Source of the DNA: Mycolicibacterium pulveris
GTDB lineage: Bacteria > Actinomycetota > Actinomycetes > Mycobacteriales > Mycobacteriaceae
Assembly: GCF_010725725.1 (NCBI RefSeq)
Contig: NZ_AP022599.1
Span: 3,596,001-3,660,000 of the forward strand
Length of the DNA: 64,000 bases
Direction: 5' to 3'
Below, one piece after another: positions 1 through 64,000 of the stretch. Both the position numbers and the translations under genes were made by a program. The number at the start of each line of letters is the position of its first letter. Within the stretch, counting starts at the first letter, position 1. Under the pieces are notes generated by a model. It saw nothing but the letters and a program-made list of their open reading frames with translations. It made no database searches and was not told where the DNA came from.

Positions 1-789
1 GGGTGGCGCAAGGTCGCACCGCTGCTGGTGGACGCGGGCTGGCGGGTGGTCGCGCCGTTCATGCGCGGCTACGCGCCGTCGTCGCTGGCGTCGGACGGCA
101 GCTACCACATCGGCGCGCTGATGGACGACGCGCTTCGGGTGCTCGACGCCGCGGGGCCGACCGGCCGTGACGTGTTCATCGGCCACGACTGGGGCGCGAT
201 CGCCGGCGCCGGTCTGGCGGCGATGCCCGACAGCCCGTTCACCAAGGCCGTGATCATGTCGGTGCCGATGCCGGCGTCGTTCCAACCGCTGGGCAGGGTG
301 CCGGACGCGGGACGCCTCGCCACGCAGATACCCCGCCAGCTGCTGCGCAGTTGGTACATCATGTACTTCCAATTGCCTTGGCTTCCAGAGCGTTCCGCGA
401 AGTGGGTGGTGCCGAGGTTATGGCGTCAGTGGTCGCCCGGATATCGGGCCGACGAGGATGTGCGCCATGTCGAGGAGGCCATCGGCGCCCCCGACCGGTG
501 GCGCGCGGCGCTCGGCTACTACCGCGCCGCGGTGCGCAACACCAAGCCGCCCGCGCAATATGCCGAGCTGCACAGTCACTGGCTGTCGGCGCCGCGGATG
601 CCGACGCTGTACCTGCACGGCCTCGGCGACGGTTGCGCCTCAGCCGATTACGCCCACTGGGTCGAACGTGTCCTGCCGGAGGGCAGCGCGGTGGCGCTGG
701 TCGAACGGGCGGGCCACTTTCTGCAGCTGGAACAGCCCGAGGCCGTCGCGCGCCATATCGTCGACTTCATAGGGCGCCCGTCCGGCTAG
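1..789 (+). CDS. Alpha/beta hydrolase, epoxide-hydrolase-like (5' end outside window)
   Basis: The frame is open from base 1, so the start codon lies upstream of the window. The visible 262 residues form an alpha/beta hydrolase. The conserved R-G-Y-A-P-S stretch comes early, the nucleophile elbow is G-H-D-W-G near base 181 (Asp in the nucleophile position, as in epoxide hydrolases and haloalkane dehalogenases rather than Ser esterases), and the catalytic His is in R-A-G-H-F near base 712. The product is probably a soluble hydrolase of epoxides or related lipophilic substrates; the substrate cannot be read from sequence. The next gene follows after 3 bases, suggesting co-transcription. The catalytic class is fairly sure, the specificity unknown. 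Confidence 0.8.
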   Translation, partial: GWRKVAPLLVDAGWRVVAPFMRGYAPSSLASDGSYHIGALMDDALRVLDAAGPTGRDVFIGHDWGAIAGAGLAAMPDSPFTKAVIMSVPMPASFQPLGRVPDAGRLATQIPRQLLRSWYIMYFQLPWLPERSAKWVVPRLWRQWSPGYRADEDVRHVEEAIGAPDRWRAALGYYRAAVRNTKPPAQYAELHSHWLSAPRMPTLYLHGLGDGCASADYAHWVERVLPEGSAVALVERAGHFLQLEQPEAVARHIVDFIGRPSG

Positions 790-792
790 CCG

Positions 793-2055
793 ATGGCCGC
801 CAGGAACCTCGCCGCGGTCGACGCGCAGACGTACTGGATGTCGGCGAAGATCCCCAGCGACCAGTTCCTGCTGTACGGTTTCGCCGGCGCGCCTGCGGAT
901 CTGGGCCGCGCGGTGCAGCAGATCCGGGCGCGTGCCGATCGTTGCCCAGAACTGCGGCTGCGGGTGCGCGACCGCGAGCTCGGCTATCCTGAATGGGTGA
1001 GCGGCTCGGTGGCCGCCGAGCAGTTCGTGGTGCACGAGGCACCGGGGTCGTGGCGCGATTGCCTGGCCGCGGTCGCGGGACTCGCCGACGATCAGCTGGA
1101 CCCGCGGCACCTGGCCTGGCGGCTGCATGTCCTTCCCGACGTGTCCGGGCTGTTCGACGGCGGCGCCGCGACGGTGGCGGTGTTGCAGGCCGCGCACGTG
1201 CTGGGCGACGGCGTCCGGTCCTCGGCGTTGGCGGCGCTGCTGTTCGGGCGCGCCCAGACGGTGCCCGCCGTTCCGGCGCGGCCGGGGTGGCAGAGCGCCA
1301 CCCTGCCGTGGCGCGCGTATCACGCCGCGCGGGCCCACCGCAGGTTGAGCCGTGACACCGACGCGGGCCTTGTTGCCCCACAAGCGGATTCACGACCCGC
1401 GTTGCGCAGCAATTCGCGTCCCGACGGTGTTCGCAGTATCCGCACGGTGATCCGGCACCGTTCGCAGATACCGGGTCCGACCGTGACGGTCGCGGTGCTC
1501 GCGGCCGTGTCGACAGCACTGTCCGGGCATCTACGCGAGCTCGGCGACGACCCCGCCCGGTTAGGCGCCGAAGTGCCGATGGCCAAGGCGGGGATCCGGA
1601 CCGCGCACAACCACTTCGGCAACGTCGGCGTCGACCTGCACCCGGAGCTGGCCTATCCCGAGCGGGCCGCACGGATCGCCGAGGAACTCGACCGGCGTCG
1701 TCGTCGCGCCGCGCATCCGGCGATGCTGGCCGCAAGCCGCGCAACGGCGGCGGTGCCCGCGGCGCTGCTGCGTTGGGGAGTGGCGCAATTCGATCCGACG
1801 CTGCGCTCGCCGACGGTCACCGGCAACACCGTGGTGTCCAGCGTGAACCGCGGTGCCGCCGACTTGAGCTTCGGTGACGCGCCGGTGCGGATGACGGCCG
1901 GCTATCCGGCCCTGTCACCGATGATGGGCGTGACCCACGGCGTGCACGGCATCGGGGACATTATCGCGATCAGCGTGCACGCCGCCGAGTCGGCGATCGG
2001 CGATGCCAACGCCTACGTCGACCGACTGTCGGCGGCGTTGGCAGAAGCCCGGTAG
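793..2055 (+). CDS. WS/DGAT-like acyltransferase family protein with altered active-site motif
   Basis: A 420-residue protein resembling the wax ester synthase/diacylglycerol acyltransferase family, somewhat shorter than the usual 450-480 residues. The canonical H-H-x-x-x-D-G motif appears near residue 140 as A-H-V-L-G-D-G, so the first His is replaced while the second His and the D-G are kept. The C-terminal half has family features including S-x-V-N-R-G and a closing segment like the DUF1298 region. It starts ATG 3 bases after the preceding hydrolase and is probably co-expressed with it. Family members make triacylglycerol or wax esters from acyl-CoA. With the altered motif, activity is uncertain and it may be a diverged or non-catalytic member. 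Confidence 0.65.
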   Translation: MAARNLAAVDAQTYWMSAKIPSDQFLLYGFAGAPADLGRAVQQIRARADRCPELRLRVRDRELGYPEWVSGSVAAEQFVVHEAPGSWRDCLAAVAGLADDQLDPRHLAWRLHVLPDVSGLFDGGAATVAVLQAAHVLGDGVRSSALAALLFGRAQTVPAVPARPGWQSATLPWRAYHAARAHRRLSRDTDAGLVAPQADSRPALRSNSRPDGVRSIRTVIRHRSQIPGPTVTVAVLAAVSTALSGHLRELGDDPARLGAEVPMAKAGIRTAHNHFGNVGVDLHPELAYPERAARIAEELDRRRRRAAHPAMLAASRATAAVPAALLRWGVAQFDPTLRSPTVTGNTVVSSVNRGAADLSFGDAPVRMTAGYPALSPMMGVTHGVHGIGDIIAISVHAAESAIGDANAYVDRLSAALAEAR

Positions 2056-2081
2056 GGGTGTGCGGGCGTTAACACATGGCC

Positions 2082-2087
2082 TAAGTT
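2082..2087 (+). promoter_or_regulatory. -10 element TAAGTT, predicted leaderless start for the DoxX gene
   Basis: TAAGTT fits the mycobacterial TANNNT -10 consensus and ends 7 bases before the ATG at 2095. This places the transcription start at or next to the A of the start codon. No Shine-Dalgarno sequence precedes the ATG, consistent with a leaderless mRNA. Inferred from sequence only. Confidence 0.5.
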
Positions 2088-2094
2088 TTGTTGC

Positions 2095-2625
2095 ATGACT
2101 GCTTACGACTCGGCACTGGACTTCGGGTTGCTGTTCCTGCGGGTGGTGCTCGGCCTGACGATGGCCGCGCACGGCTACAACAAGTTCTTCGGCGGCGGAC
2201 GTATCCCCGGCACCGCCGGCTGGTTCGAGAGCATCGGGATGAAGCCGGGCACCTTCCACGCCCGCGTCGCCGCCACCACGGAGATGGCGGCAGGCATCGG
2301 CCTGGCAGTCGGGCTGTTGACGCCCATCCCCGCCGCGGGTTTTGTGGCGTTGATGCTGGTCGCGGCCTGGACTGTGCACCGGCCCAACGGCTTTTTCATC
2401 GTCAAGGAGGGCTGGGAGTACAACCTGATCCTGGCGACGACGGCGGTGGCCGTCGCGACCATCGGCGCCGGCAAGTACAGCCTCGACTACCTGCTGTTCC
2501 GCGACACCGGCTTCGCCGACCTGCTGCACGGCTGGTGGGGGCTGGTGATCTCGCTGGGGCTCGGCCTCGCAGGCGGCATCGGCCAGCTGGTGATCTTCTA
2601 CCGCCCACCGGCCAAGACCCAGTAA
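2095..2625 (+). CDS. DoxX family integral membrane protein
   Basis: A 176-residue hydrophobic protein with about four membrane helices. It has the DoxX-family N-terminal pattern L-x-x-R-V-V-L-G-L-T-M-A-x-H-G and the following phenylalanine/glycine-rich K-F-F-G-G-G. DoxX proteins are small membrane proteins, some linked in mycobacteria to oxidative-stress membrane complexes; the role of this one is not known. It is transcribed alone, with a probable leaderless promoter 7 bases upstream and a strong hairpin after the stop. A second DoxX-family gene lies at 17692-18231 on the other strand, with little obvious identity beyond the family pattern. Confidence 0.8.
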   Translation: MTAYDSALDFGLLFLRVVLGLTMAAHGYNKFFGGGRIPGTAGWFESIGMKPGTFHARVAATTEMAAGIGLAVGLLTPIPAAGFVALMLVAAWTVHRPNGFFIVKEGWEYNLILATTAVAVATIGAGKYSLDYLLFRDTGFADLLHGWWGLVISLGLGLAGGIGQLVIFYRPPAKTQ

Positions 2626-2642
2626 CCCCGTCGCGGGCAGAC

Positions 2643-2669
2643 GCCCTGCGGCGAAATCTGCCGCAGGGC
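2643..2669 (+). terminator. Perfect 10-bp inverted repeat after the DoxX gene
   Basis: Arms 2643-2652 and 2660-2669 are perfectly complementary around a 7-base loop, 18 bases after the DoxX stop. No U-tract follows, as is usual for mycobacterial hairpins. A second, overlapping inverted repeat (GCGAAATCTGC at 2651-2661 against its complement at 2700-2710, 11 of 11) could form an alternative, wider structure. Likely role: transcript end of the DoxX gene and insulation of the KstR-controlled promoter just downstream. Confidence 0.55.
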
Positions 2670-2744
2670 TGCGCAGCGGGCGCCAACCACGACCCTCCCG
2701 CAGATTTCGCGAACCGGGGTCGTCTCGAACCCGGACCGCGAAGC

Positions 2745-2758
2745 TAGAACACGTTCTA
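2745..2758 (+). promoter_or_regulatory. KstR-type operator TAGAACACGTTCTA overlapping the -10 of the DUF3556 gene
   Basis: The 14-mer matches the established KstR consensus TNNAACNNGTTNNA at every specified position and extends to perfect 7-bp arms (CTAGAAC/GTTCTAG) around AC. KstR is the TetR-family repressor of the mycobacterial cholesterol catabolic regulon. The operator's last two bases begin a -10 hexamer TAGTCT (2757-2762) that ends 7 bases before the ATG at 2770. Repressor binding would therefore occlude the promoter of a leaderless transcript. The motif is seen directly; regulation by KstR is inferred. Confidence 0.75.
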
Positions 2759-2769
2759 GTCTTTGAGCC

Positions 2770-4533
2770 ATGGGGTTCTTGAAACAGGACGCACCGGTCA
2801 TCGAGGACTTCGAGCAGTGGAGCAAGGGCACCCGCGCCGAGAAGATCGTGCCGATGGCGCGGCACTGGGCCGAAGTCGGCTTCGGGACGCCGGTCGTGCT
2901 GCACCTGTTCTACGTCGCCAAGATCGCGCTCTACATCCTCGGCGGTTGGCTCGCCGTGCTCACCACCGCCGGCATCGACGGGTTCACCAACGTCGCCTCC
3001 TGGTATGCCGAACCGATCGTGTTCGAGAAGGTCGTGCTCTACACGATGCTGTTCGAGGTGGTCGGTCTCGGATGCGGCTTCGGCCCGCTGAACAACCGGT
3101 TCTTTCCGCCGATGGGTTCGATCCTGTATTGGTTGCGGCCCAACACGATTCGGCTGCCGCCGTGGCCGCAGCGGATCCCGATGACCAAGGGCACCAGACG
3201 CACCCCGGTTGACGCACTGCTGTACGCCGCGCTGCTGGTGATGCTTGTCGTGGCGCTGTTCTCCGACGGCACCGGCCCGATCCCCGAGCTGGGCACGGAG
3301 GTGGGCGTGCTGCCGGTCTGGCAGATCTGGGCGATCCTCGGCATCCTCGCGGTGCTGGGCCTACGCGACAAGGTGGTCTTTCTGGCCGCCCGCGGCGAGG
3401 TGTACGCCTCGCTGGCGGTGTGTTTCCTGTTCGCGGGCGCCGACATCATCCTGGGCGCCAAGTTGGTTCTCCTGGTGATCTGGCTCGGCGCCGCGGTGTC
3501 CAAGCTCAACAAGCACTTCCCGTTCGTCATCTCGACGATGATGAGCAACAACCCGGTGATCCGGCCGCGGTGGATCAAACGCAGGTTCTTCGAACGCTTT
3601 CCGGACGATCTGCGGCCGGGCCGGCTGTCGCGTTGGCTCGCGCATGTCAGCACCGCCATCGAGGGCCTGGTGCCGCTCGTGCTGTTCTTCTCCCACGGCG
3701 GCTGGCCCACGGCGATCGCCGCGTTCGTCATGGTGTGCTTCCACTTCGGCATCCTGTCGGCGATCCCGATGGGCGTGCCGCTGGAATGGAACGTCTTCAT
3801 GATCTTCTCGGTGCTGGCACTGTTCGTCGGGCACGCCGGGATAGGCCTGGGCGATCTGCAGAGTCCGTGGCCGATCGTGTTGTTCGCGGTCCTCGCCACC
3901 ACCGTCGCGTTGGGAAACCTGTTCCCGCGCAAGGTTTCCTTCCTTCCGGGCATGCGCTACTACGCGGGCAACTGGGACACCGGGCTGTGGTGCATGACGC
4001 CGTCGGCCAGCGAGAAACTCGAGAACGGCATCGTTTCGATCGCGAGCATGCCGCAGGCGCAGATGGAGCGCTACTACGGCAGCCCCGAGACCGCGCAGAT
4101 GTACCTCTACATGGGATATGCGTTCCGCGCCTTCAACACTCACGGCCGCGCGATGTTCACCCTCGCGCACCGCGCGATGGCCGGACACAACGAGGACGAC
4201 TACGTGCTGACCGACGGCGAACGCATCTGCTCCACCGCGATCGGCTGGAACTTCGGCGACGGCCACATGCACAACGAACAGCTCATCGCCGCCCTTCAGG
4301 AGCGCTGCCACTTCGAGCCCGGCGAGGTTCGCGTCGTGCTGATCGACGCACAACCCATCCACCGCCAGACCCAGCAGTACCGGCTCGTCGACGCGGCGAC
4401 GGGCGAGTTCGAACGGGGTTTCGTCAGGGTCGCCGACATGGTGACCCGCCAGCCCTGGGACGACACCGTCCCCGTGCATGTGACGCGGTCGGACCCCGCC
4501 GCACCGCGGGCGGATCGCGACCCCGCGCACTAG
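2770..4533 (+). CDS. DUF3556 domain-containing membrane protein, predicted KstR regulon
   Basis: A 587-residue protein resembling the mycobacterial DUF3556 family (members about 575-590 residues, function uncharacterised). The N-terminal two thirds carry multiple hydrophobic segments: an early helix around residues 45-65, further helices around 145-250 and 300-390. The C-terminal about 190 residues are soluble in composition and start after an M-R-Y-Y-A-G-N-W segment. The start is the ATG 7 bases after a TAGTCT -10 inside a KstR-like operator, so the message is probably leaderless. Location behind a KstR site suggests a role in sterol uptake or catabolism, perhaps at the membrane. That is inference; no catalytic motif was recognised. 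Confidence 0.75.
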   Translation: MGFLKQDAPVIEDFEQWSKGTRAEKIVPMARHWAEVGFGTPVVLHLFYVAKIALYILGGWLAVLTTAGIDGFTNVASWYAEPIVFEKVVLYTMLFEVVGLGCGFGPLNNRFFPPMGSILYWLRPNTIRLPPWPQRIPMTKGTRRTPVDALLYAALLVMLVVALFSDGTGPIPELGTEVGVLPVWQIWAILGILAVLGLRDKVVFLAARGEVYASLAVCFLFAGADIILGAKLVLLVIWLGAAVSKLNKHFPFVISTMMSNNPVIRPRWIKRRFFERFPDDLRPGRLSRWLAHVSTAIEGLVPLVLFFSHGGWPTAIAAFVMVCFHFGILSAIPMGVPLEWNVFMIFSVLALFVGHAGIGLGDLQSPWPIVLFAVLATTVALGNLFPRKVSFLPGMRYYAGNWDTGLWCMTPSASEKLENGIVSIASMPQAQMERYYGSPETAQMYLYMGYAFRAFNTHGRAMFTLAHRAMAGHNEDDYVLTDGERICSTAIGWNFGDGHMHNEQLIAALQERCHFEPGEVRVVLIDAQPIHRQTQQYRLVDAATGEFERGFVRVADMVTRQPWDDTVPVHVTRSDPAAPRADRDPAH

Positions 4534-4554
4534 GCCCAACTACCAACCAGTAGG

Positions 4555-4584
4555 TTGACCTAGTAAACCTTGTTCGTTTACGTT
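4555..4584 (+). promoter_or_regulatory. Promoter with embedded inverted repeat upstream of the thiolase operon
   Basis: TTGACC (4555-4560) and TACGTT (4579-4584) are separated by 18 bases, a good SigA-type promoter. Within the spacer lies the inverted repeat GTAAAC-N7-GTTTAC (4563-4581), the size and position expected of a TetR-family operator. Just upstream is another short palindrome, CAACC-AGTA-GGTTG (4544-4557), overlapping the -35. No regulator gene is adjacent. The operon is therefore probably controlled by a distant TetR-type acyl-CoA sensor. Motifs are seen; regulator identity is unknown. Confidence 0.55.
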
Positions 4585-4651
4585 CAGGGGTGACCCGGTT
4601 CAGGGGTGAGCCCTGCGTGGGACCAACATCGAACTTCGAAGGAGAAGTGTC

Positions 4652-5797
4652 ATGGCTGAAGCCGTCATCGTCGAGGCCGTACGGTCGCCCGTCGGCAAGC
4701 GTAACGGCGGGTTGTCGGGGATCCATCCCGGTGAGTTGTCCGCGCAGGTGCTCAACGGGCTGGTGGAGCGCGCGGGCGTCGATCCCGCGATTGTCGAGGA
4801 CGTCATCTGGGGCTGTGTCATGCAGGCCGGCGAGCAGGCGCTCGACATCGCGCGCACCGCGGTGCTGGCCGCCGGCTGGCCCGAGAGCGTGCCAGGCGTG
4901 ACCGTTGACCGGCAGTGCGGCTCGAGCCAGCAGTCGGTGCACTTCGCCGCGGCGAGTGTGATCGCCGGCCACTACGACGTGGTTGTCGCGGGCGGTGTGG
5001 AGTCTATGTCGCGCACGCCGATGGGGTCGTCGTTGGCCAACGGCGGACACCCCTACCCCGAGGCGTTCCGCAACCGCTACAGCCAGACCCCCAACCAGGG
5101 CATCGGTGCGGAGATGATCGCCGAGCAGTGGGGCTTCGACCGCACCGCGCTGGACCAGTTCTCGCTGGACTCGCACGAGAAGGCCGCCGCCGCGCAGGAT
5201 GCGGGCGCGTTCGACGACCAGATCGTGGCGATCAAGGACCAGGACGGCAACCCGGTGCTCAAGGACGAGGGCATCCGTCGGGGCACCACGCTGGAGAAGA
5301 TGGGTCAGCTCAAGCCGGCGTTCAAGGAGGACGGCGTGATTCACGCCGGCAACTCCTCGCAGATCTCCGACGGCTCGGCCGCGCTGCTGTTCATGTCGGC
5401 CGAGAAGGCCAAGTCGTTGGGTCTGAAGCCGATCGCGCGGGTGCACACCGCCACGCTCGCCGGCGCCGACCCGGTGATCATGCTGACCGCGCCGATCCCG
5501 GCCACCCAGAAGGCGCTGAAGAAGTCGGGCCTTTCGCTCGACGAGATCGGCGTGTTCGAGGTCAACGAGGCGTTCGCCCCGGTCCCGTTGGCGTGGCTGA
5601 AGGACATCGGCGCCGACGAGAAGAAGCTCAACCCCAACGGCGGCGCGATCGCGCTGGGCCATCCGCTCGGCGGCTCCGGCGCACGGATCATGACCACGAT
5701 GCTCTACCACATGCGCGACAAGGGCATTCGCTACGGCCTGCAGACCATGTGTGAGGGCGGCGGTCAGGCCAACGCCACCATCCTCGAGCTGCTGTGA
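4652..5797 (+). CDS. Acetyl-CoA acetyltransferase (thiolase)
   Basis: A 381-residue thiolase of the degradative FadA type. The nucleophilic Cys lies in D-R-Q-C-G-S-S near residue 90. The N-E-A-F-A-P motif is near 305, G-G-A-I-A-L-G-H-P with the catalytic His near 333, and the second catalytic Cys in T-M-C-E-G-G-G near 367. It cleaves 3-ketoacyl-CoA to acetyl-CoA plus a shortened acyl-CoA in the cytosol. A strong ribosome site (AAGGAGAAG) precedes the ATG. Its stop overlaps the start of the enoyl-CoA hydratase gene (GTGA), and an acyl-CoA dehydrogenase follows, so three beta-oxidation steps are grouped. It resembles M. tuberculosis FadA-type thiolases; which paralog it is orthologous to cannot be fixed here. 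Confidence 0.9.
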   Translation: MAEAVIVEAVRSPVGKRNGGLSGIHPGELSAQVLNGLVERAGVDPAIVEDVIWGCVMQAGEQALDIARTAVLAAGWPESVPGVTVDRQCGSSQQSVHFAAASVIAGHYDVVVAGGVESMSRTPMGSSLANGGHPYPEAFRNRYSQTPNQGIGAEMIAEQWGFDRTALDQFSLDSHEKAAAAQDAGAFDDQIVAIKDQDGNPVLKDEGIRRGTTLEKMGQLKPAFKEDGVIHAGNSSQISDGSAALLFMSAEKAKSLGLKPIARVHTATLAGADPVIMLTAPIPATQKALKKSGLSLDEIGVFEVNEAFAPVPLAWLKDIGADEKKLNPNGGAIALGHPLGGSGARIMTTMLYHMRDKGIRYGLQTMCEGGGQANATILELL

Positions 5798-6591
5798 CCG
5801 ATGCGGTGACCAGCCCCGCCGCGCTGACCGAGCGACGGGGCAACGTCCTCCTGATCACGATCAACCGCCCGGAGGCGCGCAACGCCGTCAACAGCGCGGT
5901 GAGCACCGCCGTCGGCGACGCGTTGCAGCAGGCGCACGACGATCCCGAGGTGCGTGCAGTCGTGCTCACCGGCGCCGGCGAATCGTTTTGTGCCGGAGCT
6001 GATCTCAAGGCGATCTCGCGACGGGAGAACCTCTTTCACCCCGACCACCCCGAATGGGGATTCGCCGGCTACGTCCGCCACTACATCGACAAGCCGACGA
6101 TCGCCGCGGTCAACGGCACCGCGCTGGGCGGGGGCACCGAACTGGCGCTGGCCAGCGACCTGGTGGTGGCAGAGGAGCGCGCGCAGTTCGGCCTGCCGGA
6201 GGTCAAGCGCGGGCTGATCGCCGCGGCCGGCGGGGTCTTCCGGATCGTCGATCACCTGCCCCGCAAGGTGGCGATGGAGTTGTTGTTCACCGGTGAACCG
6301 ATGACTTCGGCCGACGCGCTGAAGTGGGGGTTGATCAACCAGGTCGTGCCCGACGGCACCGCCGTCGACGCGGCATTGGTTCTGGCCGAACGGATTACGT
6401 GTAACGCACCGCTTGCCGTGTGGGCAAGCAAGCGCGTCGCGATGGGCGTCGACGACGGAGTGATCGTCGGTGACGAACCGGGGTGGACCAGAACCATGCG
6501 CGAGATCTCCACCGTGATCCGCTCCGAGGACGCCAAAGAAGGACCGCTGGCCTTCGCCGAGAAGCGCCAGCCCGTATGGAAAGCAAAGTAA
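5794..6591 (+). CDS. Enoyl-CoA hydratase (crotonase family)
   Basis: A 265-residue crotonase-fold protein starting at a GTG that overlaps the thiolase stop by 4 bases, so translation is probably coupled. Both catalytic glutamates of true hydratases are present: one in A-L-G-G-G-T-E-L near residue 116 and one in G-L-P-E-V near residue 136. The oxyanion-hole segment G-A-D-L-K-A-I also fits. It should hydrate trans-2-enoyl-CoA to 3-hydroxyacyl-CoA. With the neighbouring thiolase and dehydrogenase it gives most of a beta-oxidation cycle; the 3-hydroxyacyl-CoA dehydrogenase is not in the operon. Chain-length or sterol specificity is not visible. Confidence 0.88.
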   Translation: MTDAVTSPAALTERRGNVLLITINRPEARNAVNSAVSTAVGDALQQAHDDPEVRAVVLTGAGESFCAGADLKAISRRENLFHPDHPEWGFAGYVRHYIDKPTIAAVNGTALGGGTELALASDLVVAEERAQFGLPEVKRGLIAAAGGVFRIVDHLPRKVAMELLFTGEPMTSADALKWGLINQVVPDGTAVDAALVLAERITCNAPLAVWASKRVAMGVDDGVIVGDEPGWTRTMREISTVIRSEDAKEGPLAFAEKRQPVWKAK

Positions 6592-6598
6592 GCAGAGC

Positions 6599-7741
6599 AT
6601 GAAACGACTGGTTTTCGAACCCGAGCACGAGCAGCTGCGCGAGACGGCGCGACAGTTTCTGGAGAAGGAATGCGCGCCCTATGCCGAGCAGTGGGAGAAG
6701 GACCGGCTGGTCGCGCGCGAAGCCTATGCTGCCGCAGGCAAATACGGACTCATCGGGTTCAACATGCCCGAGGAGTACGGCGGTGGCGGTGTCGACGACT
6801 TCCGGTTCAACGCTGTCATCGTCGAGGAGTTGGCGAAGTTCGGCCCGGCCACCCCGGGGCTGAGCCTGCAGAACGACATCGTCGGGCCCTATTTCGCGTC
6901 GCTGGCCAACGAGGAGCAGAAGCAGCGCTGGCTGCCCGGGTACATCAGCGGTGAGCTCATCGGCGCCATCGCGATGACCGAGCCCGGCGCCGGCAGCGAC
7001 CTGGCGGGCATCAAGACCACGGCCGTGCGCGACGGCGACGACTGGATCCTCAACGGCTCCAAGACCTTCATCTCCGCGGGCATCAACAGCGACCTCGTCA
7101 TCGTGGTGGCCCGCACCGACCCCGACGCCGGGCACAAGGGTTTCTCGCTGCTGGTCGTCGAGCGCGGCATGGACGGCTTCGAGCGCGGCCGCAAGCTCGA
7201 CAAGATGGGGCTGCACGCCGCCGACACCGCCGAGCTGCACTTCGAAAACGTGCGGGTGCCCGGCAAGAACCTGCTCGGCACCGAGGGGCGCGGCTTCTAC
7301 CATCTGATGGCGAACCTGCCCTCAGAACGGTTGTCGATCGCCGTCGCCGCCATCGCCGGTGCGCGCGCAACATTCGACGAGACGCTGCAATATGTCAAGG
7401 ACCGCAAGGCTTTCGGGCAGCCGATCGGCAGCTTCCAGCACAACCGGTTCGTGATGGCCGAGATGGACACCGAGCTCGAGATCGCCGAGCAGTACATCGA
7501 CCGGTGCCTGCGCGCCGTCGTCGACGGTGAGCTGACCGCCGTGGAGGCGGCCAAGGCCAAATGGTGGTGCACCGAGCTCGGCAAGCGCGTGGTCGACCAC
7601 TGTGTGCAGCTGCACGGCGGCTACGGCTACATGAACGAGTACAAGGTCGCCCGCGATTACGTCGACGTGCGCATCCAGACGATCTTCGGCGGCACGACCG
7701 AGATCATGAAGGAGATCATCGGCCGCGACCTCGGCCTGTAA
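6599..7741 (+). CDS. Acyl-CoA dehydrogenase (FadE type)
   Basis: A 380-residue FAD-dependent acyl-CoA dehydrogenase with the usual three-domain order. The FAD/substrate loop A-M-T-E-P-G-A-G-S-D-L is near residue 125 and the signature C-terminal segment Q-L-H-G-G-Y-G-Y around 338. The segment that carries the catalytic Glu in medium-chain enzymes (Y-E-G-T) reads F-G-G-T here, so the base is probably at the alternative position used by long-chain and isovaleryl-CoA type enzymes. It follows the hydratase by 7 bases in the same operon and introduces the 2,3 double bond. A dispersed palindromic repeat lies just after the stop. Confidence 0.9.
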   Translation: MKRLVFEPEHEQLRETARQFLEKECAPYAEQWEKDRLVAREAYAAAGKYGLIGFNMPEEYGGGGVDDFRFNAVIVEELAKFGPATPGLSLQNDIVGPYFASLANEEQKQRWLPGYISGELIGAIAMTEPGAGSDLAGIKTTAVRDGDDWILNGSKTFISAGINSDLVIVVARTDPDAGHKGFSLLVVERGMDGFERGRKLDKMGLHAADTAELHFENVRVPGKNLLGTEGRGFYHLMANLPSERLSIAVAAIAGARATFDETLQYVKDRKAFGQPIGSFQHNRFVMAEMDTELEIAEQYIDRCLRAVVDGELTAVEAAKAKWWCTELGKRVVDHCVQLHGGYGYMNEYKVARDYVDVRIQTIFGGTTEIMKEIIGRDLGL

Positions 7742-7773
7742 CCCCACGCCGAGATCGACGTTTTGGCGAGTTC

Positions 7774-7812
7774 TACTCGCGCTTTCCCGCCCGTTTGTCC
7801 CTTTGGGCGAAA
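7774..7812. repeat. Dispersed 39-bp intergenic repeat, copy 1
   Basis: This 39-base stretch is repeated at 13487-13525 with 38 of 39 bases identical. Here it lies between the convergent acyl-CoA dehydrogenase and fasciclin genes. It also forms the left side of a near-perfect inverted repeat (CGCTTTC.CGCCCGTT at about 7780-7797 against 7813-7829), which would act as a bidirectional terminator. The exact conservation suggests a mobile or gene-converted intergenic element rather than a generic hairpin. Confidence 0.7.
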
Positions 7813-7831
7813 CAACGGGCGAGAAAGCGGG

Positions 7832-8575
7832 TCAGCCGATCGGGGCGTCCGCGGCCGGGATCGGCGTCTGCTCCGGTGACGGCTCGGCCGTCTCCGCCGC
7901 AGGGGTCTCGGTCTCGGCCGTCTCCGCCGTCTCGGTGGCTGACGTCGTCGGGGTGAGCGCATCAGGCGCGCCGGCCGGATCGAGCACCGTGTCGATCAGG
8001 TAGATGCGGGCGTTCTCAGCCTGGATTCCGCCGCAGACCACCTTCGCGGACTCGTTGACGGTGATGTCACCGCCCTCACCGGACACCTTGATCTCCGCGC
8101 CCTGCTGGGTCGGGCGCTGACCCTTGACGTCCTTCGGGCCGAGAAGGCCGAGGAACACGTGGTAGTAGTCCAGGTCCGTCAGCGCGGCCGGATCCGCCTT
8201 GAGCGCGTCGAGCTGCGCGGCCGGCAGCGCCGCGAAGGCCTCGTTGGTCGGCGCGAACACCACATACGGCCCGTTCTCCAGCACCGGCACGACGTTGACC
8301 GCGGGGTTCAGCCCGCCCGAGACCGCCGCGTAGAAGGTGCTGGCCTCCGGGATGGCGGCCAGCGCCTGCCCGACGGGCAGATCGGCCAACGACTTCCAGT
8401 TCGGCACCGACTCCTTGAACGCGCCGCAGTCCGGCCCCTCAGGATCGGGGATCTCGACGACGGGCGCGGTTTCCTCCGGATCGGCGTATGCCGTCACCGC
8501 CAACGGCACAGACAGGGCGATCGCCGCGATGCCTGCGGCGGCGCCAATGGTCCTGCTGGTGCGAGTCTTCACGGA
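7832..8575 (-). CDS. Secreted fasciclin-domain protein (MPT70/MPT83-like) with acidic C-terminal tail
   Basis: The chosen start is the GTG at 8575, preceded by GAGGAG about 5 bases away, rather than the upstream in-frame codon at 8608. The 247-residue product has a signal peptide (K-T-R-T-S-R-T-I-G followed by a hydrophobic stretch ending near V-T-A-Y-A-D), then one fasciclin domain of about 140 residues with the F-A-P-T-N-E-A-F motif near residue 97. The last about 45 residues are a Thr/Glu/Ala/Pro-rich acidic tail not present in the MPT70 core. Fasciclin proteins are extracellular adhesion or host-interaction proteins. No lipobox Cys follows the signal, so it is probably freely secreted like MPT70 rather than a lipoprotein like MPT83. 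Confidence 0.85.
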   Translation of the reverse strand, partial: SVKTRTSRTIGAAAGIAAIALSVPLAVTAYADPEETAPVVEIPDPEGPDCGAFKESVPNWKSLADLPVGQALAAIPEASTFYAAVSGGLNPAVNVVPVLENGPYVVFAPTNEAFAALPAAQLDALKADPAALTDLDYYHVFLGLLGPKDVKGQRPTQQGAEIKVSGEGGDITVNESAKVVCGGIQAENARIYLIDTVLDPAGAPDALTPTTSATETAETAETETPAAETAEPSPEQTPIPAADAPIG

Positions 8576-8718
8576 CAGCTCCTCGGCTCGGTTCACGTCG
8601 CAAGGCATGTTAAGGGCACCGACGCGCCAATACCAAAGCGATGACCACGCAATATGCCCACCCCGGCCCCATTGAGCTGCGGGTTTCGCAGGCTGACGGC
8701 CTGGTCACACCGGACGCG

Positions 8719-9648
8719 TCAACCGTCGCACAGCTTCTCCGACAAGTCCCACAGCGCGGCGGCGTGCGCCTCGTCGAGCGCGTGCGGCGCGACGTTGTCG
8801 CGGATCCGGCAGCCCACCAGATACACCGCGCCCACATCGGCCAGATCCGCACCGACCGCCGCCCACACCTGCGTCGCCGCACCGTGTTCGGGAGTCGTGA
8901 AGTCGCGTCGGACGTCGACCTTGTCGGCCTGGGGATCGGTGGCTGCCGCCGCCAGCCGACCCAGGTCGGTGAAGTCCTCGCTGGTCATGTGTCGGGCCAG
9001 GGCCGTCGCGACGATCCCGGGATGCACGGCGTAGGCCCGAACCCCCTGGTCGCGCAGGCGCTTGTCCAACTCGATGACGTGCATGATGTTCGCGGTCTTG
9101 GAGGCGCCGTACGCGACGAACTTGTCGTATTCGCGGCGCTCCCAGTTGGGGTCGTCCAAGTCGACGTCGCCCAACCGGTGTCCGTCCGAGGACAGCGTGA
9201 CGATGCGCGCACCCTCGGCGGCGACCAGCTGCGGGGTGAGCAACCGGGTCAGCTCGAAGTGACCGAGATGATTTGTGCCGAACTGGATTTCGAACCCATC
9301 GGTGGTTCTGCGCAACGGTGTGAACATCACGCCGGCGTTGTTCATCAACACGTGCAGCGCCGGCGCGATGTCCTGGATTTGGGTGGCGGCGGCGCGAACG
9401 CTTGCCAGCGAGGTCAGGTCGAGCTGCACCGTCGACGTCCGCGCCTGGGGCACCTCGTCGTGCACCCACTGGTCGACGTCGGCGAGTGCGGCGGGGTTGC
9501 GGCCCGTCAGCACGACGTGCGCGCCCGTCGACGCCAGCGCCCGCGCCGACTCCTTGCCCAGCCCCGAGGTGGCGCCGGTGATCAAACAGGTCTTGCCGGT
9601 CAGGTCGACGCCGTCGACCACGTCCATCGCAGTGTTCACGGTGCTCAC
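8719..9648 (-). CDS. Short-chain dehydrogenase/reductase, retinol-dehydrogenase-like
   Basis: An SDR with the cofactor motif T-G-A-T-S-G-L-G near the N-terminus, N-N-A-G about 70 residues later, and catalytic Y-G-A-S-K. The size, about 309 residues, fits the retinol-dehydrogenase/oxidoreductase-like SDRs common in mycobacteria. The open frame reaches 9768, but that would overlap the divergent carbonic anhydrase gene. The best starts are GTG at 9648 (V-S-T-V-N-T-A-M) or ATG at 9666. Substrate unknown. It is transcribed divergently from the gamma carbonic anhydrase with an intergenic space of only about 35 bases, so the two promoters must overlap. Confidence 0.8.
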   Translation of the reverse strand: MSTVNTAMDVVDGVDLTGKTCLITGATSGLGKESARALASTGAHVVLTGRNPAALADVDQWVHDEVPQARTSTVQLDLTSLASVRAAATQIQDIAPALHVLMNNAGVMFTPLRRTTDGFEIQFGTNHLGHFELTRLLTPQLVAAEGARIVTLSSDGHRLGDVDLDDPNWERREYDKFVAYGASKTANIMHVIELDKRLRDQGVRAYAVHPGIVATALARHMTSEDFTDLGRLAAAATDPQADKVDVRRDFTTPEHGAATQVWAAVGADLADVGAVYLVGCRIRDNVAPHALDEAHAAALWDLSEKLCDG

Positions 9649-9669
9649 GTTAGGTGAGCGGGTCATGCC

Positions 9670-9675
9670 TACGAT
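9670..9675 (+). promoter_or_regulatory. -10 element TACGAT, predicted leaderless start
   Basis: TACGAT fits TANNNT and ends 7 bases before the ATG at 9683, favouring 9683 over the in-frame ATGs at 9665 and 9674. The predicted transcript would begin at the start codon. Confidence 0.45.
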
Positions 9676-9682
9676 GACGCCC

Positions 9683-10207
9683 ATGCCCGAACCGCTGATC
9701 CTGCCCATTCGTGGCCGAGCGCCCCAGTTGCATGCCGAGTCCTGGGTGGCGCCGAACGCGGCCGTCATCGGTCAGGTCACGCTTGCGGCCCGGGCCAGCG
9801 TCTGGTACGGCGCGACGCTGCGTGCCGAGGCCGAGCCCATCGAGATCGGCGCCGGCACGAACCTTCAGGACGGCGTCACCGTGCACGTCGACCCCGAGTT
9901 CCCGGTCAGCGTCGGCGCCGGCGTGACCGTCGGGCACAACGCCGTCCTGCACGGCTGCGTCATCGAGGACGACGTGCTCATCGGCATGGGCGCCGTCATT
10001 CTCAACGGCGCGCGGATCGGGAAGGGGTCGCTGATCGCCGCGGGCGCGTTGGTGCCGCAGGGCATCGTGGTGCCGCCACGCTCGCTGGTCACCGGCGTAC
10101 CCGGCGCCGTCCGCCGCGACCTCAGCGACGCCGAGGTCGCCGGCAACCGGCACAACGCGCAGGCCTATCAGCGGCTCATCGAGTTGCACCGAGAGGCGAC
10201 AACCTAG
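9683..10207 (+). CDS. Gamma-class carbonic anhydrase family protein
   Basis: A 174-residue left-handed beta-helix protein. Hexapeptide repeats run from about residue 20 to 130. The three metal-ligand histidines expected in the family are visible in V-T-V-H-V-D, then G-H-N-A-V-L-H-G. Such proteins hydrate CO2 or act as YrdA/CaiE-type homologs whose activity is unproven. The open frame extends far upstream (to 9275) over the SDR gene, which is a shadow. The ATG at 9683 is chosen because a TACGAT -10 ends 7 bases before it. Confidence 0.85.
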   Translation: MPEPLILPIRGRAPQLHAESWVAPNAAVIGQVTLAARASVWYGATLRAEAEPIEIGAGTNLQDGVTVHVDPEFPVSVGAGVTVGHNAVLHGCVIEDDVLIGMGAVILNGARIGKGSLIAAGALVPQGIVVPPRSLVTGVPGAVRRDLSDAEVAGNRHNAQAYQRLIELHREATT

Positions 10208-10240
10208 ATTTCCGGCCGGTCGATTGGGTACAGCCCTAAT

Positions 10241-11389
10241 GTGAAAAACGTGCGGATCCTGGTCACCGGCGCGACCGGCTATGTCGGTTCCCGTCTGGTC
10301 ACAACCCTGCTCGACGAAGGCCACCACGTCGTCGCCGCCAGCCGAAACCCGGCCCGGCTGGCCGATTTCGGCTGGTATGACCGCGTCACGGCGGTGGCGC
10401 TCGACGCGCAAGACGCGGCGTCGGCGAAGCAGGCCTTCAGCGACGCCGGCCCGATCGACGTCGTGTACTACCTCGTGCACGGCATCGGCGAACCCGACTT
10501 CCGCGGCGCCGACAACCGCGCCGCGGCCAACGTGGCCGACGCCGCCAAGGATGCCGGCGTGCGACGGATCGTGTACCTGGGCGGCTTCGTGCCCGACGAA
10601 TACGACCTGTCCGAACACCTGACCAGCCGCGCCGAAGTCGCCGAGGAGCTACGCGTTGACGGCGGCGCGGACGTGGTCTGGCTCGGCGCGGCGATGATCA
10701 TCGGGGCCGGGTCGACGTCGTTCGAGATGCTGCGCTACGTCGGTGACCGGTTCGTGGTCATCCCGCTGCCGGCGTGGTCGGCCAACCCGATCGATCCGAT
10801 CTCGATCCGAGACGTGCTGTACTACTTGGCCGCTGCCGCCGACACCGAGCGCGTACCCGCGGGTGCCTATGACATCTGCGGCCCGGAGACCACCTCCTAC
10901 GGTGACCTGATGCGCAGCTATGCGCGCATCGCGGGCAAATGGCGGGCTGAACTGCCGGTGATCGGTGTGGATGTCGGGGTGGTGTCCTGGATGACGGCGG
11001 CGGTGCTGCCGGTTCCGGGCGGGCTGGCCGCCGATCTCGTTGAGTCGCTTGACCATCCGATGATGGCCTCGGAGTCGGGGCTGCATGACATCGTCGGTGA
11101 ACCGCCCGGCGGGCTGGTGGGCATCGCGGAAGCGATCTCCCGGGCGTTGTCGAGTCGACGGCCCCTGCCGGTCGATGCGCTGGCCGATCCGCACCATCTG
11201 GCCGACACCGATCCGGTGTGGGCCGGCGGCGACACGCTGCGCATCCGCCAACTCGCCGGTGCGGTGACGCCGTCGATCGTACGGCCCGCGCTCGGCCTGA
11301 TCGGTGCGGTGCCGGGGCCGGTGGCGGCCGCCGTGCGGACCGGACTTGACACCTTGCTGGACTTGGTGCCGAAGGCGCGCACCGCATGA
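10241..11389 (+). CDS. NAD(P)H-binding atypical/extended SDR protein (NmrA/SDR a5-like)
   Basis: A 382-residue protein that begins at GTG 10241 with a classical dinucleotide-binding start (I-L-V-T-G-A-T-G-Y-V-G-S-R-L). An early conserved Y-Y-L-V-H-G segment lies near residue 75. It resembles SDR family a5 proteins that lack a standard active-site Y-x-x-x-K at the usual place. Reaction unknown. Its stop overlaps the start of the following CPBP gene (ATGA), so the pair is translationally coupled. It may serve envelope lipid chemistry, but this is only suggested by the membrane neighbour. Confidence 0.8.
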   Translation: MKNVRILVTGATGYVGSRLVTTLLDEGHHVVAASRNPARLADFGWYDRVTAVALDAQDAASAKQAFSDAGPIDVVYYLVHGIGEPDFRGADNRAAANVADAAKDAGVRRIVYLGGFVPDEYDLSEHLTSRAEVAEELRVDGGADVVWLGAAMIIGAGSTSFEMLRYVGDRFVVIPLPAWSANPIDPISIRDVLYYLAAAADTERVPAGAYDICGPETTSYGDLMRSYARIAGKWRAELPVIGVDVGVVSWMTAAVLPVPGGLAADLVESLDHPMMASESGLHDIVGEPPGGLVGIAEAISRALSSRRPLPVDALADPHHLADTDPVWAGGDTLRIRQLAGAVTPSIVRPALGLIGAVPGPVAAAVRTGLDTLLDLVPKARTA

Positions 11390-12096
11390 CCTCCTCGGGC
11401 GGGTTCTTCGCCGAGGTGCGCGATATCGCCACCACCGTGGCCGTCCCGCATCACGAGCCGCCGGGGGTGATCCGGCGTCGACGCGTGGTGGTGGCCGTGG
11501 TGTTGGTGATCGGCGCTGTGCTGCTTGGCTACTCGTTGACCCGGCCGCCCGGCGACCGGTCCTTCTACTGGTTGACGTTGGCGCTCGCGGCGGTGTGGGC
11601 GCTCGGCGCGCTGGCGTCGGGACCGCTGCATCTGGGTAGTGTCCGGTTCCGCGGGCGCAACCAACGCCCGGTGATCACCGGCACCGTCGTGGGGCTGGTG
11701 CTGGGGGGCGCGTTCGTCGTGGGCGGGCTGATCGCGCGGGAGATTCCCGGTGTGCGCGAATACATCACGCGGGTGTTGGAGTTCGCCGATTACGGACCGC
11801 TGGTGCTGGTCGTCTTCATCACGGTGATCAACGGCCTCGCCGAGGAGATGTACTTCCGCGGCGCGCTGTACACCGCGCTGAAAGGCTTTCACCCGGTGCT
11901 GGTCTCGACCGTCCTGTATGTGATCGCGACGTCGGCGACGACCGGAAACCCCATGCTGGGCTTCGCCGCGATCATCCTCGGCACGGTTTGCGCGCTGGAA
12001 CGCCGAGCGACCGGCGGCGTGCTGGCACCGATGCTCACCCACTTCTTCTGGGGGTTGGTCATGGTGCTGGCACTGCCGCCGATCTTCGGCGTGTAG
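11386..12096 (+). CDS. CPBP-family intramembrane glutamic endopeptidase-like protein
   Basis: A 236-residue membrane protein with about 6-7 hydrophobic segments. Motif 1, E-E-M-Y-F-R, is present near residue 150. The third motif, L-T-H-F-F-W, is near 221. The middle motif, usually F-x-x-x-H, reads A-T-S-A-T-T here, so one expected catalytic His appears to be absent and protease activity is uncertain. CPBP proteins cleave or bind substrates within the membrane (prenyl-protein proteases, bacteriocin self-immunity proteins). It is coupled to the upstream SDR-like gene by a 4-base overlap and is convergent with an MFS gene 13 bases away. Confidence 0.75.
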   Translation: MTSSGGFFAEVRDIATTVAVPHHEPPGVIRRRRVVVAVVLVIGAVLLGYSLTRPPGDRSFYWLTLALAAVWALGALASGPLHLGSVRFRGRNQRPVITGTVVGLVLGGAFVVGGLIAREIPGVREYITRVLEFADYGPLVLVVFITVINGLAEEMYFRGALYTALKGFHPVLVSTVLYVIATSATTGNPMLGFAAIILGTVCALERRATGGVLAPMLTHFFWGLVMVLALPPIFGV

Positions 12097-12109
12097 TTCA
12101 CTGTGTAGC

Positions 12110-13426
12110 TCACCGCAGCGGATGCGTCAGCTCGTCGTGGCGCATCCGCGCCGCCCACAGTGCGACCGCCGCCAGCAGCGGCGGTGCGATGCCGGCCACC
12201 AGGAAGATCGCCTGCATGGAAACGACTTTGGCCAGCGGACCGACGATCGCGAACGACACCGGCATGAACGCGAGCGAGACGAAGAAGTCCAGGCTGGACA
12301 CCCGGCCCAGCATCGCCCGCGGCACTCGCCGCTGCAGCAGCGTGCCCCAGATGACCATCCCGGCGCCGTCGGTGGCGCCGATGACGAACGTCGCGACCAC
12401 CATCAAGGCGAACGACGAGGTGAACCCGAACACCACCAGCGGGATGGAGCCCAGACCCCACATCGCCATCATCACCGTGAGATAGCGGCGCGGCAGCCGT
12501 CCCGACGAAACCGCCAGCGCACCAAGGGCGCTGCCGATACCGAAGAACGCCAGGATGAAACCGTACTTGCGGGCGCCGTCGTCGAAGCTGTCGTTGGCGA
12601 TGAACGGTAACAGCACCTCGATCGGTCCGATCACCACGAGCACGAACAGGCTGGCGAACAACAGCGTCCACAGCAGCCACGGTGTGGCCAGCACGAACAC
12701 GAAGCCGTCCCGCAAGTCGCGCAGCATGTGCGGGCGTTCCGATTGGGGCTCAGGGCTTCTCAGCGTTGGCCGGGTGGCCAGCAGAAGCAGCAGGCCGACC
12801 GCGAACAGGGCGGCGACGCATACGGTGCCCAACGCCGGAAACGTCGCACCGACCACCAACCCGGCGACCGCGGGACCGACCGCACGTTGGAAGACCGGGC
12901 GTACGACGCCCTCGACGCCGTTGGCCGCCAACAACTGTTCGGCGGGCAGGATTCTCGGCAGGATCGCGCTGTAGGCGGGGAAGAAGAACGCCGCCGCGGT
13001 CCCGAGAAGCGCCGCGGCCACCGCCATATGCCAAATACGCAGTGCACCAACGAGTCCCAGCGCAGCGATCGCCGACACCGCCAGCACGTTGACAGCTTCG
13101 ACGGTGATGATGATCGCGCGCTGGTTGAACCGGTCGGCCGCGATGCCGCCGACGAGGACGAACGCGACAAGCCCGGTGCCCAGACAGGTCGCGACCAGCG
13201 AGAGCGACGCCGGGTCGTTGGACAACTCGATGACCTGCAGCGCCATCGCCACCGCCCACATGCCCTCGGCGAAGATGAACAGTGACACCGCGGCGATCAG
13301 CAGCCGATACTCGCGGATACGGAACGGTGCGAGCACGCGCCAACCGCCGGTGGTGCGGACCGGTGTTTCGAGGTCGAGTTGCGTACTCACTATGCGATGG
13401 TCGCCGAACGTCATCGCGACGTCCAC
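12110..13426 (-). CDS. MFS transporter
   Basis: A 438-residue polytopic membrane protein with about 12 helices and the MFS loop 2-3 signature G-G-I-A-A-D-R-F. The first 40 residues are hydrophilic. GTG at 13387 (V-S-T-Q-L-D) is an alternative, shorter start. It most resembles drug/siderophore-type exporters (MFS_3/EntS-like) and probably exports a small molecule using the proton gradient. No regulator is adjacent. The upstream region contains copy 2 of the 39-bp dispersed repeat. Confidence 0.8.
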   Translation of the reverse strand: MDVAMTFGDHRIVSTQLDLETPVRTTGGWRVLAPFRIREYRLLIAAVSLFIFAEGMWAVAMALQVIELSNDPASLSLVATCLGTGLVAFVLVGGIAADRFNQRAIIITVEAVNVLAVSAIAALGLVGALRIWHMAVAAALLGTAAAFFFPAYSAILPRILPAEQLLAANGVEGVVRPVFQRAVGPAVAGLVVGATFPALGTVCVAALFAVGLLLLLATRPTLRSPEPQSERPHMLRDLRDGFVFVLATPWLLWTLLFASLFVLVVIGPIEVLLPFIANDSFDDGARKYGFILAFFGIGSALGALAVSSGRLPRRYLTVMMAMWGLGSIPLVVFGFTSSFALMVVATFVIGATDGAGMVIWGTLLQRRVPRAMLGRVSSLDFFVSLAFMPVSFAIVGPLAKVVSMQAIFLVAGIAPPLLAAVALWAARMRHDELTHPLR

Positions 13427-13486
13427 CGAATTTTGCCGCCTCCGCCGCGCCCCGCTTCACGCCGAGACCGACGAAAGGGTGAAAGT

Positions 13487-13525
13487 TACTCGCACTTTCC
13501 CGCCCGTTTGTCCCTTTGGGCGAAA
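13487..13525. repeat. Dispersed 39-bp intergenic repeat, copy 2
   Basis: Identical to 7774-7812 except for one base (A for G at the eighth position). Here it sits between the stop of the crotonase gene (13531) and the start of the MFS gene (13426), both on the minus strand. The right-hand complementary arm present in copy 1 is not retained, so this copy is not a full hairpin. Confidence 0.7.
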
Positions 13526-13530
13526 AGTCG

Positions 13531-14352
13531 CTAGCTGTCGGTGAAGTTGGGTTTTCTGCGCTGCTGGAACGCCTTGGTGCCCTCGCGGAAGTCGTCCGAA
13601 TCGAGCAGGTGCAGCTGGCCTTGCCTCTCCAGCTCCAGCGCCGCCTCGAACTCGGTGAGCGTGGCCGCGTTGATGGCGTGCTTGGTTTTCCGCAGCGCCA
13701 CCGCGGGCCCGCTCTGCAGCGTGGCCAGCACCTCGTCGACCTTGGCGTCGAACTCGTCGACCGGGTAGACCGCCGTCACCAGACCCCAGTCGAAGGCGTC
13801 GGCCGCGGAGATCCGCTCGGCCAGCAGCGCCATTCGGAACGCGCGGATCCGGCCCACCGCCGCGGCGATCAACGCCGTCGCCCCACCGTCGGGCATCAGC
13901 CCGATCTTGGTGAACGCCAGCATGAAAAACGCCTTCTCCGAAGCCAATACGACATCAGAGGCCAGCGCCAACGACACCCCGACCCCCGCCGCCGGGCCCT
14001 GCACCACCGCGACCACCGGCTGCGGCACGTTCTTGATCGAGCGCACGGCGCGGTTGGCGGCGTCGAGCACATCGGCCGGCGTGCCGCTGGCACCGGGGTT
14101 GGCGTGGTCCTCCTCGCTGATGCCCGCTCCAGAGCAGAAGCCGCGGCCCGCACCGCCCAGGCGCACCACCTTCACCCGAGGATCAGACGCCGCCTGTTCA
14201 AACGTCTCGGCGATGGCGACGAGCATGGCGGCGGTCAGCGAGTTGAGGCTGTCCGGCCGGTTCATCGTCACCGACAGCACGCCGTCGGACAGCTCGACGA
14301 GAAGATCGTCGATGCCGGAGTAGGTGTGCACGCTGGAGTCTGCGGTTGTCAT
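13531..14352 (-). CDS. Crotonase-family protein, isomerase-like active site
   Basis: A 273-residue crotonase-fold protein with the oxyanion segment R-G-F-C-S-G-A near residue 75. The two hydratase glutamates are missing: G-V-G-V-S-L-A replaces the G-G-x-C-E-L region, and the second site also lacks Glu. M-P-D-G-G (Asp) suggests a PaaG/enoyl-CoA isomerase-type active site rather than a hydratase. It is divergent from mcr, the arrangement seen at M. tuberculosis Rv1141c/Rv1142c-mcr, which supports a role in branched or sterol-derived acyl-CoA isomerisation. The 71-base divergent spacer to mcr carries a palindrome. Confidence 0.8.
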   Translation of the reverse strand: MTTADSSVHTYSGIDDLLVELSDGVLSVTMNRPDSLNSLTAAMLVAIAETFEQAASDPRVKVVRLGGAGRGFCSGAGISEEDHANPGASGTPADVLDAANRAVRSIKNVPQPVVAVVQGPAAGVGVSLALASDVVLASEKAFFMLAFTKIGLMPDGGATALIAAAVGRIRAFRMALLAERISAADAFDWGLVTAVYPVDEFDAKVDEVLATLQSGPAVALRKTKHAINAATLTEFEAALELERQGQLHLLDSDDFREGTKAFQQRRKPNFTDS

Positions 14353-14374
14353 GGCTGCACCCTAGATCCGGCCC

Positions 14375-14390
14375 ACTTGGTTAAACAAGT
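14375..14390. promoter_or_regulatory. Palindrome ACTTGGTTAAACAAGT between the crotonase gene and mcr
   Basis: ACTTG-N6-CAAGT is centred in the short divergent space. It immediately abuts a TAAGCT hexamer (14390-14395) that could be the mcr -10. Its size and placement suit a TetR-type repressor controlling both directions. It does not match KstR (TNNAACNNGTTNNA) or the KstR2 pattern, where the half-sites face the other way. The regulator is unknown. Confidence 0.4.
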
Positions 14391-14441
14391 AAGCTATGTC
14401 GGCGGCCGACAGCGTTCGCGGGGATGAAGGGCGGTTGGAGT

Positions 14442-15533
14442 ATGGCTGGACCACTGCACGGGCTGCGAGTCATCGAACTGGCCAGCATTGGCCCCGGCCC
14501 GCACGCCGCGATGATCCTCGGTGACCTCGGTGCCGACGTGGTGCGCATCGAGCGCCCCGGCAAGCTGGGCGGGATCCCGAGCAAGAACCGCGAGGCCACC
14601 CTGCGCAACCGCCGGTCGGTGACCGCCGATTTGAAGAGCGAGGAGGGCCGCGACCTGGTGCTGCGCCTGGTCGCCAAGGCCGATGTGCTCATCGAGGGTC
14701 TGCGCCCGGGCGTGACCGAACGGTTGGGCCTGGGCCCCGAGGACTGCGCGAAGGTCAACGAGCGCCTCATCTACGGCCGCATGACCGGCTGGGGCCAGAC
14801 CGGACCCCGTCGGCTGCAGGCCGGCCACGACATCAACTACATCTCGCTCAACGGCGTGCTGCACAGCATCGGCCGCAAAGGGGAGCGGCCGGTGCCGCCG
14901 CTGAACCTGACCGGCGACTTCGGCGGCGGGTCGATGTTCTTGCTCGTCGGGATCCTGTCGGCGCTGTGGGAACGGCAGAGCTCCGGCAAGGGCCAGGTGG
15001 TGGACGCCGCGATGATCGACGGATCCAGCGTGCTGGCCCAGATGATCTGGAGTTTCCGCGCCGACGGAATGTGGTCCGACGAGCGCGGCGTGAACATGCT
15101 CGACGGCGGCGCCCCGTACTACGACACCTACACCTGCGCGGACGGCCGCTACATCGCCGTCGGCTGCATCGAGCCCCAGTTCTACGCCGAGTTCCTCAAG
15201 GGTCTCGGCATCGACGGGGAGGACCTGCCCGACCAGAACGACATGAGCCGCTGGCCCGAGCTTCGGGCCCGCTTCACCGAGGTCATCGGCTCCAAAGACC
15301 GCGACCACTGGGCCAAGGTCTTCGCCGACAGCGACGCCTGCGTGACGCCGGTGCTCTCGTTCGGCGAGGTGGAATCCGAACCCCATGTCACCGAACGCAA
15401 TACGTTCTATCGGCTCGGCGATCACCTGCAGCCCATGCCTGCGCCGCGGTTCTCCCGCAGTGTGCCGCCGACCCCGACCCCGCCCGGCGAGGCCGGCGCG
15501 GACACCGAAGCCGTCCTGCGGGACTGGACCTAG
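14442..15533 (+). CDS. mcr: Alpha-methylacyl-CoA racemase
   Basis: A 363-residue CoA-transferase family III (CaiB/BaiF) enzyme very like M. tuberculosis Mcr. Catalytic residues of the racemase are visible: His in A-G-H-D-I-N-Y near residue 126, Asp in G-D-F-G-G-G near 157, and Glu in I-E-P-Q-F-Y near 241. It epimerises (2R)/(2S)-methylacyl-CoA so that methyl-branched and sterol side chains can enter beta-oxidation. The start is taken as the ATG at 14442 (M-A-G-P-L-H), with AAGGGCGG about 7 bases upstream. The frame opens earlier at 14424. It heads an operon with an SDR and a nitronate monooxygenase. Confidence 0.92.
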
Positions 15534-15548
15534 AGAGGAATTGTTTCA

Positions 15549-17304
<1,756 letters not shown>

Positions 17305-17344
17305 CAGGGATCAGCGGGAAACCGCCCGCCGTGGGCAAACTGTC

Positions 17345-17372
17345 GGTCCCGAGCGCGCCCGCGCTCGGGACC
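17345..17372. terminator. Perfect 12-bp hairpin between convergent genes
   Basis: GGTCCCGAGCGC (17345-17356) pairs perfectly with 17361-17372 around the 4-base loop GCCC. It lies 40 bases after the monooxygenase stop and 7 bases after the stop of the convergent small gene, so it can terminate both transcripts. No U-tract. Confidence 0.7.
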
Positions 17373-17379
17373 AGGCGGG

Positions 17380-17511
17380 TCAGACCGCCTTGCGCAGCGG
17401 CTGCTCGTCGTCGAGCTGTTCCGAGGTGTCGCCCTCAACCAGGACATCGCCGTGGTAGAGCGCGTCGAAATCAACCTTGATGACATCAGCACTGGTGTCG
17501 TCGATCCACAT
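17380..17511 (-). CDS. Small acidic protein, 43 residues, leaderless
   Basis: A short reading frame starting ATG 17511 (M-W-I-D-D-T-S-A-D) and ending in L-R-K-A-V. It is acidic (about a third Asp/Glu) with a central V-I-K-V-D-F-D-A-L-Y-H-G-D-V pattern that looks like a compact beta-hairpin domain. Support as a gene: a TACTCT -10 (17519-17524) ends exactly 7 bases before the ATG, giving a leaderless message, and a perfect terminator hairpin follows the stop. I do not recognise the family. No catalytic residues are evident. Confidence 0.6.
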   Translation of the reverse strand: MWIDDTSADVIKVDFDALYHGDVLVEGDTSEQLDDEQPLRKAV

Positions 17512-17622
17512 GTACTGAAGAGTAACCAGCACCTTTAAGGAATCATTGAGTCACGGTTCGGAATATCGTGGCAATTCTTACCGCCGGGTAGGTTCCGGGG
17601 GCGACAAGGCGTTGACCGCCGC

Positions 17623-17677
17623 GATTGTGCGGTCTCATACGGGCTTCCCGGCGTGTCGCGGATAAAACCGCACAATC
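17623..17677. repeat. Dispersed palindromic intergenic element, copy 1
   Basis: Outer arms GATTGTGCGGT (17623-17633) and its complement (17667-17677) are perfect over 11 bp. Read on the minus strand, 51 bases of this element match 58596-58646 at 44 positions, so the two are inverted copies of one element. It lies in the 180-base space between a minus-strand DoxX gene and the small acidic gene and probably ends the DoxX transcript. Confidence 0.7.
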
Positions 17678-17691
17678 AGGACTCCGCCGAC

Positions 17692-18231
17692 CTAGGCGGC
17701 GGGTGCGGTGACGTGGATCGGGTTGGTGCCGTTGAGCGCGACCCATGTCAACACGGCCGCGACGACGGCCGCGACCAGCAGACCCACCGCGAGCCGCGGC
17801 GACCAGGCGGTGCGGCCGAGGAGACGGGCGTCGACCGAATGCGCCCCCGCGCCGGCGAACAGCAGCGCGGTCGCCCCGATGAAGATCAGGAACGGCGCGT
17901 TGAACGGCTGTGACCAGAACGCGGCGGTCGACACGTTGACCGCCCAGGCGTCGATCATCGCCGCGATCACCGCGAACGCCGCCAGCGGCGTCAGCACGCC
18001 CAGCAGCAGCCCGATCCCGCCGAGCGTCTCGGCGGTGGTGACCATCAGCGCGGCGAACGTGGGCATTCGCCAGCCGCCGGCCGCCATGAACTCCACCGTC
18101 GTGCCGAAGTCGAACGCCTTGATCAGGCCGGCCTGAATCATCGCCGCGCCGATCCCCACGCGAAGGATCAACAGGCCGAGATCAGTGGCGGTTGGTGCGC
18201 TCACATCGGTACTCACGTCCGTAGTCGTCAT
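17692..18231 (-). CDS. DoxX family membrane protein
   Basis: Start taken as ATG 18231 (M-T-T-T-D-V-S), since the open frame to 18255 adds only a hydrophobic run without support. The 179-residue product has about four transmembrane helices and the DoxX pattern L-I-L-R-V-G-I-G-A-A-M-I near residue 25. The N-terminal 20 residues are hydrophilic and Thr/Asp-rich. Its function is unknown; family members are thiosulfate-quinone oxidoreductase-like or stress-complex membrane proteins. It is divergent from the mmpL gene. Confidence 0.8.
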   Translation of the reverse strand: MTTTDVSTDVSAPTATDLGLLILRVGIGAAMIQAGLIKAFDFGTTVEFMAAGGWRMPTFAALMVTTAETLGGIGLLLGVLTPLAAFAVIAAMIDAWAVNVSTAAFWSQPFNAPFLIFIGATALLFAGAGAHSVDARLLGRTAWSPRLAVGLLVAAVVAAVLTWVALNGTNPIHVTAPAA

Positions 18232-18320
18232 GTCGGATACGACTACCAGAATCACCTGAATTCATCGCGGCGCCGTCATGAACGATGCGGGGTACTCCGG
18301 CCGTGTCACCTACGGGCGCA

Positions 18321-18350
18321 TTGACCCCACTGGGTTATCGCTGTTAAGTT
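18321..18350 (+). promoter_or_regulatory. SigA-type promoter of the mmpL operon
   Basis: TTGACC (18321-18326) and TAAGTT (18345-18350) are separated by 18 bases. The predicted start near 18357 gives a leader of about 31 bases, with AAAGG about 8 bases before the GTG at 18389. This is one of the few genes in the window with a leadered, two-element promoter. Confidence 0.55.
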
Positions 18351-18388
18351 ACCCGTGCTAGCCAGCTCCGAGAACCGAAAGGCACGAC

Positions 18389-20656
18389 GTGCTGCAACGA
18401 ATCGCACAGCTGGCGCTGGCCGCGCCGCGGCGCATCCTCGCCATCGCGATCCTGGTCATGGTGGCCTGCGGAATCTTCGGAATACCGGTCGTCAAGCACC
18501 TGTCCGCAGGCGGCTTCGCCGACCCGACCTCGGAGTCCGCGCAGGCCAACCACGTGCTCGTCGACAAGTTCGGCCAAGGCGACATGGAGCTGCTGATCAG
18601 CCTCACCGACGACCACGGCGCGCTCAGCCCGGCCGCGGAATCGGCCGCCGCCGACATCACCGCCCAACTCCAGGCCTCGCCGCACGTGGTCCAGCTCGTC
18701 TCGGCGTGGACCGCCCCGCAGACGGCGGCTCCGGCGTTGATCAGCAAAGACGGCAAGACCGGGTTGATCGTCGCCGGGATCACCGGCGGCGAGACCGGCG
18801 CGCAGAGGCACGCCAAGGAACTCACCGACCGGCTGGTGTACGACCGCGGCGAGGTCAGGGTGCGCGCCGGCGGCGAGGCGATGATCTACGTCCAGATCAA
18901 CGGGCAGACCGAACGCGACCTGCTGCTGATGGAGTCGATCGCCATTCCGCTGAGCTTCGTGGTGCTGGTGTGGGTGTTCGGCGGCCTGGTGGCGGCCGCG
19001 CTGCCGCTCGCGGTCGGCGGGTTCGCCATTCTGGGCTCGATGGCGGTGCTGAGGGCCATCACGCTCGTCACCGACGTGTCGATCTTCGCGTTGAACCTGA
19101 CGGTGGCCATGGGGTTGGCGCTGGCCATCGACTACACGCTGTTGATCATCAGCCGCTACCGCGACGAGCTGGCCGACGGTGCCGACCCCGATCGGGCACT
19201 GATCCGCACCATGGCCACCGCGGGGCGCACCGTGTTGTTCTCGGCGCTCACCGTCGCGCTGTCGATGGTCGCGATGGTGCTGTTCCCGATGTACTTCCTC
19301 AAGTCGTTCGCCTACGCCGGCGTCGCGGTGGTGACGTTCGCGGCGCTGGCCGCGATCATCGTTGCGCCCGCGGCCATCGTGGTGGCCGGCGACCGGCTCG
19401 ACAGGTTCGACGTGCGCCGGTTCCTGCGCCGGGTGCTGGGCCGTCCCGAGCCGGTGCGCAAGCCCGTCGAGCAGATGTTCTGGTATCGCTGCGCGAAGTT
19501 CGTCATGCGCCGTGCAGTGCTGGTCGGAACGGCGATTGTGGCGTTGTTGCTGGTGCTTGGCGCGCCGTTCCTCGGCGCCAACTGGGGTTTTCCCGATGAC
19601 CGGGTGCTGCCGCCGTCGGCGTCGGCGCGCCAGGTCGGCGACGAACTGCGCACCGACTTCGCCGTCGACTCCGCCCGAAACGTCACCGTCGTCATCCCCG
19701 ATGCCGGCAACGTCACCCCGCCCGATCTGGACCGCTACGCCGGCGCGCTGTCACAGGTGGCCGAGGTGTCGTCGGTGTCCGCGCCCGGCGGCACGTTCGT
19801 GGACGGTCGGCCGGTGGGCCCGCCGTCGACGGCGACCGGCATCAAGGACGGCAGCGCGTTCCTCACGGTGGCCAGCACCGCGCCGCTGTTCACCGAGGCC
19901 TCCGAAACCCAGCTCGACGCGCTGCGCGAGGTGAGCACACCGGCCGGCGCCGAGGTGCAGTTGACCGGCGTCGCACAGATCAACCGCGACAGCTCCACGG
20001 CGATAACGTCACGGCTGCCGTTGGTGCTCGGGGTGATCGCCGCCATCACGTTCCTGCTGCTGTTCCTGTTGACCGGAAGCCTGGTGCTGCCGCTGAAGGC
20101 GTTGGTACTCAACGTGTTATCGCTGACCGCCGCGTTCGGTGCGTTGGTGTGGATCTTCCAGGACGGCCACCTGGGTGCGCTCGGCACGACGCCGACGGGC
20201 ACGTTGGTGGCCAACATGCCGGTGCTGCTGTTCTGCATCGCGTTCGGCCTGTCGATGGACTACGAGGTGTTCCTGGTGTCGCGGATCCGCGAGTACTGGC
20301 TCAAATCCGGCCGCACCCGGGCGGATAACGACGAGAGCGTCGCGCTCGGGCTGGCCCGCACCGGTCGGGTCATCACCGCCGCGGCGCTGATCATGTCGAT
20401 CACGTTCGCCGCGCTGATCGCCGCCGAGGTGTCGTTCATGCGGATGATGGGCCTCGGCCTGACGCTGGCGATCCTGGCGGATGCGACACTGGTGCGCATG
20501 GCGCTGGTGCCCGCGTTCATGCACGTGCTCGGCCGGTGGAACTGGTGGGCACCCAAGCCGCTGGCCCGGCTGCACTCGCGCATCGGGATCAGCGAGTCCG
20601 CCGAGGACCGGCTGCCGGTCGCCGACCCGTCGACCCAGGTGGTCGGATCGCGATGA
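18389..20656 (+). CDS. MmpL/RND family lipid transporter
   Basis: A 755-residue MMPL-family protein with two halves, each containing an extracytoplasmic loop followed by a bundle of helices. The conserved proton-relay Asp-Tyr pairs are in L-A-I-D-Y-T-L-L-I-I-S-R (first half) and S-M-D-Y-E-V-F-L-V-S-R (second half). It is shorter than the 950-residue MmpL3/MmpL4 type and lacks their long C-terminal extension. The place corresponds to M. tuberculosis mmpL13a/mmpL13b, which as I recall are two reading frames; here the gene is single and intact. It probably exports a lipid or other hydrophobic compound. Its stop overlaps the start of a TetR regulator. Confidence 0.88.
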   Translation: MLQRIAQLALAAPRRILAIAILVMVACGIFGIPVVKHLSAGGFADPTSESAQANHVLVDKFGQGDMELLISLTDDHGALSPAAESAAADITAQLQASPHVVQLVSAWTAPQTAAPALISKDGKTGLIVAGITGGETGAQRHAKELTDRLVYDRGEVRVRAGGEAMIYVQINGQTERDLLLMESIAIPLSFVVLVWVFGGLVAAALPLAVGGFAILGSMAVLRAITLVTDVSIFALNLTVAMGLALAIDYTLLIISRYRDELADGADPDRALIRTMATAGRTVLFSALTVALSMVAMVLFPMYFLKSFAYAGVAVVTFAALAAIIVAPAAIVVAGDRLDRFDVRRFLRRVLGRPEPVRKPVEQMFWYRCAKFVMRRAVLVGTAIVALLLVLGAPFLGANWGFPDDRVLPPSASARQVGDELRTDFAVDSARNVTVVIPDAGNVTPPDLDRYAGALSQVAEVSSVSAPGGTFVDGRPVGPPSTATGIKDGSAFLTVASTAPLFTEASETQLDALREVSTPAGAEVQLTGVAQINRDSSTAITSRLPLVLGVIAAITFLLLFLLTGSLVLPLKALVLNVLSLTAAFGALVWIFQDGHLGALGTTPTGTLVANMPVLLFCIAFGLSMDYEVFLVSRIREYWLKSGRTRADNDESVALGLARTGRVITAAALIMSITFAALIAAEVSFMRMMGLGLTLAILADATLVRMALVPAFMHVLGRWNWWAPKPLARLHSRIGISESAEDRLPVADPSTQVVGSR

Positions 20657-21330
20657 AACGGCGGAGGGCGCCGCGCGGGTCCGGGGAGCAGCTGCGCGAG
20701 GAGATCCTCGACGCCACGACGGACCTGCTGCTGGAGACCGGCAACGCCAAGGCGGTGTCGATCCGGTCGGTCGCGCAGCGGGTCGGGGTGACGCCCCCGT
20801 CGATCTACCTGCACTTCGCCGACAAGGATGCGCTGCTCGATGCGGTATGCGTGCGCTACTTCGAGAAGCTCGACGAACAGATGCAGAGCGTGGCCGCCGG
20901 TGCGCCCTCGGCGATCGAGGTGCTGCGCGCCCAGGGTCTGGCCTACGTGCGGTTTGCCGTGAAAACCCCTGAGCTGTACCGGATCGCGACGATGGGCGAG
21001 GGCCGGCCCGGCAGCGACGTCGACATGATGCTGAACACGTCGGCGTTCGTGCACCTGCGCAGCTCGGTGGAGACGCTGATGGCCGAGGGCGTCTTTCCGC
21101 CGGGCGATCCGGTGGCGCTGGCGCTGCAACTGTGGACGGCGGCCCACGGGGTGGCCGCGATGCTGATCTCGCGGCCGTATCTGCCGTGGGGTGACGTCGA
21201 GGAGTTCGCCGACCGAGCGCTGCGGGCGGTGGTCGTGGGGGAGATCGTCTCGGGCGCAGTCGATATCAAGACCGACCCGCAGGAAGCTGTACGCATGTTG
21301 AAAGGACTGCTGAATGAGCAACACCGTTGA
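20653..21330 (+). CDS. TetR/AcrR family transcriptional regulator
   Basis: A 225-residue regulator beginning at the ATG that overlaps the mmpL stop (ATGA), so the two are translated together. The N-terminal helix-turn-helix reads I-R-S-V-A-Q-R-V-G-V-T-P-P-S-I-Y-L-H-F near residues 36-54. The C-terminal ligand domain is of the TetR_C_33/WHG type. It probably represses the mmpL operon in response to a transported compound. The last 17 bases overlap the next methyltransferase gene. Confidence 0.88.
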   Translation: MKRRRAPRGSGEQLREEILDATTDLLLETGNAKAVSIRSVAQRVGVTPPSIYLHFADKDALLDAVCVRYFEKLDEQMQSVAAGAPSAIEVLRAQGLAYVRFAVKTPELYRIATMGEGRPGSDVDMMLNTSAFVHLRSSVETLMAEGVFPPGDPVALALQLWTAAHGVAAMLISRPYLPWGDVEEFADRALRAVVVGEIVSGAVDIKTDPQEAVRMLKGLLNEQHR

Positions 21331-21946
21331 CAATCCGTTCTTCGCGCGGCTGTGGATGTTCATGTCCCGGCACGAGACGGAAGCGATTCAGCGGCTGCGC
21401 CGCGAGAACCTCGCGGGGCTGCGCGGGCGTGTGCTCGAGGTCGGCGCGGGCACCGGCACCAACTTCGCGTTCTATCCCGACACCGTGACCGAGGTGGTGG
21501 CCGTCGAACCCGAGCGGCGCCTGGCCGAGCAGGCCCAGCGCGCCGCCGCCGTCGCACCCGTGCCGGTGACCGTCACCGCCGACACCGTCGAGCACTATGC
21601 GGGTAGCGCGGGCGAGCCGTTCGACGCGGTGGTGTGCTCGTTGGTGCTGTGCTCGGTCGACGAGCCCGAAACGGTGTTGCGCCAACTGCGTTCGATGCTG
21701 CGTCCCGGTGGCGAGCTGCGCTGCCTGGAGCACATCGCCGGCACCGGGGCGCGCGCCCGGATGCAGCGGCTCGCCGATGCCACGCTGTGGCCGAGGCTGT
21801 TCGGCAACTGCCACACGCATCGGCATACCGAGCAGGCGATCGTCGGCGCGGGTTTCCAGACCGCCGATGCGCGCCGTGAGTGGACCCTGCCGGCCTGGGC
21901 GCCGATCCCGGTGGCGGAGTTCGCGTTGGGCCGCGCCGTCAAGTAG
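21314..21946 (+). CDS. Class I SAM-dependent methyltransferase
   Basis: A 210-residue methyltransferase with motif I V-L-E-V-G-A-G-T-G-T-N near residue 38, V-V-A-V-E-P (motif II) near 58, and C-S-L-V-L-C-S-V near 109. It resembles UbiE/phosphatidylethanolamine-type methyltransferases and M. tuberculosis Rv1147. It starts inside the end of the TetR gene (17-base overlap) and is the third gene of the mmpL-tetR operon. It may modify the compound exported by the MmpL protein; this is inferred from position only. Confidence 0.82.
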   Translation: MSNTVDNPFFARLWMFMSRHETEAIQRLRRENLAGLRGRVLEVGAGTGTNFAFYPDTVTEVVAVEPERRLAEQAQRAAAVAPVPVTVTADTVEHYAGSAGEPFDAVVCSLVLCSVDEPETVLRQLRSMLRPGGELRCLEHIAGTGARARMQRLADATLWPRLFGNCHTHRHTEQAIVGAGFQTADARREWTLPAWAPIPVAEFALGRAVK

Positions 21947-21997
21947 TGATTTGGGCGTAGTTCGTCACGGTCAGCGTGACAAAGCGCGCCGAAGTCC

Positions 21998-22711
21998 CTA
22001 GTTCAGGAGGGCCGGCAGCCGCTGCAGCAGGTTCGGCAGCGCTTCGACGGCGGTTTCGCGCAGCGACACCGTCGCGGCGTCCGACAGCGGGGTGCGCTCC
22101 GGGTTGACCTCGATGACCGCGACGCCGCGGGCCAGCGCCATCTCGGACAGCCCCGCTGCGGGATAGACGATCGATGACGTACCGACGACGACCACCAGAT
22201 CGGCGGCGCTGACCGCCTCCACCGAGCGTTGCCACGCCTCGTCGGGGAGCGCCTCTCCGAACCACACCACGTTGGGCCGGATCAGCCCGCCGCACGGGCA
22301 CACCGGCGGGTCGACGGCCTCCACCGGTTCGGGCATCTCCGGCAGATCCCCCTCGAAGGCTGAATGGCAAGCGTCGCAACGGAATTCGAACAAGCTACCG
22401 TGCAGGTGGTAGACCTTGGTGCTGCCGGCGCGTTCGTGCAGGTTGTCCACGTTCTGGGTGACGACGTGCACGTCGGCGTAATCCTGCCAGGCGGCGACGG
22501 CCAGGTGGCCGCTGTTGGGCTGCACCGAGCCCATCATGTAGTGGCGCCACAGGTACCACGCCCACACCTTCTCCGGATGCGCGCGCCAGCCCTCGGAGCT
22601 GGAGATCTCATACGGGTCGACCTTGGCCCACAGCCCCGTCTCGGCATCCCTGAACGTGGGCACCCCGCTCTCCGCCGAGACGCCCGCACCACTGAGAACC
22701 GTTACCTGCAC
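21998..22711 (-). CDS. Sir2-family NAD-dependent protein deacylase
   Basis: Start taken as GTG 22711 ([12 protein letters not shown]), giving 237 residues; the frame open to 22864 overlaps the divergent GntR gene. Sirtuin motifs are clear: [14 protein letters not shown] at the NAD site, T-Q-N-V-D-N-L-H with the catalytic His after it (Y-H-L-H-G-S), a zinc ribbon with C-D-A-C and C-P-C pairs, and G-T-S-S-I-V-Y-P-A near residue 185. It removes acetyl or longer acyl groups from lysines. Early Y-L-W-R-H-Y is of the bacterial class III deacylase type. It matches M. tuberculosis Rv1151c in place and length. Confidence 0.9.
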
Positions 22712-22717
22712 ATGTCC

Positions 22718-22741
22718 AAAGTAGCCGGTTTGGGCAATACT
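22718..22741. promoter_or_regulatory. Divergent -10 elements for the sirtuin and GntR genes, both leaderless
   Basis: On the minus strand TACTTT (22723-22718) ends 6 bases before the GTG at 22711. On the plus strand AATACT (22736-22741) ends 7 bases before the GTG at 22749. Both transcripts would start at or beside their start codons. The 37-base space holds both promoters, so a single bound protein, for example the GntR product, would affect both. Confidence 0.45.
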
Positions 22742-22748
22742 GAAGCAT

Positions 22749-23114
22749 GTGGCGGGGTTGGCGGAGTGGGTGCGCATCGAGCACCGCGGCTCCGGCGCCC
22801 TGTTCGACCAGCTGAGAACCCAGATCATCGAGGGGATCCGCGACGGCAGGCTGCCCCCGGGCACCCGGCTGCCGACGGTGCGCGAGCTCGCCGGTCAGCT
22901 CGGGTTGGCCGTCAACACCGTGGCGCGGGCTTACCGCGAGCTGGAGGCCAGCGGCATCCTGGAGACCCGCGGGCGGTTCGGCACCTATGTGGCGCGGGTC
23001 GATCCCTCCGATGAGGCGATGGCCGCCGCGGCGCACAGTTACGTGTCGACGGCCAAGGCCTTGGGTGTCGACAAAGCCGAGGCCCTGCGCTACGTCGAAG
23101 CCGCGTTCGGCTGA
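22749..23114 (+). CDS. GntR family transcriptional regulator (YtrA-like, no effector domain)
   Basis: A 121-residue protein with a GntR winged helix at residues 15-80, including [20 protein letters not shown]. Only about 40 residues follow the DNA-binding domain, too short for an FCD or UTRA effector domain, so it belongs to the YtrA-like group. It is divergent from the sirtuin gene in a 37-base space and may control it and itself. Corresponds in position to M. tuberculosis Rv1152. It is convergent with a methyltransferase, stops 4 bases apart. Confidence 0.85.
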
Positions 23115-23118
23115 GCGG

Positions 23119-23961
23119 TCAGCCGAACTCCAGCAGCGTGAACACCGGCCGCACCGGGTCGAACACCGGGATCCGCTGCGCTGCCCACACCAGCGCGTTG
23201 AACACCCTGCCGCGACCGGGCGGGATCGGCACGTCGTGCACGGCACGGATGCCGGGGATGTCGTGCACCAGGCCCGCCGCCTGCGACGGCGTCAGGCTGA
23301 ACGGCATGGGCGGCACCCGGTAGCGCAGCGACGGCCGCAGCAGGCCACGGGTGATGCCGGACGCGAACCAGGCCGGTGGCAGGTCGAACATCATCTGCCC
23401 GCCCGGAAACCGCGTGGCGCACTCGCCGATCAACCCGAGTGCCTCCTCGGGTTGCAGGTACATCAGCAGACCCTCGGCGGTGACGAACACCCCGTGCTCG
23501 GTGTCCACGCGGTCCATCCAGCTGAAGTCCAACGCCGACTGAGCCGCCATCTGCACCCGCTCGGAGGCGGGAAGCAGTTTGCGGCGCAGCTCGATCATCG
23601 GCGGCAGATCCACTGTGAGCCAACGAAACTCATGTCCGACATCGGCGGCGTCGAGCCGGTAGAAGCTGGTCTGCAGACCCTCGGCCAACGCCACCACCGT
23701 GGCCTTCGGGTGATCTTGCAGGTAGCGGCGGGTGTGCCGGTCGAAGGCCAGCGACCGCACCGCCATGTCCTGCCGACGCGGGGTGCCGAACTTGGCGAAG
23801 TCGAAGTCGATGGAGTCCATCAACTGGATGGCCATCGGGTCGTCGAGGATGGCGTCGGACCTGCGCGCCTCGGTGGCGCGGACCTGCAGCGTCATCAGCG
23901 CGGTCTCGGACACGCCGGTCAGCACGGTGCCGTCGGCCTTCGCGGAGGGTGTTGAGCTCAC
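23119..23961 (-). CDS. Class I SAM-dependent methyltransferase (leucine carboxyl methyltransferase/TcmP-like)
   Basis: A 280-residue methyltransferase starting GTG 23961. The N-terminal V-S-E-T-A-L-M-T-L-Q-V-R-A and R-S-D-A-I-L-D-D-P are typical of the PPM1/TcmP O-methyltransferase family. The central T-V-D-L-P-P-M-I-E-L-R-R and A-E-G-L-L-M-Y-L segments also fit. It corresponds to M. tuberculosis Rv1153c, annotated as an O-methyltransferase. The substrate is not known. No operon partner is close enough to guide function. Confidence 0.85.
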   Translation of the reverse strand: MSSTPSAKADGTVLTGVSETALMTLQVRATEARRSDAILDDPMAIQLMDSIDFDFAKFGTPRRQDMAVRSLAFDRHTRRYLQDHPKATVVALAEGLQTSFYRLDAADVGHEFRWLTVDLPPMIELRRKLLPASERVQMAAQSALDFSWMDRVDTEHGVFVTAEGLLMYLQPEEALGLIGECATRFPGGQMMFDLPPAWFASGITRGLLRPSLRYRVPPMPFSLTPSQAAGLVHDIPGIRAVHDVPIPPGRGRVFNALVWAAQRIPVFDPVRPVFTLLEFG

Positions 23962-23975
23962 CTGTCCGAATCTAC

Positions 23976-24497
23976 CTACCGCAGGACCTTCTCGACGGTG
24001 CGCAGGTTGCGGGTGGTCGTCGAGGACTTGTAGCGCTTCTTGCTCATCGTCTTGCCCATGACCGAGCCGACGGTGGCGGTTCGGGCCACCTGCCAGTAGA
24101 TGACGCCGTCGCCGCGCTGGATTCTCTCGAGGTCGCCGGCGTCGTCGGCCAGCCGGGCCAGTTCGTCGAGCACCTGCGGGTCGGTGACGAACGTGACGTA
24201 GGAGTGGTGTCCTTCGACCTCGCGCTCGAACGGGTAGGCGTCGGAGATCGCCCGGACCGTGTCCAGGTCATAGGCCAGCACCCAGGCGTCGTATCCGAAC
24301 CGGTCGCGCAACGCCTTCTCGGCGCGCCGGCGGACCGCGGCCACGTCGGCGGAACTGTCCAACAGCACGTTGCCGCTGGCCAAAATCGTTCGCACATCGG
24401 TGAATCCGGCCACCTCGAGCGCTTCGGCGACGTCGGCCATCTTGAGGTTGACGCCACCCACGTTCACCCCGCGCAGGAAGGCGGCGTAGCGGGTCAC
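23976..24497 (-). CDS. DUF1697 domain-containing protein
   Basis: A 173-residue cytoplasmic protein starting at GTG 24497 (V-T-R-Y-A-A-F-L-R-G-V-N-V-G-G), which is the conserved DUF1697 N-terminus. The later T-S-G-N-V-type motif appears as A-S-G-N-V-L-L near residue 41 and G-K-T-M-S-K near 156. The function of the family is unknown. The start choice is supported by a TACGAT -10 ending 6 bases before the GTG. It is divergent from a flavin/F420-type oxidoreductase gene, 31 bases away. Confidence 0.85.
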   Translation of the reverse strand: MTRYAAFLRGVNVGGVNLKMADVAEALEVAGFTDVRTILASGNVLLDSSADVAAVRRRAEKALRDRFGYDAWVLAYDLDTVRAISDAYPFEREVEGHHSYVTFVTDPQVLDELARLADDAGDLERIQRGDGVIYWQVARTATVGSVMGKTMSKKRYKSSTTTRNLRTVEKVLR

Positions 24498-24503
24498 GAT
24501 TCG

Positions 24504-24972
<469 letters not shown>

Positions 24973-25002
24973 AAAGTAGGCGACGACGGTCCGGTCGGCG
25001 CG

Positions 25003-25008
25003 TAGGCT
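25003..25008 (+). promoter_or_regulatory. -10 element TAGGCT for the DUF5302 gene
   Basis: TAGGCT ends 7 bases before the ATG at 25016, predicting a leaderless transcript. Confidence 0.45.
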
Positions 25009-25015
25009 GCCAGTC

Positions 25016-25186
25016 ATGGCTGAGTCGGCGCGCGAAGACGACACCAAACGTAAGTTCCGGGAAGCGCTGGAGCGCAAGAAGGCCAACGCCGCTGTCGGCG
25101 GTGCGCACACAGACGGCGGCGCTAAACAGCCGCGGGCGCACGGCCCGGTCGAGCATCGTCGGGAGTTTCGGCGCAAGAGCGGCTGA
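25016..25186 (+). CDS. Small basic protein, DUF5302-like (56 residues)
   Basis: M-A-E-S-A-R-E-D-D-T-K-R-K-F-R-E-A-L-E-R-K is a charged helix. It is followed by a Gly/His-rich linker and a basic end (F-R-R-K-S-G). It resembles the short actinobacterial DUF5302 proteins, which have this helix and an A-H-G-P motif, also present here. The function is unknown. The start is supported by a TAGGCT -10 element 7 bases upstream. Its 3' end overlaps the convergent acyltransferase gene by 65 bases. Confidence 0.75.
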   Translation: MAESAREDDTKRKFREALERKKANAAVGGAHTDGGAKQPRAHGPVEHRREFRRKSG

Positions 25187-26453
25187 ACGCTCGCGCCGCC
25201 ACAAGCGCAGCCAGCATCACCGCCACACAGAGCAGGCCCGCATCCTTCAGGCCCCACCCGACCGAGGCCAGCGTCGCAGCCCCGGCGAGGCAGAGCAGCG
25301 CACCGACCGCGGCGCTGCGCCAACCGGGCCCCTCGACGTATCCGCCGTCCCACAGCGGCAGCGGGTCGGTCTCCAACGGGCGCAACGTGACGAACAGCAG
25401 CGCGATCACCCCGGCCATGATCAGCACCTGCAGCACCGACAGCACGACGAAGCCGGGCGCGGTGGGATCGAAACGTGGGTGGCCGAGGTAGGCGAAGGCC
25501 AGGTGCATCATCAGCAGCGCAGGCATGTGCCACAGGTACAGCGTCATCGCGCCGCTGTTGCCGATCGCGGCCAGCCACCACACCCGCGGCCGTCGCGCCC
25601 ACCGGGAAATCGTCGGCGCGGCGGCAATTGCCAACGCGCACATCATGATCGCGTGCCCGGCCAGCAGCAGCGACGGCGGAGTCATGTTTTTGAGCTGCTG
25701 GGTGTCGATGCCGACCAGGCTCACCTCGTACGGCCCGAGCACCAGCAGGGCCAGGTTCACCGCCAGCATCCCCGCCGCGAGCTTCACGGCAGCGGGTGCG
25801 GTCAGCAAGGCGCGCCGATAGGCCACCGCGAGCATGCCCGGGACTAGCCAGACGAGCAGGTTGAGGTAGCCCAGCGCGGCCCAGCCGTCGACGTGGATCC
25901 GGACCGCGTCGACGACGGCCACCACCGCGTAGGTGCCGAAGACGGCGCCCGCCAACCGGGCCGTGGTGGTGATGCGGGCCAGTACCGGCACCGCGGCGAG
26001 CACCAGCACGTAGGCGCCCAGGAACCACAGCAGCTGGATCGAGACCCCGGCGATCGGCCGGTACACGTGCTCGGGCAGCACGAAGCGCAGCGCGCTCAGC
26101 GCGACGGCCCAGAAGCCGAGGTAGTAGAACACCGGGCGGTAGAGGCGGGTGCAGCGGCGCAGCAGCCAGTTGCCCCAACTGCTGCCGGGGCGCCAGGAGT
26201 CGACGCAGGCCGCCACGCCGGCGAAGAAGAACAGCGGCATGATCTGGAACACCCACGTGAGCGCCTGAAAGACCGGCGATGCGGTGAGCAGGTTACTCCA
26301 GATGAACACGTCGTCGCGCAGGGTGCTGGTGGCCATCACGGTGTGGCCGACCACCACACCCAGCAACGACACGATGCGGATGACGTCGATGGCACGGTCA
26401 CGGGTGGCCGGGGTGCCCGCCTCGACGTCGGCAGGGCTCGGGAACATCGCCAT
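25122..26453 (-). CDS. Membrane acyltransferase family 3 (OafA/NRG-like)
   Basis: A 443-residue protein with about ten membrane helices. The N-terminal I-D-V-I-R-I-V-S-L-L-G-V-V-V-G-H has the conserved His of acyltransferase family 3 near residue 37. M-P-L-F-F-F-A-G, the second conserved feature, is near 72. It probably transfers an acetyl or succinyl group to an envelope sugar or lipid. A C-terminal Arg/Pro-rich tail of about 25 residues overlaps the DUF5302 gene. No glycosyltransferase genes are close. Confidence 0.8.
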   Translation of the reverse strand: MAMFPSPADVEAGTPATRDRAIDVIRIVSLLGVVVGHTVMATSTLRDDVFIWSNLLTASPVFQALTWVFQIMPLFFFAGVAACVDSWRPGSSWGNWLLRRCTRLYRPVFYYLGFWAVALSALRFVLPEHVYRPIAGVSIQLLWFLGAYVLVLAAVPVLARITTTARLAGAVFGTYAVVAVVDAVRIHVDGWAALGYLNLLVWLVPGMLAVAYRRALLTAPAAVKLAAGMLAVNLALLVLGPYEVSLVGIDTQQLKNMTPPSLLLAGHAIMMCALAIAAAPTISRWARRPRVWWLAAIGNSGAMTLYLWHMPALLMMHLAFAYLGHPRFDPTAPGFVVLSVLQVLIMAGVIALLFVTLRPLETDPLPLWDGGYVEGPGWRSAAVGALLCLAGAATLASVGWGLKDAGLLCVAVMLAALVAARAFSRSCAETPDDARPGRAPAAV

Positions 26454-26502
26454 GCCACCGATCGTCGGCGCCGACGCCGGCGTCGCACATGAGTAGAAGC
26501 AC

Positions 26503-27705
26503 TCAAATCGCGGCGGTGCGGTCGTCCCGAGCCTCCCGCGCTTCTCTGGCTTCTCGCACCAGGATCGCGACCAGGCAGATGATCGACAGCACCGCGACCA
26601 CGACCGCGAAAGTCACACCCGCGGTGCGCAATCCCCAGGTCTCGGCGGCCAACCCTTCGCCGACCACCGGCACCGAGATCGCCACGTAGCCGATGACGAA
26701 GTAGGTCGAGTTCACCTCGGCGCGACGATCCGCCGGGGTGCGTTCGGCGATCGCGGCGAGACCGCGGCTGAACGCGATCCCGTGCCCGACCCCGGACACC
26801 AGCCCGGCGCCGATCAGGCCGAGGAACGACGAAATCGCCAGCGCCACAGCCAAAATGACCATGCCCGCGATCAGGATCGCGCAGCCGATCGCGACCGCAC
26901 GTTGCGGCTCCATGGCGCCGACGGCGACCTGGGTCACCGCTGAGGCGATGAAGATCGAGCTGGCGACCAGTCCGGCGACGGCGGAATTGTCGATACCGGC
27001 GACGTCGGCGACGAAGGACGGCGCCACCGCCATGAACAGCCCGGTCACCGCGAAGCCCGCGAAGCCGGCGATCGCTGCGATGACGAACACCGCGCGCACC
27101 TCGGCGGGCACCGACAACCGCTGGACGCCGACGCGGCCGGTGCGCTCGGAGGTTTCTGGCGCGATCAGCACGGCGGCACCTGCCAGCAGCGCGAGCACGA
27201 TGTGCACCGCGAAGCTCAGCCGCAGCGGTTGCGGCGCGTACTGCACCAGCAGGCCGGCGACCAGCGGCCCGGCACCGAGGCCGCCGATGTTGGCGATGGT
27301 CGCGACCGCGGCCGCCCGGGTGCGCCAGCGCGGTGGTGCCGCCTCGATCACCGCCGCGGTCGCGGTGCCGGTGAACAGCCCCGCCGACAGCCCCGACAAC
27401 ACCCGGCCGACCGACAGCACGGCCACCGAGTCCGCGGTCAGGAACACCGCGGCGCTCAGCACCGCGGCCACCACGCCGGCGAGCAGGATCGGCCGTCGCC
27501 CGATGGCGTCGGACCAGCGGCCGAACCCCAGCAGTGCGAACAGCACCCCGCCGGCGTACATCGCGTAGATGACGGTGGTGGTCAGCACCCCGAAATTCAG
27601 CTGCTCGGCGTACAACGCATACATGGGCGTCGGCATCGTGGTGCCGAGCATGATCGCCGCGAAGGCGTAGGCCAGCAGCGGGAAGGCGAACCGGTTTCTG
27701 GGCAC
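26503..27705 (-). CDS. MFS transporter
   Basis: About 400 residues and 12 predicted helices. The start is taken as GTG 27705 (V-P-R-N-R-F-A-F-P-L-L-A-Y). The reading frame remains open to 28989, but that part is the wrong frame of the next transporter gene. The signature loop G-R-W-S-D-A-I-G-R-R-P is present between helices 2 and 3. V-L-S-G-L-S-A-G-L-F-T-G-T resembles sugar/drug efflux MFS_1 proteins. It lies 57 bases downstream of the acetate symporter gene on the same strand, so it could be part of one transcript with it. Confidence 0.8.
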   Translation of the reverse strand: MPRNRFAFPLLAYAFAAIMLGTTMPTPMYALYAEQLNFGVLTTTVIYAMYAGGVLFALLGFGRWSDAIGRRPILLAGVVAAVLSAAVFLTADSVAVLSVGRVLSGLSAGLFTGTATAAVIEAAPPRWRTRAAAVATIANIGGLGAGPLVAGLLVQYAPQPLRLSFAVHIVLALLAGAAVLIAPETSERTGRVGVQRLSVPAEVRAVFVIAAIAGFAGFAVTGLFMAVAPSFVADVAGIDNSAVAGLVASSIFIASAVTQVAVGAMEPQRAVAIGCAILIAGMVILAVALAISSFLGLIGAGLVSGVGHGIAFSRGLAAIAERTPADRRAEVNSTYFVIGYVAISVPVVGEGLAAETWGLRTAGVTFAVVVAVLSIICLVAILVREAREAREARDDRTAAI

Positions 27706-27761
27706 GCCGTGGTGCAACTTGGCGCGGCGAGGCGGTATTCCGGCCCTGTCGACGGCGCCGA

Positions 27762-29408
27762 TTAGTGGCTCACCGCCTTCTCGGCCCCCACACCGGTCAG
27801 CGCACGAACCTCGAACCCGGCGTTGATCTCCGGGTCGCCCCGGTCCGGCGATGTCAACGTGCCGACGATGCCGAGCGCGAACGCGAGCGGAATCGACACG
27901 ATGCCCGGGTTGGCCAACGGGAACCACGCGAAGTCGACGCTGGACAGCATCGCCGTCTTCGCCCCCGACACCGCGGGGGAGAACACGATCAGCACGATGG
28001 TCGAGATCAGCCCGCCGTACATGCTCCACAGCGCTCCGCGGGTGTTGAACCGCGGCCAGTACAGCGAGTACAGGATCGTCGGCAGGTTGGCCGCGGCGGC
28101 GATCGCGAACGCCAGCGCCACCAGGAACGCGATGTTCTGTTCGGCCGCCAGGACACCGAGGCCGATCGCCAGCACGCCGAGCACCACCACCGTGATCCGC
28201 GAGACCCGGACCTGCTCGCTCTCCGACACCTCGTCCTTGTCGTGGGCGCGGCGCAGCACGTTGGCGTAGATGTCGTGGGCGAACGACGTCGCCGCGGTGA
28301 TGGTCAGCCCTGCGACCACCGCCAGGATCGTGGCGAACGCGACCGCCGAGATGATGCCGAGCAGCAGCACCCCGCCCAGCTCGAACGCCAGCAGCGGGGC
28401 CGCTGAGTTCTGCGCGCCGGGGGCGGCCAGGATGACGTCGGGCCCGACGAGCGCCGCCGCGCCGTAACCCAGCGCCAACGTGAACAGATAGAAGGCGCCG
28501 ATCAGCCAGATCGCCCACACCACCGAGCGGCGCGCCTCTTTGGCGGACGGCACGGTGTAGAAGCGCATCAACACGTGCGGCAGCCCGGCGGTGCCGAGCA
28601 CCAGTGCCAGCGCCAACGAGATGAAGTTGATCTGCGACGTCAGCGACGCGCCGTATTGCGCACCGGGGGCGAGCACGTCGCGGCTGGCGACGGCCTCGTT
28701 TCCGGACGCCGACACCGCCGACTGGGCGGCGCCGAGGATCTGGGAGAAGTTCACCCCGAACTTGGTCAGCACCATGACCGTCATCAACGCGGCGCCGCCG
28801 ATCAGCAGGACGGCCTTGATGATCTGCACCCACGTGGTGCCCTTCATGCCGCCGATGAGCACGTAGAGGATCATCAGCACGCCGACGACCGCGATCACCA
28901 CAGCCTGGCCCAGGTCGCTGGACACGTCGAGCAGCAGTGCGACCAACCCGCCGGCGCCTGCCATCTGCGCCAGCAGATAGAACAGGCACACGGCCAGGGT
29001 GGTGGTGGCCGCGGCCATGCGCACGGGGCGTTGCCGGAGCCGGAAGCTGAGCACGTCAGCCATCGTGAATTTGCCTGCGTTGCGCAGTAATTCGGCCACC
29101 AGCAGCAGTGCGACCAGCCAGGCGACCAAGAACCCGATGGAGTACAGGAAGCCGTCGTAGCCGTAGACCGCGATGGCGCCGGCGATGCCGAGGAAGCTGG
29201 CCGCCGACAGGTAGTCACCGGAGATCGCGATGCCGTTCTGCGGGCCGGTGAACGCGCGGCCGGCGGTGAAGAACTCCGTGGCGGTGGCGTTGCGCTTGCT
29301 GGCCCTGATCACGATGTAGAGCGTGACGACGACGAACAGCGCGAAGATGCCGATGTTGGTGACGGGGTTGCCGACGGTGGAGTTTTGCGCGACGACGTCG
29401 GCGCTCAT
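27762..29408 (-). CDS. Sodium/solute symporter, acetate/monocarboxylate type (ActP/MctC-like)
   Basis: A 548-residue SSS-family symporter with about 13 helices. The start is ATG 29408, overlapping the DUF485 stop by 4 bases (ATGA). Features are F-T-A-G-R-A-F-T-G-P-Q-N-G-I-A-I-S-G-D-Y near residue 45 and G-T-A-G-L-P-H-V-L-M-R-F-Y-T-V, both typical of cation/acetate symporters. It imports acetate or other short monocarboxylates such as pyruvate with Na+ or H+. The pairing with an upstream DUF485 protein is the standard yjcH-actP arrangement. Confidence 0.9.
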   Translation of the reverse strand: MSADVVAQNSTVGNPVTNIGIFALFVVVTLYIVIRASKRNATATEFFTAGRAFTGPQNGIAISGDYLSAASFLGIAGAIAVYGYDGFLYSIGFLVAWLVALLLVAELLRNAGKFTMADVLSFRLRQRPVRMAAATTTLAVCLFYLLAQMAGAGGLVALLLDVSSDLGQAVVIAVVGVLMILYVLIGGMKGTTWVQIIKAVLLIGGAALMTVMVLTKFGVNFSQILGAAQSAVSASGNEAVASRDVLAPGAQYGASLTSQINFISLALALVLGTAGLPHVLMRFYTVPSAKEARRSVVWAIWLIGAFYLFTLALGYGAAALVGPDVILAAPGAQNSAAPLLAFELGGVLLLGIISAVAFATILAVVAGLTITAATSFAHDIYANVLRRAHDKDEVSESEQVRVSRITVVVLGVLAIGLGVLAAEQNIAFLVALAFAIAAAANLPTILYSLYWPRFNTRGALWSMYGGLISTIVLIVFSPAVSGAKTAMLSSVDFAWFPLANPGIVSIPLAFALGIVGTLTSPDRGDPEINAGFEVRALTGVGAEKAVSH

Positions 29409-29755
29409 GCGGTGTTGCCTTCGAGTCGGGCGGCGATGGCCTCGGCGCGCGGATCGAGATCCCGGTTGGCGAACCGGACGTAGATCCAGGTGATGACGAA
29501 CGTGGACACGAACTGGCCCAGCCCGATCAGCAGGCCGACGTTGATGTCGCCCCACACCTTGACCGCCATGAAGTCATGGGCGAACGCGCCAAGCAGCACG
29601 TAGGCGGCGTACCAGATGAGGAACACCGCGCTCATCGGAAAAACGAAGCGGCGCAGCCTACTTCGTAAGTCGGCGAACTCGGGGCTGGCCTGTACGGCCA
29701 CGTAATCCTGGCCGCTGATCTGGGTCACTCCGGACGAATGGTGGGTCTCGGACAA
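29405..29755 (-). CDS. DUF485 membrane protein (YjcH-like)
   Basis: A 116-residue protein with two membrane helices (residues about 40-60 and 75-97). Y-V-A-V-Q-A-S-P-E-F-A-D-L-R-S-R-L-R-R-F and the F-x-x-x-W-I-Y-V-R-F-A-N segment are typical of DUF485. It precedes and overlaps the ActP-like symporter gene by 4 bases. Family members accompany acetate permeases, possibly as small subunits; the function is not proven. Confidence 0.88.
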   Translation of the reverse strand: MSETHHSSGVTQISGQDYVAVQASPEFADLRSRLRRFVFPMSAVFLIWYAAYVLLGAFAHDFMAVKVWGDINVGLLIGLGQFVSTFVITWIYVRFANRDLDPRAEAIAARLEGNTA

Positions 29756-29857
29756 GGCGGCTCCTGACCTCGGGGTGCAACTGTGCGTGCGCCAGCCTAT
29801 GAGACGTGCGTCACATCCGCCGCGTTCCCGCGTGGCCTGCGGCTCAAACTTCGCATC

Positions 29858-29863
29858 TAGACT
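29858..29863 (+). promoter_or_regulatory. -10 element TAGACT for the HhH-GPD gene
   Basis: TAGACT ends 6 bases before the GTG at 29870, predicting a leaderless transcript and supporting this GTG as the start. Confidence 0.45.
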
Positions 29864-29869
29864 GGCGGC

Positions 29870-30454
29870 GTGGCGAAACTGCAGCTAGTTCAAGATCCGG
29901 CGGCTGACGCGCTGCTGGAGTCCAACGCGTTCGCGCTGCTGGTCGGCATGTTGCTGGATCAGCAGTACCCGATGGAGGCGGCGTTCGCCGGTCCGAAGAA
30001 GATCGCCGACCGCATGGGCGGCGAGCTCGATCCACGCGCGATCGCCGAGTACGACCCTGAGAAGTTCGCCGCGCTGTGTTCGAAAACCCCTGCCATCCAC
30101 CGTTTTCCAGGGTCGATGGCCAAGCGGATCCAGGCCCTGGCGCAGCTCGTCGTCGACCGCTACGACGGGGACGCGGCCGCGCTGTGGACGGCCGGTGACC
30201 CCGACGGCGCCGAGGTGCTGAGCCGGCTGAAGAACCTGCCGGGCTTCGGCGAGCAGAAGGCGAAGATCTTTCTGGCGCTGCTGGGCAAGCAGTACGGGGT
30301 GACGCCCGAGGGCTGGCGCAAGGCGGCCGGTGATTACGGCAAGGCCGGGTCGTACCTGTCGATCGCCGACGTGGTCGACGCGGGCTCGCTGGAGAAGGTG
30401 CGCTCGGCCAAGAAACAGGCCAAGGCCGCGGCGAAAAAGCAGGCCGCCAAGTAG
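29870..30454 (+). CDS. HhH-GPD base-excision-repair family protein
   Basis: A 194-residue protein like M. tuberculosis Rv1156. It has a helix-hairpin-helix at about residues 118-140 (L-K-N-L-P-G-F-G-E-Q-K-A-K-I-F), the HhH-GPD family core. It is followed by a Lys/Ala-rich C-terminal tail (residues 175-194) that may bind DNA. The N-terminal F-A-L-L-V-G-M-L-L-D-Q-Q-Y-P is shared with the Ogg/AlkA-like helical domain. No iron-sulfur Cys cluster is present. The catalytic Asp of glycosylases is not obvious, so enzymatic activity is uncertain. Confidence 0.8.
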   Translation: MAKLQLVQDPAADALLESNAFALLVGMLLDQQYPMEAAFAGPKKIADRMGGELDPRAIAEYDPEKFAALCSKTPAIHRFPGSMAKRIQALAQLVVDRYDGDAAALWTAGDPDGAEVLSRLKNLPGFGEQKAKIFLALLGKQYGVTPEGWRKAAGDYGKAGSYLSIADVVDAGSLEKVRSAKKQAKAAAKKQAAK

Positions 30455-30464
30455 GTCTTGCGCC

Positions 30465-30518
30465 GACACTGCGGACAGATCGCGATCTACCGCGATTTCA
30501 CGATCTGTGCGCAGTCTC
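30465..30518. terminator. Large imperfect palindrome between the HhH-GPD and recombinase genes
   Basis: Arms 30465-30482 and 30501-30518 pair at 16 of 18 positions around an 18-base loop. It starts 11 bases after the HhH-GPD stop and would terminate that transcript. The right arm lies within the last codons of the convergent recombinase-like gene, whose stop codon is in the loop (30498-30500). Confidence 0.6.
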
Positions 30519-30932
30519 GGAGTCCAGCTCGGCCAGCGTCGTGATGATGCTGGCGACCACACGCCCGGTCGTGGTGCCGGTGTCCAACCCCTCCTTGAGG
30601 GTCCGCAACCGGATTCCCCGCTCGGTGAGGTGGGCGATCGTGCGGGTCACCTCGGCGGTGGTGCGGCCGAGCCGATCCAGCGCGACGACGATGACCGTGT
30701 CACCGGTGCGGGCGTAGCTCAGCATGGCGTGCAGACCCGCGCGGATGCGGTCGGCCGAATCGGACACGGTGTCGGTGAACACCCGCCGGGGATCGACGCC
30801 CGCGTCGGTGAGCGCCGTGAGCTGACCTTCGAGGTTCTGCCCGACGGCGCTTGCTGTGGCGTAGCCCAGCATGCAGGTCACGAACCTTAAGGTCTCACGA
30901 TCGCCATCGGCTGGCAAAGGGGTTGCGCCCAT
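30498..30932 (-). CDS. Degenerate stand-alone serine-recombinase catalytic domain
   Basis: A 144-residue protein matching the N-terminal catalytic domain of resolvase/invertase serine recombinases. L-G-Y-A-T-A-S at residue 22 corresponds to the usual G-Y-A-R-V-S: Ser is kept but the nearby active-site Arg is Thr. L-D-R-L-G-R-T near 86 keeps both arginines of the second active-site motif. The protein stops at A-E-L-D-S-E-T-A-H-R-S, where the long E-helix would begin, and has no DNA-binding domain. The last seven residues are encoded by one arm of a palindrome. It is probably inactive as a recombinase, a domesticated remnant or a pseudogene. Confidence 0.6.
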   Translation of the reverse strand: MGATPLPADGDRETLRFVTCMLGYATASAVGQNLEGQLTALTDAGVDPRRVFTDTVSDSADRIRAGLHAMLSYARTGDTVIVVALDRLGRTTAEVTRTIAHLTERGIRLRTLKEGLDTGTTTGRVVASIITTLAELDSETAHRS

Positions 30933-30985
30933 CGAGTCGGGTCGGCGGCCGAACTGTGACCCAACGTCGACCTGCGGGACGCGGT

Positions 30986-31645
30986 CTAGCGGCCCAGCGG
31001 CTCACCGTCGAACCGCTCCTTGGTGGCGATCTCGGATACGGGCTTGCGGCTGAGCTTGGTGAGTTGCCGGGTCGGCTTGCCGAGGGGCAACAACGCGGCG
31101 ACGGCGTAGTGGTCGGGGATGTTGAGCAGTTCCCGGATGCGTGGTTCCTCGGCCACCGCGGCGGTGGTGAGCACGCCGCCGTAGCCCTCGTTGCGGGCCG
31201 CCAGCAGGATGTTCCAGACGAACGGATACACCGATGCGCCCGCGATCAGGCCGACGCGGTCGAGATGCTGGTCGAACGCCGCGACCACGCCGAGGTCGAC
31301 GCAGACGACCAGCACGACGTCGGCCCCGCGCAGCGGGGATTTATTGGGCACCTCGACAGCGGCGATGGTCTTCTCGTCAACACCGGTCGGCTGCAACGGG
31401 TTCCACGGGCTCTCCCCGTTGCGCAGTTGGGCGATGTAGCGCTTGGTCCCCGGAATCGTGCATTCGATCAGCGATTCGCGAGTCTGGCGGTCGCGGACAG
31501 CGATGACGCGGTTGCCCTGCCGGTTGCCGCCACTCGGCGCGAACCGCGCGTTGTCGAGGATGCGGATCAGGACGTGGTCGGGCAGCGGATCGCCGGTGAA
31601 CTCGCGGACGGCGAATGTGGAACGCATGACGTTATAGAGGTCCAT
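30986..31645 (-). CDS. Nitroreductase family protein
   Basis: A 219-residue flavin-dependent nitroreductase-like protein. R-S-T-F-A-V-R-E-F-T-G-D near residue 8 and N-A-R-F-A-P-S-G-G-N-R-Q near 32 are the FMN-contact segments of the family. Y-G-G-V-L-T-T near 155 and L-L-P-L-G-K-P-T-R near 195 also fit. It probably reduces nitro-aromatics, quinones or related acceptors with NAD(P)H. It ends near the recombinase-like gene in the same direction, 53 bases apart. Confidence 0.88.
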   Translation of the reverse strand: MDLYNVMRSTFAVREFTGDPLPDHVLIRILDNARFAPSGGNRQGNRVIAVRDRQTRESLIECTIPGTKRYIAQLRNGESPWNPLQPTGVDEKTIAAVEVPNKSPLRGADVVLVVCVDLGVVAAFDQHLDRVGLIAGASVYPFVWNILLAARNEGYGGVLTTAAVAEEPRIRELLNIPDHYAVAALLPLGKPTRQLTKLSRKPVSEIATKERFDGEPLGR

Positions 31646-31693
31646 GGCCTACATCTATACGTCGGCTGCACGGGCCTGTGCCAAAGTGATCAT

Positions 31694-31840
31694 ATGAAGA
31701 CGCATCTGAACTGCCCGTGCGGCGAAGCGATCACCGGCAAGGACGAAGACGATCTGGTCGAGCAGGCGCAGGCGCATCTCGCCGAGAAGCACCCCGGTCT
31801 GGAATACGACCGCGACGCCATCCTCTTCATGGCCTACTGA
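31694..31840 (+). CDS. DUF1059-like small protein (48 residues)
   Basis: M-K-T-H-L-N-C-P-C-G-E-A-I-T-G-K-D-E-D-D-L-V-E starts a compact protein. A Cys-Pro-Cys-Gly near the N-terminus is followed by a helix with H-L-A-E-K-H-P (histidines) and ends D-A-I-L-F-M-A-Y. The C-x-C...H-x-x-x-x-H pattern is the DUF1059 form of a small metal-binding fold. The function is unknown. It is divergent from the nitroreductase gene, 48 bases apart, and ends at a strong palindrome. Confidence 0.72.
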   Translation: MKTHLNCPCGEAITGKDEDDLVEQAQAHLAEKHPGLEYDRDAILFMAY

Positions 31841-31855
31841 CCCACCCTTTGTCCG

Positions 31856-31912
31856 CGAAATAGCATTCCGGGCTGCGTAAGGGGCCCGGACGCGACCCGG
31901 AATGCTATTTCG
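31856..31912. terminator. Perfect 17-bp inverted repeat between convergent genes
   Basis: Arms 31856-31872 and 31896-31912 are perfectly complementary, with a 23-base loop. It lies between the stops of the DUF1059-like gene (31840) and the secreted Ala/Pro-rich gene (31922), so it should terminate both. The decamer CCGGGCTGCG at 31868-31877 also occurs in the dispersed palindrome at 58618-58627. Confidence 0.7.
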
Positions 31913-31921
31913 GCGAAAAAG

Positions 31922-32905
31922 TCACGGCACCACCGTGGAGCCGATCGTCGGCATGAACTGACACTGCTTCTCGGTGGTGGTGACCTGCCCGAAGATCGTC
32001 GACAGGATGCTGCCCGAGCCGGTGTCGACGATCGCGGTCAGCGTGGTCGGCCCCTCGGGGTTGATGTCGGGACGCGGCGTGAGCGTCGCGGTGCCGGACT
32101 TGCCCGTCGACAGATTCACCCAGGTGACATTGAGCGGCAGTTCCTGCTTGGCCGCGGGGCCCGGGGTGCCGACCGCGGTGAACACGTAAGCGGTCTGGCC
32201 CGGCCCCGGACCGGGGGTCGGAATCGCGGCGGGCCCGGCCACCGAGATCGCGGTGGCGAGCACGTTTCCGCCGTCCTTCAGGCAGCCGTTGCTGATCGAC
32301 GGATACAGGAAGTCCTGCGTCGGCGGCGCATCCGGGCCGAACGCCGGCGTCGACGCGGCTGCGGGGGCAGCCGCCGGCGGGGGAGCATCGGCGGGGGCCG
32401 GTGCCGGGGCGGGCGTAACCGCCCCCTCAGGCGCGGGCGCGGCTTCCGGCGCAGGCGCGGGCTCAGGCGCGGGCGCGGCTTCGGGCGCCGGGGCGGGAGC
32501 GGCCAGCTCGGCCGCGTCCGGGACCGGCCCGACCGCGTGTGCGGGGTTGACGCCGGCGGGCAGATGCGCCTGGGTACCCGGCACCGCGCCGGGAGCCGGA
32601 ACGTGCGCGACGAACTCGTTGACCGCCGTCGCGACCTTCCGTGAATCAGCCGGGACCACGGCGTCACCCGCGAACACCGCCGCGGCGGCCATCAACGTCG
32701 ACGCGGCATTGGTCGGATCGGCGGCGGCCTGCTGAATGGCCGGGCCGATATTCTGCACCGCCGACAACCCGGGGGCTTGCAGCCCGTCGATCGGTTGCGG
32801 TGGCGCGGGTTGGGCGTTGGCCACACCGGTCACGCTGCCGAACAGCAACGTGGCCGATGAGCCGAGCGCGGCGGCGACGGTAACGAACATCGTCCTAGAT
32901 GACAT
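31922..32905 (-). CDS. Secreted Ala/Pro-rich protein (Rv1157c-like)
   Basis: A 327-residue exported protein with a signal peptide ending at A-N-A-Q near residue 32. The N-terminal Q-P-A-P-P-Q-P-I-D-G-L and the following helix N-I-G-P-A-I-Q-Q-A-A-A-D-P resemble the start of its neighbour at 32965. Residues about 130-190 are an Ala/Pro repeat region (A-P-A-P-E-A-A-P-A-P-E). A C-terminal folded domain of about 125 residues has two Cys (G-C-L-K-D and K-Q-C-Q-F) that could form a disulfide. The ATG has GGGGGA upstream. It corresponds to M. tuberculosis Rv1157c. The role in the envelope is unknown. Confidence 0.8.
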   Translation of the reverse strand: MSSRTMFVTVAAALGSSATLLFGSVTGVANAQPAPPQPIDGLQAPGLSAVQNIGPAIQQAAADPTNAASTLMAAAAVFAGDAVVPADSRKVATAVNEFVAHVPAPGAVPGTQAHLPAGVNPAHAVGPVPDAAELAAPAPAPEAAPAPEPAPAPEAAPAPEGAVTPAPAPAPADAPPPAAAPAAASTPAFGPDAPPTQDFLYPSISNGCLKDGGNVLATAISVAGPAAIPTPGPGPGQTAYVFTAVGTPGPAAKQELPLNVTWVNLSTGKSGTATLTPRPDINPEGPTTLTAIVDTGSGSILSTIFGQVTTTEKQCQFMPTIGSTVVP

Positions 32906-32964
32906 GGTTCCCCCAAGCTGTGGTGGTCGTGGTCCGGTCGTGGGCTACCGTCGCCGCCGCTCCG

Positions 32965-33537
32965 TCAGGGCAGCGCCGAGAGCGGGGTGAACACCGGCGG
33001 AAGGCTCGCGCCAGGGGCAGGGGCCGCCGCGGGTGCCAGAGCGGCCGGCGCCGGAGCCACCGGCGCGGTCGCCGGTGCCGCGGTGGAACCAGGAGCAGGC
33101 AGCAGACCCACCAACGGTGTCCCCTCGGGCAGCAGCGACGCCAGGCTGGTCGGGATGGTGGTCAGCAGATCCTGCGGCGGCAGCGCCGTGGCCGTCGGCG
33201 GGACCGCGGTGGGCGCCGCCGGCATGCCGGGCAGGTTCGACGGCGGCTGCGGCAAGGTGACCGACGCGGTCGCCGACGGCGTGGTGGCTGTCGGTGCGGT
33301 CGCCGTCGCGGAAGGAGCCTGCGCGCTGCCGAGCAGGGACGTGACGCCCTGCATGATCTGCGACGCGGCACCCGGATTGGTGGCGAGTTGCTGAATGAAC
33401 GGCAGGCCCGGCACGCTGGGCGCGGGCGCGGGCGCCGCCGGCTGGGCTCCGGCGGTGGCGCTCAGCGCGAGCGCCGCAGAAGCCGCCCCGGCAGCAGCGA
33501 TCGTCGAGGTCGCGAACAGTTTTGCGATCTTGTGCAT
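32965..33537 (-). CDS. Secreted Ala/Pro-rich protein (Rv1158c-like)
   Basis: A 190-residue protein with a signal peptide (M-H-K-I-A-K-L-F-A-T then a hydrophobic stretch ending T-A-G-A-Q). The mature N-terminus, Q-P-A-A-P-A-P-A-P-S-V-P-G-L, is followed by a helix N-P-G-A-A-S-Q-I-M-Q-G-V similar in place to that in the adjacent gene, so the two are probably old tandem paralogs. The rest is Ala/Pro/Thr-rich without a recognised fold. It precedes the 31922-32905 gene by 59 bases and probably shares its transcript. The function is unknown. Confidence 0.78.
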   Translation of the reverse strand: MHKIAKLFATSTIAAAGAASAALALSATAGAQPAAPAPAPSVPGLPFIQQLATNPGAASQIMQGVTSLLGSAQAPSATATAPTATTPSATASVTLPQPPSNLPGMPAAPTAVPPTATALPPQDLLTTIPTSLASLLPEGTPLVGLLPAPGSTAAPATAPVAPAPAALAPAAAPAPGASLPPVFTPLSALP

Positions 33538-33598
33538 GGTTTATCCAATCCGTTGTGGGCACGCCTCCGCCCGAAGCTAGGCCTGTTACTACTGAGGC

Positions 33599-34882
33599 TT
33601 GTGTGACACGTGGGGCGTTTATTCAACCGTTACGGTTGCGAAGGGTTTTGGTGACCACCGATCGACGCTGGATAAAGTCGGACGGATCGACATAAAAAGC
33701 GCTCCACCACCGACCGCGTCGCGCATCGCAGCCCGACTGGCCGCCGCGGCGCCGGTCGTGCTTCTGCTCAGCATCGCCGCGCGGCTGGCGTGGACCTACC
33801 TGGTGCCCAACGGCGCCAACTTCGTCGACCTGCACGTGTACGTCGGGGGCGCTGGAACGCTGGACGGCCCCGGTGGGCTTTACGACTACGTCTACGCCGA
33901 GCAGACGCCCGACTTTCCGCTGCCGTTCACCTATCCGCCGTTCGCCGCGGTGGTGTTCTACCCGCTGCATCTGGTGCCGTTCGGGGTCATCGCGTTCGCG
34001 TGGCAGCTCGGGACCATCGCCGCGCTGTACGGCGTGGTGCGAATCAGCCAGCGGCTGTTGGGATCCGGTGACCGGCGCGTCGCAATGCTCTGGACGGCCG
34101 TCGGCATCTGGACCGAACCGCTGCGCAGCACCTTCGACTACGGACAGATCAACGTGCTGCTGGTGCTGGCGGTGCTGTACGCGGTCTACAGCACGCGATG
34201 GTGGCTGTCGGGGCTGCTGGTGGGCCTGGCGGCGGGGATGAAGCTGACGCCGGCGATCTCCGGGCTGTACTTCCTCGGCGCGCGACGCTGGGGTGCCGCG
34301 GTGTTCTCGGCCCTCGTCTTCTTTGCCACCGTGGGGGTTTCGGCGCTGGTGATCGGCGAACCGACGCGGTACTACTTCACCGAGCTGCTCGGCGACGCCG
34401 ATCGTGTCGGCCCGATCGCGACGTCGTTCAACCAGTCCTGGCGTGGCGGCATTTCGCGAATCGTCGGCCACGACGCGGGATTCGGGCCCGCGGTCCTGAT
34501 CGCGACCGCGGTGACGGCGGTGTTGGCGATCTTCGCGTGGCGCGCGATCGGCGGCGCCACCGACCGGTTGGGTGCGATCCTCGTCGTGCAACTGTTCGGT
34601 CTGCTGCTGTCGCCGATCTCGTGGACCCACCACTGGGTGTGGTTGATTCCGCTGATGATCTGGCTGCTGCACGGCCCGTTGGCAGACCGGCTGGGCGCGC
34701 GGATCCTGGGCTGGGGATGGCTGGTGCTGACCTTGATCGGAGTGCCTTGGCTGCTGAGCTTCGCCCAGCCGACCATCTGGGACATCCCCCGCCCGTGGTA
34801 CCTGGCCTGGGCAGGGCTGGTGTACATCGTCGCGACGCTGGCGACTCTTGGGTGGATCGCCGCTAGCCGACGATCGCGTTGA
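33599..34882 (+). CDS. pimE: Polyprenol-phosphate-mannose-dependent mannosyltransferase PimE
   Basis: An integral membrane GT-C (GT87) glycosyltransferase of about 400 residues with about ten helices. After a hydrophilic N-terminus, the first periplasmic loop has N-F-V-D-L-H-V-Y with the catalytic Asp near residue 77 (about 10 residues after helix 1), as known for PimE. Later [10 protein letters not shown] is a GT-C feature. PimE adds the alpha-1,2 mannose that makes Ac1PIM5/PIM6 at the outer face of the plasma membrane. The exact start is uncertain; the first 30 residues of this frame may be untranslated. lpqW, which affects this branch point, is 3.6 kb downstream. Confidence 0.85.
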
Positions 34883-35144
34883 TCTCGCGGGCCATCTCGA
34901 CGTCCTTGTCGGTGATGCCGCCCTCGGAATGCGTGACCAACGCGAACGTCACTGTCCGCCAACGGATATCGATATCGGGGTGATGATCCTTCTCCTCGGC
35001 CTTCCCGGCGACGCGCCGTACCGCGTCGATGCCGTCGAGGAATGCGGGGAATTTGATCGAGCGACGTAGGGCACCGTCGGCTCGTTCCCAGCCGGGAAGG
35101 TCGGGCAGTGCGGCGTCCACTTGTTCGTCCGTTAACACAGCCAT
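34863..35144 (-). CDS. 4a-hydroxytetrahydrobiopterin dehydratase (pterin-4a-carbinolamine dehydratase)
   Basis: A 93-residue protein with the PHS/PCD motif E-K-D-H-H-P-D-I near residue 51 (two catalytic His) and [12 protein letters not shown] near 63 with the third His. It dehydrates 4a-hydroxytetrahydropterin, or serves a moonlighting role where no aromatic hydroxylase is present. Its 3' end overlaps the end of pimE by 20 bases on the opposite strand. A TACGGT -10 (minus strand, 35157-35152) ends 7 bases before the ATG, so it is probably leaderless. Confidence 0.9.
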
Positions 35145-35151
35145 GGTTTCG

Positions 35152-35163
35152 ACCGTATACCGT
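35152..35163. promoter_or_regulatory. Divergent -10 elements of phhB-like gene and mutT2
   Basis: Minus-strand TACGGT (35157-35152) is 7 bases from the dehydratase ATG. Plus-strand TACCGT (35158-35163) is 8 bases from the mutT2 ATG at 35172. The two hexamers abut, so the genes share a very compact divergent promoter. Confidence 0.4.
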
Positions 35164-35171
35164 CACCAGCG

Positions 35172-35558
35172 ATGCGAAACCAGATCGTCGTCGCCGGTGC
35201 GCTGATCTCCGGTGCCTCGCTGCTGGTCGCCCAGCGCGCCCGGCCGCCCGAGCTGGCCGGGCTGTGGGAGCTGCCCGGCGGCAAGGTCGCCCTCGGCGAG
35301 ACCGACGAGACGGCGCTGGCACGCGAACTGCACGAGGAGCTCGGCGTCGAAGTGTCGGTGGGCGCGCGCCTCGGCGCCGATGTCGCGCTCAATGCGACGA
35401 CGACGTTGCGGGCCTACCGCGTCACGCAGACCGGCGGCACCCTGCATCCCAACGACCATCGCGCATTGCGCTGGATCGGCGCCGACGAGCTCGACGAGCT
35501 GGCGTGGGTGCCGGCCGACCGGACGTGGCTGGCGGAACTCCGGGAAGCATTGGGCTGA
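35172..35558 (+). CDS. mutT2: Nudix hydrolase MutT2 (dCTP/8-oxo-dGTP pyrophosphatase)
   Basis: A 128-residue Nudix protein with a complete Nudix box starting at G-G-K-V-A-L-G-E and continuing through R-E-L-H-E-E-L-G near residues 38-60. MutT2 in mycobacteria hydrolyses dCTP, 5-methyl-dCTP and oxidised nucleotides to protect the nucleotide pool. Position between the pterin dehydratase and typA matches M. tuberculosis Rv1160. In M. tuberculosis the narGHJI nitrate reductase operon follows; here only about 230 bases and a small gene separate mutT2 from typA. Confidence 0.9.
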   Translation: MRNQIVVAGALISGASLLVAQRARPPELAGLWELPGGKVALGETDETALARELHEELGVEVSVGARLGADVALNATTTLRAYRVTQTGGTLHPNDHRALRWIGADELDELAWVPADRTWLAELREALG

Positions 35559-35573
35559 GGGCGCCCCGCTGAG

Positions 35574-35741
35574 TCACCGGCGCCGTGCCCGCTTGAACAC
35601 CTTGACCAGGTCCTTACCCCGGACGCCGTGCCGCTCGGCCTTGCGCACCTTCGCGACCACCACAGGGCAGCGCTTGCATCGCGGGTTGCTGTCGCAGCAC
35701 TTCTTCTTCGGTTTGAGGGCGGCGATCTTGCTGGCCTTCAA
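35574..35741 (-). CDS. Small Lys/Arg-rich protein with CC-x6-C-x2-C motif (55 residues)
   Basis: The start is taken as TTG 35741 (L-K-A-S-K-I-A-A-L-K-P-K-K-K). The longer frame to 35885 runs over typA and is a shadow. Four cysteines (K-K-C-C-D-S-N-P-R-C-K-R-C-P) form a likely zinc knuckle. The C-terminal half is a basic helix (R-K-A-E-R-H-G-V-R-G-K-D-L). GAGAGAG lies about 9 bases upstream of the TTG. Small proteins with this composition are widespread in mycobacteria. It may bind nucleic acid or ribosomes, an inference from composition and the position next to typA. Confidence 0.65.
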   Translation of the reverse strand: MKASKIAALKPKKKCCDSNPRCKRCPVVVAKVRKAERHGVRGKDLVKVFKRARRR

Positions 35742-35788
35742 GTGAGCTGGCTCTCTCGTTTTCGCGATGGGCGGTTTGCGCTGGGACA

Positions 35789-37687
<1,899 letters not shown>

Positions 37688-37690
37688 CCG

Positions 37691-38347
37691 TCAGCGCTGG
37701 GCGTCGAACACACCGGTGGCGGTCAGCTCGTCGACCATGATCTTCGCCATCAGCTCGGCGCGTTTCTCGCAGGCCAATCGGGCGGCGTCGGGGTCGCCGC
37801 GGCGGATCGCCAAGATTTCCTCCTCGTAGACCGGTCCGAAGTCCGTTCGGTTGCCGGGGTACTTCCAGAAACTGTTGGGCACGAAGCTCTGTGACGCGCG
37901 AATCGCCGCCTGCAGCCGCGGACCGGCGTACTCCGCGTTGAGGATGTTTCGGTAATCCCAACATGCCTGTTGGAATTGCAGCGAGTCCGCCGCCTCCCGG
38001 AACGCCCGCAGTGAGGAGTCGAGGTGGGCGAGGATCCGCGGGGTCGGGTTGGTCGCCGCCCTCGAAGCGACGACGCCGGTGAGAATGCCGTACAGCTCGT
38101 GGTGTTCGCGGACGGTCGCCTCGTCGAACCGCTCCACGAACGCGCCCCGGTGATAGCGCGTGGACAAAATGCCGTCGTGCTCGAGCTGCAGAATGGCTTC
38201 CTGCACCGGGATGCGACTCAGGCCGAGTTCCTTGGTGATCTTGGTGCGGTCGATCCGGTCCCCGGTGCGCAGCCGACCGCTGAGGATCATGTCGATGATG
38301 TGATCGACCACCTGATCCTTTTCCTTGACCCCGTAAACCTTCGGCAT
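37691..38347 (-). CDS. GntR family transcriptional regulator with FCD-type effector domain
   Basis: Start taken as ATG 38347 with GGGGGA about 8 bases upstream; the frame open to 38635 runs over the divergent lpqW and is not used. The 218-residue protein has a winged helix (I-T-K-E-L-G-L-S-R-I-P-V-Q-E-A-I-L-Q-L) near residues 37-55 and an all-helical FCD ligand domain from about 85 with E-L-Y-G-I-L-T-G-V. FCD regulators sense organic acids or sugars. M. tuberculosis has a TetR gene (Rv1167c) after lpqW and none that I recall here. The target is unknown, possibly itself or lpqW, 110 bases away. Confidence 0.85.
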   Translation of the reverse strand: MPKVYGVKEKDQVVDHIIDMILSGRLRTGDRIDRTKITKELGLSRIPVQEAILQLEHDGILSTRYHRGAFVERFDEATVREHHELYGILTGVVASRAATNPTPRILAHLDSSLRAFREAADSLQFQQACWDYRNILNAEYAGPRLQAAIRASQSFVPNSFWKYPGNRTDFGPVYEEEILAIRRGDPDAARLACEKRAELMAKIMVDELTATGVFDAQR

Positions 38348-38443
38348 TTCACGATCCCCCAGGAGTAGCTGAGCAAGTTTCTCACCCTCGGGCCGACTTT
38401 GCGTCCCCAACGTCACCGAAAACGGGATTGCACCCCGTGCCGA

Positions 38444-38449
38444 TACCCT
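38444..38449 (+). promoter_or_regulatory. -10 element TACCCT for lpqW
   Basis: TACCCT ends 7 bases before the GTG at 38457, predicting a leaderless lpqW transcript. Confidence 0.45.
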
Positions 38450-38456
38450 GAACACC

Positions 38457-40346
38457 GTGCCGGGACCCGTACGCGTCATTGTCGCGATATCTGCGCTGGT
38501 GGCAGCGGTAGCGGCGTGCACGGTCAGCCCGCCGCCGGCGCCCCAGAGCACCGACACCACCGAGGTGGCGGCCCCGCCACCACCTCGGCTGACCCAGATC
38601 ATCATGGCCATCGACTGGATCGGACCCGGTTTCAACCCTCATCTGTTGTCCGACCAGTCCCCGGTCAACGCGGCGATCAGTTCATTGGTGCTGCCCAGTT
38701 CGTTCCGCCCGATCCCGGACCCGAAGAGCCCGACGGGCTCGCGATGGGAACTCGACACCACCCTGCTCGAATCGGCGGAGGTGACCAACGAGGATCCGTT
38801 CACCGTCACCTACAAGATCCGGCCCGAGGCGTCCTGGACGGACAACGCCCCCATCGCCGCCGACGACTACTGGTATCTGTGGCGGCAGTTGGTCAGCCAG
38901 CCCGGGGTGGTCGATCCCGCAGGCTATGACCTGATCACCGGCGTGCAGTCGGTGGAGGGCGGCAAGACCGCGGTGGTGACCTTCTCCCAGCCGTATCCGG
39001 CGTGGCGCGAGCTGTTCAACGACATCCTGCCCGCCCACATCGTCAAGGACATTCCCGGCGGTTTCGCGGCGGGACTGGCGCGGGCGCTGCCCGTCACCGG
39101 CGGACAGTTCCGGGTCGAGACCATCGACCCGCAGCGCGACGAGATCCTGCTGGCCCGCAACGATCGCTACTGGGCTCAGCCCGCCAAACCGGATCAGATC
39201 CTGTTCCGCCGCGGCGGCGACTCCGCTGCGCTGGCCGACTCGATCCGCAACGGCGACACCCAGGTGGCCCAGGTGCACGGCGGGGCCGCCGCGTTCGCGC
39301 AGCTGTCCGCGATCCCCGACGTGCGCACCGCCCGCATCGTCACCCCTCGGGTCATGCAGCTGACGCTGCGGGCCCAGCAGCCCGCACTCGCCGACACCCA
39401 GGTGCGCAAGGCGATCCTGGGTCTGCTCGACGTCGATCTGCTCGCCTCGGTCGGCGCGGGTGACGACAACACGGTGACGTTGGCGCAGGCGCAGGTCCGC
39501 TCGCCGTCCGATCCTGGCTATGTGCCCACGGCGCCGCCGGCGATGAGCCGGGACGCGGCGCTGGAGCTGCTCTTCGACGCCGGCTACAAACTCGAGCCGA
39601 GCCAGCCCCCCTCGCCGGCCCCAGGCGCGCCGGCTCCCGACGAGGGCCGCGGACACATCACCAAAGACGGCGTGCCGCTTACCCTCGTACTCGGCGTGGC
39701 GGCCAACGATCCGACGTCAGTGGCGGTCGCCAACACCGCCGCCGACCAGTTGCGCAATGTCGGCATCACCGCGTCGGTGCAGGCGCTGGATCCGGTCGTG
39801 TTGTACGGCGAGGCGCTGGCCAACAACCGCGTCGACGCCGTGGTCGGATGGCGCCAGGCCGGCGGTGATCTCGCGACCGCGCTGGCGTCGCGCTACGGCT
39901 GTCGCGCGCTGCAGGCCACCGCGGTGGCGACGGCCCCCGAGAACCCAACCCCGGCACCGCCCACCAGGGGTGAACCGACCGAGCCGGCCACGACCGCACC
40001 GCCGCCGGAGCCGCCGTCGACCACGCCGACCGCCACGACCGCCGCACCGAGCCCGGAACCGCAACCGGAACCGGGTGAGCTGGTGCAGGCGCCGAGCAAC
40101 ATCACCGGCATCTGCGATCACAGCATCCAGCCGAAGATCGACGCGGCGCTCGACGGTGGGGAGGACATCGGCGACGTGATCACCGCCGTCGAACCGCGGT
40201 TGTGGAACATGGCGACCGTGTTGCCGATTCTGCAGGACACCACGATCGTCGCCGCGGGGCCCAGCGTGCGCAACGTCAGCCTGTCCGGTGCGGTGCCGGT
40301 GGGCATCGTGGGCGACGCCGGCAACTGGATGAAGTCACCGCAGTAG
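38457..40346 (+). CDS. lpqW: Lipoprotein LpqW, solute-binding-protein-like
   Basis: A 629-residue lipoprotein starting GTG 38457. The signal peptide ends with the lipobox V-A-A-C near residue 21. The mature part has the family 5 extracellular solute-binding fold (F-N-P-H-L-L near residue 61; [13 protein letters not shown] near 117). LpqW steers phosphatidylinositol mannosides between polar PIMs and LM/LAM in mycobacteria and is genetically linked to pimE. Unusual here: residues about 497-549 are a Pro/Thr/Glu-rich, likely disordered insertion (E-N-P-T-P-A-P-P through P-E-P-Q-P-E-P) within the C-terminal lobe, before N-I-T-G-I-C-D-H. Confidence 0.88.
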
Positions 40347-40376
40347 CCCGAGCCAGGTGACCGCCGAGTGTGCGCA

Positions 40377-40411
40377 GATCGGCCCCCGTCCGCGGGGGAG
40401 GGGGGCCGATC
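40377..40411. terminator. Bidirectional hairpin between lpqW and paralog A
   Basis: GATCGGCCCCC (40377-40387) pairs perfectly with 40401-40411 over 11 bp around a G/C-rich 13-base loop. It lies 30 bases after lpqW and 11 bases after the convergent gene's stop. Confidence 0.65.
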
Positions 40412-40422
40412 GGTTCCGCGGG

Positions 40423-41718
40423 CTACTCGCTGTCGGAACCACCCCTCGAGTCGCTGCCGCTGTCACTCGAGTCGCCGCTGCTGTCGGCGCCACTGCTGCT
40501 GGGGTCGGTGTCGTCGGCGGCGTCGGAGTCCGCAGACGAGTCACCGCTCTGAGTGCCGGAACCCGCACCGGTGGTGTTGCCCGGAGTCACCTTGTTGCCA
40601 TCGGTGAGATCAGTTCCGCCGCTTGCCAACTCGGTTTCCTCCGTGGCCGCGGAATCATCGGTCTCGGCTTCCTCGTCGACGGCGGACTCGGTGGCCTCGT
40701 CGGCTGTTGCTTCCTCTTCCGTGACGTCTTCCTCGCTGGCATCGGTCGCCGTTGACGCGCCGTCCTCATCACCGCCGGCTCCCGATTCCGTGGCAGTCTC
40801 GACTGCGACAGCGTCTTCAGACGCCGCGGTGCTCGTGGACGCCGGGGTGACGTCGAGGCTCACCGTCCGGGCCGCCGAAGTCGCGGTCGCCGTGATGGCC
40901 GCCGTCTCCGCCGTCTCGGGCGTCGCCTCAGTCTCGGTTTCGGTTGCGGCCGCGGCCGTGGGCGGTGTGATCGCGTCGAGGATCCTGTCGCGAATACTCA
41001 CGATCACGCCGATGGCGCCGCCGTTCGGGCCGATCAACCCCGGAAAACCATTGGCGGTATAGCCGTTGATCACACCGTCGAGGATGGTGGCCGGTGCGTT
41101 GATGAACGCGTTGACCACGCCGTTGAAGTCGCCTGCGGCGAAAGCGTTTACAGCGTCCTGTACCGCCTCCGCGGTGGCCTGGAAAAGGCCGAGCGGCGGA
41201 CTGATCAGACCGATCCCGAGCAGAGGTATTGCTTGCGGGATGACGTTGATGACGGCCACCAGATTGTTGATCGGCGTTTGCAATGGCGGTAGCAGCGGCA
41301 GCGCGGCCAGGATGACGCCGGTCGACAATATTTCGGCGGCCTCTTGGAACTGTCCAGCGGCCAGTTGTTCAAGAGCCCTGTCGAAGGTAGCCGGGATACC
41401 GATGGGGTTGCTCGCCTCGAACAAGCCGTGTATCGCTGAGCCGAGATTCTGGACCATGGTGAGTTGGTTCACCGCGATCTGCTGCAGAATCGGCGCGATG
41501 CCTTCCTCGAAGATGTCGTTGTAGAGGAATCCCAGATTGGCCAGGGTGTTGTCCAGCAGCTCAGCGTATGTAGCGGTCAGGGTTACCGGCGCGGAGTAAA
41601 CCGTTGCTGCACTCTCAGGAATATCCGTTGCGGGCGGCGCTACCGGCGATACTGCAATGACGCCGGCGCTAATTAATGCAACACCTGTGGTGACGGTTGA
41701 GCGAACAGCGACTTGCAT
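40423..41718 (-). CDS. Exported acidic-tail protein, paralog A (GjpA-porin-like family name possible)
   Basis: Start taken as ATG 41718 (M-Q-V-A-V-R-S-T), with AGAAGGAG 6 bases upstream; a second ATG 6 bases earlier is too close to the ribosome site. The 431-residue protein begins with a signal-like segment (T-T-G-V-A-L-I-S-A-G-V-I-A-V-S-P-V-A-P-P). A hydrophobic, helical core follows to about residue 255, with A-P-A-T-I-L-D-G-V-I-N-G-Y and I-R-D-R-I-L-D-A-I. The last about 175 residues are a Glu/Asp/Thr/Ser tail containing D-G-N-K-V-T-P and ending S-D-S-E. Related mycobacterial proteins are sometimes named outer-membrane porin GjpA; I cannot confirm that here. Function unknown; probably envelope or surface. 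Confidence 0.8.
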   Translation of the reverse strand: MQVAVRSTVTTGVALISAGVIAVSPVAPPATDIPESAATVYSAPVTLTATYAELLDNTLANLGFLYNDIFEEGIAPILQQIAVNQLTMVQNLGSAIHGLFEASNPIGIPATFDRALEQLAAGQFQEAAEILSTGVILAALPLLPPLQTPINNLVAVINVIPQAIPLLGIGLISPPLGLFQATAEAVQDAVNAFAAGDFNGVVNAFINAPATILDGVINGYTANGFPGLIGPNGGAIGVIVSIRDRILDAITPPTAAAATETETEATPETAETAAITATATSAARTVSLDVTPASTSTAASEDAVAVETATESGAGGDEDGASTATDASEEDVTEEEATADEATESAVDEEAETDDSAATEETELASGGTDLTDGNKVTPGNTTGAGSGTQSGDSSADSDAADDTDPSSSGADSSGDSSDSGSDSRGGSDSE

Positions 41719-41724
41719 AGTCAT

Positions 41725-41732
41725 CTCCTTCT
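41725..41732 (-). promoter_or_regulatory. Strong Shine-Dalgarno AGAAGGAG for paralog A
   Basis: AGAAGGAG is 6 bases from the ATG at 41718 and decides this start. Comparable sites precede C (AAAAGGAG, 44113-44120), D (AAGGAG, 47164-47159) and E (AGGAG, 50195-50191). Paralog B has none at that distance. Confidence 0.75.
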
Positions 41733-42168
41733 GATAGCGCCGGTGACTGAGGCTTCACGGGAATAGTCAGAAGCGTAGAGCAAATAGATGTAAATCGAAA
41801 GTGCAATGGGCTCTTAGAGTTTCGTTTATCCAGCCAATACCTGACACACCGTCCGCAGCATGCAATTTAGGCAAACAATCGCTGGAATTCGGGCGTACCC
41901 GCAGGGATGCTTGCGGGAAGGAATCTCATTCTTGGCGTTGAGTTGCTGGATTTGCACGACGCTTCGAAAATCAACAGCGGGTCCCGCAGTAGTGCGCTAA
42001 AGAATGAATTGCTGTCAGTGGAGCCTTCGGTGCTCGGGCAGGAGGTGTTCTCGACCTCGCGCTCACGGACAGTCAATATCGGCAATCGCGCGGAGGGGTG
42101 ACTACGCCAACCGCCGACGAGGCGGGTTCGTGTGGATCAAGCCCGCTGGAAACGCGACCCACCCAGCA
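41733..42168. other. Intergenic region between paralogs A and B, no gene recognised
   Basis: About 435 bases with visibly lower GC than the flanks. It should hold the promoter of A near its left end, but no convincing pair of promoter hexamers was found. An open frame at 41867-42085 (minus) has no ribosome site and no recognisable product. The right end runs into the hairpin after B. Confidence 0.4.
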
Positions 42169-42199
42169 GTAGGCCTCCTCGCGATGCGAGGAGGCCTAC
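42169..42199 (-). terminator. Perfect 14-bp hairpin after paralog B
   Basis: GTAGGCCTCCTCGC (42169-42182) pairs perfectly with 42186-42199 around the 3-base loop GAT. It lies 20 bases after the stop of B. Stem stability is very high and there is no U-tract. Confidence 0.7.
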
Positions 42200-42218
42200 C
42201 GTGGTCAGGATTGGGTGG

Positions 42219-43337
42219 TTATTCGCTTGCACCCGAACCGGATCCGCCGTCGTCGCCGGCGTTCTCGGTGTCGGTGTCGGCGTTACCCGTGTCGGCACTA
42301 CTAGCGTTGCCAGCGGCGCCGACTTCGGCAAGCACTCTATTGGCCACATCGCCGAAGGTCACCTTGTCCGTGGAGTCGGCATCTTCAGGCGTACCGCTGA
42401 TGCCGCCGCCCGGCACCGCTTTCAAGCTCTCACGGATGTCGGTTGTCGTTCCGTCAGTGGCGTCTTCGGCTGGTTCCTCACTGTCGAGGTCCTCGGCTTG
42501 GTCGACCGATAGGGCGCTGACGTCGTCCGAACCGCTATCGCCTGCTGCGCCCTCTTGCGCGGCGACTTCCTCGACGTCGCCGGTTTCTTGATCTTCACTG
42601 CCGGCGCTCTGTGTCAACGGTGCCGGATCCTCCTCCTGCACAGCCGGTGCTGCCAGCGGGAAGTCGAAATCGGGCGGGCCGCCGATCGCGCCGAGAATGG
42701 TGTCTCGGATGGTCACCGGCACGGTAAGCAGTCCGAGGTTGCCCAACAGTCCGGGCGTGAAGGTCGGGTCGTAACCGTTGATAACTGCGTTGGCGATCAC
42801 TGCAGGCCCAGCGACAAGGGCGCCCAAGACCCCCGCCGGATCGTTGGCTTGGGCCGCGTCGATTACGCCTTGGATCGCTTGTCCTGTCCCCTGGAAGAGA
42901 GCGAAGGGCACCCCGATCAGTGGCAGCGCGCTGAGTGCGATCATTGTCGGGAGGGTGTCGACGACTGCGACCAGATTTAGTATCGGGTTGAGGAACAACG
43001 GAAGAACGGGGAACAGAAAGCCTGCGAACGCTGATGAGAGAGTTTCAAAGGCATCTTGGACCTCGGCGTTCTGGAGTTCGCCGATCGCGGTCTGCAGCTG
43101 AGCCGGGAAGCCGAACGGATCGTTGGGATCGAGGTAGTCAGCCAGGGCTGTTCCGGCGTCTTGCAGGTTTTCGATCTGGTTCTGCAAGATTCGCAGCGGA
43201 ATCGGCAGCAGGCCCGGTTCGACGAAGTCTTCAAGTAGCGACTGCAGGTTGGCCGCGGTGTTCGTGAAGAGCAGCTCGTAGGCCTCGAGCGGGTTGGCCA
43301 TCAGCGCCACGGGAGGGCAAACGATAGTGAGCCACAT
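42219..43337 (-). pseudogene. Acidic-tail paralog B, lacking the export signal (5'-truncated)
   Basis: The 372-residue open frame has the same core and tail as A, C and D: F-L-F-P-V-L-P-L-F-L-N-P, A-V-I-N-G-Y with P-G-L-L-G, then I-R-D-T-I-L-G-A-I, an acidic tail with I-R-E-S-L-K-A-V-P-G, and the end G-S-G-A-S-E. Homology starts abruptly at V-A-L-M-A-N-P-L-E, which aligns with V-N-L-M-A-D-P-V-E of D. The roughly 40 residues before it, including the signal, are absent. No signal-like segment is found in any frame upstream. GGAG is 12-13 bases before the ATG, too far to be a good site. It is probably a decapitated gene copy; if translated, the product would stay in the cytoplasm. Confidence 0.65.
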
Positions 43338-44057
43338 GGTGCGCGTTCGCTCCCATGTAGAGCACGTGATGTCCGACGCTTGAGGCCGCCACGACCGGTG
43401 TAGATTCCGGTCATGGCGCTTGATTGGCTCCCCTCACGCATGTCCTGCCGGTTACTTGGTTTGTAGGCGTGACACATGCGCAGCGCGCGGCGACAGCGAA
43501 CAGGGCAAGCTTGCCAAGCCGGAATGGGGACCCGGCCAGTGAAGCGGGGCGTCTGCTGCCGATGGGGACGAATCAACGCGATGGCTTTTCGCGCGGACGA
43601 ACTGGCCTCGTGCACGCGCTAGACCTGTCCCGCCCTGCAGGCGCCTCGCACCACACCGCGGTCTGATACGCGGCTGCAGGGGGCGGGATTCTCCCGACAC
43701 TGGGGGCTTGCGTGGTGGGCAACGAGCATTCTCCGCACGCAGAGATCGGCGCACGCAGTCCTTTGCTCAGGAACGGATTATGGATTCAAGATTTTGTAAA
43801 GGCAACGGAAGAGCGGCGAAATTTTAAGCCGCATCCGGACGATCCCGTCTCAGAGCATTTGCTAGCGAACGACCTCGGCGGGGCCTACGGAGCAGAGGGC
43901 GACTTGAGCCACGAGGCCTGGAGGCGGGCAGGTTCACCGGATGATTCGGCAAGGCGGTCCGTACCTGCGCATAGCGAGGGCAAAAGCGACCGGTGAGGTG
44001 CCCCCACCCCGCCAAGACGGCTCGAGATAATTCCGAGAGGAAATTTTTACCAAAGCG
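43338..44057. other. 720-base region between paralogs B and C, no gene recognised
   Basis: It separates the truncated start of B from the promoter of C, which face away from each other. The right third is AT-richer than the window. An open frame at 43712-43996 (plus, 94 codons) starts at a GTG without a ribosome site and encodes nothing recognised. No tRNA, inverted repeat of note or insertion-sequence end was seen. It may be debris from the event that removed the start of B. Confidence 0.4.
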
Positions 44058-44086
44058 TTAACAGTTAACTGACTCTGCGGTAACGT
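44058..44086 (+). promoter_or_regulatory. Promoter of paralog C
   Basis: TTAACA (44058-44063) and TAACGT (44081-44086) are separated by 17 bases. The predicted start near 44093 gives a leader of about 33 bases carrying AAAAGGAG before the ATG at 44126. The surrounding sequence is AT-rich for this genome, with a repeated GTTAAC. Confidence 0.5.
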
Positions 44087-44125
44087 GTGCTTGACACAGT
44101 CGTCGTCTACGTAAAAGGAGAAGCC

Positions 44126-45454
44126 ATGCAGGGAGCCATTCGCCCCTATCTCACCGCAGGGGTGGCTTTGGTTGGAGCCAGCGTGATCGCCGTCAGCCCG
44201 GTGGCGCCGCCGGTGCCAGACATCAAGGTTGGCGCAACGCCGAGCGTGAGTTCAGCGATGCAACTCGCCTCGGCCACCAACCCACTGGCCGCGTTGGGCG
44301 ATCTCTTCGGGAACACCGGAAACAGTCTTAACGGGCTCGTGCAGCAGGTCGCCGCAGATCCGGCGCCCATCCTGGCGCAGTTGGTCATCAACCAGGGCCA
44401 TGCCCTTCAATATTTCGTCGATTTGGCTCAAGAAGTCGGGGGGTTGCTTCCCGACATCGCCCAACTCATCCAACAAGCCGCCCAAACGATCGTCACGCAG
44501 CTGGGTGAGGGTGATATCACCGGCGCGGGACAGACGCTGAGCCAGACTCTGGTCTTCTCTGCACTTCCGCTGGCCGCCCTGTTAGTACCGCCGCTGAACT
44601 TCGCGTCGAACATCACGCAGAACATCGCCAACGTGGCCGCGGCTGTGAACGGCGAATTTATCTTCCAAGTGCTGTTGCCGGTCATCTATCCGGTCATGGG
44701 GTCGATCAACGGCGGGGCCGATATCCTTCAAACTGCCTACGATGCCGTCCGCGCGGGCGACCTCGTTGGCGCTGTCGGGGCGTTGGTCAGCGCCCCGATC
44801 GTCATGACCGACACCATTCTCAACGGCTTCGGCGATTTCGCGGGCCTGTTGACTCCGCACAACGCATTCGGTTTCAACGGCGGGATCGTCGCGTCGTTGT
44901 TGGGCTTCAGAACCTCGATCGCGGACGCGTTGAAGCCGATCTCGTTCCCTTACACGCCGCCTGATGTGCAATACCCGTCGGCGCTGGCCGCGGCGACGGA
45001 CGTCACCCTCAGTACCGAGGTCGAAGAGAAGGCCCCAGAGGCCGTCGGTGCATCCTCGGGTGAAGCCGAGAGCGGGGTGACCTCGCTGGCCAACACCGGC
45101 GGCACCGACGAGTCCGGAGTAGCCGGCGCCGAAGAGCAGGAAGGCGAGGCGCCCGAGGCAGAGGCGCCCGAGGAAGAGGCGCCCGAGGAAGAGGCGCCCG
45201 TGGACGACTCGGACGTCGATGGCTCCGAGGAAGACGCGGACGAAGACGAGAACGCCGGCAGCGGACAGATCCGCGAGAGCCTGGTGGCCGTTCCCGGCCA
45301 GACGGGTCTGGGTACCGGCGGCGACGACGGCGGCGAATCGGAGACAGCCAACACGCCGGCGAACACTGCCGGCGGCTCCGGTGACGACGGCGGCTCGGAA
45401 AACGACGGTGACGCTGGCGGCTCGGAGTCCGGCGGATCCGGCGGCGACGAGTAA
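44126..45454 (+). CDS. Exported acidic-tail protein, paralog C
   Basis: Start taken as ATG 44126 (M-Q-G-A-I-R-P-Y) with AAAAGGAG 5 bases upstream; the frame opens earlier at 44087. The 442-residue protein has the family signal (T-A-G-V-A-L-V-G-A-S-V-I-A-V-S-P-V-A-P-P-V-P-D-I). A core to about residue 275 has V-S-A-P-I-V-M-T-D-T-I-L-N-G-F and G-L-L-T-P. The tail has a Glu-Ala-Pro repeat (E-A-P-E-E in three to four copies), Q-I-R-E-S-L-V-A-V-P-G near residue 382, and Gly/Ser/Asp ending G-G-D-E. It is the only plus-strand member of the cluster and is followed by a 16-bp perfect hairpin. Function unknown. Confidence 0.8.
   Translation: MQGAIRPYLTAGVALVGASVIAVSPVAPPVPDIKVGATPSVSSAMQLASATNPLAALGDLFGNTGNSLNGLVQQVAADPAPILAQLVINQGHALQYFVDLAQEVGGLLPDIAQLIQQAAQTIVTQLGEGDITGAGQTLSQTLVFSALPLAALLVPPLNFASNITQNIANVAAAVNGEFIFQVLLPVIYPVMGSINGGADILQTAYDAVRAGDLVGAVGALVSAPIVMTDTILNGFGDFAGLLTPHNAFGFNGGIVASLLGFRTSIADALKPISFPYTPPDVQYPSALAAATDVTLSTEVEEKAPEAVGASSGEAESGVTSLANTGGTDESGVAGAEEQEGEAPEAEAPEEEAPEEEAPVDDSDVDGSEEDADEDENAGSGQIRESLVAVPGQTGLGTGGDDGGESETANTPANTAGGSGDDGGSENDGDAGGSESGGSGGDE
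45146..45200 (+). repeat. 15-bp tandem repeat inside the tail of paralog C
   Basis: Units at 45146-45160, 45161-45175 and 45176-45190 (GAGGCGCCCGAGGAA with small changes) are followed by a partial unit at 45191-45200. They encode Glu-Ala-Pro-Glu-Glu. In-frame gain or loss of units would change tail length without frameshift. Confidence 0.8.
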
Positions 45455-45469
45455 CCACGACAGGAACAG

Positions 45470-45505
45470 ATCGGTCCCCCTCCTGGTGACAGGAGGGGGA
45501 CCGAT
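45470..45505 (+). terminator. Perfect 16-bp hairpin after paralog C
   Basis: Arms 45470-45485 and 45490-45505 are perfectly complementary around the loop GTGA, 16 bases after the stop. It is the longest perfect tight-loop hairpin in the window. Confidence 0.75.
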
Positions 45506-45829
45506 TGCTGTGACCTGATCGGGTGGGCTGTGTAGCCCCCGACAGCTGTGATGCTCGGCTGAGCGTTTGCAGGGAGGTTGATGCCGCAAAGGGAAAGTCG
45601 GCACTACGCTGCGGCCTTCTTGATTGGTCACACTCGAAACGTCAGCTTCAACAGCAAAGTTCAAGTCCTCGAGTAAAAGGCTGCTAAGCCCACGCTTCAA
45701 GCACACGGCATCGCTGACGGCTACATAGCCATATCGCGCGTCGTCCAAAGCCAGCGGGTGAAGCCAGGGTATTCATCGACGATCCGTGCACGGCCAGCGG
45801 TGCGCTACGCGCCGCCGGAACACCGAAAA
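45506..45829. other. Region between convergent paralogs C and D, no gene recognised
   Basis: About 324 bases between the two terminators. No ribosome site plus open frame was convincing, and no repeat or RNA gene was seen. Confidence 0.4.
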
Positions 45830-45866
45830 GTAGGGGCCCCAAGCTTCAAAAGGAAAGGGCCCCTAC
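45830..45866 (-). terminator. Hairpin after paralog D
   Basis: GTAGGGGCCC (45830-45839) pairs perfectly with 45857-45866 over 10 bp around a 17-base A-rich loop. It lies 20 bases after the stop of D. Confidence 0.6.
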
Positions 45867-45886
45867 CTGTCTGCTACGGGATGCGG

Positions 45887-47152
45887 TTACTCGCCTCCGC
45901 CCGATCCGTCGTCGCCGCCGGAACCGGGACCGGAGTCGCCGCCCTCGCCGCCGTCAGTCGGTTCTGATGGGTCGGTGTCGACCGCGGTTTCGTCCAGATC
46001 GGCGCTCGCCTCGTCGGTGGGCGCAGAGTCCGACGTGATCGAACCGGCGTTCTCGGCGCCGGCCGGCGTCACCTTGTTGCCGTTGGTCAGCTTGTCACCG
46101 CCATTCGCAGTCTTGGTGGCGTCCCCGCGTTCCTCCTCGCCCTCGGATTCTGGCGACGCGGCGACGCCATCATCAGAGGACGTATCGTCCGCAAGACCGG
46201 CGTCGACGCTGGCGAACTTGGCGCCCTCATTGACCAGTGAATCTGCGGCCGTCAGGCCTTCGTTCGCGCCGGTATCGTCGGCGGCGGCGGGGGCCTCAGG
46301 CTCCGATGCGTTCGCCGTCGCCATGATCGTCGGGCTGATGGCGTCGGCGATGGCCTCACGCAGCGCGAGGAAATAGCCAATGGGTCCGGGTGGTGGTGCC
46401 AGCAAGAGGCCGGGAGGCGTGAGGAGCCCGGGCGTCTCGGGGAGGTAGCCCCCATTCAAAAAGCCGTCGGCCACCACGCCCGGCGCGTTGATCAGAGCGT
46501 TGACGATCTCCGTCGGATCGCCGCTTCCCGCCCCATCGATGACGCCCTGGATCGCGACCCCTACCGCGCTCGCCGTGCTGAGGAAGGGGCCGAACGTTGA
46601 AAGGAGGCTCCTAGCGCTGGTCAACTGACTTAGGGCGAGCTGGACGACGTTGTTCAGATTGTTCGAGGCGATCGCGAGCGGTGCCAACCCGGCGCCGACA
46701 ACGGCGAGGAATGGCTCTGTGAGCAGCAAGGGCACGCCCAACAAGCGGTTGACTGCAACCGCGACATCACCCTGGGCGAGGTCATCGAGCACCGTCTGGA
46801 GCAGTGTCGGTATCGCCTGGGTCAGCAAGATCAAGTACTCATCGCCCGCCGTAATCAGGGCCTCGACAAAACGCTCGGCGTTTTCCTGTTGGTTGGTGAG
46901 GATCTGCAGAAGGACCGGCGTCGGGTTATCCAGGTACATCTCGGCCAGAGTCCCGACGTTGTCGATCGATCGTTCGAAGAGTTGTGTGTAGAACTCGACG
47001 GGATCAGCCATAAGGTTCACCGCGGTCGATGCCGCCGGGGGCGTCGCAACTTTGACGTCGGGCGGTGCGACTTGAATGGGTGCGACGGCGATGGCGCCGG
47101 CGCCGAGGAGCGCGACCCCCGTCGTCAGAAGTGGCTTCGTGGCAACTTGCAT
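45887..47152 (-). CDS. Exported acidic-tail protein, paralog D
   Basis: Start taken as ATG 47152 (M-Q-V-A-T-K-P-L) with AAGGAG 6 bases upstream; the frame open to 47269 adds an unlikely basic leader. The 421-residue protein has the signal T-T-G-V-A-L-L-G-A-G-A-I-A-V-A-P. The core runs to about residue 285 with I-N-A-P-G-V-V-A-D-G-F-L-N-G-G-Y, P-G-L-L-T-P and A-L-R-E-A-I-A-D-A-I. The acidic tail carries L-T-N-G-N-K-V-T-P-A-G, matching the module of A, and ends G-S-G-G-G-E. It shares most with A in the tail module and with B around L-M-A-D-P. Probably surface or periplasmic; function unknown. Confidence 0.8.
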   Translation of the reverse strand: MQVATKPLLTTGVALLGAGAIAVAPIQVAPPDVKVATPPAASTAVNLMADPVEFYTQLFERSIDNVGTLAEMYLDNPTPVLLQILTNQQENAERFVEALITAGDEYLILLTQAIPTLLQTVLDDLAQGDVAVAVNRLLGVPLLLTEPFLAVVGAGLAPLAIASNNLNNVVQLALSQLTSARSLLSTFGPFLSTASAVGVAIQGVIDGAGSGDPTEIVNALINAPGVVADGFLNGGYLPETPGLLTPPGLLLAPPPGPIGYFLALREAIADAISPTIMATANASEPEAPAAADDTGANEGLTAADSLVNEGAKFASVDAGLADDTSSDDGVAASPESEGEEERGDATKTANGGDKLTNGNKVTPAGAENAGSITSDSAPTDEASADLDETAVDTDPSEPTDGGEGGDSGPGSGGDDGSGGGE

Positions 47153-47164
47153 GATGTGCTCCTT

Positions 47165-47784
47165 GCTAGACACGGTCTCAGGTACAGCAAAATTTACTCG
47201 TTCGTAAGTGGCTAATAGGAAAAACACGCGGAGTTTGTTGATGAACTTTCGACGGTTCTGCTTGAACATAGGTAACTGACACGTTCGTTTGGAGGTCGTG
47301 GGCGAATTACTTGGTGTTGGTGCATGCCCTCTCGACCGCCTCTCGGGGCGCCGCCGGCGTGAAGTTAGTCATTTCGTCACAAAGCAGAAATCAGCCCTTC
47401 AAGTAGGTGTTCTGCGCTGAATGTGCGTGGCTAATGGTCGGGTCTGATCCGGCAAAGTTGGACCGCGCTTCTCCGGCTAGGCGACTGCTGGCCTAACAGG
47501 CAAAGCGCAGATCTGGCGAGTCGGCCTTTGCTTTCGTCGCACCCGGCCGTGGTGAACAATGTCGAAAGCTCCGGGTGGACTATCCGTCTCGGTCGTTAGT
47601 GCTAACGAGACATGTCTATCCGAGCTAGTTCACAGCCAACGTGGTGACGATGGTGCCGTGCTAGAGCCCGGAGGCTCCAGCGAATTGTTTCGGTGCATCG
47701 CTGCGGGGCGGCGCCCAGGCGGAACTCCGCGATGGGTCGTGACTACGGGTGAATCGATGTCGCTCAGCGGGCAAAGTGGTGCGA
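47165..47784. other. Region between paralog D and mshB
   Basis: About 620 bases without a supported gene. It should contain the promoters of D and of mshB. A short palindrome CGTTAG-TG-CTAACG lies at 47594-47607 and could be an operator. The open frame beginning 47559 runs into mshB in another frame and has no ribosome site. M. tuberculosis carries PPE17/PE11 in this interval. Confidence 0.4.
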
Positions 47785-48660
47785 ATGGAAACCCCGCGGT
47801 TGTTGTTTGTCCACGCTCACCCCGACGACGAGACCATCGCCACCGGCGCGACGATCGCCCACTACGTCGCGCGCGGAGCCCAGGTGCGGGTCGTCACGTG
47901 CACGTTGGGCGAGGAGGGCGAGGTGATCGGCGAGCGGTGGGCACAGCTTGCCGTCGACGAAGCCGATCAGCTCGGCGGCTTTCGAGTGGCCGAGTTGACC
48001 GCCGCGCTGCGCGCGCTCGGCCTCAACGAGCCGATCTATCTCGGCGGCGCGGGCCGGTGGCGTGACTCCGGCATGCCCGGTACGCCCCCGCGGCACAGGC
48101 AGCGGTTCATCGACGCCGATCCGCACGAGGCCGTCGGCGCGCTGGTCGCCCACGTCCGTGAACTGCGCCCGCACGTCGTCGTCACCTATGACCCCCAGGG
48201 CGGCTACGGCCACCCCGACCACATCCACACCCACGAGGTGACCATGGCCGCCGTCGCCGCCGCGGCCGGCCCCGACTACCCGGGCGAGCCGTGGAGCGTG
48301 TCGAAGGTCTACTGGTCGGTCTTCGCCAAATCCGCCATGGCCGAGGGCTTAAGCGCGATGGGCGACGTGCCGTCTGACTGGATCCGGGTCTCCGCCGACG
48401 ACATGGGCTTCGGTTACCCCGATGAGGGGATCGACGCGGTCATCGACGTGGAGGAGCAGCTGCCTGCCAAGGTCGCGGCGCTGCGTGCGCATGCCACACA
48501 GGTCACCGTCGCCCCCGACGGGCGGTCCTTCGCGCTGTCCAACAACATCGCACTGCCGATCGGCGCGATCGAGCACTACATCCTCGCCGCCGGTACCGCG
48601 GGCGAGCGTGACGCCCGCGGCTGGGAAACCGATCTGCTCGCGGGACTCAACCTCCGATAG
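47785..48660 (+). CDS. mshB: N-acetyl-1-D-myo-inositol-2-amino-2-deoxy-alpha-D-glucopyranoside deacetylase MshB
   Basis: A 291-residue LmbE/PIG-L family zinc deacetylase. The zinc motif A-H-P-D-D-E is near residue 10, H-P-D-H-I-H-T-H-E near 145 supplies the third ligand, and [10 protein letters not shown] near 35 is shared with MshB. It removes acetate from GlcNAc-Ins in mycothiol synthesis in the cytosol. Start ATG 47785 ([13 protein letters not shown]). Location next to fbiC matches M. tuberculosis Rv1170-Rv1173. Complete. Confidence 0.93.
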
Positions 48661-48708
48661 CCGAGACGGTAAGCTGCCGACATCGGCCGCGCGTGGAAGG
48701 GACGACAC

Positions 48709-48816
48709 ATGGACCAGGACCTCGATCCCAACCTGCAGCACTGGCAGGACCGGTTCGACAACTTCCAATGGGTGATCGGTTCCATGGTGTCGCTGCTCGA
48801 CAGCATCCCGACCTGA
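48709..48816 (+). CDS. Small protein of 35 residues between mshB and a membrane protein gene
   Basis: Starts ATG 48709 with GGAAGGG about 7 bases upstream, 48 bases after mshB. The sequence has D-Q-D-L-D-P-N-L-Q-H-W-Q-D-R-F, then F-Q-W-V-I-G-S-M-V-S-L-L-D-S, ending I-P-T. It looks like an amphipathic helix with Trp and Phe on one side, plausible as a membrane-associated micropeptide. The competing frame over these bases (part of a longer frame from 48693) has poor composition. Its stop overlaps the frame of the downstream membrane protein. No family recognised. Confidence 0.55.
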   Translation: MDQDLDPNLQHWQDRFDNFQWVIGSMVSLLDSIPT

Positions 48817-48851
48817 CCCCACCGGCCGCCACCACCGGCGCTCTGCGCGGG

Positions 48852-49196
48852 GTGGTTCTGACATTGCTCGCGCTCGACGGCGTGCTCTGCGCGATCGCCG
48901 CGGCGTTCTTCCTGCCCATGCGCATCGGTTCGATTCCGTTCCCCGTCAGCGCGGTCATCGCCGGCGTGGTCAACGCGGCGTTGGTCTGGGCCGCGCTGCC
49001 GTGGACGTCCTCGCCCCGGGTCGCCGCGCTGCCGCTGTGGACCTGGCTGGGCACGATCGCCGTGATGACCCTGGGCGGGCCCGGCGACGACATCATCTTC
49101 GGCGGCGCCGGCGTGATGGCATACGCGGTGTTGCTGCTCCTGGTGCTCGGTGCGCTACCGCCCGCCCTCGTGCTGCGGCGACATATGCGGCCCTAA
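48852..49196 (+). CDS. Small integral membrane protein (Rv1171-like)
   Basis: About 114 residues with four predicted helices (V-V-L-T-L-L-A-L-D-G-V-L-C-A-I-A-A-A-F-F is the first). The start is uncertain. GTG 48852 places helix 1 at the N-terminus. A CTG at 48813 overlapping the stop of the small upstream gene is another possibility, and the frame is open from 48693. It sits between mshB and fbiC as Rv1171 does in M. tuberculosis. The function is unknown. Its stop overlaps that of the convergent gene (49193-49196). Confidence 0.65.
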   Translation: MVLTLLALDGVLCAIAAAFFLPMRIGSIPFPVSAVIAGVVNAALVWAALPWTSSPRVAALPLWTWLGTIAVMTLGGPGDDIIFGGAGVMAYAVLLLLVLGALPPALVLRRHMRP

Positions 49197-50185
49197 GCCT
49201 GGCCGCCATCCCCGCCGTCGCCGGTGTCTCCGGCATCGGCGTCGTCGCTTGGCGTATCCCCAGCAGCGCCGCCGGCTTCGGCGCCGTTGTCGCCCACCGA
49301 GGTGTCGTCGGTGTCGTCGGTCGCCTCGTCGTCGGTGGCGTCGACGTCCGAACCGCGGACCTCGCCTTGGGCGGCCACCGTTCCGGTCGTGGACGTCGTC
49401 GGCTCGATCTCTGCGAGCTCGTCGGTCTCGTCGGTCTCGTCGAGTTCGGGGGTCTCTTCGCCCTCGACGGTCTCGGTGGTTTCCTCGGTCTCTTCGGTGG
49501 TGTCAGTGCCCTCGACCGCCGTCTCTTCGGTGGTGTCAGTGCCTGCGGTGCCTTCAGAGACCGTCGTCTCGTCCTCGGTTGCTGCGGCCGTCTGCGCCAT
49601 CGCTTCCGTCGCGGGAGCCTCGACCGCCGTTTGCAGCGGTGGAATCGGCGGAAGGGGCGGGATGAGCCACCCGAAGAAGTACCAGAACTCGGCGACCGCG
49701 AAGTCCCGCACCGACATCACCGTCGTCGAGGTCACCGACTGCACACCGGTGATCCAGGTGTCGAGGTTGAACGGGTCGTTGACCACCGGGGCGACGAGAT
49801 CCACGACGAAGCTGTTGGCGATCGGCCGAGTCAGCGTGTAGTAGACCATGTAGATCTGATCGGCGATTTCGAAGCCGAAGCCGAACGGGATGAAATCGAC
49901 CAGGTACGCAGCGAGATCCACCCAGTAGTCCAGCCAGGGCAGCGCCCGGTACCACGCCTCGAGGATGGCGTCGCTGGCGGCGCTGAGCGCGACGGGTTCC
50001 GTGGGGGCGGGCACCGGTTGGGCCGCGGCCAGCAATTGGACGAACTGATCGGACACCGCGCGAACCGGACCGGCGGTGTGGGCGGTGGTCTCGGGTGGCG
50101 GCGCGTGTACGGGAGCAACCGCGATGGCGGTGGCTCCGATGACGGAGACCCCCGACATCAGGACAGACCTGACGGATACGGCCAT
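49193..50185 (-). CDS. Exported acidic-tail protein E at the PE12 position
   Basis: Start taken as ATG 50185 (M-A-V-S-V-R-S-V) with AGGAG 5 bases upstream; the frame opens earlier at 50269. The 330-residue protein has a signal-like start (M-S-G-V-S-V-I-G-A-T-A-I-A-V-A-P) close to that of A-D, but a different core: an aromatic, hydrophobic domain with W-Y-R-A-L-P-W-L-D-Y-W-V-D-L-A-A-Y and F-W-Y-F-F-G-W-L-I-P-P-L-P-P. The last about 130 residues are an acidic Thr/Glu/Asp tail. It lacks the N-terminal PE motif and the helices of the PE fold. M. tuberculosis has PE12 (Rv1172c) at this place, so the slot is conserved but the occupant is not. Function unknown. Confidence 0.75.
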   Translation of the reverse strand: MAVSVRSVLMSGVSVIGATAIAVAPVHAPPPETTAHTAGPVRAVSDQFVQLLAAAQPVPAPTEPVALSAASDAILEAWYRALPWLDYWVDLAAYLVDFIPFGFGFEIADQIYMVYYTLTRPIANSFVVDLVAPVVNDPFNLDTWITGVQSVTSTTVMSVRDFAVAEFWYFFGWLIPPLPPIPPLQTAVEAPATEAMAQTAAATEDETTVSEGTAGTDTTEETAVEGTDTTEETEETTETVEGEETPELDETDETDELAEIEPTTSTTGTVAAQGEVRGSDVDATDDEATDDTDDTSVGDNGAEAGGAAGDTPSDDADAGDTGDGGDGGQA

Positions 50186-50368
50186 GCGAGCTCCTAAGGT
50201 GCGTCGGCACGTCAACTGACGTTGCTGTAAATGTAGCGGGATTATTGCGCAGGACGGGGTGCGCGGCACGGCGAACTGGTGGGACTACTGTGGCCGGTAT
50301 GTCAGGCGTAGGCGTTTCACGATGTGAGACACGCGGATGATCCGGACCGACGCCGGAGTTACACGAGA

Positions 50369-52948
50369 GTGGCTCTGAACCCTCAGCGCGGCACCGACCT
50401 GCCCGATCCGGTGGTCCCACCGAACCCCGACGTGCCGAGTGCCACGGCCCTGCGCCGGGTGTTGCGCCGCGCCCGCGACGGCGTGGCGCTCAACGTCGAG
50501 GAAGCCGCGATCGCCATGACTGCCCGCGGCGAGGATCTCGCGGACCTGTGCGCCAGTGCTGCCCGGGTTCGTGACGCGGGCCTCGAAGCCGCTGGTCGAC
50601 GCGGGCCCAACGGGCGTCTGCCGGTGACGTATTCGCCCAAGGTGTTCATCCCCGTCACGCACCTGTGCCGAGACACCTGCCACTACTGCACCTTCGTCAC
50701 CGTGCCCGGCAAGCTGCGCGCCGCAGGCATGGGCATGTACATGGAACCCGACGCGATCCTCGACGTGGCACGCCAAGGCGCCGAATTGGGTTGCAAGGAA
50801 GCGTTGTTCACCCTCGGTGACCGTCCGGAGGCGCGCTGGGACGAGGCTCGGCAGTGGCTCGACGAGCGCGGCTACGACTCGACGCTGGACTACGTGCGGG
50901 CCATGGCGATCCGGGTGCTGGAGGAGACCGGCCTGCTGCCACACCTGAACCCCGGCGTGATGAGCTGGTCGGAGCTGTCCCGGCTCAAGCCGGTGGCCCC
51001 GTCGATGGGCATGATGCTGGAGACCACGTCGCGGCGACTGTTCGAGACCAAGGGAATGGCGCACTACGGCAGCCCGGACAAGGACCCCGAGGTTCGGCTG
51101 CGCACGCTGGCCGATGCGGGTCGACTGTCCATCCCGTTCACCACCGGGCTGCTCGTCGGCATTGGGGAGAACCTGACCGAGCGCTCCGAGACCATCCACG
51201 CGATTCGCCGCGTGCACAAGGAGTTCGGGCACGTGCAGGAAGTCATCGTGCAGAACTTCCGCGCCAAGGACCACACCGCGATGGCGTCGTCACCGGATGC
51301 CGCCTTCGAGGACTTCATCGCGACGGTGGCGGTCACCCGCCTGGTGATGGGGCCCAAGATGCGCGTGCAGGCCCCACCGAACCTGGTGTCGCGCACGGAG
51401 TGTCTGGCGTTGGTCGGCGCCGGTGTCGACGACTGGGGTGGGGTATCGCCGGTGACACCCGATCACGTCAACCCGGAACGGCCGTGGCCGGGCTTGGACG
51501 AGTTGGCCGCCGTCACCGCCGAGGCCGGCTACGACCTGGTGCAGCGGCTCACCGCGCAACCGCAGTACGTGCAGGCGGGCGCGGCGTGGATCGACCCACG
51601 GGTGCGTGGGCACGTCGACGCGCTCGCCGACCCCGACACCGGGCTGGCGTTGGACATCAATCCAACCGGGCGGCCGTGGCAGGAGCCCGACGAGGCATGG
51701 GAGTCATTGGGCCGCACCGATCTCCATTCGGCGATCGACAGCACCGGCCGGCTGACCGACACCCGCAGCGACTTGGGCAGCGCGTTCGGTGACTGGGAGT
51801 CGATCCGGGAGAAGGTGAACGAACTCGCCGCCCGCGCACCTGAGCGCATCGACACCGACGTGCTGGCCGCGCTGCGCTCGGCCGAGCGGGATCCGGCAGG
51901 CCTCACCGACGACGACTACCTGGCGCTCGCCATGGCCGACGGGCCCGCACTGGATGCCGTTGCCGCCCTGGCAGATTCGCTTCGGCGCGACACCGTCGGC
52001 GACGACGTCACGTACGTCGTCAACCGCAACATCAACTTCACCAACATCTGCTACACCGGATGCCGGTTCTGCGCGTTCGCCCAACGCAAGGGTGACGCCG
52101 ACGCGTACTCGCTGTCCGTCGAGGAGGTCGCCGACCGGGCGTGGGAGGCGCACGTGGCCGGGGCCACCGAGGTCTGCATGCAGGGCGGGATCGACCCCGA
52201 ACTACCGGTGACGGGCTACGCCGACCTGGTGCGCGCCGTCAAGGCCCGGGTGCCGTCGATCCACGTGCATGCGTTCTCCCCGATGGAGATCGCCAACGGC
52301 GTGACCAAGAGCGGGCTTTCGATACGCGAGTGGCTGACCGCGCTGCGGGAGGCCGGTTTGGGGAGCATCCCGGGAACCGCGGCCGAGATCCTCGACGACG
52401 AGGTGCGCTGGGTCCTGACCAAGGGCAAGCTGCCGACGTCGATGTGGGTCGAGATCGTCACCACCGCACACGAAGTCGGCCTGCAGTCAAGCTCGACGAT
52501 GATGTACGGGCACGTTGACAGCCCACGGCACTGGGTCGGGCATCTGCGGATACTGCGTGAGATCCAGGACCGCACAGGGGGATTCACGGAGTTCGTGCCG
52601 CTCCCGTTTGTGCACCAGAGCTCGCCGCTGTACCTGGCCGGCGGCGCACGGCCGGGGCCCACGCACCGCGACAACCGAGCTGTCCATGCGCTCGCGCGAA
52701 TCATGCTGCACGGCAGGATATCCAACATCCAGACCAGCTGGGTCAAGCTGGGCACCGAGCGGACACAGGTCATGCTGCGCGGCGGGGCGAACGACCTCGG
52801 TGGAACGCTGATGGAGGAGACGATCTCGAGGATGGCCGGCTCGGAGTTCGGTTCGGCCAAGACCGTCGAAGAGCTCACGGCGATCGCCGCGGGGATCGGG
52901 CGCCCCGCGCGGCAGCGCTCCACGACCTACAAGCCGCTGGCGGCCTAG
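50369..52948 (+). CDS. fbiC: 7,8-didemethyl-8-hydroxy-5-deazariboflavin synthase FbiC (CofG/CofH fusion)
   Basis: Start taken as GTG 50369 ([10 protein letters not shown]), which fits the length of mycobacterial FbiC (859 residues here); the frame opens at 50324. Two radical-SAM domains are fused. The first (CofG) has [10 protein letters not shown] near residue 95, the second (CofH) has [10 protein letters not shown] near 562. Together they make the deazaflavin chromophore F0 of coenzyme F420 from tyrosine and 5-amino-6-ribitylamino-uracil. Complete and highly conserved. F420-dependent enzymes such as the Rv1155-like protein need it. Confidence 0.96.
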
Positions 52949-52970
52949 GGGTTTCGCGGCCGCGGCGGCC

Positions 52971-53378
52971 TCAATGCACGGCCAGGCAGTTCACGTCGTC
53001 GCCGGATCCGGCGGTGCCCTGCTTCTCGGTCACTACCCGGCCCGTGGCGTCCTCCACGACACGGCAGAACACGTTCGTTCCCCAGATCGCGTGTGGCTTC
53101 ACCCCGACATGCGCGGGCGCGCCGGCGGGCACGACGTGATGAAACGTCTTGGGTGCCGGATCGTCGAAGTTACACTGATGGTCCGGGCGGGTGCCGCCGT
53201 TGACCTCGGCGACCTCGACGGCCATGCAACTCGGCGGGGTCCACGACAGTTCGGTGGTGTAGCTGCGCTCGATCCAGATGGGGTCGTCGGCACCGGCGAT
53301 CGGGGCGGCGGCCATCGCGGATGAGGTGGCAAGCGCGCTGCAGGCCAACGCGAAGAATGCTTTGCGTGTGTTCGTCAT
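52971..53378 (-). CDS. Secreted TB8.4-like antigen
   Basis: Start taken as ATG 53378 (M-T-N-T-R-K-A-F-F-A-L-A); the open frame upstream to 53501 lacks a signal. The 135-residue protein has a signal peptide ending near I-A-G-A-D-D and a mature domain of about 105 residues. Two pairs of Cys (S-C-M-A-V, H-Q-C-N-F, F-C-R-V-V, N-C-L-A-V) could form two disulfides. It matches the place and size of M. tuberculosis TB8.4 (Rv1174c), a secreted low-molecular-weight antigen. Function unknown. Convergent with fbiC. Confidence 0.8.
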   Translation of the reverse strand: MTNTRKAFFALACSALATSSAMAAAPIAGADDPIWIERSYTTELSWTPPSCMAVEVAEVNGGTRPDHQCNFDDPAPKTFHHVVPAGAPAHVGVKPHAIWGTNVFCRVVEDATGRVVTEKQGTAGSGDDVNCLAVH

Positions 53379-53674
53379 TCGACCATTCGTATCGTGACCG
53401 GGGGGTCTGCCGTCAAGTCGGTGAACAGCCCAATTCGCTTGGACGGTCAGGCTTTTTCTTTGCCCTGTTCGGTGCGCGGCGAACTCTTCTTCGTAGCCCA
53501 CGGCAGCCGGCTGCCGCCGCTTCGATTCGTGTGGGCTCGGCGTAAGTTGTGCGAGGCGGAAATAGCTGCGCGAACCGCGTGGCGTTTGCCGAATGCGGGT
53601 GCGCGAGCGTGCGCAAACTCGCGGAATTTCTCGGCGTGTCGGCCGCAGACCCGCACGCTCGGCGTATAGGGAGG
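53379..53674. other. Intergenic region, no gene recognised
   Basis: Holds the promoter region of the TB8.4-like gene near its left end (TACGAA about 7 bases upstream of the ATG). The rest, up to the end of the DUF1353 gene, shows several short overlapping open frames without ribosome sites. No RNA gene seen. Confidence 0.3.
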
Positions 53675-54286
53675 TCAGGTTTTCAGCTGCATCCGCGGCA
53701 TGGTCTCGTCGGGAACCACCAGGGCGACCACGGCTTCCAGCACCCAGAACACGAACGTCGACGCCAGGATCGCGATGCCGGGCAGCAACACCACCGGAAT
53801 GGCGACGAGCACCAACAGCGCCAACGCGCCGGGCACGTCCTTACCCCATCCGGCGCCGCCCTTGCCCTGCACGATCGCCGCCATTCGCACCGCGGCCCAC
53901 ATGATCCAGCGCCGCAGCAGGCTGACGCCGTCGCGCTGCATCTGGCGGCGAAACCGGTAGTCGGCCTGCCGGCGGTCGCAGCCGGTGCGATCGGGGTAGC
54001 GCCACAGGTAGTCGTGGAGCACTGCTGCCCGGGCGTAACGGCCCGCGCGCGGAATGAACCAGGCGACCACGCCCGGCACCGAAACCAGGTCGGTGGCGAA
54101 GTCGTCGCACACCTCGAATTGCCGGTTGACACCGTCGAACTTCAGCGGCTGGGTGGTGCGCCACTCGTCCCAGGCGCTCTCCTTGAAGACCCTCTTGGTC
54201 GCGCGTAACGCGTCCAGCTCGTCGGCGGTGAGCTGGCGGACGTGGACGACGGCTTCTTTCTCGATCGGGGCACAGCGCTGCGTCAT
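53675..54286 (-). CDS. DUF1353 domain-containing membrane protein
   Basis: A 203-residue protein. The N-terminal two thirds match DUF1353 (a T-D-L-V-S-V-P segment near residue 67, V-L-H-D-Y-L-W-R-Y near 88). Two C-terminal hydrophobic stretches (residues about 154-175 and 178-192) would anchor it in the membrane. DUF1353 proteins occur in phages and bacteria, function unknown. The membrane extension is less usual. Confidence 0.78.
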   Translation of the reverse strand: MTQRCAPIEKEAVVHVRQLTADELDALRATKRVFKESAWDEWRTTQPLKFDGVNRQFEVCDDFATDLVSVPGVVAWFIPRAGRYARAAVLHDYLWRYPDRTGCDRRQADYRFRRQMQRDGVSLLRRWIMWAAVRMAAIVQGKGGAGWGKDVPGALALLVLVAIPVVLLPGIAILASTFVFWVLEAVVALVVPDETMPRMQLKT

Positions 54287-54370
54287 TCTGCAGGTATACC
54301 CGAAGCCAAGGCGCCGCGACGAGCGTCGTAACCCTCGTGAGTGTTCGCGAACGGTAAGACGCAGATCCGC

Positions 54371-56931
<2,561 letters not shown>

Positions 56932-56963
56932 GCCGCGAAACTCTAGAGCGCCGGCCAGCCATA

Positions 56964-56992
56964 TGCAACTTGTTGCACTGCATCAAGATGCA
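56964..56992. promoter_or_regulatory. Twin 14-bp palindromes, candidate PadR operator
   Basis: TGCAACTTGTTGCA (56964-56977) and TGCATCAAGATGCA (56979-56992) are each perfect over 6-bp arms around a 2-base centre. Centres are 15 bases apart. A further half-site TGCAAC lies at 57021-57026. They lie between the PadR start and fdxC, so the regulator could control fadH and fdxC together. Confidence 0.6.
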
Positions 56993-57143
56993 TAGGGAGG
57001 CACGCTAGGCGGCCTGTATGTGCAACGTTTAGTATCAGTAACCACGCGCCACCCTTAGCCGAGGGCGAGCGCGCCATAAGGCACACTGAGACAACCGTCC
57101 AAGAACTAGCAGCCCCGCTGGACAGGAGATCGAGGAGCAACCT

Positions 57144-57467
57144 GTGACGTACACGATTGCCGAACCCTGCGTCGACGTCAAAGACAAGGCGTGTATCGAG
57201 GAGTGCCCTGTCGACTGCATCTACGAGGGCGCACGCATGCTGTACATCCACCCGGACGAATGCGTCGACTGCGGCGCGTGCGAGCCGGTCTGCCCGGTTG
57301 AGGCCATCTACTACGAAGACGATGTGCCTGAACAGTGGAGCGAGTACACGCAGATCAACGCTGACTTCTTCGCTGAGCTGGGTTCGCCCGGCGGTGCGTC
57401 CAAGGTCGGTATGACCGAGAACGACCCACAGGTCGTCAAGGATCTGCCGCCCCAAGGCGAGGACTGA
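57144..57467 (+). CDS. fdxC: Ferredoxin FdxC (7Fe type)
   Basis: A 107-residue ferredoxin starting GTG 57144 with GAGGAGC upstream. The N-terminal cluster region C-V-D-V-K-D-K-A-C-I-E-E-C-P and the second motif C-V-D-C-G-A-C-E-P-V-C-P give the 3Fe-4S/4Fe-4S pattern of 7Fe ferredoxins. It is an electron carrier. A likely -10, TAGTAT (57030-57035), would give a leader of about 100 bases. It is co-directional with dapC, 26 bases downstream. Confidence 0.93.
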   Translation: MTYTIAEPCVDVKDKACIEECPVDCIYEGARMLYIHPDECVDCGACEPVCPVEAIYYEDDVPEQWSEYTQINADFFAELGSPGGASKVGMTENDPQVVKDLPPQGED

Positions 57468-57493
57468 TAACGGTTCGTCGGCCCCGAGAGCGC

Positions 57494-58582
57494 GTGTCGG
57501 CGTCACTGCCGGTGTTCCCGTGGGACACCCTGGCCGACGTCACCGCGCAGGCCCGGTCGCACCACGACGGCATCGTCGACCTGTCGGTCGGAACCCCGAT
57601 CGATCCGGTCGCCCCGGTGATCCGTGAGGCGTTGGCGGCGGCCAGCGCCGCGCCGGGCTATCCGACGACGGCGGGCACCCCGGCGCTGCGGGAAGCGGCC
57701 GTCGCGGCGCTGGCCCGGCGGTACGGCGTCACCGGGCTGTCCGAAGCGGCCGTGCTGCCGGTGATCGGCACCAAGGAACTGATCGCTTGGCTGCCGACAC
57801 TGTTGGGGATCGGGCCGCAGGACACCGTTGTGGTGCCCGAATTGGCCTATCCCACTTACGATGTGGGCGCTCGTCTGGCCCGAGCGCAGGTGCTGCGCGC
57901 GGACTCGCTCACGCAGTTGGGACCGCAGTCGCCTGCCCTGGTGTACATCAACTCGCCGAGCAACCCGACCGGCAAGGTCCTGGGCCTCGACCACCTGCGC
58001 AAGGTCGTCGGCTGGGCCCGCGAGCGCGGTGTGCTGATCGCTTCCGACGAGTGCTATCTCGGGCTGGGCTGGGACGCCGAGCCGCTGTCGGTGCTGCATC
58101 CCTCGGTGTGCGACGGCGACCACACCGGGCTGTTGGCGGTGCACTCGCTGTCCAAGTCGTCGTCGCTGGCGGGCTACCGGGCCGGATTCGTGGCGGGAGA
58201 CCCGGTGGTCGTCGCCGAGCTGCTGGCGGTGCGCAAGCACGCCGGCATGATGGTGCCGACGCCGGTGCAGGCCGCGATGGTGGCCGCGCTGAGCGACGAC
58301 GAGCACGAACGCCAACAGCGTGCCCGCTATGCGCGGCGCCGCGACGTGTTGCTGCCGGCGCTGCGGGCGGCCGGATTCACCGTCGACAACTCCGAAGCCG
58401 GGCTGTATCTGTGGGCGACGCGCGGCGAACCGTGCCGAGAAACCCTCGCGTGGCTCGCGCAGCGCGGAATCCTGGTCGCCCCCGGCGAGTTCTACGGCCC
58501 GGGTGGGTCGCACCATGTGCGCGTCGCATTGACCGCGCCCGACGAGCGGATCAACGCTGCCGCGCAGCGGCTTTCGGTGTGA
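57494..58582 (+). CDS. dapC: N-succinyldiaminopimelate aminotransferase DapC
   Basis: A 362-residue fold-type I aminotransferase starting GTG 57494. The PLP Lys lies in S-L-S-K-S-S near residue 221, the substrate-carboxylate Arg in V-R-V-A-L near 344, and the N-S-P-S-N-P-T-G motif near 155. It makes N-succinyl-L,L-diaminopimelate in lysine/peptidoglycan precursor synthesis. It follows fdxC as in M. tuberculosis Rv1177-Rv1178 and is probably co-transcribed with it. Some such proteins are annotated only as aminotransferases, so the substrate is less certain than the fold. Confidence 0.85.
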   Translation: MSASLPVFPWDTLADVTAQARSHHDGIVDLSVGTPIDPVAPVIREALAAASAAPGYPTTAGTPALREAAVAALARRYGVTGLSEAAVLPVIGTKELIAWLPTLLGIGPQDTVVVPELAYPTYDVGARLARAQVLRADSLTQLGPQSPALVYINSPSNPTGKVLGLDHLRKVVGWARERGVLIASDECYLGLGWDAEPLSVLHPSVCDGDHTGLLAVHSLSKSSSLAGYRAGFVAGDPVVVAELLAVRKHAGMMVPTPVQAAMVAALSDDEHERQQRARYARRRDVLLPALRAAGFTVDNSEAGLYLWATRGEPCRETLAWLAQRGILVAPGEFYGPGGSHHVRVALTAPDERINAAAQRLSV

Positions 58583-58595
58583 ACCGAAGTCGAAA

Positions 58596-58646
58596 GTGCG
58601 GTTTCATACGCGACATGCCGGGCTGCGCGTATGAAACCGCACAATC
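58596..58646. repeat. Dispersed palindromic intergenic element, copy 2
   Basis: Arms 58596-58612 and 58626-58642 are perfect over 17 bp around a 13-base loop. The 51 bases to 58646 match the complement of the element at 17623-17673 at 44 positions. Located between convergent dapC and an MPT63-like gene, so it should act as a two-way terminator. Confidence 0.75.
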
Positions 58647-58654
58647 GCAACCGC

Positions 58655-59236
58655 CTACTGCTGCTCTTCGGTGATCTCCTCTTCGACGGTCACCTCGGTC
58701 TCGGTTTCGGTCTCTTCGGCGACGACCTCTTCTTCGACGATCACTTCGGGAGCGGCGGCGCCGTCGGTCCAGATCAACAGATCCCGGCCGCCGGCGTTGT
58801 AGACGATGCTGTTCGGAGCCGGGCCCGTGACGTCGAAGAACAGTTCGCCCTCCGATGATGCGCCCTCGGTGAGGGTGGCGGGGTTGACGCCCTCGGGGGT
58901 CGGGACGGTGAAGACCGCGCGATAGGTCTCACCGCTGGCGGCGCGAGCGTTGAAGTTGGCGATGATCGGCGTGACCGTGCCCCGGACCGCGGTGACGGTC
59001 GCGTCCGCCTCATACAGGGTGCCTACCGGCTGGTAGCCCGGCAGCACGTCGTCGCTGGGCTCCAGTTCGCCCACGGTCCAGCCCGTTACGACGGCGCCGT
59101 TGGCGTCGACGAGCTCTTGCGTCGCGCCGAACGAGGTGGTCGTCGGATAGCTGTCGGCGGCGGCCATTGGCGCCGTGGCGATTCCGAGCGCCGCGATACC
59201 CGCGACTGCCATTGGTGTCATAATGCTGGTTTTCAT
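58655..59236 (-). CDS. Secreted MPT63-like (DUF1942) protein with acidic tail
   Basis: Start taken as ATG 59236 (M-K-T-S-I-M-T-P) with GGAG 5 bases upstream; the frame opens to 59311. The signal peptide ends near P-M-A-A-A-D-S. The mature domain of about 135 residues carries the MPT63 features: V-V-T-G-W-T-V near residue 48, V-R-G-T-V-T-P-I-I-A-N-F-N-A-R near 83 and F-F-D-V-T-G-P near 131, ending D-L-L-I-W. M. tuberculosis MPT63 stops soon after this point. Here a further about 35 residues, almost all Glu/Val/Thr, form an acidic tail ending E-E-Q-Q. MPT63 is an immunogenic beta-sandwich protein of unknown function. Confidence 0.85.
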   Translation of the reverse strand: MKTSIMTPMAVAGIAALGIATAPMAAADSYPTTTSFGATQELVDANGAVVTGWTVGELEPSDDVLPGYQPVGTLYEADATVTAVRGTVTPIIANFNARAASGETYRAVFTVPTPEGVNPATLTEGASSEGELFFDVTGPAPNSIVYNAGGRDLLIWTDGAAAPEVIVEEEVVAEETETETEVTVEEEITEEQQ

Positions 59237-59338
59237 GTGTACTCCAAATCGGTCGAAGGGATGCTGACGAGAACACGGCCGCGCCAACCGCACTCGCGGC
59301 CGTCTACGCAAGCTTAGTATCCACGATTGGCGACATCG

Positions 59339-60910
59339 TCAAGCGGTAGCGCGCAGATTCAGTGACAACAGCAGTCGCGCATCGGGATCCGAAAGTGATG
59401 TCGACAACAATTGCTCGGCGCGGCGCACCCGGTAACGAACGGTGTTGGGGTGCACGTGCAACCGCTCGGCCACGGCGGCGACATCTCCGAAACCGTCGAG
59501 GTAAGCATGCAGCGTATCGGCGAGAACGGGGTCGTGGTCCCGTAATTCGCGCACCCGAGGGTCGAGCAAGCGGTCATCGGCGCTGATCAACGTCACGATC
59601 TCGTCGAGCAGCACGGCGGTGCGTGCCTCGGCAACGGAGGTCACCTCTCCGAACGCCACCGGATGGCGTTCCGCGCTGTCCAGGGCACGGTCGATCTCGG
59701 CGCGCGCCTGCGCCGCCGCCCCCAAACCCGCTACCGGAGCGGCGATCACGGCTCGCAGCGAAAGCCCCAACTCGGCATGCAGGCTCGCGATCGTTCCCCG
59801 CAACCAGGAGGTCACCGACGTGGTGCGACTGGTCTGGGGCAACAGCACATACACCCGTGAGCCGTTCGACGCGACCAAGGCGTCGCTGCGGAAAGCGCTG
59901 GCACTCAAGGCCAGGACATCGGCGAGCCGGCTGTGGTGGGACGCGGTGTCAAACCCGATGACGGCGACCCGGCCGTCGGCGACGACGTCGAGTTCGCGTG
60001 CAACAGCGCCGACGTCGACGTCGGCGCCGGTCAGCCCCAACAGTTCCTGGACGCGCCGTGTATGCGTCGACGGCCGCGCCGCCAGCCGGGACATGATCCG
60101 GGCCGCCAATACCGCGGCCCCGCGCAAGATTTCCTCGGCATCGTCCGACAGTGGCCGGGAGCCTTGTTGCACCCAGATCGTGCCCGCGAACTCCGGCGGC
60201 CGGCGTTGATCGACGGCGGGAAGATGTATCCCGATCGCCAGCCGCGGCCGCAGGCCCAATTCGGGGCGCGCGGCCACCGACACCACGTCGTCGCCGGCGC
60301 GCAGCGCGTCGAAAATGCCCCACTGGCTTAGCCATTCGAGATGCTCCGGCGGACCGGCGCGGCCCAGGATCGACAGCCGGCGCAGTTCGTCGGCCTCCTC
60401 GTTGGATGCGGAGTAGGCCAGCACGTGGGACTGCGCATCCTCGATGCTCACCATGCCGTGCACCCGGTCGGCGGTCGACTGCGCCAGCCCGAAAAGGTCG
60501 GTTCCGGAGTCGTACCAGGGGTCGGCGCGGTTGCCGTGGTGCTCGAAGACGTGGTCGACCAAGCGGTACAACCGCTCCCACCGGGCTCGCGGGTCGACAG
60601 CGACCACCGCGATGCCCGAGGCCGTCGCCCGCGCGATGAGCGCGTCGGACGGGTTCTTGACGAAAATTGCCGTCGGCGCCGCGCCCTGTCGGTCGATCCA
60701 GCGCACGGCGTCCGCGTCGTGCATGCCCAGCAGGAAAAACACGTCGGCCGCGCCGGCGCCTGCGGCCAGTCCCAGCGTGACGTCGTCCTGATCGATCAGC
60801 GCGGCCGAGGCGACGGGCAGATCCAGGCCGCGCGGCGCCTGGATCAACTGCACCAGCGTGGCGTCCAGCGCGAGCAGCAATTTTCCGAGGCTGACACCGT
60901 CGGCCCTCAT
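59339..60910 (-). CDS. pruC: PucR-family regulator of proline catabolism, PruC-like
   Basis: A 523-residue regulator. An N-terminal PucR domain occupies about residues 20-140, a GGDEF-like CdaR segment about 275-400, and a C-terminal helix-turn-helix (D-V-A-A-V-A-E-R-L-H-V-H-P-N-T-V-R-Y-R-V) near residue 480. It is divergent from pruA, as is M. tuberculosis Rv1186c, and probably activates the proline dehydrogenase genes in response to proline. A TAAGAT -10 lies 8 bases before the ATG. The symbol is taken from M. tuberculosis by position. Confidence 0.85.
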   Translation of the reverse strand: MRADGVSLGKLLLALDATLVQLIQAPRGLDLPVASAALIDQDDVTLGLAAGAGAADVFFLLGMHDADAVRWIDRQGAAPTAIFVKNPSDALIARATASGIAVVAVDPRARWERLYRLVDHVFEHHGNRADPWYDSGTDLFGLAQSTADRVHGMVSIEDAQSHVLAYSASNEEADELRRLSILGRAGPPEHLEWLSQWGIFDALRAGDDVVSVAARPELGLRPRLAIGIHLPAVDQRRPPEFAGTIWVQQGSRPLSDDAEEILRGAAVLAARIMSRLAARPSTHTRRVQELLGLTGADVDVGAVARELDVVADGRVAVIGFDTASHHSRLADVLALSASAFRSDALVASNGSRVYVLLPQTSRTTSVTSWLRGTIASLHAELGLSLRAVIAAPVAGLGAAAQARAEIDRALDSAERHPVAFGEVTSVAEARTAVLLDEIVTLISADDRLLDPRVRELRDHDPVLADTLHAYLDGFGDVAAVAERLHVHPNTVRYRVRRAEQLLSTSLSDPDARLLLSLNLRATA

Positions 60911-60993
60911 ATTGTGTGATCTTACTAGTCCAACCCGCTGTCTTTGTCTGATCGGCTAAGTCATGCCGCGCCAGATTCGGCCATCCTTGGCGC

Positions 60994-62621
<1,628 letters not shown>

Positions 62622-62622
<1 letters not shown>

Positions 62623-63584
62623 TGGGTGTCTTCGAACGTGTCGCGCGCCCGGCGATCCTGGCCGCCGGCCACTCAGAGCGGTTGCGTCGAAACGCCGAGC
62701 GGCTGCCCGTCGCGCGCGAGGTCGTGCATCGCTTCATCGCGGGTGAAACGGTCGAGTACGCGCTCGATACCGTTGCGCACCTGCGTAACTCGGGCCGCAT
62801 GGTGTCGGTCGACTATCTGGGTGAAGATGTCACCGACATCGATGCCGCCAACCAGACAGTCGACGCGTACCTCAGGTTGCTCGACGCGCTCGGGACCCGT
62901 GTGGAGTCAGCGGACGAGGTTCGGCCGCTGGAGGTATCGGTGAAGCTGTCGTCGCTCGGCCAGGCGCTGCCGCGCGACGGCGACAAGATCGCACGGGACA
63001 ACGCCCGCGTCATCTGCGCGCGTGCCCAACAGGTCGGAGTGTGGGTGACGGTGGATGCCGAGGATCACCGCACCACCGACTCGACGCTGTCCATCGTGCG
63101 CGACTTGCGCGTCGAATTCGACTGGCTCGGCACGGCGTTGCAGGCCTACCTCAAACGCACCGAGGAAGACTGCCGCGACTTCGTGGCGGCCGGTGCGCGG
63201 ATCCGGTTGTGCAAGGGCGCCTACGACGAGCCCGCTTCGGTGGCGTACCGCGACCGCGACGACGTCACCGCTTCCTATCTGCGCTGTCTGCAGATACTGA
63301 TGGCCGGCGACGGCTATCCCATGGTCGCCACCCATGACCCCGTGATCGTGAACGCGGTACCCGAAGTCGCAGCCCAGAGTGGCAGGGGTACAAACGATTT
63401 CGAGTACCAGATGCTCTACGGTGTCCGCGACCCCGAACAGCGTCGCCTGGCTGACGACGGCAACCGCGTCCGCATCTATCTGCCGTTCGGCACCCAGTGG
63501 TACCCGTATTTCATGCGCCGCCTGGCTGAACGGCCGGCCAACCTCGCGTTCTTCCTACGTGCGTTGGTCGAGCGCGGACACTAG
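62622..63584 (+). CDS. pruB: Proline dehydrogenase
   Basis: A 320-residue single-domain FAD-dependent proline dehydrogenase of the monofunctional actinobacterial type. E-V-S-V-K-L-S-S-L-G-Q-A near residue 105, the D-A-E-D-H segment near 146, R-L-C-K-G-A-Y-D-E-P near 196 and R-R-L-A-E-R-P-A-N near 302 are the barrel motifs. It oxidises proline to pyrroline-5-carboxylate at the membrane. Overlaps pruA (TGATG). Corresponds to M. tuberculosis Rv1188. Its stop shares the tetramer CTAG (63581-63584) with the stop of the gene on the opposite strand. Confidence 0.93.
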
Positions 63585-64000
63585 ACGGGGTATGCGGCGA
63601 CCGGCATCGTGACGGTGCCGCGGCACGGTCCGGAAAGGATGTCGGTGCGCCACGTTCCGAACATCGACCCGTCGACATCGGGAGCGTAGAAGACGCGGGA
63701 CTGCGCAGGCGCGTACTCCCTGGGTAACCCGTCACCGCGGAAGCACTCCCACTGCCAGTTGTACGAGTACTGCCACCGCGACCCGTCCCAGGTGTAGCGG
63801 ACCGGTTGGGGGATGGTCGGATTGCTCGGTGCCGGACCCTCCACGACGGTGGCGACGCACAGCCCGCTCGAACAGTCGGTGGAGAGCACATACTGGGCGC
63901 TGAAGTCCGGCTCGGCCTGCGCGGCGGCCACACTGGTGCCCATCTTCTCGGACGCGAAGGTGACGATGTGATAGCGCCCGTTCCATTGCGCGTCTGCCGC
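63581..64000 (-). CDS. Probable secreted protein, 5' end outside window
   Basis: The frame continues to the right edge; the ATG at 63943 is internal, since coding-like sequence runs on upstream (N-G-R-Y-H-I-V-T-F-A-S). The visible 139 residues have four or more Cys (T-D-C-S-S-G-L-C, W-E-C-F-R, G-P-C-R-G) and many Tyr/Trp, like the small secreted beta-rich proteins of mycobacteria. An export signal would be further upstream. Function not recognised. It ends within the stop of proline dehydrogenase on the other strand. Confidence 0.6.
   Translation of the reverse strand, partial: AADAQWNGRYHIVTFASEKMGTSVAAAQAEPDFSAQYVLSTDCSSGLCVATVVEGPAPSNPTIPQPVRYTWDGSRWQYSYNWQWECFRGDGLPREYAPAQSRVFYAPDVDGSMFGTWRTDILSGPCRGTVTMPVAAYPV

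What the first reader, a model, noticed from the sequence alone, without database searches (positions are those of the whole stretch)
40423..47152. Cluster of homologous exported proteins with acidic tails between lpqW and mshB
Seen: A, C and D share an N-terminal export signal (T-[TA]-G-V-A-L-x-x-A-x-x-I-A-V-x-P) and all four members share a hydrophobic core with A-P-x-x-x-x-D/N-x-x-[IL]-N-G-[YFG] and G-L-[LI], plus a long Asp/Glu/Thr tail ending Gly/Ser then Glu. From memory, M. tuberculosis has PPE17/PE11 here. Inference: a lineage-specific expansion of surface proteins occupying a locus that elsewhere holds PE/PPE genes. Related proteins may be annotated as GjpA porins, but the tails are not explained by a porin function.
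Basis: partly seen in the sequence, partly recalled or inferred. Interest (0 to 1): 0.75.

Follow-up and report, generated by a model that had tools for sequence, protein, structure and literature searches.

The report
Signal-peptide ancestors of PE-protein domains
A cluster of exported, tail-bearing envelope proteins in a fast-growing mycobacterium turns out to share its core domains with PE and PE_PGRS proteins of slow-growing mycobacteria, where a type VII (PE) export domain stands in place of the ordinary signal peptide; this suggests where some mysterious PE-protein domains came from.

Summary
A-D are one GjpA-like family (pairwise core phmmer E 8e-10 to 3e-38); A, C and D share an N-terminal export module, B lacks it; all have acidic tails. 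A fifth protein, E (49193-50185), has the same module and tail but an unrelated core.
The larger result: slow growers carry the same cores behind PE domains. [quoted passage not shown] hhalign 99.9%). GjpA-like cores, five above NCBI's GjpA cut-off, stand behind PE or PE_PGRS regions; a profile of such PE-fused cores finds A-D, in all 22 of 25 known GjpA-like proteins and nothing else. Trees: PE-type E cores form one clade, PE-fused GjpA-like cores at least two.
So 'a locus that elsewhere holds PE genes' is partly true homology. LipY is a precedent. At equal core distance, tail charge agrees better within than between genomes. Export route, function and direction of change are inferred.

The parts
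38457..40346 (+). lpqW-like gene, left boundary
   Evidence: SBP_bac_5 140 bits; the name lpqW is recalled from synteny
40423..41718 (-). A: GjpA-like exported protein (start ATG 41718 or 41724; AGAAGGAG upstream)
   Evidence: (GjpA model 34.3 bits, cut-off 100)
40426..40959 (-). acidic tail of A
   Evidence: net -43 over 178 aa
42219..43337 (-). B: GjpA-like core and acidic tail, no export signal found
   Evidence: no hit to the GjpA model
44126..45454 (+). C: GjpA-like exported protein with acidic tail (tail about 44999-45451)
   Evidence: GjpA model 51.4 bits
45887..47152 (-). D: GjpA-like exported protein with acidic tail (tail about 45890-46324)
   Evidence: GjpA model 44.3 bits
47749..48660 (+). 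mshB
   Evidence: TIGR03445 467.8 bits
48693..49196 (+). small membrane protein, Rv1171-like (name recalled)
   Evidence: conserved neighbour of mshB in most loci
49193..50185 (-). [quoted passage not shown] acidic tail about 49196-49627
   Evidence: (1e-13 to the PE-type profile)
50324..52948 (+). fbiC, right boundary (name recalled)
   Evidence: translation; used for the species tree

Best explanation
A, C, D and E are envelope proteins made as three modules: a shared N-terminal export module (signal peptide or signal anchor), a helical hydrophobic core, and a disordered C-terminal tail whose charge tends to be common within a genome. B is a copy without the module. Two unrelated cores (GjpA-like in A-D, PE12-C-like in E) are carried. 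In the lineage of slow growers, which has many PPE genes, copies of these same cores came to stand behind a PE domain instead of the signal module, so that the cargo is presumably sent out by a type VII (ESX) system. For the E core this happened in place, giving PE12 between mshB and fbiC; for GjpA-like cores it happened at least twice elsewhere, giving PE and PE_PGRS proteins with a GjpA-like C-terminal domain. SHOWN: homology of cores, N-termini that exclude each other, clade structure, tail statistics. INFERRED: direction (signal peptide first), export routes, envelope location, and that the core does the same job in both forms; the likeliest job is an outer-membrane or cell-wall structural or channel role.
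For: E core: 24 signal-type and 15 PE-type genes, all 39 on the same strand in the same gap; reciprocal profiles find 15 of 15 and 24 of 24; hhalign 99.9%, 3.5e-36; at best 58.7% identity over 92 aa; M. tuberculosis PE protein P0220 2e-31 to the M. aurum homologue; proteins named PE12 carry it (P0151, P0153). Pfam PE in the four tested. Of the 120 best homologues listed from a signal-type query 0 have PE; of the 120 listed from a PE query 112 do by my PE profile (111 by the precomputed Pfam column). Core tree: PE-type one clade, 98/97. FbiC tree: all 15 PE-type rows lie in one slow-grower clade of 30 (98). GjpA-like cores: five PE proteins score 123.6-153.7 on NCBI's GjpA model (cut-off 100); a profile of 17 PE-fused cores hits A 1.6e-14, B 4.6e-16, C 2.3e-12, D 5.6e-17, own GjpA 1.1e-21, in all 22 of the 25 GjpA-like proteins and no other of 1264 at E <= 0.01; hhalign 99.8%, 8.5e-29, control 0.1%. 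Tree of 75 cores: the PE label needs 3 changes, at least 2 forced.
Against: No localisation or transport data. Signal peptides were judged by eye and by a hydrophobic N-terminal stretch, whose scores overlap between the types (signal-type 1.63-2.43, PE-type 1.11-1.89), not by a dedicated predictor; one of 24 (L007) is unclear. Window E is a divergent member: 30% over 60 aa to P0220, E 1e-4. On the FbiC tree the PE label needs 3 changes, because half of that clade has no called gene, and the base of the tree is unresolved. Slow growers also keep signal-type GjpA-like proteins (L205 three, L198), so replacement there is partial. In three of the five high-scoring PE proteins the GjpA match overlaps the PE domain, by 4, 8 and 74 residues. 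The GjpA tree's bootstrap had not settled, many PE rows fill under half the columns, and no root was inferred. The C model is poor (pLDDT 52).
Confidence: 0.66

Rival explanations
1. The direction is the reverse: the PE-bearing form is old, and fast growers, losing PE/PPE export, re-equipped the cores with a signal peptide and a tail.
For: Only the FbiC tree has an outgroup, and its base is unresolved; counting changes cannot tell gain from loss.
Against: Signal-type E genes occur in several separate branches at that base (the MAG group L071, L078, L082; L041; M. trivialis; the Mycolicibacterium branch), though five of six Mycolicibacter rows have none called, whereas PE-type is confined to one clade; PE cores lie among signal-type ones on both sides of the midpoint root or nested beside them. 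The reverse needs several parallel changes.
Confidence: 0.1
2. A-D are ordinary outer-membrane porins of the GjpA family, and nothing more needs explaining.
For: Weak but real match to the GjpA model in A, C and D; the genome's own GjpA is a family relative.
Against: A, C and D score 34-51 bits against a cut-off of 100, B not at all; one short strand pair and otherwise helices in a low-confidence model; pore activity of GjpA was not seen in any passage read (PMC4559739 says only that a pore-forming protein was isolated from G. jacobaea). It does not explain E, the tails or the PE fusions.
Confidence: 0.25
3. The tail is the functional counterpart of the PE domain: it holds the protein at the surface, and became useless once PE was gained.
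For: For the E core, 118 of the 120 homologues listed from a signal-type query have 40 aa or more after the core, and 0 of 112 PE-bearing ones have more than 9.
Against: Signal-type GjpA-like proteins of slow growers (L205 three, L198) and M. trivialis E also lack charged tails, so tail loss follows the lineage and may precede PE capture.
Confidence: 0.2
4. Similarity between signal-type and PE-type cores is convergent, from hydrophobic helical composition.
For: Both are alanine-rich and probably helical; single-sequence scores between some members are weak. No composition-matched shuffles were run.
Against: Specific: GjpA-like, E-type and Mycolicibacter cores do not match each other (0.1-0.7% by hhalign; 23% for Mycolicibacter against GjpA-like, over the N-terminal 46 residues) while each matches its own PE-fused form at 95.6-99.9%; shared position and strand for E.
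Confidence: 0.03

Closest known systems
LipY lipase (PE, PPE or signal peptide in front of one catalytic domain)
   Same: One cargo domain behind different export modules in different mycobacteria (passages of PMC7550000, and PMC7028111)
   Different: Here the cargo are helical domains without a known enzyme fold, of two or three unrelated families, one exchanged in place at a conserved locus, one captured at least twice
PE-PPE domain PF08237 (Rv1184c with a predicted signal peptide against PE/PPE-borne copies)
   Same: Same kind of exchange (passages of PMC3037379)
   Different: An alpha/beta hydrolase; no match in A-E by Pfam
GjpA, NCBIfam NF033942
   Same: A, C and D align over the first about 200 positions; the own genome has a full member (363.9 bits)
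   Different: A-D are below the cut-off; no pore activity tested
PE12 (Rv1172c)
   Same: Its C-terminal domain is E's core; same gap, same strand in the slow growers read here (Rv numbers and the M. tuberculosis place are recalled)
   Different: PE domain instead of signal module; no tail
PE_PGRS30 (Rv1651c), C-terminal domain of 306 aa (size from PMC7550000)
   Same: PE proteins of 844-989 aa with a GjpA-like C-terminal domain exist in M. asiaticum (one gene away from pheT; PGRS by Pfam), M. simulans and M. szulgai (PGRS by eye); that Rv1651c lies by pheT is recalled
   Different: The M. tuberculosis sequence itself was not compared

Membership tests
GjpA (NF033942) | score at or above the curated cut-off of 100 bits | tested here: not met
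   A 34.3, B no hit, C 51.4, D 44.3; own-genome L001 363.9 meets it
GjpA (NF033942) | channel formation in the outer membrane | not testable with these tools
   needs bilayer experiments
PE family (PF00934) | N-terminal PE domain in A-E | tested here: not met
   no PF00934 in A-E
PE family (PF00934), slow-grower relatives | N-terminal PE domain in the protein that carries the same core | tested here: met
   four of four PE12-like proteins; eight of ten proteins with GjpA-like cores, the other two being signal-type
PE12 C-terminal domain | profile similarity of E's core to PE12 C-termini | tested here: met
   window E 1.0e-13, 42.2 bits; hhalign of the groups 99.9%
LipY-type export-module exchange (by analogy) | one cargo domain behind a PE domain in some species and a signal peptide in others | tested here: met
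   the signal peptide is judged by hydrophobic N-terminus only
LipY-type export-module exchange (by analogy) | secretion of the two forms by ESX-5 and by Sec/Tat | not testable with these tools
   needs fractionation

The most novel reading that the evidence does not exclude
[quoted passage not shown] when the PE/PPE-exporting system spread in slow growers, this repertoire was re-routed piece by piece, and GjpA-like domains supply the envelope or channel function that PE proteins are now credited with. In fast growers the same repertoire shares tails whose charge is set genome-wide, pointing to a common envelope partner.
Probability: 0.42. Interest if true: 0.86.

Novelty: new variant of a known kind. 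Interest (0 to 1): 0.74.

Why it matters
The origin and role of PE and PE_PGRS C-terminal domains is a long-standing gap. If some are re-routed copies of signal-peptide proteins, their function can be studied in harmless fast growers, where the same cores exist without the PE domain. It also gives the idea that PE/PPE proteins act as outer-membrane channels (review PMC12209268, passages) a concrete, testable candidate domain, and exposes tail charge as a trait shared within genomes that asks for a partner in the envelope.

Tried and rejected
Porin fold: the AlphaFold model of C was low-confidence and nearly all helix, so no fold search was run on it; C has no sequence relative in the PDB (one hit at 0.24). 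E's core gave a good three-helix model with no solved match (best Foldseek E 3.5; one unrelated profile hit at 0.081). Direct link between A-D cores and the PE12 domain: none (0.1-0.7%). Tail-replaces-PE idea: weakened by tail-less signal-type proteins in slow growers. Rfam: no family at its gathering score in the window. Literature (open-licence library only): PE12/Rv1172c gave antigen papers and a gene table; 'GjpA' gave unrelated papers in the 15 listed of 201, 'porin GjpA' none, 'Gordonia jacobaea' with 'porin' two papers; searches for PE-domain/signal-peptide exchange led to LipY and PF08237; one search returned nothing, and I saw nothing on these cores in the listings.

Sampling limits: my own gene caller misplaces starts and can miss genes, so 'none' in the FbiC tree is not proof of absence. 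Which loci count as slow growers was my reading of names and tree. One search covers 19 of the 23 signal-type loci and 14 of the 15 PE-type loci. The 20 stretches were chosen mostly because the GjpA match lacked the model's first positions, so 22 of 29 with PE in the same frame is not a frequency; and that start is only a hint, since signal-type proteins of M. alsense (L205) also start at about 25 and one PE protein (L195) starts at 1. The 27 genomes were chosen for two or more listed matches; its count includes one wrong-frame ORF (L166), dropped with L006|1244; pairs there are not independent. In one search rows L202|4627 and L203|3 were left out by me and four by the program. Exceptions to tail concordance are G088 and G077. 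In one search close orthologues of other genomes agree about as well as the farthest same-genome cores (median difference 2.3 against 4.2). The nine-species correlation is Pearson 0.97 but Spearman 0.65, and two of the three acidic species are sisters. One of the 8 PE-less proteins listed from the PE query has 40 aa or more after the core. L001-L005 were left out.
Full report
1. What is there. The window comes from a 5.48 Mb single-contig genome close to Mycolicibacterium elephantis (mshB 89% identical; FbiC 96%). Between an lpqW-like gene and mshB lie four ORFs, A-D. Cores are homologous pairwise. A, C and D share the N-terminal module; B has none, and none is found in three frames over 743 bases upstream. 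Tails are 140-178 aa with net charge -30 to -43. Pfam gives nothing above a cut-off; NCBIfam gives GjpA below the cut-off for A, C and D. A fifth protein, E, lies outside the stated range between an Rv1171-like gene and fbiC, with the same module and a tail of net -46, but an unrelated core.

2. Elsewhere in the genome. Seven GjpA-like genes (A-D, L089, L090, and the partial L092), one a full GjpA with its own acidic tail. The N-terminal module alone also matches other places (L093/L102, L095, L104). E's core has one full-length match. PE domains over the Pfam cut-off of 22 bits: three, the third at 22.7 (that search also rang in one of 14 control genomes over the cut-off).

3. The locus in relatives. 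80 named mshB loci were fetched. Of 70 complete lpqW-mshB gaps (the window included), 7 hold GjpA-like genes (window, M. elephantis, CBMA 226, M. senegalense, M. setense, M. aquaticum, M. aurum); 0 of 29 slow-grower gaps do. Other contents: a chloride-channel-like gene in 24 and a TetR-like regulator in 26 (both named by eye), PE genes in several slow growers. Of 71 complete mshB-fbiC gaps, 23 hold an E-type gene (one holds two), 15 a PE gene, 33 neither as called.

4. E is the PE12 cargo. The PE gene and the E-type gene share their core: blastp up to 58.7% over 92 aa (9.7e-34); profiles built on either group find every member of the other (15 of 15; 24 of 24; window E 1e-13); hhalign 99.9%. 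All 39 genes have the same orientation. Pfam confirms PE in the four tested. Public homologues: 274 found from a signal-type query and 138 from a PE query; of the best 120 listed for each, 0 and 112 carry PE by my profile. A 308-aa M. tuberculosis PE protein (654 member sequences) and proteins named PE12 are among the latter; the M. tuberculosis one aligns at 54% over 92 aa with the M. aurum signal-type protein and at 30% over 60 aa with window E. In the core tree the PE-type is one clade (98/97). On the FbiC tree of 73 rows its 15 rows lie in one slow-grower clade of 30 rows (98), the other 15 having no called gene; the label needs 3 changes there. Signal-type genes lie in several other branches, whose common base is unresolved. 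M. trivialis is signal-type without a charged tail, which suggests that many PPE genes preceded the swap.

5. A second domain at the same locus. In six Mycolicibacter loci the lpqW-mshB gap holds a protein with a hydrophobic N-terminus whose domain matches the C-terminal repeats of PE proteins in the same gap and strand of slow growers (best 2.6e-12 among 1264 proteins; the 15 hits between the six themselves and E 0.39 are all PE-type proteins of this gap; hhalign 95.6%, 1.2e-8 over 91 columns).

6. A-D's own family behind PE domains. In genomes with a PE12-type gene, 40 of the 47 GjpA-model matches listed start at model position 13 or later (a capped list); in fast growers most start at 1 or 2. 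Reading 20 such places gave 29 ORFs with the core; 22 have a PE domain in the same frame, two more are PE_PGRS proteins cut by the stretch or contig end, four are signal-type without charged tail, one is unclear. For one of the two cut ones (L188) a longer stretch shows the PE domain (L206). Five score 123.6-153.7 bits on GjpA (cut-off 100) and carry PE; in three the GjpA match overlaps the PE domain, by 4, 8 and 74 residues. The reverse profile finds A-D, the own GjpA, in all 22 of 25 GjpA-like proteins, and no other. In the tree of 75 cores PE arose at least twice, probably three times: six inside the true GjpA clade (own GjpA 52% identical over 88 columns to one), fifteen in a PE/PE_PGRS clade, and L200. 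One of these lies near pheT in M. asiaticum, with a PE-like gene between; PE_PGRS30 has a 306-aa C-terminal domain, homologous to that of Rv3812 (PMC7550000, passages) and, from memory, lies by pheT. That PE_PGRS30's domain is GjpA-like is therefore likely but untested.

7. Tails. Tail charge agrees within a genome across unrelated cores: in nine named species with both families Pearson 0.97, Spearman 0.65, with acidic tails in the window species, M. elephantis and M. aurum, and near-neutral tails in the other six. At core distance 2-3, tails of the same genome differ by a median 4.6 per 100 aa, of different genomes by 11.8 (73 and 2880 pairs); close orthologues of other genomes also agree (2.3). 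There are exceptions (G088, G077). Six genomes (G013, G019, G063, G066, G071, G094) have only weakly acidic tails that end in hydrophobic residues. Background composition of neighbouring proteins correlates weakly in the nine species (r 0.33-0.35) and more over all 22 E-type species (r 0.54).

8. How it works. Most likely these are envelope proteins: the module takes them through the inner membrane, the helical core sits in or on the envelope, and the tail interacts with something whose charge differs between lineages. In PE forms the PE domain directs the same core to type VII export. E's core is predicted as three long helices with high confidence and has no solved relative found. Channel function is suggested by the GjpA name only.

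9. Known or new. LipY is described as occurring behind PE, PPE or a signal peptide (passages of PMC7550000 and PMC7028111), and PF08237 is known with and without PE/PPE (passages of PMC3037379). I found no text on PE12, PE_PGRS or GjpA in this respect, in an open-licence library only. Hence: a new variant of a known kind, with wider reach than the known cases.

Noticed in passing
G000:C1:963387-964001 (L097:142-2121 +): A secreted glycosidase-like protein (by eye) of the same genome ends in a similar acidic tail, so the tail type may be spread over unrelated exported proteins.
   Followed up: no
L104:1426-2631 +: Own-genome protein with the N-terminal module ends in a glycine/histidine-rich repeat (GH-x-G) instead of an acidic tail.
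   Followed up: no
L018:2064-2915 -: In a M. vanbaalenii isolate an E-type core gene lies in the lpqW-mshB gap, not in the usual mshB-fbiC gap.
   Followed up: no
L030:7362-9211 +: In M. setense a serine-recombinase and TnpB-like pair (by eye) splits the chloride-channel-like gene next to mshB.
   Followed up: no
L006:1244-2089 -: M. elephantis has a shortened GjpA-like gene with acidic tail between typA and lpqW.
   Followed up: no
P0230: A database protein joins a phosphate-permease-like part (PF01384) to a PE12 core; probably a rearrangement or assembly error.
   Followed up: no
window 42219-43337 -: B keeps core and tail but no export signal; whether it is expressed or decaying is open.
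   Followed up: partly
G013, G019, G063, G066, G071, G094 (L168-L185): GjpA-like proteins of these genomes end in a hydrophobic or aromatic stretch with Asp (such as DWLGDFFGLFS) instead of a strongly charged tail.
   Followed up: partly
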